From: a virus
Strand: one strand, 5' to 3'
Virus record (IMG/VR): IMGVR_UViG_3300032267_000771
Coordinates: 1 to 22,668 of that record
Length of the DNA: 22,668 bases
Shown: positions 1-22,668 of the stretch, piece after piece
How the letters are laid out: each line of letters starts with the position of its first letter
Position numbering within the stretch: position 1 is the first letter of the stretch
Translations under genes and position numbers: made by a program
The notes under the pieces: generated by a model
What the model was told of the DNA's origin: nothing
Database searches by the model: none
Seen by the model: the letters and a program-made list of their open reading frames with translations, nothing else

Positions 1-1
1 C

Positions 2-172
2 GAGGCTGCCGGGCTGTCGGTGATGACCGTGCGCCGGATTTACGCTGGTGGGAACGCCACGATGTCCACCATTCGCCGGCTACAGGACGCGATACACGCA
101 CGCACCCCTATGGTGGCGAAGGCTCGGAAGGATAAGGGGAAGAAACGTTTTAACGAAAAACATGGCCGCTAA
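2..172 (+). CDS. C-terminal part of a helix-turn-helix regulator (5' partial)
   Basis: The frame is open from the left edge and gives the last 56 residues of a protein whose start lies outside the window. The segment EAAGLSVMTVRRIYAG looks like the turn and recognition helix of a Cro/CI-type helix-turn-helix. It is followed by a short helix containing TIRRLQDAI and a basic tail rich in Lys and Arg (KARKDKGKKR). Such small DNA-binding proteins usually act as phage or prophage transcription regulators in the cytoplasm. The stop codon overlaps the start of the next gene by 11 bases, so the two are probably co-transcribed. The fold is inferred from pattern only, and the missing N-terminus prevents family assignment. 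Confidence 0.6.
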   Translation, partial: EAAGLSVMTVRRIYAGGNATMSTIRRLQDAIHARTPMVAKARKDKGKKRFNEKHGR

Positions 173-704
173 ATCTAAACCGAAAGAATCGCAGGACGCG
201 CCAAACGAACTCGCGGCGCCCGCAGTCTTGCGTCGGTTGCAGATGGACGCGCACAAGTTTAGCGCGCAGATTGACGACGCAGAGGCGAGGCTTGCCGCTC
301 TTGGGGAACTATCGCCAAACGCGGCAGAGACAAAAGACAACCGGGAGCAAATTGCGCGAATCGAATGCGAGCTTGTTTCAGCGCGCGATAACTTTGGAAA
401 GACCGCGAAAATCCTCTTGGCTTACGACCGCAGCGTTGACGATTCAAAGCGCGACGCGAGCGAAAAGATGTCCCGCGATGACGTGATAAAGTTTGTGAAG
501 ATGCACGCGATTTACTCACGGCAGGGAACCGAAAACCTCGCCAACCGATTTGCGGGAACCGTGCGCGAGTGCAAAGATAACGCCGAGGTTCACAAGCTCA
601 CGTATGAGCTTTTCCGCGATTGCAACCTTGCCGCAATTGATTCAGCGGTGCGCGAAACTCATTTGCCGGTTTGGTGCCGGGATGCGATTGAATCTGTGCT
701 ATGA
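162..704 (+). CDS. Putative terminase small subunit (180 aa)
   Basis: The ATG at 162 gives a 180-residue protein beginning MAAKSKPKES. An in-frame upstream start at 48 would run through most of the preceding gene, so 162 is preferred. The protein is charged and predominantly helical: a Lys-rich N-terminus, a likely coiled coil around residues 25-90 (RLQMDAHKF, EARLAALGEL, IARIECELVSARDNF), then a helical region with KILLAYDRSVDDSKR and a C-terminal helical domain. No catalytic motif is visible. It lies just upstream of the large terminase, separated by one tiny gene. That position and size fit a small terminase subunit, which recognises packaging DNA and regulates the large subunit. The call is mainly positional. 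The last four bases form an ATGA overlap with the next gene. Confidence 0.45.
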   Translation: MAAKSKPKESQDAPNELAAPAVLRRLQMDAHKFSAQIDDAEARLAALGELSPNAAETKDNREQIARIECELVSARDNFGKTAKILLAYDRSVDDSKRDASEKMSRDDVIKFVKMHAIYSRQGTENLANRFAGTVRECKDNAEVHKLTYELFRDCNLAAIDSAVRETHLPVWCRDAIESVL

Positions 705-886
705 AAACCATGATTGACACACGCGAGCTTGAATCTCTTTGCGATAGCTGGCAGGAAGAAATTGAAATGCTCAAAGAGCGAAAAAAAGACCCATCGGAAA
801 CGCGAGAACAAAACATAAGGGTAGATGCCCGAATTGGTGCGCTTTTTTGCTGCATTCGTGAATTGAAATCTACAGCGGCACTATGA
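701..886 (+). CDS. Small acidic/basic helical protein of unknown function (61 aa)
   Basis: This 61-residue protein starts at the ATGA overlap with the gene before it and ends in another ATGA overlap with the large terminase gene. Translational coupling on both sides argues that it is real. The sequence is almost entirely helical and charged (LCDSWQEEIEMLKERKKD), with a later Cys-Cys pair (ALFCCIREL). I do not recognise a family. Its place between the putative small terminase and the large terminase suggests a packaging accessory protein, but nothing in the sequence proves that. Confidence 0.7.
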   Translation: MKTMIDTRELESLCDSWQEEIEMLKERKKDPSETREQNIRVDARIGALFCCIRELKSTAAL

Positions 887-2685
887 CGGCGCTGAGTTAC
901 GCCCGAAAACACGTCAACTTCTGGCAGCAAAGCCCGATTGCCGGAAAGTTTGATGATGCGCGTTATCCGTTTGTTCAGAAGCCGCTGACGGCAATTTCTG
1001 ACATCGGCTTGCGCTCGCTTTTGATTTACGGCCCCACTCAGAGCTTCAAGAGCGTTATTCTCGAAATCGCCATCGCTTACTTTGTGGACGTGATGCGCGA
1101 TAGCGTCTTGTTTGTCGCGCAGACAGACGAAGACGCAAAAGAGTTTGCCGAAATCAAACTCAACCCTTTTCTGCTGCGCATTCCGTCAATCAAAGACACG
1201 ATTCGTAACGCCAAGTATTCGCAAACATTGATGAAATGGCTTTGGGCGTCGCATGAAATGCTTATCACGGGGCCGGGCGAGAGCGCACAGCAATCCAAGT
1301 CCGTTCGTTTCCTTGTCACCGACGAATCGCACTTGTGGAGTCGCGAACATCCCGGCGCAATGGCGGCGCTAGATGATCGCATGGGCCTTAAATGGAACAG
1401 GCTAGCCCTACACGGAACTACGGCGGCGGATTGCGGCACTGAGCCGGACATGCTTTATCATCGCGGCGGGCAAAACGAATGGAACTTGCGGTGCATCCAT
1501 TGCAACGGATTGTTTGAGCCGCTTTGGGAAGAAGACAGTCAGAAAAAATACAACGGGCACCGCGTTTTCCAATGGTGCGAGTCTGAAAATGAAACGGAAA
1601 AGCTCAACTCAATCCAAGCGTTTTGTCCGCATTGCGACAAAGCGATACAAGACGCCCCTAGGAATCGAATCGAAATGGACGCTGGTGCTTGCTACATTGA
1701 AGGTAATGCGGGAGCCGATAGAGCTATCAATAGTTTCCGATGGAATTGTTTCGCTCCAAGGTGGAAGTCTTGGCGGGATCTTTTTGCTATCTACCTAGCC
1801 GCAATGGAGTCGGCAAAGCTAGGCGACTTTAAGCCGTTTTTCAACTGGCGCACAAAGCAGCTTGTGCGGTCAAATGACTACAGCATTCCGATGCTCGGCA
1901 CGTCCAGCAAGGGCCGCGACTATCGCATTGAGGAAGTGAAGCCGGACCCGTCAAAGCTTCGCGTTTGCTCATTTGATAAGCAGCAAGGCCAGAAGGGTGA
2001 GGGCTTGCATTTCTGGGGACAGGTTGACGAGTTCGACCTTGACGGAAACTCGCGCCGCATCGCTTTCCAGAAGTGCGCGACAAAAGGCGATTGCCGAGCC
2101 TTCCAGCTTCGCCACGGCGTTTCCGACAAACACACGGCCTGCGACTTTGGCGACGACCAAGACCGCTACGTTCTCGGCATGTGCGCGGAGTTTCATTGGC
2201 TCGCGCTGAAATCCACGGATGAAGAAAGCTTTTCGCATACGGTGTATTCTCAGAACAAAAAACAGCCGCCCATTACTGTGCCGCTTCCGTATTCCGAACG
2301 CAGGCCGGAAAACCCGATGAGCGGAAAACAAGTCGGCAAAGTCTTTATCCCGAAAGGCGCCGCGCTTCCAAAAGGCTGGGCAATCTCAATTTTGTGGAGC
2401 AAGCCCGCGATTTATCCGCTCCTGTATGCGCTCGCAAATGGCACCTCGCGCGATTACAAGGTTGCCACAAACATTGACCCGCTCTACACGGAAGGACTTC
2501 ACAGCTACCGGCCCGGCGTTACGACTGACAAAACGACTCGCGTAGTGCGAAAGGAGATTTGGATTAAGTGCCGCACGTTTGATCACTCGTTTATCACCTC
2601 CGCTCAAAACCTTTTGCTCGCTATAATCGCTGGCTATTTCCCAATGGGAACACTCTCAAAAACCGAAGAAACACAAGCAGCATGA
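883..2685 (+). CDS. Terminase large subunit, GpA family
   Basis: This 600-residue protein is the ATP-driven packaging motor and nuclease that cuts and pumps phage DNA into the prohead. The N-terminal ATPase has a Walker A-like loop at residues 50-57 (GPTQSFKS) and a Walker B strand at 143-148 (FLVTDE). An adenine-side motif near FVAQTDEDAKEF (77-88) also fits the family. Two CxxC pairs, C204/C207 and C248/C251, look like the zinc-binding insertion typical of lambda GpA-type terminases. The C-terminal nuclease region shows D365 in SFDKQQ and D421 in CDFGDD, corresponding to the family's acidic metal ligands. Length is close to the family norm (lambda gpA is 641 residues). The Walker A loop has Phe where Gly usually precedes the Lys. 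The start overlaps the preceding stop as ATGA, and the stop overlaps the next start in the same way. Confidence 0.93.
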   Translation: MTALSYARKHVNFWQQSPIAGKFDDARYPFVQKPLTAISDIGLRSLLIYGPTQSFKSVILEIAIAYFVDVMRDSVLFVAQTDEDAKEFAEIKLNPFLLRIPSIKDTIRNAKYSQTLMKWLWASHEMLITGPGESAQQSKSVRFLVTDESHLWSREHPGAMAALDDRMGLKWNRLALHGTTAADCGTEPDMLYHRGGQNEWNLRCIHCNGLFEPLWEEDSQKKYNGHRVFQWCESENETEKLNSIQAFCPHCDKAIQDAPRNRIEMDAGACYIEGNAGADRAINSFRWNCFAPRWKSWRDLFAIYLAAMESAKLGDFKPFFNWRTKQLVRSNDYSIPMLGTSSKGRDYRIEEVKPDPSKLRVCSFDKQQGQKGEGLHFWGQVDEFDLDGNSRRIAFQKCATKGDCRAFQLRHGVSDKHTACDFGDDQDRYVLGMCAEFHWLALKSTDEESFSHTVYSQNKKQPPITVPLPYSERRPENPMSGKQVGKVFIPKGAALPKGWAISILWSKPAIYPLLYALANGTSRDYKVATNIDPLYTEGLHSYRPGVTTDKTTRVVRKEIWIKCRTFDHSFITSAQNLLLAIIAGYFPMGTLSKTEETQAA

Positions 2686-2957
2686 CAAAAATAAACACAC
2701 CAGACACAAGCCGAGATTTAACCGAGTTCTCATTGTCTGTTTTTAGGACAGAGACCTTTGCAGAAGAATCGTCAATCCGTCGCGCAGAAGTAATGTCATA
2801 TGGCGATGACGCCGCGATAATTATTGCGAAAACCTTGGCGTTTAAGCTCGGCATAAAACACGGGCCGGGGCTTGCTGAGGCCGCTTCATGGGTAGATTTG
2901 GCAAACGATTGCTTGAAAGTCCGGGTCAATCTTACGGTCTTCTTACATAAACAATAA
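2682..2957 (+). CDS. Hypothetical protein (91 aa)
   Basis: This small gene starts at an ATGA overlap with the large terminase and ends seven bases before the single-stranded DNA-binding protein gene. The product is 91 residues, with a polar N-terminus (MTKINTPDTSRDL), a mixed middle containing YGDDAAIIIAKTLAFKLG and a C-terminal beta-like stretch (LKVRVNLTVFLHK). No signal peptide, membrane segment or catalytic motif is apparent and I do not recognise the family. Tight coupling to terminase on one side and SSB on the other suggests a DNA packaging or DNA metabolism accessory role, which is inference from context only. Confidence 0.7.
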   Translation: MTKINTPDTSRDLTEFSLSVFRTETFAEESSIRRAEVMSYGDDAAIIIAKTLAFKLGIKHGPGLAEAASWVDLANDCLKVRVNLTVFLHKQ

Positions 2958-2964
2958 AAACAGC

Positions 2965-3411
2965 ATGAATCACAATCTAGTCCAACTCGGCGGCAACCTT
3001 GCCCGCGATGTCGAAACCAAATACCTGCCAAGCGGAACCGCGATTGCGGATTTCAGCATTGCCGTTAATCGCGTCTGGAAAGATGCGCAGTCCGGCGAGA
3101 AAAAAGAGGAAGTCACATTTGCAGGTTGCACCGCATTCGGAAAGACCGCCGAGAACATCGCCAAGTATTTTTCCAAGGGCGATCAAATCTTTGTGCAAGG
3201 TCGATTGAAACAAGACACTTGGGAAGACAAGGAAACCGGCAAGAAACAGAGCAAGACAAAAGTTGTTGTCGAATCGTTCGAGTTTATCGGAGGAAAGAAA
3301 GCGAACAATGCAACCGCGCCGGAGCCGGGAGAACGCCAGCCTCCGCGCTCAATTCCAAAGCCTGCGCATGACCCTGACTTGGACATCGCGGAAGACGCGG
3401 TTCCATTCTGA
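2965..3411 (+). CDS. ssb: Single-stranded DNA-binding protein
   Basis: The 148-residue product has the layout of a bacterial-type SSB, which coats single-stranded DNA during replication and repair and recruits partner enzymes. The OB-fold covers roughly residues 1-108. Characteristic stretches are LVQLGGNLARDVETKYLPSG, ADFSIAVNR, TFAGCTAFGKTAENI and GDQIFVQGRL. A disordered Pro-rich linker follows, and the protein ends in an acidic tip, DLDIAEDAVPF, matching the D/E-rich tip ending in PF that SSBs use to bind other proteins. No Shine-Dalgarno is visible; the leader is A-rich (AATAAAAACAGC). It is unusual to find it between terminase and portal rather than in a replication module. Confidence 0.92.
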   Translation: MNHNLVQLGGNLARDVETKYLPSGTAIADFSIAVNRVWKDAQSGEKKEEVTFAGCTAFGKTAENIAKYFSKGDQIFVQGRLKQDTWEDKETGKKQSKTKVVVESFEFIGGKKANNATAPEPGERQPPRSIPKPAHDPDLDIAEDAVPF

Positions 3412-3412
3412 T

Positions 3413-4249
3413 ATGTCAATCACAGAAATCAACGTCCCGAATCACATGAGCAACCCGACAGACTTGACGCCGAATCCGAATCCAATCCAAGGCAAGTGCG
3501 AGATTTTTATTGTCAGCTATTGGAAGGATTTTCCGTGGCTGGAATACGCGCTGAAAAGCATTGCCAAGTATTGCCGTGGATTCGCTGGCGTGACAGTTGC
3601 GATTCCAGAGAAGGACATCGGAGATTTCGCCTTTTTGCATCAGAAATTCACTTGGGTAAAACGCAAATCGTATCCCGAAGTCGAAGGCAAAGGCATGGTG
3701 CAGCACATGGAAATCATGGCGCGGGCGGACGAGTTCGTCCCGCAAGGCACTGACTACGTTCTGCACCATGACAGTGACGGCATTTTCAACGTGCAGACAA
3801 CGCCAGAGGATTTCTTTCGCAATGACAAGCCGGTGTATTTGTATCGCACTTGGGAGTCATTAACCGGCCACGATGGCGTTGTCAGCGATTGCGCGCAGTG
3901 GCGGGAGCCTACGGACGCGCAGCTTGGGTTTCCGTCCGAAGTCTATACGATGTGCGTTAATACGCAGATGATGCCGATACAGTTCTACAAGGCTTATCGC
4001 CAGCACCTAGAATACAACCACGGCAACCTACACGAGTATTTTATCAGCGGCAAGAACTCATTCCCGCAGGACAGGATGGACTTTACCGCGATGGGCGCTT
4101 ACGCATTTAACGCTTTAGCGCATCGTTTCCAATGGTTTGACGTTGAATCCGGCGATCCGCACCCACCTGACAGAAAGCGCGCCTTTTGGAGCCACGGCGG
4201 AATTACGCCCGAAATCCGGGCCGAAATTGAATCGATTCTCAAAGATTGA
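3413..4249 (+). CDS. Glycosyltransferase-like protein 1 (GT-A type)
   Basis: The chosen ATG at 3413 lies one base after the SSB stop and gives 278 residues; a second candidate start at 3446 would remove 11 residues. The core begins CEIFIVSYWKDFPWLEYALK, a typical first strand and helix of a GT-A nucleotide-sugar transferase. A DxD-like metal and sugar-nucleotide site is visible as HHDSDG with D120 and D122. Later segments (YLYRTWESLTGHDG, QMMPIQFYKAYRQH) are compatible with the acceptor half. Such enzymes transfer a sugar from a nucleotide donor, in phages to virion proteins, DNA bases or host surface glycans. The donor and acceptor cannot be read from the sequence. It resembles none of the other two glycosyltransferase-like genes closely. 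The in-frame extension upstream to 3263 lies inside ssb and is rejected. Confidence 0.7.
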   Translation: MSITEINVPNHMSNPTDLTPNPNPIQGKCEIFIVSYWKDFPWLEYALKSIAKYCRGFAGVTVAIPEKDIGDFAFLHQKFTWVKRKSYPEVEGKGMVQHMEIMARADEFVPQGTDYVLHHDSDGIFNVQTTPEDFFRNDKPVYLYRTWESLTGHDGVVSDCAQWREPTDAQLGFPSEVYTMCVNTQMMPIQFYKAYRQHLEYNHGNLHEYFISGKNSFPQDRMDFTAMGAYAFNALAHRFQWFDVESGDPHPPDRKRAFWSHGGITPEIRAEIESILKD

Positions 4250-4284
4250 CAAACCAACCAAACCGAGTTAAACGCTGAATAATT

Positions 4285-4539
4285 ATGGGCTCGCCGCGTT
4301 ACATTTTCAAATGGATGACAGACGCGGAATTTGCTGCCGTGCGAGCTTATGCCGTGCAAGTGGCAACTGGGGGACAAGTTTCCAGCATTGCAGGAGGCGC
4401 GAAATCTGCCGGTTATATGCTTATGGACACTGCCGATTTCATGCTTGAATTTACCGCAGAAGTGGCACGGCGCGGAGGTCAAGTGCCAGCTAATAAAGTG
4501 TATTCAGACTTCCGAACAAGGCGCAACAATGGTTTCTAA
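4285..4539 (+). CDS. gpW-like head completion protein (84 aa)
   Basis: This 84-residue product sits directly before the portal gene, exactly where lambda W lies. Lambda gpW is a 68-residue protein that joins the filled head to the tail connector. By eye the pattern fits: an N-terminal helix MTDAEFAAVRAYAVQ resembles the Ala-rich gpW first helix, followed by a TGG turn and beta hairpin (GQVSSIAGGAKSAGY), a second helix (ADFMLEFTAEVARRGG) and a basic C-terminus ending RTRRNNGF. A 35-base gap precedes it and contains repeated AACCAA. The gene overlaps the portal start by 11 bases. The assignment combines position and a loose pattern match. Confidence 0.55.
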   Translation: MGSPRYIFKWMTDAEFAAVRAYAVQVATGGQVSSIAGGAKSAGYMLMDTADFMLEFTAEVARRGGQVPANKVYSDFRTRRNNGF

Positions 4540-7500
4540 ACCCCCGACATTTTCACCGCAGATGCAGGCCAAGATTGGAAGCATTGGCCGTATTTATTCC
4601 GCAATGGATTCGCCTTGGAAAACGGCGGTGCTTGCGGGCTACGAGGGCTCTCGGCCAAACAAATCTTTTAATGCGCCGACTCGGCAGGGCTCAAATCCCA
4701 ACTCTACGATTGCGCAGCTACAGCGGACGCGGCTTTCGCTACAGGGTGAAGAGATTATTAAGAATACGGCATTCGGACGCAACTATGTCAACAAGCGCCG
4801 CATGTATTGTTCAAGCGGCATTTCATGGCATCCTGATACCGGCGACGCGGCAACGAACAAGCTCGTCACTGATTACGTGACGGACCAATGGAAGCGAATG
4901 GGCGTCAATTCGTCCATGCAACAGACGTTTGCTCTTTGTGCCGATGCGTTCTTGCCGCAGTATGGAGATTGCGCGCTTCGCTGGATTCGTAGCGAGGAGG
5001 GCAATCCAAATTCAGACCTTCGATTGCTTGCCATTACCGGCGACAGAATTGGAGAGATTTACCGATACGTCGCGCCAGTGGTGAAAAACGGAATCACCTA
5101 CTATTGCGGACTGTATTTTGACGGGCCTAACATCCTGCAATACAAGATTTACGAGCGGTGGTATGACACGACCTATATCCGCCCCGAAAACGTAGATGCG
5201 GCCGACATTATCTTTTTTATTGATGACATCTCAGGCGGCGTGCGCGGCGTCTCGCTTTTCTCCGCAGCGGTTGACGACATTCGCAGCCGTCACGAGATTC
5301 TGAAAAGCACAAAGGACACGATGCAACAGCAGTCCAAAATGGCTGCGATTGCGTCGAATAACTCAGGGTCCGCGCCCGAATACAGCTACGACACGCAGGT
5401 CAACACGGATGGCACGATTGAGTATCAGGAGAGCTACGCGGACGGTGCGGTTGTCAAATATCAGTTCAACGGCGACAGCTACCAAGTTTTGCGCGCTGAA
5501 CATCCTTCGCAAGATTTCATCGGTGCGCTTCGCTACCTCGACGCGAACGGCTCGCTTGCGTGCGGCTTCCCTTACGAATTTCTTTTCAGCGGCGCAGAGA
5601 GCGGCGGCGCTCCGTTTCGTGGCGCGTTTGAGGCCGCAGGGCGCGAAATTGAGCGGTTGCGGAACGATGTTCATCGCCCGCGTTTGGACGTGATTGCCTA
5701 CGTGACAATCATGGACGGCGTAGAGCGCGGCTTGCTACCGGCGAAGTCTGGAATCGCGCGCGGCTCTTGGCAGTTTACGACGTTGCCGAGCGCCGATGCC
5801 TTCCGTGATGCCAAGAGCGACATTGACCAAATCCGCGCGGGCATCACCTCGCCGCAGCGCGTCATTGCGATGAGCCTTGGCACGACCGCAGACGCCATCT
5901 TGAGCGAGACCAAGCAATGGGCGATGATGGTATCAAAAACGCGGCAGGACGCGAACAAAGAGCTTTTGTCGGCTGGCTACAAAGGCGACATTACCGCCGC
6001 CGACATTGCGCAAGTTTCCGACAACCCTATGCAAGCGCAACAGGGCGAAAATCTGGCAGAGGGCAAGCCGACCAACGTAAACGATTCAAACACGAAATCC
6101 GCGACGGTGGAGAAAACCGACAGCAAGCCCGCCGCGATGGCCGATCATGACGTGAGCAGCGAAAAACGCGCAGACGATGGCAAGTGGACTTCGGGAGGCG
6201 GCGGAGGTTCTGCAAAACCCGAACACGAGACCATCAAAAGCGGCGGCGAACTTACGCGACACCTCAAAAAGAACTATGCACTTTCCACCGATGAGGCAAA
6301 GCGAGTGATTCAACAGGCGGGACTTCCCGCTGGTGCGAATACTGTTCACAAGCCAGACCAAATAAAAAAGGTATTGGACGCCGCAAGACAAATCCGCGAC
6401 GGAGGCGCTTCGGCTCCGAAAGATACAAGCCAAAAAGCAATCGCATCCGACCTTTTCAAAAGCGGGACATACGGCAAAACTTACGGCTTGGAAAAAACGG
6501 AACCGCGACAGAATGTTGGCGGCATTTATTCAACCGGAGGATGGGACTTTGAGGGAAGGCCGAATCAGGACTTCTGGAACGATTGGACAGAAAACAAAGA
6601 GGCTATGCAGGAAAAAGGATGGCGCGCATATAAAGACGGCGGCGGATACGCCATCAAGTTCACCGTGCCAATTTCACACGTTGCGCACGCTGGGTGCACT
6701 CCCGCAAAACAGGCCGCAGATGACCATTACAACAAAGCGGCGGCAATGGCCGAGTTTGATGAATCAAAACACCCGCGCGCAAAGGACGGCGAGTTTGCGA
6801 AGGGCGGCGGCGGCGGCAAGAAATCCGCAAGCCCAAACGAACCAGCTGGTAAGACCGGCGAGAAATCCGGCGAACACAAAGCGGAGGAACCGCATCGGGA
6901 CAAGCCAGACGGAGGCAGTAGCAAAGGCGCAAATCCGTCGCATGTGAAGCTTACCAATTCTCGCGTGTTGGACGAAACGGACAAAGCTCTTAAGGTGAAA
7001 GTGAATCTTGGCGAAGGCTCCATGCCGATTTGGATTCCGAAGTCTCACGCCAGCGTTTCCGATGATGGAACAGTTCACGCGGCGCAGTGGGTTTTGGACG
7101 CAAAGCACAAGGAGTTTGATACGGGATTCAATCCCGATTTGCACGGCGAACAAATCCAGACAGGAAATCCGCTAAAGCCTCCAACACCCGAAGAAATCGC
7201 GCAGCGCGAAGCCGAATCACAGCAGTGGATGAAAGAAGCGGCTGAACGAAACGAGCGGAACCAAAAAGCGCGCTCGCAAAAGGCGGCGAAGAAAGAAAAG
7301 GAACTCACGCCAGAGCAAATTGCATCGCGTGAATTGGAAGTAAAAAAGCAGGCGTCAATCAAGACTTCCCGCCGCAATGCTTTTGCAGAAGCGCAGGCCG
7401 ATTATTTTGCCAACAAGGAACTGCCGGGAAAAGAGAACGCAGAAAAGCGAAAGGCGAAGAAAGAAGAGTTTTTGAAAGACCCCGAATTTGTAAAGCGCCA

Positions 7501-7570
7501 ACTTGACCGACTCGACAGCGGATTAGCTCCGCGAGGATGGGAAGACGCAGTAATCAAAAAAGCAGCATGA
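4529..7570 (+). CDS. Portal protein (lambda B family) with a large modular C-terminal extension
   Basis: The start at 4529 (MVSKPPTFSP) gives 1013 residues; upstream in-frame starts lie inside the gpW-like gene. Residues 1 to about 520 look like a lambda-family portal, the dodecameric ring through which DNA enters. Supporting segments are IKNTAFGRNYVNKRRMYCSS, a long central domain and the conserved helix region EAAGREIERLRNDVHRPRLD. Lambda gpB is about 530 residues, so the second half is additional. It holds two similar low-complexity linkers, near 537 (SEKRADDGKWTSGGGGG) and 740 (FDESKHPRAKDGEFAKGGGG). An unknown mixed domain (about 570-730) follows the first. A beta-rich module (about 805-860, with VLDETDKALKVKVN and IWIPKS) and a long Glu/Lys-rich coiled coil (about 885-1000) follow the second. 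The stop overlaps the next start as ATGA. The function of the extension is unknown. Confidence 0.85.
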   Translation: MVSKPPTFSPQMQAKIGSIGRIYSAMDSPWKTAVLAGYEGSRPNKSFNAPTRQGSNPNSTIAQLQRTRLSLQGEEIIKNTAFGRNYVNKRRMYCSSGISWHPDTGDAATNKLVTDYVTDQWKRMGVNSSMQQTFALCADAFLPQYGDCALRWIRSEEGNPNSDLRLLAITGDRIGEIYRYVAPVVKNGITYYCGLYFDGPNILQYKIYERWYDTTYIRPENVDAADIIFFIDDISGGVRGVSLFSAAVDDIRSRHEILKSTKDTMQQQSKMAAIASNNSGSAPEYSYDTQVNTDGTIEYQESYADGAVVKYQFNGDSYQVLRAEHPSQDFIGALRYLDANGSLACGFPYEFLFSGAESGGAPFRGAFEAAGREIERLRNDVHRPRLDVIAYVTIMDGVERGLLPAKSGIARGSWQFTTLPSADAFRDAKSDIDQIRAGITSPQRVIAMSLGTTADAILSETKQWAMMVSKTRQDANKELLSAGYKGDITAADIAQVSDNPMQAQQGENLAEGKPTNVNDSNTKSATVEKTDSKPAAMADHDVSSEKRADDGKWTSGGGGGSAKPEHETIKSGGELTRHLKKNYALSTDEAKRVIQQAGLPAGANTVHKPDQIKKVLDAARQIRDGGASAPKDTSQKAIASDLFKSGTYGKTYGLEKTEPRQNVGGIYSTGGWDFEGRPNQDFWNDWTENKEAMQEKGWRAYKDGGGYAIKFTVPISHVAHAGCTPAKQAADDHYNKAAAMAEFDESKHPRAKDGEFAKGGGGGKKSASPNEPAGKTGEKSGEHKAEEPHRDKPDGGSSKGANPSHVKLTNSRVLDETDKALKVKVNLGEGSMPIWIPKSHASVSDDGTVHAAQWVLDAKHKEFDTGFNPDLHGEQIQTGNPLKPPTPEEIAQREAESQQWMKEAAERNERNQKARSQKAAKKEKELTPEQIASRELEVKKQASIKTSRRNAFAEAQADYFANKELPGKENAEKRKAKKEEFLKDPEFVKRQLDRLDSGLAPRGWEDAVIKKAA

Positions 7571-8274
7571 TTACCGCAATCACAAGCATTGCGCCGAATC
7601 GAATTGACGAGCAACAGAAGTGCGCTGAATCGTGGTTGCGGGCCGGACTTCGCGTTACTTCGCTGAACTGCGCGGAGGAAATCGAAACGCTCGACGCGCA
7701 ATTCCCCGGCGTGATTTTCCACGAGGCGACGAACACGACAGAGCGAATCTTCCGCAAGCCATACGTCGCGATTGACGAGGCGCTTAGATACGCCACCGAG
7801 CTAAATTCAACGGTGCTTTTGCTCAATTCGGATATTGAGTTGCGGTGCTCACCTTGGCAGCTTGTGAAATTGGCGCAGACAAATCACGGAGGACTTGTCA
7901 CATTTTCCCGCCACAATCACAATGGCGATTACGTGAACGGCACAACCTATTGGGACGGCATTGACGGCTTCATGTTTCACGGTCGCGACGCGCATTTGGT
8001 GCCGTGTTCGTTTCTGAGCTTCGGGCAATGCTTTTGGGACTATCTTTTGCCGCTTGCCTTTCACCGCGCAGGCCGACCGGTTTACAACGCCACAGATCCG
8101 CTTATGTGGCACCGCAACCACGCGCAGAACTGGGATTGGAACGACTGGTATTTGACCTCGTTGGAGATTGACCGCGCACTTAGGCAGACGCAAAAGTTGA
8201 CGCTAGGGCGTCGCGTGGCAAGGGCGCAGATGATGAGGCAGGAGATTCACGCTTTTAGCATACCGATTGAATGA
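7567..8274 (+). CDS. Glycosyltransferase-like protein 2
   Basis: The ATG at 7567 forms an ATGA overlap with the portal stop and gives 235 residues (MITAITSIAPNR); a longer in-frame start at 7537 is less likely. The opening strand, then ESWLRAGLRVTSLNCAEE, and a later hydrophobic strand ending in a D-x-E motif (VLLLNSDIEL, D89 and E91) are the pattern of a GT-A nucleotide-sugar transferase. GTTYWDGIDGFMFHG and a C-terminal DPLMWHRNHAQNWDW add aromatic and His residues as expected around an acceptor pocket. No signal peptide is seen, so it should act in the cytoplasm. It lies between the portal and a small regulator, in the middle of the head operon, which suggests modification of virion proteins or co-expression with them. 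The substrate is unknown. Confidence 0.62.
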   Translation: MITAITSIAPNRIDEQQKCAESWLRAGLRVTSLNCAEEIETLDAQFPGVIFHEATNTTERIFRKPYVAIDEALRYATELNSTVLLLNSDIELRCSPWQLVKLAQTNHGGLVTFSRHNHNGDYVNGTTYWDGIDGFMFHGRDAHLVPCSFLSFGQCFWDYLLPLAFHRAGRPVYNATDPLMWHRNHAQNWDWNDWYLTSLEIDRALRQTQKLTLGRRVARAQMMRQEIHAFSIPIE

Positions 8275-8474
8275 AGCCAGAACCGAAAACAAAACTTGCA
8301 TTGGCCATGATGAGCGCAGAAGTGCGCGAAGTTATCCGAGTCAAAGAATTGGCAGACGCTTGCAAGGTTTCCCGCGTTCACTTGTCATACGTTATGCACG
8401 GACATCGTGAGTCGCCCGAATTGCTGGAGCGAGCCATGAGGGTTGTGGTAGATAGGTGCAAAGGCAAAACGTAA
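8271..8474 (+). CDS. Small helix-turn-helix protein (67 aa)
   Basis: The 67-residue product starts at an ATGA overlap with the preceding gene. Residues about 24-47 (VKELADACKVSRVHLSYVMH) have the spacing of a Cro/XRE-type helix-turn-helix: a helix, a turn around CKVS, then a recognition helix. A further helix SPELLERAMRVVVDRC follows. It is therefore likely a DNA-binding regulator. A perfect 13-base inverted repeat spans its stop codon and could be its operator. A regulator inside a late structural operon is unusual. It shares general features with the truncated helix-turn-helix gene at the left edge but is not obviously its duplicate. Confidence 0.65.
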   Translation: MKPEPKTKLALAMMSAEVREVIRVKELADACKVSRVHLSYVMHGHRESPELLERAMRVVVDRCKGKT

Positions 8475-8482
8475 CGGTTACG
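8470..8482. promoter_or_regulatory. Perfect inverted repeat, possible operator
   Basis: The sequence CGTAACGGTTACG is a perfect 6-base inverted repeat around a single central G. It spans the stop codon of the helix-turn-helix gene and lies about 45 bases before the protease/scaffold gene. Odd-length dyads of this size are common operators for small dimeric helix-turn-helix proteins. It is too short, and lacks a following T-run, to be a rho-independent terminator. The link to the adjacent regulator is inference. Confidence 0.35.
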
Positions 8483-8526
8483 AGTCGCGGTTAGACATTA
8501 AAAGCATAGGGCGCTAAATCGCGTCC

Positions 8527-9561
8527 GTGCCAAAGGTCGCCGCATTACAAGCTTCGCTTAAATCTACCGCCAAAGTAGAAGGCGATACGATTTTCGGTTG
8601 CCAGCTTGCGCGCCTCGGAAAGCTTGCGCGGTTTGCAAATCCTGAGACGGGAAAGACAGAGGAGCTTCTTTGCACGCCAAAGCTCGTAGATTCGTTGCTG
8701 GCGCTTTGCAGCGAGGACAATCGTTTGTCCGCTCATTGGACGCATAAATGGATCGATGGAAACGAGGGCATTGATTCTCGCGTTGCGACGTGGCGCAACT
8801 TCCGAAAAGACGAGGGCGGAAATCTCGTTGCGGACGCTTTCCTTTGGCCGACTCCTCACAAAGAGGCGATTCTTCACGCCGCATTGAATGACCCAACGGG
8901 CATCATGGTGAGCATGGTTTTCAATTACGAAGGCGGGCGCGACGATGCTAAAGCAACTGGCGTTATGGCAGGCGACTTTGTAGGCAAGGGCGCAATGACT
9001 ACCGCCCTTCTTGCGGCACTTTCAGCAGTAACCGATTCAAACCCTAACCAAAAAACAAATATGACCGTTGAAGAACTTGTGACGATGCTGGCAGACCCTG
9101 CCGTAAAAACCGCGCTTAAATCCATGATTGATTCCCACGCTGAGCCGGACGGCGACGAGGCTGTTATGGAAGACACTGAATCCGCCGCAGTCATGGAAAA
9201 AGACGCGGGCGTTACCGATGCTGACAAGAGCGAAGCCGACAAAGACAAGCCCGCAGTGCTTCGCGCCGCACTTAATTCGATTCGCGCACTGAAGCGCCAG
9301 CTTGGCGAGAATCAGGATGCCGTGAGCGAGAAAGCCGCAGTGCTTGCCGAGGCTAAGTTTACCAAGGCAATCGGCACTGGCAAATTCAAGTTTGCAGCGC
9401 CGGCTGAAACTACGGTCCTTCCGTTTGTTGCCGTGCTGAAAAAGCATCTCGATACCGGAGCAAAGCGCCCGATTGCTATCCTTCGCGCCAAGGCTGACGC
9501 CAAGTCCGCAGATTACAATGCATGGGAAGCCGCAGGCCGCCCTATGCCCGCAGCCGTCTAA
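8527..9561 (+). CDS. Putative prohead protease with C-terminal scaffold domain
   Basis: A GTG at 8527 opens a 344-residue frame after a 52-base gap. Residues about 15-165 resemble phage maturation proteases: H70 and H73 (LSAHWTHKW), a GIDSRV stretch followed by VADAFLW, then S129 in GIMVSMVFNY as candidate nucleophile, and a trailing GDFVGKGA like the conserved end of such domains. These enzymes cleave scaffold and capsid proteins during head maturation. From about residue 179 the protein becomes acidic and helical (DGDEAVMEDTES, a Lys/Asp-rich stretch, then ALKRQLGENQDAV), the character of an internal scaffold. The order before decoration and capsid genes matches lambda C/Nu3. An internal start probably makes the scaffold alone. 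The catalytic assignment is by pattern only. Confidence 0.58.
   Translation: MPKVAALQASLKSTAKVEGDTIFGCQLARLGKLARFANPETGKTEELLCTPKLVDSLLALCSEDNRLSAHWTHKWIDGNEGIDSRVATWRNFRKDEGGNLVADAFLWPTPHKEAILHAALNDPTGIMVSMVFNYEGGRDDAKATGVMAGDFVGKGAMTTALLAALSAVTDSNPNQKTNMTVEELVTMLADPAVKTALKSMIDSHAEPDGDEAVMEDTESAAVMEKDAGVTDADKSEADKDKPAVLRAALNSIRALKRQLGENQDAVSEKAAVLAEAKFTKAIGTGKFKFAAPAETTVLPFVAVLKKHLDTGAKRPIAILRAKADAKSADYNAWEAAGRPMPAAV
9045..9060 (+). promoter_or_regulatory. TAACCA leader before the internal scaffold start
   Basis: TAACCA begins 16 bases before the internal ATG at 9061, followed by an unbroken A/C-rich spacer (AAAAACAAAT). It lies inside coding sequence for a short polar linker, so the match to the leaders of the neighbouring capsid genes is not explained by intergenic composition. 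Confidence 0.4.
9061..9561 (+). CDS. Probable nested scaffold protein from an internal start (166 aa)
   Basis: Methionine 179 of the protease/scaffold frame is preceded by TAACCA 16 bases upstream and an A-rich spacer. The same leader occurs before the decoration, capsid and second decoration genes. The residues just before it (SNPNQKTN) look like a linker, and the residues after it (MTVEELVTMLADP) begin a clean helical acidic domain. Expression from here would give a 166-residue scaffold without the protease, as lambda Nu3 is made from within gene C. This is an inference from the leader match and domain boundary. Confidence 0.45.
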   Translation: MTVEELVTMLADPAVKTALKSMIDSHAEPDGDEAVMEDTESAAVMEKDAGVTDADKSEADKDKPAVLRAALNSIRALKRQLGENQDAVSEKAAVLAEAKFTKAIGTGKFKFAAPAETTVLPFVAVLKKHLDTGAKRPIAILRAKADAKSADYNAWEAAGRPMPAAV

Positions 9562-9565
9562 CTCA

Positions 9566-9580
9566 TAACCAAACACTCAC
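9566..9580 (+). promoter_or_regulatory. TAACCA leader before decoration protein 1
   Basis: The bases TAACCAAACACTCAC directly precede the ATG at 9581. TAACCA starts 15 bases upstream of ATG. There is no purine-rich Shine-Dalgarno sequence. The element recurs at the same distance before the capsid gene and decoration protein 2. Confidence 0.5.
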
Positions 9581-9964
9581 ATGGCTACTCAAACCACATA
9601 CAACATCGGCAGCGCGCTTCGTAGCGTGAACTGCGACACGACTGCAATTGCAAGCTCCGGCCTGCGACTTGTGGTTGGTTCTACCGGACTAGTCTCGCTT
9701 GCCCCCATCGGACAGCGCGGCGTGTTCATTTCTCTTGAATCCATCGAAGCATCCAAGCCGGGTGCGGCTGCCGCGTATTTCAGCGGTGGCCAAGTTCCCG
9801 CAATCGGAACCGGCGCGACAAACATTGGAGATACCGCATATTCCGCAGCTAGCGGCCAGTTTGCCAACACCTCCGGCGCTAATGCGCTCATCGTTGGCGA
9901 ATGGGTTCAGGCTTGCCCCGGCGCCGGCCAGCTCGGCGCTGTTGAGCTTCTCGCTTCACTCTAA
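9581..9964 (+). CDS. Head decoration (cement) protein 1, DUF2190-like
   Basis: The 127-residue product lies just before the major capsid gene, the position of lambda D. It is rich in Gly, Ala, Ser and beta-forming residues. Its C-terminal half has a pattern typical of small phage cement proteins: GDTAYSAASGQFANTSG followed by NALIVGEWVQACPGAGQ and a final V-E-L strand. Such proteins bind the outside of the expanded capsid and stabilise it against internal DNA pressure. No signal peptide or transmembrane segment is seen. A TAACCA leader precedes it, consistent with strong expression. A second protein of similar style is encoded downstream of the capsid. Confidence 0.65.
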   Translation: MATQTTYNIGSALRSVNCDTTAIASSGLRLVVGSTGLVSLAPIGQRGVFISLESIEASKPGAAAAYFSGGQVPAIGTGATNIGDTAYSAASGQFANTSGANALIVGEWVQACPGAGQLGAVELLASL

Positions 9965-9983
9965 CCAATAACCATACACTAAC
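9962..9983 (+). promoter_or_regulatory. Doubled TAACCA leader before the major capsid gene
   Basis: Two copies occur, TAACCAA at 9962 and TAACCAT at 9969, ending in ACACTAAC just before the ATG at 9984. The second copy begins exactly 15 bases before ATG, as in the neighbouring leaders. The first copy overlaps the stop codon of the decoration gene. No Shine-Dalgarno sequence is present. Confidence 0.5.
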
Positions 9984-11060
9984 ATGCCTGTTTTTACTCC
10001 CACAGTCGCAACCGGACCCCGCGAGGAATTGGCGCAAGCCATCGTCGAGGGCGAAGGCGCAGTATCAAATCTCATCGGCGACAAGCTGATGCCCGACCTT
10101 CCGCTGACTAAGCGGACGGCGCATCTTCCCAAGCTCACGCTTCAGGGCGTCGAAGCCATGCGGACGCTCACGGATCAGAAGTTCCTTCGCGCTCCCGGCA
10201 CTCGCTACGAGCGCATCACGGCGCAGGTTAACGACTTCACGTTCAGCACAAACCTGATTGGTCAGGAAATCGTCATTCCAAATGAAACCAAGATGGAATG
10301 GGATGAGTATCTTGACCTCGTGGCGTTCTTCTCCGCGCAGTTCGGCACTCAGATTTCCGGTCTGACTAAGGAACTGCTCAAGGCCAACGTCCTGTTCAAT
10401 CCGGCATACACCTATCGTGGCACCGCAATCGCCGCCTCTGCCGCTTACACGGTCGCCAATCGTGACGCAGCCTTCCCCGGCTCCGGCATGAATCCGATTC
10501 AGGACATCATCGGCGCGGCTCGTTACATCAAGAGCCTTGGCGAGCTTCCCGATTCCGCTTGGATGAGCGGTCAGGTTTGGGAGCGCGTCCGCACCTGCCA
10601 GAGCACGCTTCAGTTCATCAAGGGTCTTTACGGCCCGGTGGCAGAAGTCAACGAGTCAAACTTCACGGCGGCGCTTGCTGCTCAGTGCGGCGTCAAAAAC
10701 CTCTACATCGGCGATTGCTACATCAACATTGCCGCTAGCGGTCAGGTGCCTAGCCTCACGCCGGTTTGGAGCACGGCTTACATCGGCGTCGGTCGCGCTG
10801 GTATGTCCAAAGTTGCCAGCGAAACGGACGGAGTTGGCGTGCCGACCATTTCCGGCCTTGGTGTCACCCCGTTCTGGACTGGCTTTGAAAACGGCGGTAA
10901 GCCCGTTGTTGAAGGCCCGCTCTACATGGAAGGCGGAAACTACGTCGAGACGTATCCGTCGCTGGAAATCAACTCGCTTGTCGTTCGTGTGGGCATGAGC
11001 CAAAACCCGACGATCACGAACAACCGCGCATTCGTTCTTATTGCTACCAGCTACAGCTAG
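9984..11060 (+). CDS. Major capsid protein (lambda gpE-like)
   Basis: The 358-residue product is close in length to lambda gpE (341) and follows the decoration gene as in lambda. It opens with MPVFTPTVATGPREELAQAI and has the features of the gpE-type capsid family: an N-terminal arm, LIGDKLMPDLPLTKRTAHLP, an early loop with RAPGTRYERI, a long helix (DEYLDLVAFFSAQFG), DIIGAARYIKSLGELPDSAW, the segment KNLYIGDCYIN and a C-terminal strand near YPSLEINSLVVRVG. HK97-fold capsid proteins assemble the icosahedral shell. No obvious cleavable N-terminal scaffold domain is present, which fits a separate scaffold. The doubled TAACCA leader suggests high expression. The stop is followed four bases later by the next gene. 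Confidence 0.85.
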   Translation: MPVFTPTVATGPREELAQAIVEGEGAVSNLIGDKLMPDLPLTKRTAHLPKLTLQGVEAMRTLTDQKFLRAPGTRYERITAQVNDFTFSTNLIGQEIVIPNETKMEWDEYLDLVAFFSAQFGTQISGLTKELLKANVLFNPAYTYRGTAIAASAAYTVANRDAAFPGSGMNPIQDIIGAARYIKSLGELPDSAWMSGQVWERVRTCQSTLQFIKGLYGPVAEVNESNFTAALAAQCGVKNLYIGDCYINIAASGQVPSLTPVWSTAYIGVGRAGMSKVASETDGVGVPTISGLGVTPFWTGFENGGKPVVEGPLYMEGGNYVETYPSLEINSLVVRVGMSQNPTITNNRAFVLIATSYS

Positions 11061-11064
11061 ACTT

Positions 11065-11301
11065 ATGGCAATTGAGTTTCCAGATGCGGACATTGCGGAA
11101 ACGCAGGCGGATGCGCTTACGTTGTTTCCAACGGATGACAAGTTTGCCGATGTGCCTTACAAGCACATTGAAACCGGACGGCTGTTCTTCTTGGCCGTCA
11201 CGGAACCGAACATCTACGGACGCACTCACTTCCTGAAAAACAAAAAGGAAGTTTGGGAAGGCACCGTGAAAGCATTCCGCGAGACGTTTGAGAAGGTCTA
11301 G
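11065..11301 (+). CDS. Hypothetical protein downstream of the capsid gene (78 aa)
   Basis: The ATG at 11065, four bases after the capsid stop, gives 78 residues beginning MAIEFPDADIAETQ. The N-terminal half is acidic. The C-terminal half has ETGRLFFLAVTEPNIYGRTH and then WEGTVKAFRETFEKV, a short beta-hairpin plus helix pattern. I do not recognise the family. Lambda has the packaging accessory gene FI here, but no convincing similarity is visible, so only the position is shared. The following homing endonuclease gene starts three bases after its stop. Confidence 0.7.
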   Translation: MAIEFPDADIAETQADALTLFPTDDKFADVPYKHIETGRLFFLAVTEPNIYGRTHFLKNKKEVWEGTVKAFRETFEKV

Positions 11302-11304
11302 CTC

Positions 11305-11955
11305 ATGAGCAAATCCGTTTTCATCTATTGCCTGACAGACCCGGTCTCCAGAGAGATCAGATATGTCGGAAAAGCAAAAGATGCCAAACGCCGCTTTGAG
11401 CAGCACCTTTCAAGCAAAAAAATCGGACACAAAGAAAGCTGGATTCGTGGATTAAAACTACAAGGACTCCGCCCAGAAATGGATATTCTTGAAGAAGTCC
11501 ACGAGTCCAAATGGGAAGAAAGTGAGCGCTGGTGGATTAGTTATCTTCGATTTATTGGATGTAGATTGATTAACATTGATTTTGGCGGAAGCGGAGCACA
11601 TAAGGTTTCCGATTCAATGCGAGAGAAATGCCGATTGATTCATCTCGGAAAGAAGAGAACGCCAGAGTCGCGTGAGAAAATGAGACTCGCGCAGTTAGGA
11701 AAAAAGCGTTCTCTGGAATCTATAGAGAAACGCAGAATGGCAGTTATTGGAAAACGGAAAGGTATTCCAATGCATCCAAATGCGCTTGCCGCATTAGTTA
11801 AATTCCATACTGGAAGAAAACAATCGCCCGAACAAGTCGCAAAAAGAGCCGCGAGCCTTTCTGGAAAAAAGCGCACTGGAGAAACATTGGAAAAGATGCG
11901 CAAACTTTGTGCAATAATGCGTGAGCGTAAGGCCGCAAAAGCAATACTAGCATGA
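11305..11955 (+). CDS. Free-standing GIY-YIG homing endonuclease with NUMOD3 repeats
   Basis: The 216-residue product has an N-terminal GIY-YIG nuclease domain (about 1-98): IYCL at 7-10, YVG at 20-22, the catalytic Arg in KRRFEQH (R29 or R30), a likely catalytic Glu in ESERWWI (E74) and the LIN element with N90. Residues 110-205 contain four NUMOD3-like DNA-binding repeats: GKKRTPESREKMR, GKKRSLESIEKRR, GRKQSPEQVAKRA and GKKRTGETLEKMR. Such enzymes cut a specific site and spread by copying themselves into it. The gene is A-richer than its neighbours and uses eight AGA arginine codons, which are rare in adjacent structural genes, a sign of recent transfer. It also has an SD-like GAAGG upstream, unlike most genes here. 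No intron is evident. The stop overlaps the next start as ATGA. Confidence 0.9.
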   Translation: MSKSVFIYCLTDPVSREIRYVGKAKDAKRRFEQHLSSKKIGHKESWIRGLKLQGLRPEMDILEEVHESKWEESERWWISYLRFIGCRLINIDFGGSGAHKVSDSMREKCRLIHLGKKRTPESREKMRLAQLGKKRSLESIEKRRMAVIGKRKGIPMHPNALAALVKFHTGRKQSPEQVAKRAASLSGKKRTGETLEKMRKLCAIMRERKAAKAILA

Positions 11956-12614
11956 GCAAAGAAAAAATTTATATCCCATTTTTAGATAATGGCTCAAAAT
12001 CAGTGACGGCGCACAATCATTTTTCAATGGTGTTCGCCGCGCTGACTGCGCTTAAGGGGCGCGACGTTGCACTTGCTAGTTTCTCGCATCCTTGCCCGGC
12101 AGCAACGGGGAATTACGCAACCCACCATTTCCTTGAGAGCAACTGTGACCGCATGGTTATCGTGGACTTGGATATTCAGTTCACGCCAAAGCAGCTTGAA
12201 ATGCTTTTGAGTCATGAGGTGCCGATTGTTGCGGGCGTTTATCCCAAGAAACAGCCGGGACTAACGCTTAACTTGCAAGTCCTAAATAAGAACCACTTTG
12301 CGGTTGATGACGCAGAAATCCAAGCCAATCCGCTAGTTGAGGTCGAATGGGTAGCGCGTGGTTTTATGACCATTCATCGCTCAGTATTTGAGGCGATGGA
12401 GCATGAATCTCCAATTGTGGACATGGACGGCAGCATCGTCCGCGAATACTGGCGCACGCTTCCCGGTGGACATAGCGAAGACAAAGAGTTTTGCCAGCAT
12501 TGGCGCAAGCTTGGCGGCAAGATTCTTGTAGATCAGCGGCTTTGTGTTCAGCACGAAGGCAGCATCCTTTTTCCAATTCCCGGCACCTACGGGGACAAAT
12601 CAAAAGCAGCATAA
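11952..12614 (+). CDS. Glycosyltransferase-like protein 3 (GT-A type)
   Basis: The 220-residue product starts at an ATGA overlap with the homing endonuclease. It has the layout of a phage GT-A glycosyltransferase: an early strand (KIYIPFLDNGSKS), a helix, then a hydrophobic strand ending in a clear DxD motif (VIVDLDIQF, D72 and D74). PKQLEMLLSHEVPIVAGVYP follows, a pattern often seen in such enzymes. WVARGFMTIHRSVFEAM and GHSEDKEFCQHWRKLGGKI, with a late VQH, fit the acceptor and second metal-ligand region. It would transfer a sugar from a nucleotide donor; the acceptor is unknown. It lies between the capsid and decoration protein 2 genes, which makes virion glycosylation a natural hypothesis. 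It may have arrived together with the adjacent homing endonuclease. Confidence 0.75.
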   Translation: MSKEKIYIPFLDNGSKSVTAHNHFSMVFAALTALKGRDVALASFSHPCPAATGNYATHHFLESNCDRMVIVDLDIQFTPKQLEMLLSHEVPIVAGVYPKKQPGLTLNLQVLNKNHFAVDDAEIQANPLVEVEWVARGFMTIHRSVFEAMEHESPIVDMDGSIVREYWRTLPGGHSEDKEFCQHWRKLGGKILVDQRLCVQHEGSILFPIPGTYGDKSKAA

Positions 12615-12626
12615 CCAACAATTCAC
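12612..12626 (+). promoter_or_regulatory. TAACCA leader before decoration protein 2
   Basis: TAACCAACAATTCAC directly precedes the ATG at 12627, with TAACCA starting 15 bases upstream of ATG and overlapping the stop codon of the glycosyltransferase gene. Its spacing matches that before the capsid and first decoration genes. Confidence 0.5.
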
Positions 12627-13034
12627 ATGGCAGACAAATCCATTACCGCCGCAAACGTCCTTTCATCGCTTACGTCCTTTAACGTCAAGATTGCCGCCGC
12701 GCCCATTACGCGAGGGCAGGCGATTTACTTGCTTGCCGCTGGCACGGTTGGCCTTGCCGACAGCAATGGCGTTGCTCCGTCTAATACTGTAGAAGGCATT
12801 GCGCTTGCGGATTGCGGAACCGCACAGCCTTGCATTTACCAAAGCCTTGACGCTAATTTTACTCCCGGTTTCACGGACACGGCGGGAAATACGGTTTATT
12901 TGAGCAACACCAGCGGAGGCATTACCACGACCTACGCGGACATTGCCAGCGGCTCAACCGTAATTGTTTTGGGTGGAATGCTCACCAGCACGACCATGAA
13001 GCTGGCTCCGCAAACTTACGGCACGAAGCCCTAA
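12627..13034 (+). CDS. Second decoration/cement-type protein (DUF2190-like)
   Basis: The 135-residue product is rich in Ala, Thr, Gly and short strands. It has the run AAPITRGQAIYLLAAGTVGL followed by NTVEGIALADC and then FTDTAGNTVYLSNTSGG, a pattern shared with small phage capsid cement proteins of the DUF2190 kind. An Ile-Val-rich strand (STVIVLGGM) follows near the end. It probably binds the capsid surface or the vertices. The capsid-type leader suggests abundant synthesis. It is not a simple copy of the first decoration protein. It might instead be a head fibre base or a small tail component; the evidence is pattern and position. Confidence 0.5.
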   Translation: MADKSITAANVLSSLTSFNVKIAAAPITRGQAIYLLAAGTVGLADSNGVAPSNTVEGIALADCGTAQPCIYQSLDANFTPGFTDTAGNTVYLSNTSGGITTTYADIASGSTVIVLGGMLTSTTMKLAPQTYGTKP

Positions 13035-13037
13035 TGT

Positions 13038-13370
13038 ATGACGTTGGAAGCCTTAGCACTAAGCCGGGCAAACGAGACGCTTCTTGTCAAGTTTCCCGAC
13101 GCGCTTTGGTTTAACGGCGTAGAATATGGCTGCATTGCCCCGCCTGTTGAGTTGCTGAAAAAAATGCAGCTTAACATGTATGACGCGAATGCTATGGCTC
13201 AATTTCAGATGCGCGAGAGTGACCGCGCTACCGCTGGCATTAGCTCGCTTGCCCGCTCTGTGATTACCTACAAGCACCCGACGCTTGGCGAGTTTGCCTT
13301 CGAGGTGACGGATATGTTTACGGACAAAAACGACACGATGATTCGCCTTGTCTGCAATCTCAAACAATAA
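13038..13370 (+). CDS. Putative head-tail joining protein (lambda FII position)
   Basis: The 110-residue product begins MTLEALALSRANETLL and is close in size to lambda gpFII (117). It combines a beta-rich framework (FNGVEYGCIAPP, EFAFEVTDMFTDKND, MIRLVCNL) with a helical insertion (ELLKKMQLNMYDANAM). Small beta-barrel proteins of this kind cap the filled head and provide the tail docking face. It lies immediately before the Z-like gene, as FII does in lambda. The stop and next start overlap as TAATG. The assignment is mainly positional. Confidence 0.45.
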   Translation: MTLEALALSRANETLLVKFPDALWFNGVEYGCIAPPVELLKKMQLNMYDANAMAQFQMRESDRATAGISSLARSVITYKHPTLGEFAFEVTDMFTDKNDTMIRLVCNLKQ

Positions 13371-13960
13371 TGGCAACCGGCTTCCGAGTCTCAACCGATA
13401 ACATGCGAAAGAAGCTAGGCGCTATTCGCAAACAGGTTCGTGCCTTGGCATTCAAAGGCGAGGTTTCGGACTTTACGCGGCAGTCGCTTTCCCTTGCGTG
13501 CAAGACTACGCCGACTCGTGAGCTTGACGTTATTCGATATAACCAAATCGAGAAAAAGAACTCGCAATACGACCTCTGGCAGCAGCATGGCGGCACCGGC
13601 GTTACTCAGCGCGATTGGCTGGCGTCACGCGCACCAGCTCGCTTTCTTTATCAGCTTTCATGGGTGCAGGTGGCATACTCGGCAGGGCTGTCCTTTCCCG
13701 TATCTGCAAACGTCTTGGCAGCGACAACCCGCAATCCCGATGAACCGGAACCGCAGCGCGGATATGCACAATGGCGCGGCGGAAAATTCACGCTCTCTGT
13801 CGCCATTTACAACCCGTTTTTGGAGACGCCACAGCGGGAGTATAAGAACTTTATGGGCAGCGAAATCCTTGGAGCGGCAATGGAGAAAAAGCGCCCGCAG
13901 TTCATCAAGCGCGTTGAGCGCCAGCTAAAGCGAATCCTCTACGCTATCCAACACGCATGA
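13370..13960 (+). CDS. Putative tail completion / minor tail protein (lambda Z position)
   Basis: The 196-residue product overlaps the preceding stop (TAATG) and ends in an ATGA overlap with the next gene. Its length equals that of lambda gpZ (192) within a few residues. The N-terminal region is basic and helical (NMRKKLGAIRKQVRALAF), followed by LACKTTPTRELDVIRYN, a stretch similar in style to gpZ/HK97 gp10 proteins where small tail-completion proteins carry a TP-T-G element. The C-terminus is a basic helix (KRVERQLKRILYAI). These proteins act at the tail end that joins the head. No enzymatic motif is visible. Confidence 0.5.
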   Translation: MATGFRVSTDNMRKKLGAIRKQVRALAFKGEVSDFTRQSLSLACKTTPTRELDVIRYNQIEKKNSQYDLWQQHGGTGVTQRDWLASRAPARFLYQLSWVQVAYSAGLSFPVSANVLAATTRNPDEPEPQRGYAQWRGGKFTLSVAIYNPFLETPQREYKNFMGSEILGAAMEKKRPQFIKRVERQLKRILYAIQHA

Positions 13961-14445
13961 CGCTCTACGAACTACTCCAATACGAGCGGCACATTGAGGA
14001 CACGTTGATTGCAATGCTCGGCGCTGTGTGTGAAAACGTCTATCGTTCTCGCACGTCAAACACCGCGCAGACTCCGCGCCTAGAAGTCAAGGCGTTTTCA
14101 GGCGAAGTATTTCAGCGGCAACAGACGCCAATCGCTGCGGCTCCCGGTTGGATTTATTCCACGTTTGACGGGCGTATTGAAATCACAGCCAAGACGAATC
14201 GAACCTCGGCGCAAAAGACTGACGCGCATATTGAGCTAATCGGAAAGGTGCGCTCAATTCTACAGCAGTTTGCCGTTGTCGCATGGCAGAACGCGCAGAC
14301 TGCCTTGCTGCCCATCCTGCTAATTGACATCCGCGACGCTGGCACAGACGACGCCGTTGCCGACACCGACGACATTGACGCGACAACGCTTCGCTGCGGA
14401 ATCCTTTTCTCAATCAACCCGAACGCAATCCCATCCAACCTATAA
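13957..14445 (+). CDS. Putative tail terminator (lambda U position)
   Basis: The 162-residue product starts at an ATGA overlap with the Z-like gene. A short N-terminal helix (LLQYERHIEDTLIAML) precedes beta-rich segments (RLEVKAFSGEV, GRIEITAKTNRTS) and a long helix (DAHIELIGKVRSILQQFA), with a late strand ending in RCGILFSINPN. This alpha/beta layout and the order Z-U-V fit tail terminator proteins, which cap the growing tail tube and stop polymerisation at the tape-measure length. Lambda gpU is 131 residues. The Asp-rich loop (DAVADTDDIDA) is unusual but might bind a metal ion. The call rests on layout and position. Confidence 0.5.
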   Translation: MTLYELLQYERHIEDTLIAMLGAVCENVYRSRTSNTAQTPRLEVKAFSGEVFQRQQTPIAAAPGWIYSTFDGRIEITAKTNRTSAQKTDAHIELIGKVRSILQQFAVVAWQNAQTALLPILLIDIRDAGTDDAVADTDDIDATTLRCGILFSINPNAIPSNL

Positions 14446-14451
14446 AACACT
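14437..14451 (+). promoter_or_regulatory. AACC leader before the putative tail tube gene
   Basis: AACCTATAAAACACT precedes the ATG at 14452. AACC lies 15 bases upstream with an A/C-rich spacer, a partial match to the TAACCA leaders of the capsid genes. There is no Shine-Dalgarno sequence. Confidence 0.3.
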
Positions 14452-14832
14452 ATGGCTGTTCCTAATGAAATTCTTGACGGCGCTCCTCCGCATGGCACTT
14501 CTACCGTCACCATCAATTCGGTGACTTACATCGTCAACAAAGAGACGATCACGCCGGAATGGAAGTCCGCTGAAAACAGCACGTCAACCGGCAGACCGAA
14601 TCAAATGGTTCTGGTAAAAGGCCGCTACAAGATCGTGTTTGAGCTACAGCTTGCCAGTAGCGGCACGGCGTTTCCGCCTCCGGGCGCTACCTTTACGCGC
14701 ACGCCCCCAAATGAATCGTCTCCAATCACGTTTTTCGTCAGCGAAGTTCCCTACGAGGCAACGAACGAGGTGCAAATCCGCGTTGCGAACGTAACGGCGC
14801 TTGAGGCAATCGCAACCATCACCACGGCCTAA
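14452..14832 (+). CDS. Putative major tail (tube) protein
   Basis: The 126-residue product begins MAVPNEILDGAPPHGTS and is predominantly beta: STVTINSVTYIVNKETITPE, then a basic strand (GRYKIVFELQLAS), a Pro-rich loop (FPPPGATFTR) and a C-terminal strand pair (NEVQIRVANVTALEAI). The position after the U-like gene is that of lambda V, the tail tube subunit. It is half the size of gpV but close to the tube-forming N-terminal domain alone, so it would lack the Ig-like decoration domain. The A/C-rich leader is similar to those of the capsid genes, as expected for an abundant protein. Confidence 0.5.
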   Translation: MAVPNEILDGAPPHGTSTVTINSVTYIVNKETITPEWKSAENSTSTGRPNQMVLVKGRYKIVFELQLASSGTAFPPPGATFTRTPPNESSPITFFVSEVPYEATNEVQIRVANVTALEAIATITTA

Positions 14833-14835
14833 GAT

Positions 14836-15531
14836 GTGGCCAAGGAACTCTCAGAGCATGAAGCGGCGCTAGAAAGCGAACGCCGAGACAGGGCGGTTGC
14901 GCTCCTAGGATTGCCGGAGCTAATCGCAGGCATCCGCGTTTCACCGCTAACGCCCCGCCGCCTTGAATGGTTGCGGGCGTTCTCAAATCCGTTCATTTGC
15001 GGGGGCGCTCCGTCACCGGCCGCAATTCTGCAATTCCTTTGGTTTGTCTCGCCGGATTTCAGCTTTGAGACATCCGAAGAAAAGCGGCTTGCGTTCATCG
15101 CGCAGCGGGCGGAATTGGATTACCCAGAGGCCCGCGAGGGAATTGAAGTCTATCTTGACCGCGCATTTTTAGACGCGCCAAACGGCAGCGAAAAGGTCAG
15201 TTACTACGCGCCGACCGTTGGCCTTTACCACACGCTGAACGAATACTATCCGCACGCAGGGTGGAGCCTAGAGGCCGTTCTAAACACGCCGCTGTCTATC
15301 ATCTACCAGCTAATCAAAGCAGGCGACAAGGCAAGGGGCGCGGCTGTAGTCAATCGGCGCTCGTTTGAGGTGCAAGCGCGCTGGCTAGATACGCTGGAAA
15401 CCATTACGGCATCTACGCAGCAACTTTTGCTAGAGAAGGTTGCCGAAAAGCGTTTGCAGGGATACGGTCAAGTATCGCTATCCAGCCGCAATCGAGACGG
15501 CACTTGGAGTTGCGCGATTAAGCTAAAATAA
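14836..15531 (+). CDS. Putative tail assembly chaperone (lambda G position)
   Basis: A GTG at 14836 opens this 231-residue frame three bases after the preceding stop; the overlapping ATG at 14834 ends after 12 codons. The protein is helical and mixed in charge (EHEAALESERRDRAVALLGL, a Pro-rich turn VSPLTPRRLEWLRAF, long central helices, then LLLEKVAEKRLQGYG). Its place between tube and tape measure genes is where phages encode chaperones that coat the tape measure before tube assembly. In lambda these are G and the frameshift product GT. Here no second frame stays open to extend it, so it appears to be a single product. No motif gives independent proof. Confidence 0.45.
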   Translation: MAKELSEHEAALESERRDRAVALLGLPELIAGIRVSPLTPRRLEWLRAFSNPFICGGAPSPAAILQFLWFVSPDFSFETSEEKRLAFIAQRAELDYPEAREGIEVYLDRAFLDAPNGSEKVSYYAPTVGLYHTLNEYYPHAGWSLEAVLNTPLSIIYQLIKAGDKARGAAVVNRRSFEVQARWLDTLETITASTQQLLLEKVAEKRLQGYGQVSLSSRNRDGTWSCAIKLK

Positions 15532-15532
15532 C

Positions 15533-17089
15533 ATGGCCGGAAAAAACGACATCATTGCTCAGGCTGGCGTCTCCCTTGAGGATTTCGAGAAGGGGATGGA
15601 CAAAATCAATTCGCGCATGGATGGCCTAGAGGCTAAAGCGGAATCCACCGGCAAAAAAGTTGACGGTGCGTTTAAGCGGATGGGCAACAGCATCAAACAG
15701 GCGTTTGGAGCGGCTGCTATCGGGCAAGGCATTGGCGACATGATTGCCAGCTTCACTCAGGTCAATCGCAAGGCGGGCGAGGTTGACGAGGGGTTTATCG
15801 CAATGGGCGAATCGGCGCAAACTGGAACCGAAAAAGCAAAAGTCGCTTTTGCAAAGTTCGCAGCAGGCGCAGCAAGCTTGCTTTCCTTCGGTGCCACAAA
15901 ACCACTGACAGATGCGCCCTTAAAACAAGCGATTGATGAGCAGCGCATTCGCAAAGAACTCACCACTCAGGCGCAGACCTACGACGAAATTATTGCCAAG
16001 GTTCGCCGGTTGCAAGACCTCAAGCTTACCGAAGCGGCCAAGGGCGAGCGAAACCTTGCCATTCAAAAGCAGATTTCCGAACTTACCGCAAAGGCCGAAG
16101 CGATTACCGCCAAGCAAGCCGAGCTAGTTTCCGATACTACGGTCGGCGCAGAACAGCGCCTTGCAATGCAGCGCGTTGAAATTCAGAACGAGCAGAAGAA
16201 AGCCGAGCTTGCAAACAAACTGCGCGACCTTGGCGGCAATCGCACCGCAGAGGACAACAAGGCTTTTGCGGCAGGCGCAGCGCTTGCAGACGCAGAAGCC
16301 GAGCGGCAGAAGAAAGACATTCAGTTTTCAGCGCAAAAGGAGGAATCAGAAGCCCGCTATCTTGACGTAGCCAAGGATAGCAACATCTCCGCAGAGTCGC
16401 AGATTAATAAGCTGCTTACTCAAAACGCCGAGATTCAAGTGCAGATCACAAAAGCCAAAGAGCTTTACGGCGTCAATTCGCTAGCGGTAAAGCAGCTTGA
16501 AAATCAGGCGCATGAGCTAGACATTCAATCGCAAGAATTAGAGCACAATCTGGACATGACAAAAACGGCGGCGCGTGTCGCAACCGAAACGCTGAACGCC
16601 GAGCTTTCCGGCAATCGTCAGCTTTCCGCGCTGCTTAAAAACCGCGTGGAATATGAGCAGAAAATTAAGCAGGCGATGCACGAAAAGCGCGACGACATCG
16701 CAAAAGAACTTCGCACACAGCAGGCGCTAAACGAGCTTGCCATTCGTGCCGCTGAAATCCGCAAGACGCCACAGCAGCGGGCGGCAGACCGAAAAGAACA
16801 ACAGGCAAACGACCAAGCGCAACGGCTCGCCAACGCCCGCGACAAGGCGCAGAAAGCAGCAGAGGCACGCGATGCCGCCGCAGATGAAAAGAACCGGCGC
16901 TTTGGATTCAAGCCACGCGAAAACCCGTCATTCCGTCGCGCCGGAGAGTTTGTCAGCCCCGCCGCCGAACTGGCGCGCAAAGACTTTGTAGCGCGGCAAC
17001 CGTTGAATCCCGCGCCCGCTGCGCCCGCTGCTAAAAATGCGGAATTGAAAACCGATTCAATTCGCACTAACTCATTCATCATTAACTAA
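15533..17089 (+). CDS. Tape measure protein
   Basis: The 518-residue product begins MAGKNDIIAQAGVSLEDFEK and is rich in Ala, Glu, Lys and Gln with almost continuous heptad-like helices, typical of tape measure proteins. These run through the tail tube and set its length, and may help deliver DNA. Residues about 55-75 (FGAAAIGQGIGDMIASF) form a mildly hydrophobic segment; the middle is coiled coil and the end is Pro/Ala-rich (LNPAPAAPAAKNA). Tape measures correlate with roughly 0.15 nm of tail per residue, which would give a tail near 80 nm, an estimate. It is short for the family (lambda gpH is 853). The start follows the preceding stop as TAA-C-ATG. Confidence 0.75.
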   Translation: MAGKNDIIAQAGVSLEDFEKGMDKINSRMDGLEAKAESTGKKVDGAFKRMGNSIKQAFGAAAIGQGIGDMIASFTQVNRKAGEVDEGFIAMGESAQTGTEKAKVAFAKFAAGAASLLSFGATKPLTDAPLKQAIDEQRIRKELTTQAQTYDEIIAKVRRLQDLKLTEAAKGERNLAIQKQISELTAKAEAITAKQAELVSDTTVGAEQRLAMQRVEIQNEQKKAELANKLRDLGGNRTAEDNKAFAAGAALADAEAERQKKDIQFSAQKEESEARYLDVAKDSNISAESQINKLLTQNAEIQVQITKAKELYGVNSLAVKQLENQAHELDIQSQELEHNLDMTKTAARVATETLNAELSGNRQLSALLKNRVEYEQKIKQAMHEKRDDIAKELRTQQALNELAIRAAEIRKTPQQRAADRKEQQANDQAQRLANARDKAQKAAEARDAAADEKNRRFGFKPRENPSFRRAGEFVSPAAELARKDFVARQPLNPAPAAPAAKNAELKTDSIRTNSFIIN

Positions 17090-17090
17090 C

Positions 17091-17732
17091 ATGCCAGTCC
17101 CGAATTTCATCTATGACGGCGACATGACAATCGCCACGCAGGACGGCGCAGGGACTTGGGTGCTGCCGTTTGAAGGCGTGGGCGATACGCAAAGCTTTGA
17201 ATACATTGCGTATTTTACGCAGCTAGCGGCGAACTATTTGCCGCTGCGAAATGCCATTCAGCCTCTGGGCGGCTATGAGGTAATGCAAACGATTGTAACC
17301 GCTCGTGGAACAGCCTACTTGGTAGAAGAAAGCGACATCAATTATATTGCGCCCGGTTTGATTAGGTTCAAGCGCCGCTATGTTTCGCTTCCGGTAACGC
17401 GCTACGAAGGCAACAGTTTTGTTTATCCGATTCAATTCCTTAGCACTACGGCAACTTACGTTTGGGATAGTCCGCCCGCCGAACCTACAGTTGCCGAACT
17501 GCCCTTGACGATTAATGGAAGGATCAAATACGAATACAGCCTGACAAAGCCGGATGTCATCTACGCGCCCAAGGTGGCGGTTGTGTTTGGAACGACGCTT
17601 ACTTTCGGCGGATGGGGCGCGCTTGTGGACGGCCAAGAATACGCGGCGTTTGACTCTGAAATTTCCATCTACGTTGGCGGCATTTGGCAGCGAAAGACGC
17701 AATACTTTGTAAACAAGGCGGCAGTCACTTAA
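17091..17732 (+). CDS. Tail-tip-region protein of unknown function (213 aa)
   Basis: This gene follows the tape measure gene at a TAA-C-ATG junction. The 213-residue product begins MPVPNFIYDGDMTIATQDGA and is mainly beta, with many aromatic residues (FEYIAYFTQLAANYLPLRN, INYIAPGLIRFKRRYVSLPV). Two regions flank a Pro-rich linker (WDSPPAEPTVAELPL), the second with KYEYSLTKPDVIYAPKVAV. Position suggests a distal tail or baseplate component that closes the tail tip, but I recognise no family such as lambda M or L. No zinc or peptidase motif is visible. Confidence 0.7.
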   Translation: MPVPNFIYDGDMTIATQDGAGTWVLPFEGVGDTQSFEYIAYFTQLAANYLPLRNAIQPLGGYEVMQTIVTARGTAYLVEESDINYIAPGLIRFKRRYVSLPVTRYEGNSFVYPIQFLSTTATYVWDSPPAEPTVAELPLTINGRIKYEYSLTKPDVIYAPKVAVVFGTTLTFGGWGALVDGQEYAAFDSEISIYVGGIWQRKTQYFVNKAAVT

Positions 17733-17733
17733 C

Positions 17734-18336
17734 ATGGCGCTCAACAACATTCCAGAGCCGGGAAAGGACGCTTGCCAGAACGGCGCGCTGAACCTTGGAT
17801 GGATTCGATCAATCTGGAAGCGAGTTACGCGCAAGCTTCGCATTGTTCTTCCGCCGGGTTTGGCTGGAGCGGTGTTTCTCGAAAGCGAGGAGGATGTTAC
17901 GCTAGATTTGTCTAAAGTGAATTTTGCTACGGCGGCAAGCACGACATATCCGCTCAAAATCGTAAACGCTACCGAATCCGGCGTTGCCAAAATCAAAGTT
18001 ATCGCTGGATTGATTGGCGGCGGCTCTGTGCCTGAAACTACCGTGACGCTAACCGCCAACGGCGTGCGATACATTAAAGCCAAGGTGCCTTTTTCGTTCA
18101 ATACATCTACCGGAACATGGCAGGCAGACACGGGAAGCATTACCATCGTAGAAGGTGCATCGGGCACACATGTTTCGGATGCTACGCATTTGGTATTTGA
18201 GCTTGGCCGCGCAACTCGCGTTACATCTGGGGCCGGATTTGCGGCTACAACCATCACTCCGGCAGTCAGCGGAAATCAGGAAATCTGCCGATGGGGAACC
18301 TCATCCGATTACTCAGACTTTAACGTGCTGCAATGA
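17734..18336 (+). CDS. Tail-tip-region beta-rich protein of unknown function (200 aa)
   Basis: The 200-residue product starts at a TAA-C-ATG junction and ends in an ATGA overlap with the next gene. After a short N-terminal basic helix (GWIRSIWKRVTRKLRIVLPP) it is almost all beta, rich in Thr, Val and Gly (VTLDLSKVNFATAASTTYPL, TTVTLTANGVRYIKAKVPFS). The composition is that of an extended virion surface or adaptor protein. It probably belongs to the tail tip or connects to the fibre. No enzyme motif or named family is recognised. Confidence 0.7.
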   Translation: MALNNIPEPGKDACQNGALNLGWIRSIWKRVTRKLRIVLPPGLAGAVFLESEEDVTLDLSKVNFATAASTTYPLKIVNATESGVAKIKVIAGLIGGGSVPETTVTLTANGVRYIKAKVPFSFNTSTGTWQADTGSITIVEGASGTHVSDATHLVFELGRATRVTSGAGFAATTITPAVSGNQEICRWGTSSDYSDFNVLQ

Positions 18337-19073
18337 GCAATAAAGGCGGCAGATTTTTCGACGCTGAGATTGTATCGCTTTCGGGCATTACGGTGTCGTT
18401 CAATTTTGGAGCGAGCTTCACGAAAACAGTCACAGACCCCGGCGGAAATGTAGTCATCACGCAAGTAACCTTTACCGGCTCCGCTTCGTCTAGCTACAGC
18501 CGAGTTGGGATAAATTATTCCGGCGAAACCGCTGGCGATGCCACTTCGGAATACGCTGTTATTCGCGACACGATTCCGCCTGTTTTTGGAAGCCCAAACG
18601 CAGTTAGTAGGATTGTTCAAAACCTCAAATTAGACACAACTTACAACGACGAGCCCATTTTCATTACGGGGGATTTATTTAATTACACGTATCAAGTCAC
18701 AACAATACCGTTTGGCGAATCGCCTATTGTTGATCCTCCCGTTGTGGATGAAATTAACGTGGCGGGGGCGTTTGAACTAAATGTTTCAGGCGAGCTATAC
18801 GCATGGAATGCGACTTCGACATGCTCTCCGTTTGGAGCTTTTACTGTAACTTATTTGAATGAGCTTAACGGGCGCTACGAGTTTTTTGTAGATGGCGCAG
18901 TAAACAAAACCGGCGACGTTAATTCCGTAGGCGACGTGGCAACGCTCTCGGGCATAAGCAGCGCGACAGTAAGTCAGACATACGAAATTCCTACCGATTA
19001 CACCGACGACGATGGAAACGTAATCGAATGGTCCGGTTGGACATCATCCTACAATTGGAGCATTACGGTTTGA
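18333..19073 (+). CDS. Tail-associated beta-rich protein of unknown function (246 aa)
   Basis: The 246-residue product starts at an ATGA overlap, so it is coupled to its upstream neighbour, and ends 32 bases before the fibre gene. It is rich in Thr, Ser, Gly and Asn with alternating hydrophobic residues: EIVSLSGITVSFNFGASFTK, TQVTFTGSASSSYSRVGINY, and a central Pro/Val stretch (PIVDPPVVDEINVAGAF). The C-terminus has aromatic residues (EWSGWTSSYNWSITV). Such all-beta proteins are commonly found as tail spikes, adaptors or fibre chaperones. It may bind the large fibre that follows. No family is recognised. Confidence 0.7.
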   Translation: MSNKGGRFFDAEIVSLSGITVSFNFGASFTKTVTDPGGNVVITQVTFTGSASSSYSRVGINYSGETAGDATSEYAVIRDTIPPVFGSPNAVSRIVQNLKLDTTYNDEPIFITGDLFNYTYQVTTIPFGESPIVDPPVVDEINVAGAFELNVSGELYAWNATSTCSPFGAFTVTYLNELNGRYEFFVDGAVNKTGDVNSVGDVATLSGISSATVSQTYEIPTDYTDDDGNVIEWSGWTSSYNWSITV

Positions 19074-19105
19074 CACCAGCGGCAAAATAAACTAAGCAAA
19101 ACACA

Positions 19106-22100
19106 ATGGCACTCAGTTTAATCATCAACGAAAACGCGCCGAAAAAAGACGGGCTGATTGCTGACTTTCTAGCGGGCGGAATTGCGCCGCTGCAAGACTT
19201 CGCAAATGGCGATGCGCAAGTGCCGGTGACAGTTCGCACCGTTGTCAAATCTACCACAGCAGACCGGCCTTGGGATGACAGCTATGCGGACGGCGATGTT
19301 ATCCGCGTGGGCATTGGCAATTCAGGAGTGGCGGCAACGGGCGGAACTTTTGCGCTCACGATTGACGGCGAATCAACCGGGATGACGGCGCTGGATTACA
19401 ACGTCACCGCTGCGGCCTTAGAGAGTGTGCTTAGCACGGCGTCCGTCGCAGGCGGAAATCCCGCCGTTGAGGTGACGTTGATGCGCACAGGCGTCTATCG
19501 TGTTGACGGATCTACCAATGGCGTTCTGCCGCTTATCTCGGCCGACGAATCGCATTTGCTGCCAGCGTGTCAAATCATTGTCTCGCGCCCATCTGCGGGC
19601 AGTTCTACGACAAAAGGACGCCAATACATTTCCATTTTTCAGCAGCCGGTTGCGCTGACTCAGTTGACGACCGCGCTGCCAGCCGCAAGCGTAACTGTCA
19701 CCACGGCGCAAGCCGCCACGGCGTCTGTGAATGAGATCAAGCGCATCGCATTTGCGAGCGGAACTTACGGCGGGCTGTATTCGCTGTCCGCAACCGTATC
19801 TGGAGTGACTGAGACGTGCGGCACTGTTTCACCAATCGCAAGCCCCGCGCAGCTTTCTCTTGTCCTGCAAAACCACTCGCGGCTAAACGCGGATAACATT
19901 TCCGTCACCGCAGACGGCGCGGATTATCTTGTCGAGTTTGTCGGCAACCTTTCGCTCGCGTCGCCTACGCTTGCGGCAACAAACGTGAGCCTAGAAGCGC
20001 CAACCGGACTTAGCGGAAGCCTCACGATTAACACGGATAACCTTTTTGACGCGTTCAATGAAACTGATGCGGACAGGCTGGTATTTGATTTCAGCGTGCT
20101 ACGCGAGCGCGGCGGAATAACGCAGACGCTTCTACTTGTTCCAGTCACGATTTACCGCAGCGTTATCGACATCAACAACCTAGTTGCTATTGATACGCTT
20201 GACCTTGACGCGTATATTCGCGCACGAGCGGTTTGCTACGATGCGGCGCAGACGTTGACGGCAGGGCAGAAGCTGCAAGCCGTCACAAATCTCGGGCTGA
20301 ACCTCACTGCATCAAAGCTACTCGGGCAGGCGTCTAGCGGCGGCACCGGATTGCCAGTAGCCATTACACTCGGCAGCGGACTAAGCATGAGCGGCACGAC
20401 GCTGTCGGCGGCGGGCGGATCTGGAATAACGGTCAACACCACGACAATCACAGGCGGAACATCGGGCCGCATCCTCTACGACAACGCCGGGACCGTTGGC
20501 GAGGCAACCGGAATAAACATTACAGGCGGCGCAGTCACAGGCATCAACGGAAACACAATCAGCAGCGGCACGGGAACGCTGTCATTGGGCACGCGCACTT
20601 TGAGCACTACGGGTCTCGGGAATATTCTTTTTTATGCTGTTGCCACACCGAATGCGCCTTCGTTTGGAACAGTCGGCACAAATCAGGTGTATGGGCTTAC
20701 TATCGGCGCGGGGGGCGGCGCGGTTGAGCTAATCCGCGTCTCTGACACTGGAAACAGCAACGGAGCTAATGACAATGCGTTTGGCGTTGGCGCAGACGCT
20801 TGGGGACATGGTTCAGCTTTTGGCTATAACGCAAAAGCCGGAGATACCAGCCATTCAACAGACAAAACAAATTTTTATAACTGTGCGTTCGGTTGGACGT
20901 GCAGCGTGACCGGGCAGTCCTCCGTGGGCGTTGGCAGCTCGCTAACCACAAGCGCACAGCTTTCAGTTGGCGTAGGCCACCAAGTTTCACTTGTTCCGGC
21001 AACCCCTGCGGATGATGGCTCGTTTGTGGGCGTTGGATGGAATGCCACTGTGACGAGAAATCTAGGCGTAGCTGTTGGAGCAAGCACAAGCGTTACGGGA
21101 GCGAACGGCACGGCGATTGGAGGAAATGCAGTTGTCACAGGAGCAAACGGAATTCAGATTGGGGAAGGCACCGCGGCTGCAAACAAAATGCGCGTATGGT
21201 CCTATGAGCTTTTGGACAACACGACAGGCAAGATTCCTAATGCGCGGCTAGATGCAGTCACCAGCATCACCGGCACCGCAAACCAGATCACCGTCACGGG
21301 AACGACGACTCCGACGCTTTCGATTCCCGCAAGCCCATCGCTTTCCGGCACAGTCAGCATCAGCAGCACTCCAAAAGTGAAGATTGACGGTGGCGCTGGA
21401 TACACGATTTACCTTCATACTGCCGCAAGCAGCAACACGTTTGCCGTTACGACAGATGGCTCTACGGCGCTGGCCACAGTAAAGTCAGTAGGGTTTTGGG
21501 CAGTAAGCGCAACAGCAGGCATTACGGTTCAGGGCGACAATATTCTGTATGGAAAGGGCAGCTATTCTACAACGCTGGCATACACTGACCCCACGGCGAG
21601 CCGCACGCAGACATTGCAGGACGCTACCGGCACGATTGCGCTGACTGCGGACATCACGGGCGGCACGAGGGCAGGCAGCTTCACTACGCTTGCGGCATCT
21701 TCGACGGTGACGCTTTCTCCGGCAAACGCAAACGTCGCCATTTCTCCAACCGGCACAGGCACGGTGACGATCAGCCCGGCGACGGCGAGCACGATTAACA
21801 ACTGCTCCATCGGGGCAACGACTGCGGCAAGCGGGAGTTTCACTACGCTTGCGGCGAGCGGTGCCAGCACTTTCAGCAATACGACAGGCACGACATTTTC
21901 ATCTAACCCCATCACAATTTCTGGCAACCTTTCAGCAGCGACATGGGGAACGTCCGGTTTGCGAATAAAAGGGACACCGGGAACTTTGACGGACACCTCG
22001 GCGGCTGGAACCGTCGCGACCGCATACACGGACACCTTTGGTGGGAACACGATTGCAGCGTCGAATGCGCGCACGTTCACAAACTACACGACAGCCTTTT

Positions 22101-22668
22101 TCAAAGACCCTGTTGTTGGAACCAACGTAACTTTCACAAACAAGTATGCACTTGGAGCGGAGTCTCTGAATGTAGCGCCGCCCGTCCGCACGGGCGCGAG
22201 TGGTAGCTACCTAGTTATTTCCACGCCCGCTGACACGACGCTGACGGCGAGCACGGAGAGCATCGGCGTGAACAAGACGGCGGCAACGCGGCAGTTTGCT
22301 ACGGGCGCGCTTACGACGCAGCGCGAGGTTGTTTTCGCAGCGCCCACCTACGCCTTCGTTGGAGCAAGCACGCTCACCACTGCGGTCAATGTGGACATCG
22401 CAGACCCGGTTGCCGGGACGAATGCGACGATTACAAACCGCATCGGCTTGCGGGCGGGAACCGTGCAGCTAACGGGAGCAGTCACGATGACGGCTGGAAC
22501 CGCCTCGACGTCAACGACTACAGGAACGGTAGTGGTGACCGGAGGCGTAGGCGTCAGCGGGTCGATTTATGCGGGAACCAGCGAAAGCCAAATCGGCGGC
22601 ATCCGGCTGGGAAACATAGCTAACCGGATTGATACCGCAGGCGGCGGGCAGTTGGAACTTAGTACAAC
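19106..22668 (+). CDS. Giant tail fibre / receptor-binding protein (3' partial)
   Basis: The ATG at 19106 opens a frame that stays open to the right edge: at least 1187 codons, with the stop outside the window. The first 370 residues include a repeat-type domain at about 75-145 (YNVTAAALESVLS) common in large phage tail proteins. Residues about 377-395 contain YDAAQTLTAGQKLQAVTNLG, a conserved tail-fibre element. Residues about 550-690 form a YadA-head-like beta-roll with short Gly-spaced repeats (AFGVGADAWGHGSAFGYN, LGVAVGASTSVTGANGTAIG). Beyond that are shaft motifs: NQITVTGTTTPTLSIPASP, two SFTTLAAS elements near 858 and 911, and TGTVVVTGGVGVSGSIYAG near the edge. The predicted role is trimeric adhesion to the host. 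It has the A-rich, SD-less leader AAGCAAAACACA. No C-terminal chaperone or peptidase domain can be seen because the gene is cut. Confidence 0.82.
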   Translation, partial: MALSLIINENAPKKDGLIADFLAGGIAPLQDFANGDAQVPVTVRTVVKSTTADRPWDDSYADGDVIRVGIGNSGVAATGGTFALTIDGESTGMTALDYNVTAAALESVLSTASVAGGNPAVEVTLMRTGVYRVDGSTNGVLPLISADESHLLPACQIIVSRPSAGSSTTKGRQYISIFQQPVALTQLTTALPAASVTVTTAQAATASVNEIKRIAFASGTYGGLYSLSATVSGVTETCGTVSPIASPAQLSLVLQNHSRLNADNISVTADGADYLVEFVGNLSLASPTLAATNVSLEAPTGLSGSLTINTDNLFDAFNETDADRLVFDFSVLRERGGITQTLLLVPVTIYRSVIDINNLVAIDTLDLDAYIRARAVCYDAAQTLTAGQKLQAVTNLGLNLTASKLLGQASSGGTGLPVAITLGSGLSMSGTTLSAAGGSGITVNTTTITGGTSGRILYDNAGTVGEATGINITGGAVTGINGNTISSGTGTLSLGTRTLSTTGLGNILFYAVATPNAPSFGTVGTNQVYGLTIGAGGGAVELIRVSDTGNSNGANDNAFGVGADAWGHGSAFGYNAKAGDTSHSTDKTNFYNCAFGWTCSVTGQSSVGVGSSLTTSAQLSVGVGHQVSLVPATPADDGSFVGVGWNATVTRNLGVAVGASTSVTGANGTAIGGNAVVTGANGIQIGEGTAAANKMRVWSYELLDNTTGKIPNARLDAVTSITGTANQITVTGTTTPTLSIPASPSLSGTVSISSTPKVKIDGGAGYTIYLHTAASSNTFAVTTDGSTALATVKSVGFWAVSATAGITVQGDNILYGKGSYSTTLAYTDPTASRTQTLQDATGTIALTADITGGTRAGSFTTLAASSTVTLSPANANVAISPTGTGTVTISPATASTINNCSIGATTAASGSFTTLAASGASTFSNTTGTTFSSNPITISGNLSAATWGTSGLRIKGTPGTLTDTSAAGTVATAYTDTFGGNTIAASNARTFTNYTTAFFKDPVVGTNVTFTNKYALGAESLNVAPPVRTGASGSYLVISTPADTTLTASTESIGVNKTAATRQFATGALTTQREVVFAAPTYAFVGASTLTTAVNVDIADPVAGTNATITNRIGLRAGTVQLTGAVTMTAGTASTSTTTGTVVVTGGVGVSGSIYAGTSESQIGGIRLGNIANRIDTAGGGQLELST
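21680..21696 (+). repeat. 17-base direct repeat in the fibre gene, copy 1
   Basis: TTCACTACGCTTGCGGC encodes most of an SFTTLAA element in the fibre shaft. An identical copy lies 159 bases (53 codons) downstream, in the same frame. The identity at DNA level suggests recent duplication of a shaft unit or constraint on the motif. Confidence 0.75.
21839..21855 (+). repeat. 17-base direct repeat in the fibre gene, copy 2
   Basis: This is identical to the copy at 21680 and in the same reading frame. The intervening residues include the common fibre element SPTGTGTVTISPATA followed by an INNCSIGATTAASG stretch. Confidence 0.75.

Follow-up and report, generated by a model that had tools for sequence, protein, structure and literature searches.

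Gene content of the window and the genes behind the leaders

The window, that is, the whole stretch of DNA analysed here, spans a virus record 22,668 bases in length, with 25 called starts, the start codons being predicted. Its packaging and head genes are lambda-like in content, comprising a GpA-type terminase, a portal-size ORF, a protease/scaffold ORF, a decoration protein and the major capsid protein, with tail genes after them. Genes preceded by the hexamer TAACCA (Table 1) sit within a co-directional block, a location which argues against translation from leaderless mRNA. The fold matches of decoration protein 1 include HFTV1, the phi29 head-fibre base and Pam3, and 11 of 16 members of its family match PHROG 122 (head decoration), the window member itself having no PHROG match; all 12 aligned members of the capsid family match PHROG 1005. 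The start inside the protease/scaffold ORF may reflect a layout like that of lambda C and Nu3. Given the virion roles assigned to them, the products of the motif-bearing genes are likely to be needed in high copy number.

Table 1. Coordinates of the leaders and of the genes that follow them in the window
Feature	Position	Strand	Basis or context
TAACCA at -16 of internal ATG 9061	9045..9060	+	G-free leader within protease/scaffold ORF 8527-9561
Putative internal scaffold product	9061..9561	+	Position and leader only
Decoration protein 1 leader (TAACCAAACACTCAC), containing TAACCA	9566..9580	+	Motif at -15; intergenic; preceding stop at -22
Head decoration protein 1, 127 aa	9581..9964	+	Resembles phage capsid decoration proteins in fold (best E=2e-5)
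Double TAACCA leader of major capsid gene	9962..9983	+	Copies at -22 (TAA is the decoration 1 stop) and -15
Major capsid protein, 358 aa	9984..11060	+	PHROG 1005 major head protein, E=1.1e-12
Decoration protein 2 leader (TAACCAACAATTCAC), containing TAACCA	12612..12626	+	Motif at -15; TAA doubles as preceding gene's stop
Probable decoration/cement protein 2, 135 aa	12627..13034	+	Phage_cement_2, below its cut-off; leader common to relatives
G-free leader of tail tube gene	14431..14451	+	AACC at -15; TAAC in this position in relatives L033/L034/L017
Putative tail tube protein, 126 aa	14452..14832	+	Low-confidence beta model; weak matches mostly to tail tube/baseplate proteins
Another G-free, unstructured leader (ACTAACTCATTCATCATTAACTAAC)	17066..17090	+	No TAAC at -15; precedes tail-module gene

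Register of TAACCA in the window

The original prediction placed TAACCA at a fixed distance from the start codons of these genes, and the positions bear this out: the copies at 9566, 9969 and 12612 each start at exactly -15 of an ATG (9581, 9984 and 12627, respectively), a second copy in the capsid leader begins at 9962, and the copy at 9045 lies at -16 relative to the internal ATG at 9061. The partial AACC described at -15 of the tail tube gene is present, but is shifted by one base relative to the other leaders. As a bare hexamer TAACCA is hardly enriched, and is not rare, in the window (eight copies counting both strands, where 4.9 are expected, with at least eight in 15 of 100 shuffles). 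What is improbable is its position, not its number, as three of the seven plus-strand copies fall at -15 of one of the 25 called starts (P ~5e-8, or ~3e-6 when corrected for 60 offsets). The TAA of the copies at 12612 and 9962 is the stop codon of the preceding gene, whereas that of the copies at 9566 and 9969 is not. The predicted lack of a purine-rich Shine-Dalgarno (SD) sequence also held, with GGAG, GAGG or AGGA found between -18 and -5 at none of the 25 called starts; a canonical SD is GGAGG-like and lies at about -12 to -7. The window gave no match to Rfam families and no tRNA.

Conservation in relatives chosen without the motif

Relatives were picked by capsid homology rather than by the motif, down to 32% capsid identity, with a set of 24%-identical capsid relatives of 66% GC left out, and leaders were read at four of their genes (decoration 1, capsid, decoration 2 and tube). 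Removal of SD-containing leaders, and collapsing of same-gene leaders at least 80% identical, left 30 leaders, among which orthologous ones are still partly non-independent. TAAC begins at exactly -15 in 14 of these 30 non-redundant, SD-less virion leaders; dinucleotide shuffles gave a mean of 0.56, and none of 3000 reached 14. The runner-up position, -22 (n=6), mostly represents stops of preceding genes. The motif is also gene-specific: across the window and the relatives G001 and G008, it lies at -15 of nine of 12 virion genes but only two of 116 other genes (P=6e-10). It had been reasoned that equal frequency before other genes, or lack of conservation in related phages, would count against a signal; neither was observed, and conservation extends to unrelated phages, as described below.

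SD-type leaders precede the same four virion genes in 11 cases, chiefly in a sister clade (L025-L028), where CGGAG mostly takes the place of the motif and is followed by TAAC. As several family members keep a G-free leader without TAAC at -15, the hexamer is not indispensable. Cyanophage S-H1, whose helicase is 55% identical to that of G001, has no such leader.

Anatomy of the leader

At the sites examined, the TAA at -15 occurs in three coding contexts. It is the stop of the preceding gene at decoration 2 of the window and in L033, L037 and L104; it is intergenic at decoration 1 and the capsid gene of the window, at the L034 tube gene and in L038, L080 and L084; and it is buried within the preceding reading frame, whose own stop lies at -4, in L061 and L064. 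The register is thus fixed to the downstream AUG and not to the preceding gene, and as the distance to the AUG is the sole constant, we infer that the start codon is the reference point of the signal, which points to a role in translation. The replacement of the motif by CGGAG at the same genes in L025-L028, and by AGGAGG at the relative of a second tail-tube family in Roseobacter phage CRP-811, likewise indicates that the site is that of a ribosome-binding site.

Beyond the hexamer, G makes up a mean of 2% of the last 20 nt of the 30 leaders, and the predicted unpaired fraction of the leaders is 0.80 against 0.54 at other starts (P=6e-4). In the 14 leaders with TAAC at -15, where T-15, A-14, A-13 and C-12 are given by selection, C-11 and A-10 are each present in 11, A-6 and A-3 each in ten, and G is nearly absent. 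The 12 virion leaders of the window, G001 and G008 have A-14 in all 12 and A-13 in nine, with C at -12 and -11, and exceed other genes in the frequency of A-6 (0.83 vs 0.39) and A-3 (0.67 vs 0.37). The prediction that TAACCA is a signal is supported, though the probable functional unit exceeds the hexamer: besides UAAC(C)A at -15, it takes in A-6, A-3 and the G-free leader around them. Part of the TAA triplets, moreover, are upstream stops.

Composition offers the first alternative: any G-free, unstructured, A/C-rich stretch might serve, with the excess of TAAC arising from upstream TAA stops at typical spacing. G depletion is indeed the most uniform feature of the leaders, TAA is the preceding stop in some cases, and the second TAAC peak at -22 reflects such stops. 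We nevertheless regard this explanation as unlikely, given that shuffles which keep the composition yield 0.56 where 14 are observed, that matches vanish when the hexamer is permuted or the spacing lengthened by one base (see below), and that the TAA at -15 is not the preceding stop at decoration 1, the capsid gene, the L034 tube gene, L080, L084, L061 or L064.

Occurrence in unrelated phages

A pattern written from the leaders of the window family (TAACCACNNACTNACATGGC) was scanned against IMG/VR and matched 104 viral contigs, each at an ORF start; as the pattern was designed on that family, this count amounts to one big tube clade and about seven other families. Approximately 77 of the 104 contigs carry a single tail-tube family of 128-129 aa (Pfam PF06199, PHROG 1407) with no sequence relation to the tube protein of the window. 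The others include a family of 150-158-aa proteins, an S74-type tail-fibre-like protein, a possible head-decoration protein (a weak assignment) and decoration and tube genes from the window family itself, while five contigs encoding a 900 aa protein (MASFDL...) have an SD (GGAG) in addition (GGAGTAACCAC). Control patterns of the same composition, with the spacing increased by one base or the hexamer permuted, gave one match each, and replacement of ATGGC by ATGA gave four, mostly not at real genes. With looser spacing (CTAACCACN{2,12}ACATGGC), the peak among the matches listed was again at -15, and a further family of 155-161 aa appeared. Matches of this looser scan at -18 to -21 were rejected as coincidence; among those listed, the motif and the ATG are often separated by a true GGAG.

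Among 185 called starts in 11 tail-tube phages, TAACC stands at -15 of 11, in L061 and L064 at the tube gene. Of 652 starts in the first 80 motif-selected loci, only three have another TAACCA copy at -15, so genes there do not carry the motif in general. The same motif scan across a 257-Gb collection of 84,980 prokaryote genomes gave four scattered matches (Lachnospiraceae, Glaciecola, a gammaproteobacterial MAG and Microbulbifer), which we take as chance; either the hosts are absent from this collection, or they do not use the extended form. A literature search found no published description of a TAACCA motif at -15.

Proposed mechanism and comparison with known systems

From the sequence evidence, we consider it probable that the leader is a cis-acting translation-initiation signal, standing in place of the SD at the virion genes which require the highest output. 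Recruitment other than by SD, through S1 or through an unstructured A/C-rich leader, had been proposed originally, and is the best-supported reading of leaders in which the motif occurs without an SD while the sister clade has GGAG. In this mechanism, a leader of ~20-25 nt, nearly devoid of G, would remain single-stranded; UAAC(C)A would occupy -15 to -10, with A preferred at -6 and -3 and the start frequently AUG GC; and with the AUG in the P site, the element at -15 to -10 would lie at the mRNA exit of the 30S platform, adjoining ribosomal protein S1, on ribosomes which presumably make poor use of SD sequences. The adenines at -6 and -3 would then work like the Kozak-like positions known from Flavobacterium.

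Among G-free leaders, the omega sequence of Tobacco mosaic virus is rich in CAA and UUAC and can replace an SD in E. coli, but it is a plant-virus leader of ~68 nt without a fixed hexamer at -15, unlike the phage leaders. The best reading appears to be that the leader is a variant of the Flavobacterium-type element near S1, richer in C. Initiation of the Bacteroidia type goes with ribosomes that hide the anti-SD in a bS21/bS18/bS6 pocket. Ribosome profiling and reporters in F. johnsoniae demonstrated that A-14 to A-11, near S1, together with A-6 and A-3, raise translation (PMC6847099). The phage leaders resemble this SD-independent region of Bacteroidia in lacking an SD, in favouring A at -6 and -3 and in having little structure around the start, and only in part, through A-14 and A-13, in the adenine element at about -14 to -11 near S1; they differ in that the element is UAACCA, with C-12 and C-11, in phages of 48-58% GC, and is confined to a few virion genes (PMC6847099). 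In F. johnsoniae, substitution of A-12 or A-13 reduces expression, and UCCC at -14 to -11 strongly so (PMC6847099), which counts against the proposed mechanism, as C-12 and C-11 are the rule in the phage leaders. ACA motifs are proven enhancers in Salmonella, and the ACA/CA enhancers of yifK and dppA are likewise A/C-rich, G-poor upstream sequences that boost initiation, but they act in combination with an SD, and their spacing need not be constant (PMC3879156), whereas in the phage leaders the SD is absent and the spacing fixed. The T7 gene 10 leader, with its epsilon enhancer, is similar in placing a special upstream element at a major capsid gene, with S1 as proposed reader; epsilon is, however, A/U-rich, combined with an SD and variable in position relative to it (PMC8748333), and the leaders described here have UAACCA and no SD rather than UUAACUUUA upstream of an SD.

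Why unrelated phages should share the leader can be answered more tentatively. It is possible, if rather doubtful, that the ribosomes of some SD-poor bacterial lineage read UAAC(C)A at -15, through S1 or a pocket of the platform, and that many unrelated phages of this lineage acquired it convergently at the genes for the virion proteins they make most. Alternatively, the leader could be an operator through which a phage or host regulator steers late virion translation in trans, consistent with its restriction to virion genes within each phage and its near absence from prokaryote genomes. We judge this quite improbable, as the motif is common to phages of unrelated families, as no homologue of S1 or S21 was encoded in the ten records searched, and as the lack of an SD would demand recruitment at the site, beyond mere blocking.

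Still less probable is pairing with a part of 16S rRNA other than the anti-SD, such as that of CUAACCAC with helix 45 (GCGGUUGG). The best match in E. coli, whose 16S rRNA may differ from that of the host, has seven of eight pairs with one G-U at position 1523, but the segment lies within a stable helix and, in many bacteria, reads GCGGCUGG. The T7 epsilon element was once likewise thought to pair with 16S rRNA, a view since found to be unsupported (PMC8748333). A transcription signal, such as the -10 element of a late promoter, would suit a phage-restricted motif at strongly expressed genes but is no less improbable, given that the distance is fixed to the AUG and not to another DNA element, that no element common to the three window copies is apparent by eye upstream of -25, that the transcript would start within ~8 nt of the AUG, and that an SD takes the motif's place at the same site in relatives.

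How start codons are found without SD sequences is an open question for many bacterial phyla, in which the known determinants are diffuse. The phage leaders represent a compact, position-locked and phage-amplified signal on what are presumably the strongest phage genes, and make SD-independent initiation testable with short reporters. The leader might also allow phages that infect SD-poor hosts to be recognized from sequence alone, along with the virion genes they express abundantly, and offers candidate expression leaders for hosts in which E. coli parts fail.

Potential hosts

A scan of the 84,980 prokaryote genomes with the capsid profile found no relative, and thus no prophage that would name the host. 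Our guess is that the host may belong to the Verrucomicrobiota, some of which are reported to be SD-scarce (PMC10783764). The terminases of P8625, whose host belongs to Puniceicoccales, and of the Akkermansia phage Moulinsart are distantly related (20-22% identity), and in both phages some structural genes are preceded by SD-poor or partly G-free, TAAC-containing leaders.

Leader motif and coding sequence

The protease/scaffold ORF carries an internal start codon preceded by a G-free TAACCA leader, and this placement suggests that, as in lambda C/Nu3, a putative nested scaffold is translated from within it. In L061 and L064, phages with an unrelated tail tube, the motif 5' of the tube gene falls within the preceding gene, where the frame reads L-T-T-D-stop; the C-terminal codons of that upstream gene are thus constrained by the motif.

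The decoration 1 and capsid leaders of the sister clade (L024-L028) mostly read CGGAGTAAC, in which TAAC comes immediately after a Shine-Dalgarno (SD); it looks as though this TAAC spacer had been retained where an SD is present. Five further contigs (L076, L083, L090, L091, L141) combine an SD and TAACCAC in one leader, GGAGTAACCACNTACTNACATGGC; the proteins behind it form one unrelated family (900-907 aa, GC about 40%).

Other genes

PHROG comparison of the portal-position ORF gave one weak match and nothing further. The helicase of the relative G001 (L169:15443-16867) is 55% identical over its full length to that of cyanophage S-H1, which nevertheless lacks the leader motif. The GIY-YIG ORF is absent from relative L012, and relative L013 has a different one (41% identity).

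Features of individual ORFs in the window
ORF	Position	Start codon	Details
Portal-position	4331-7570		>1000 aa; long C-terminal part
Protease/scaffold	8527-9561	GTG	Internal ATG at 9061
GIY-YIG homing endonuclease	11305-11955		PHROG 314; between capsid and 11952 gene
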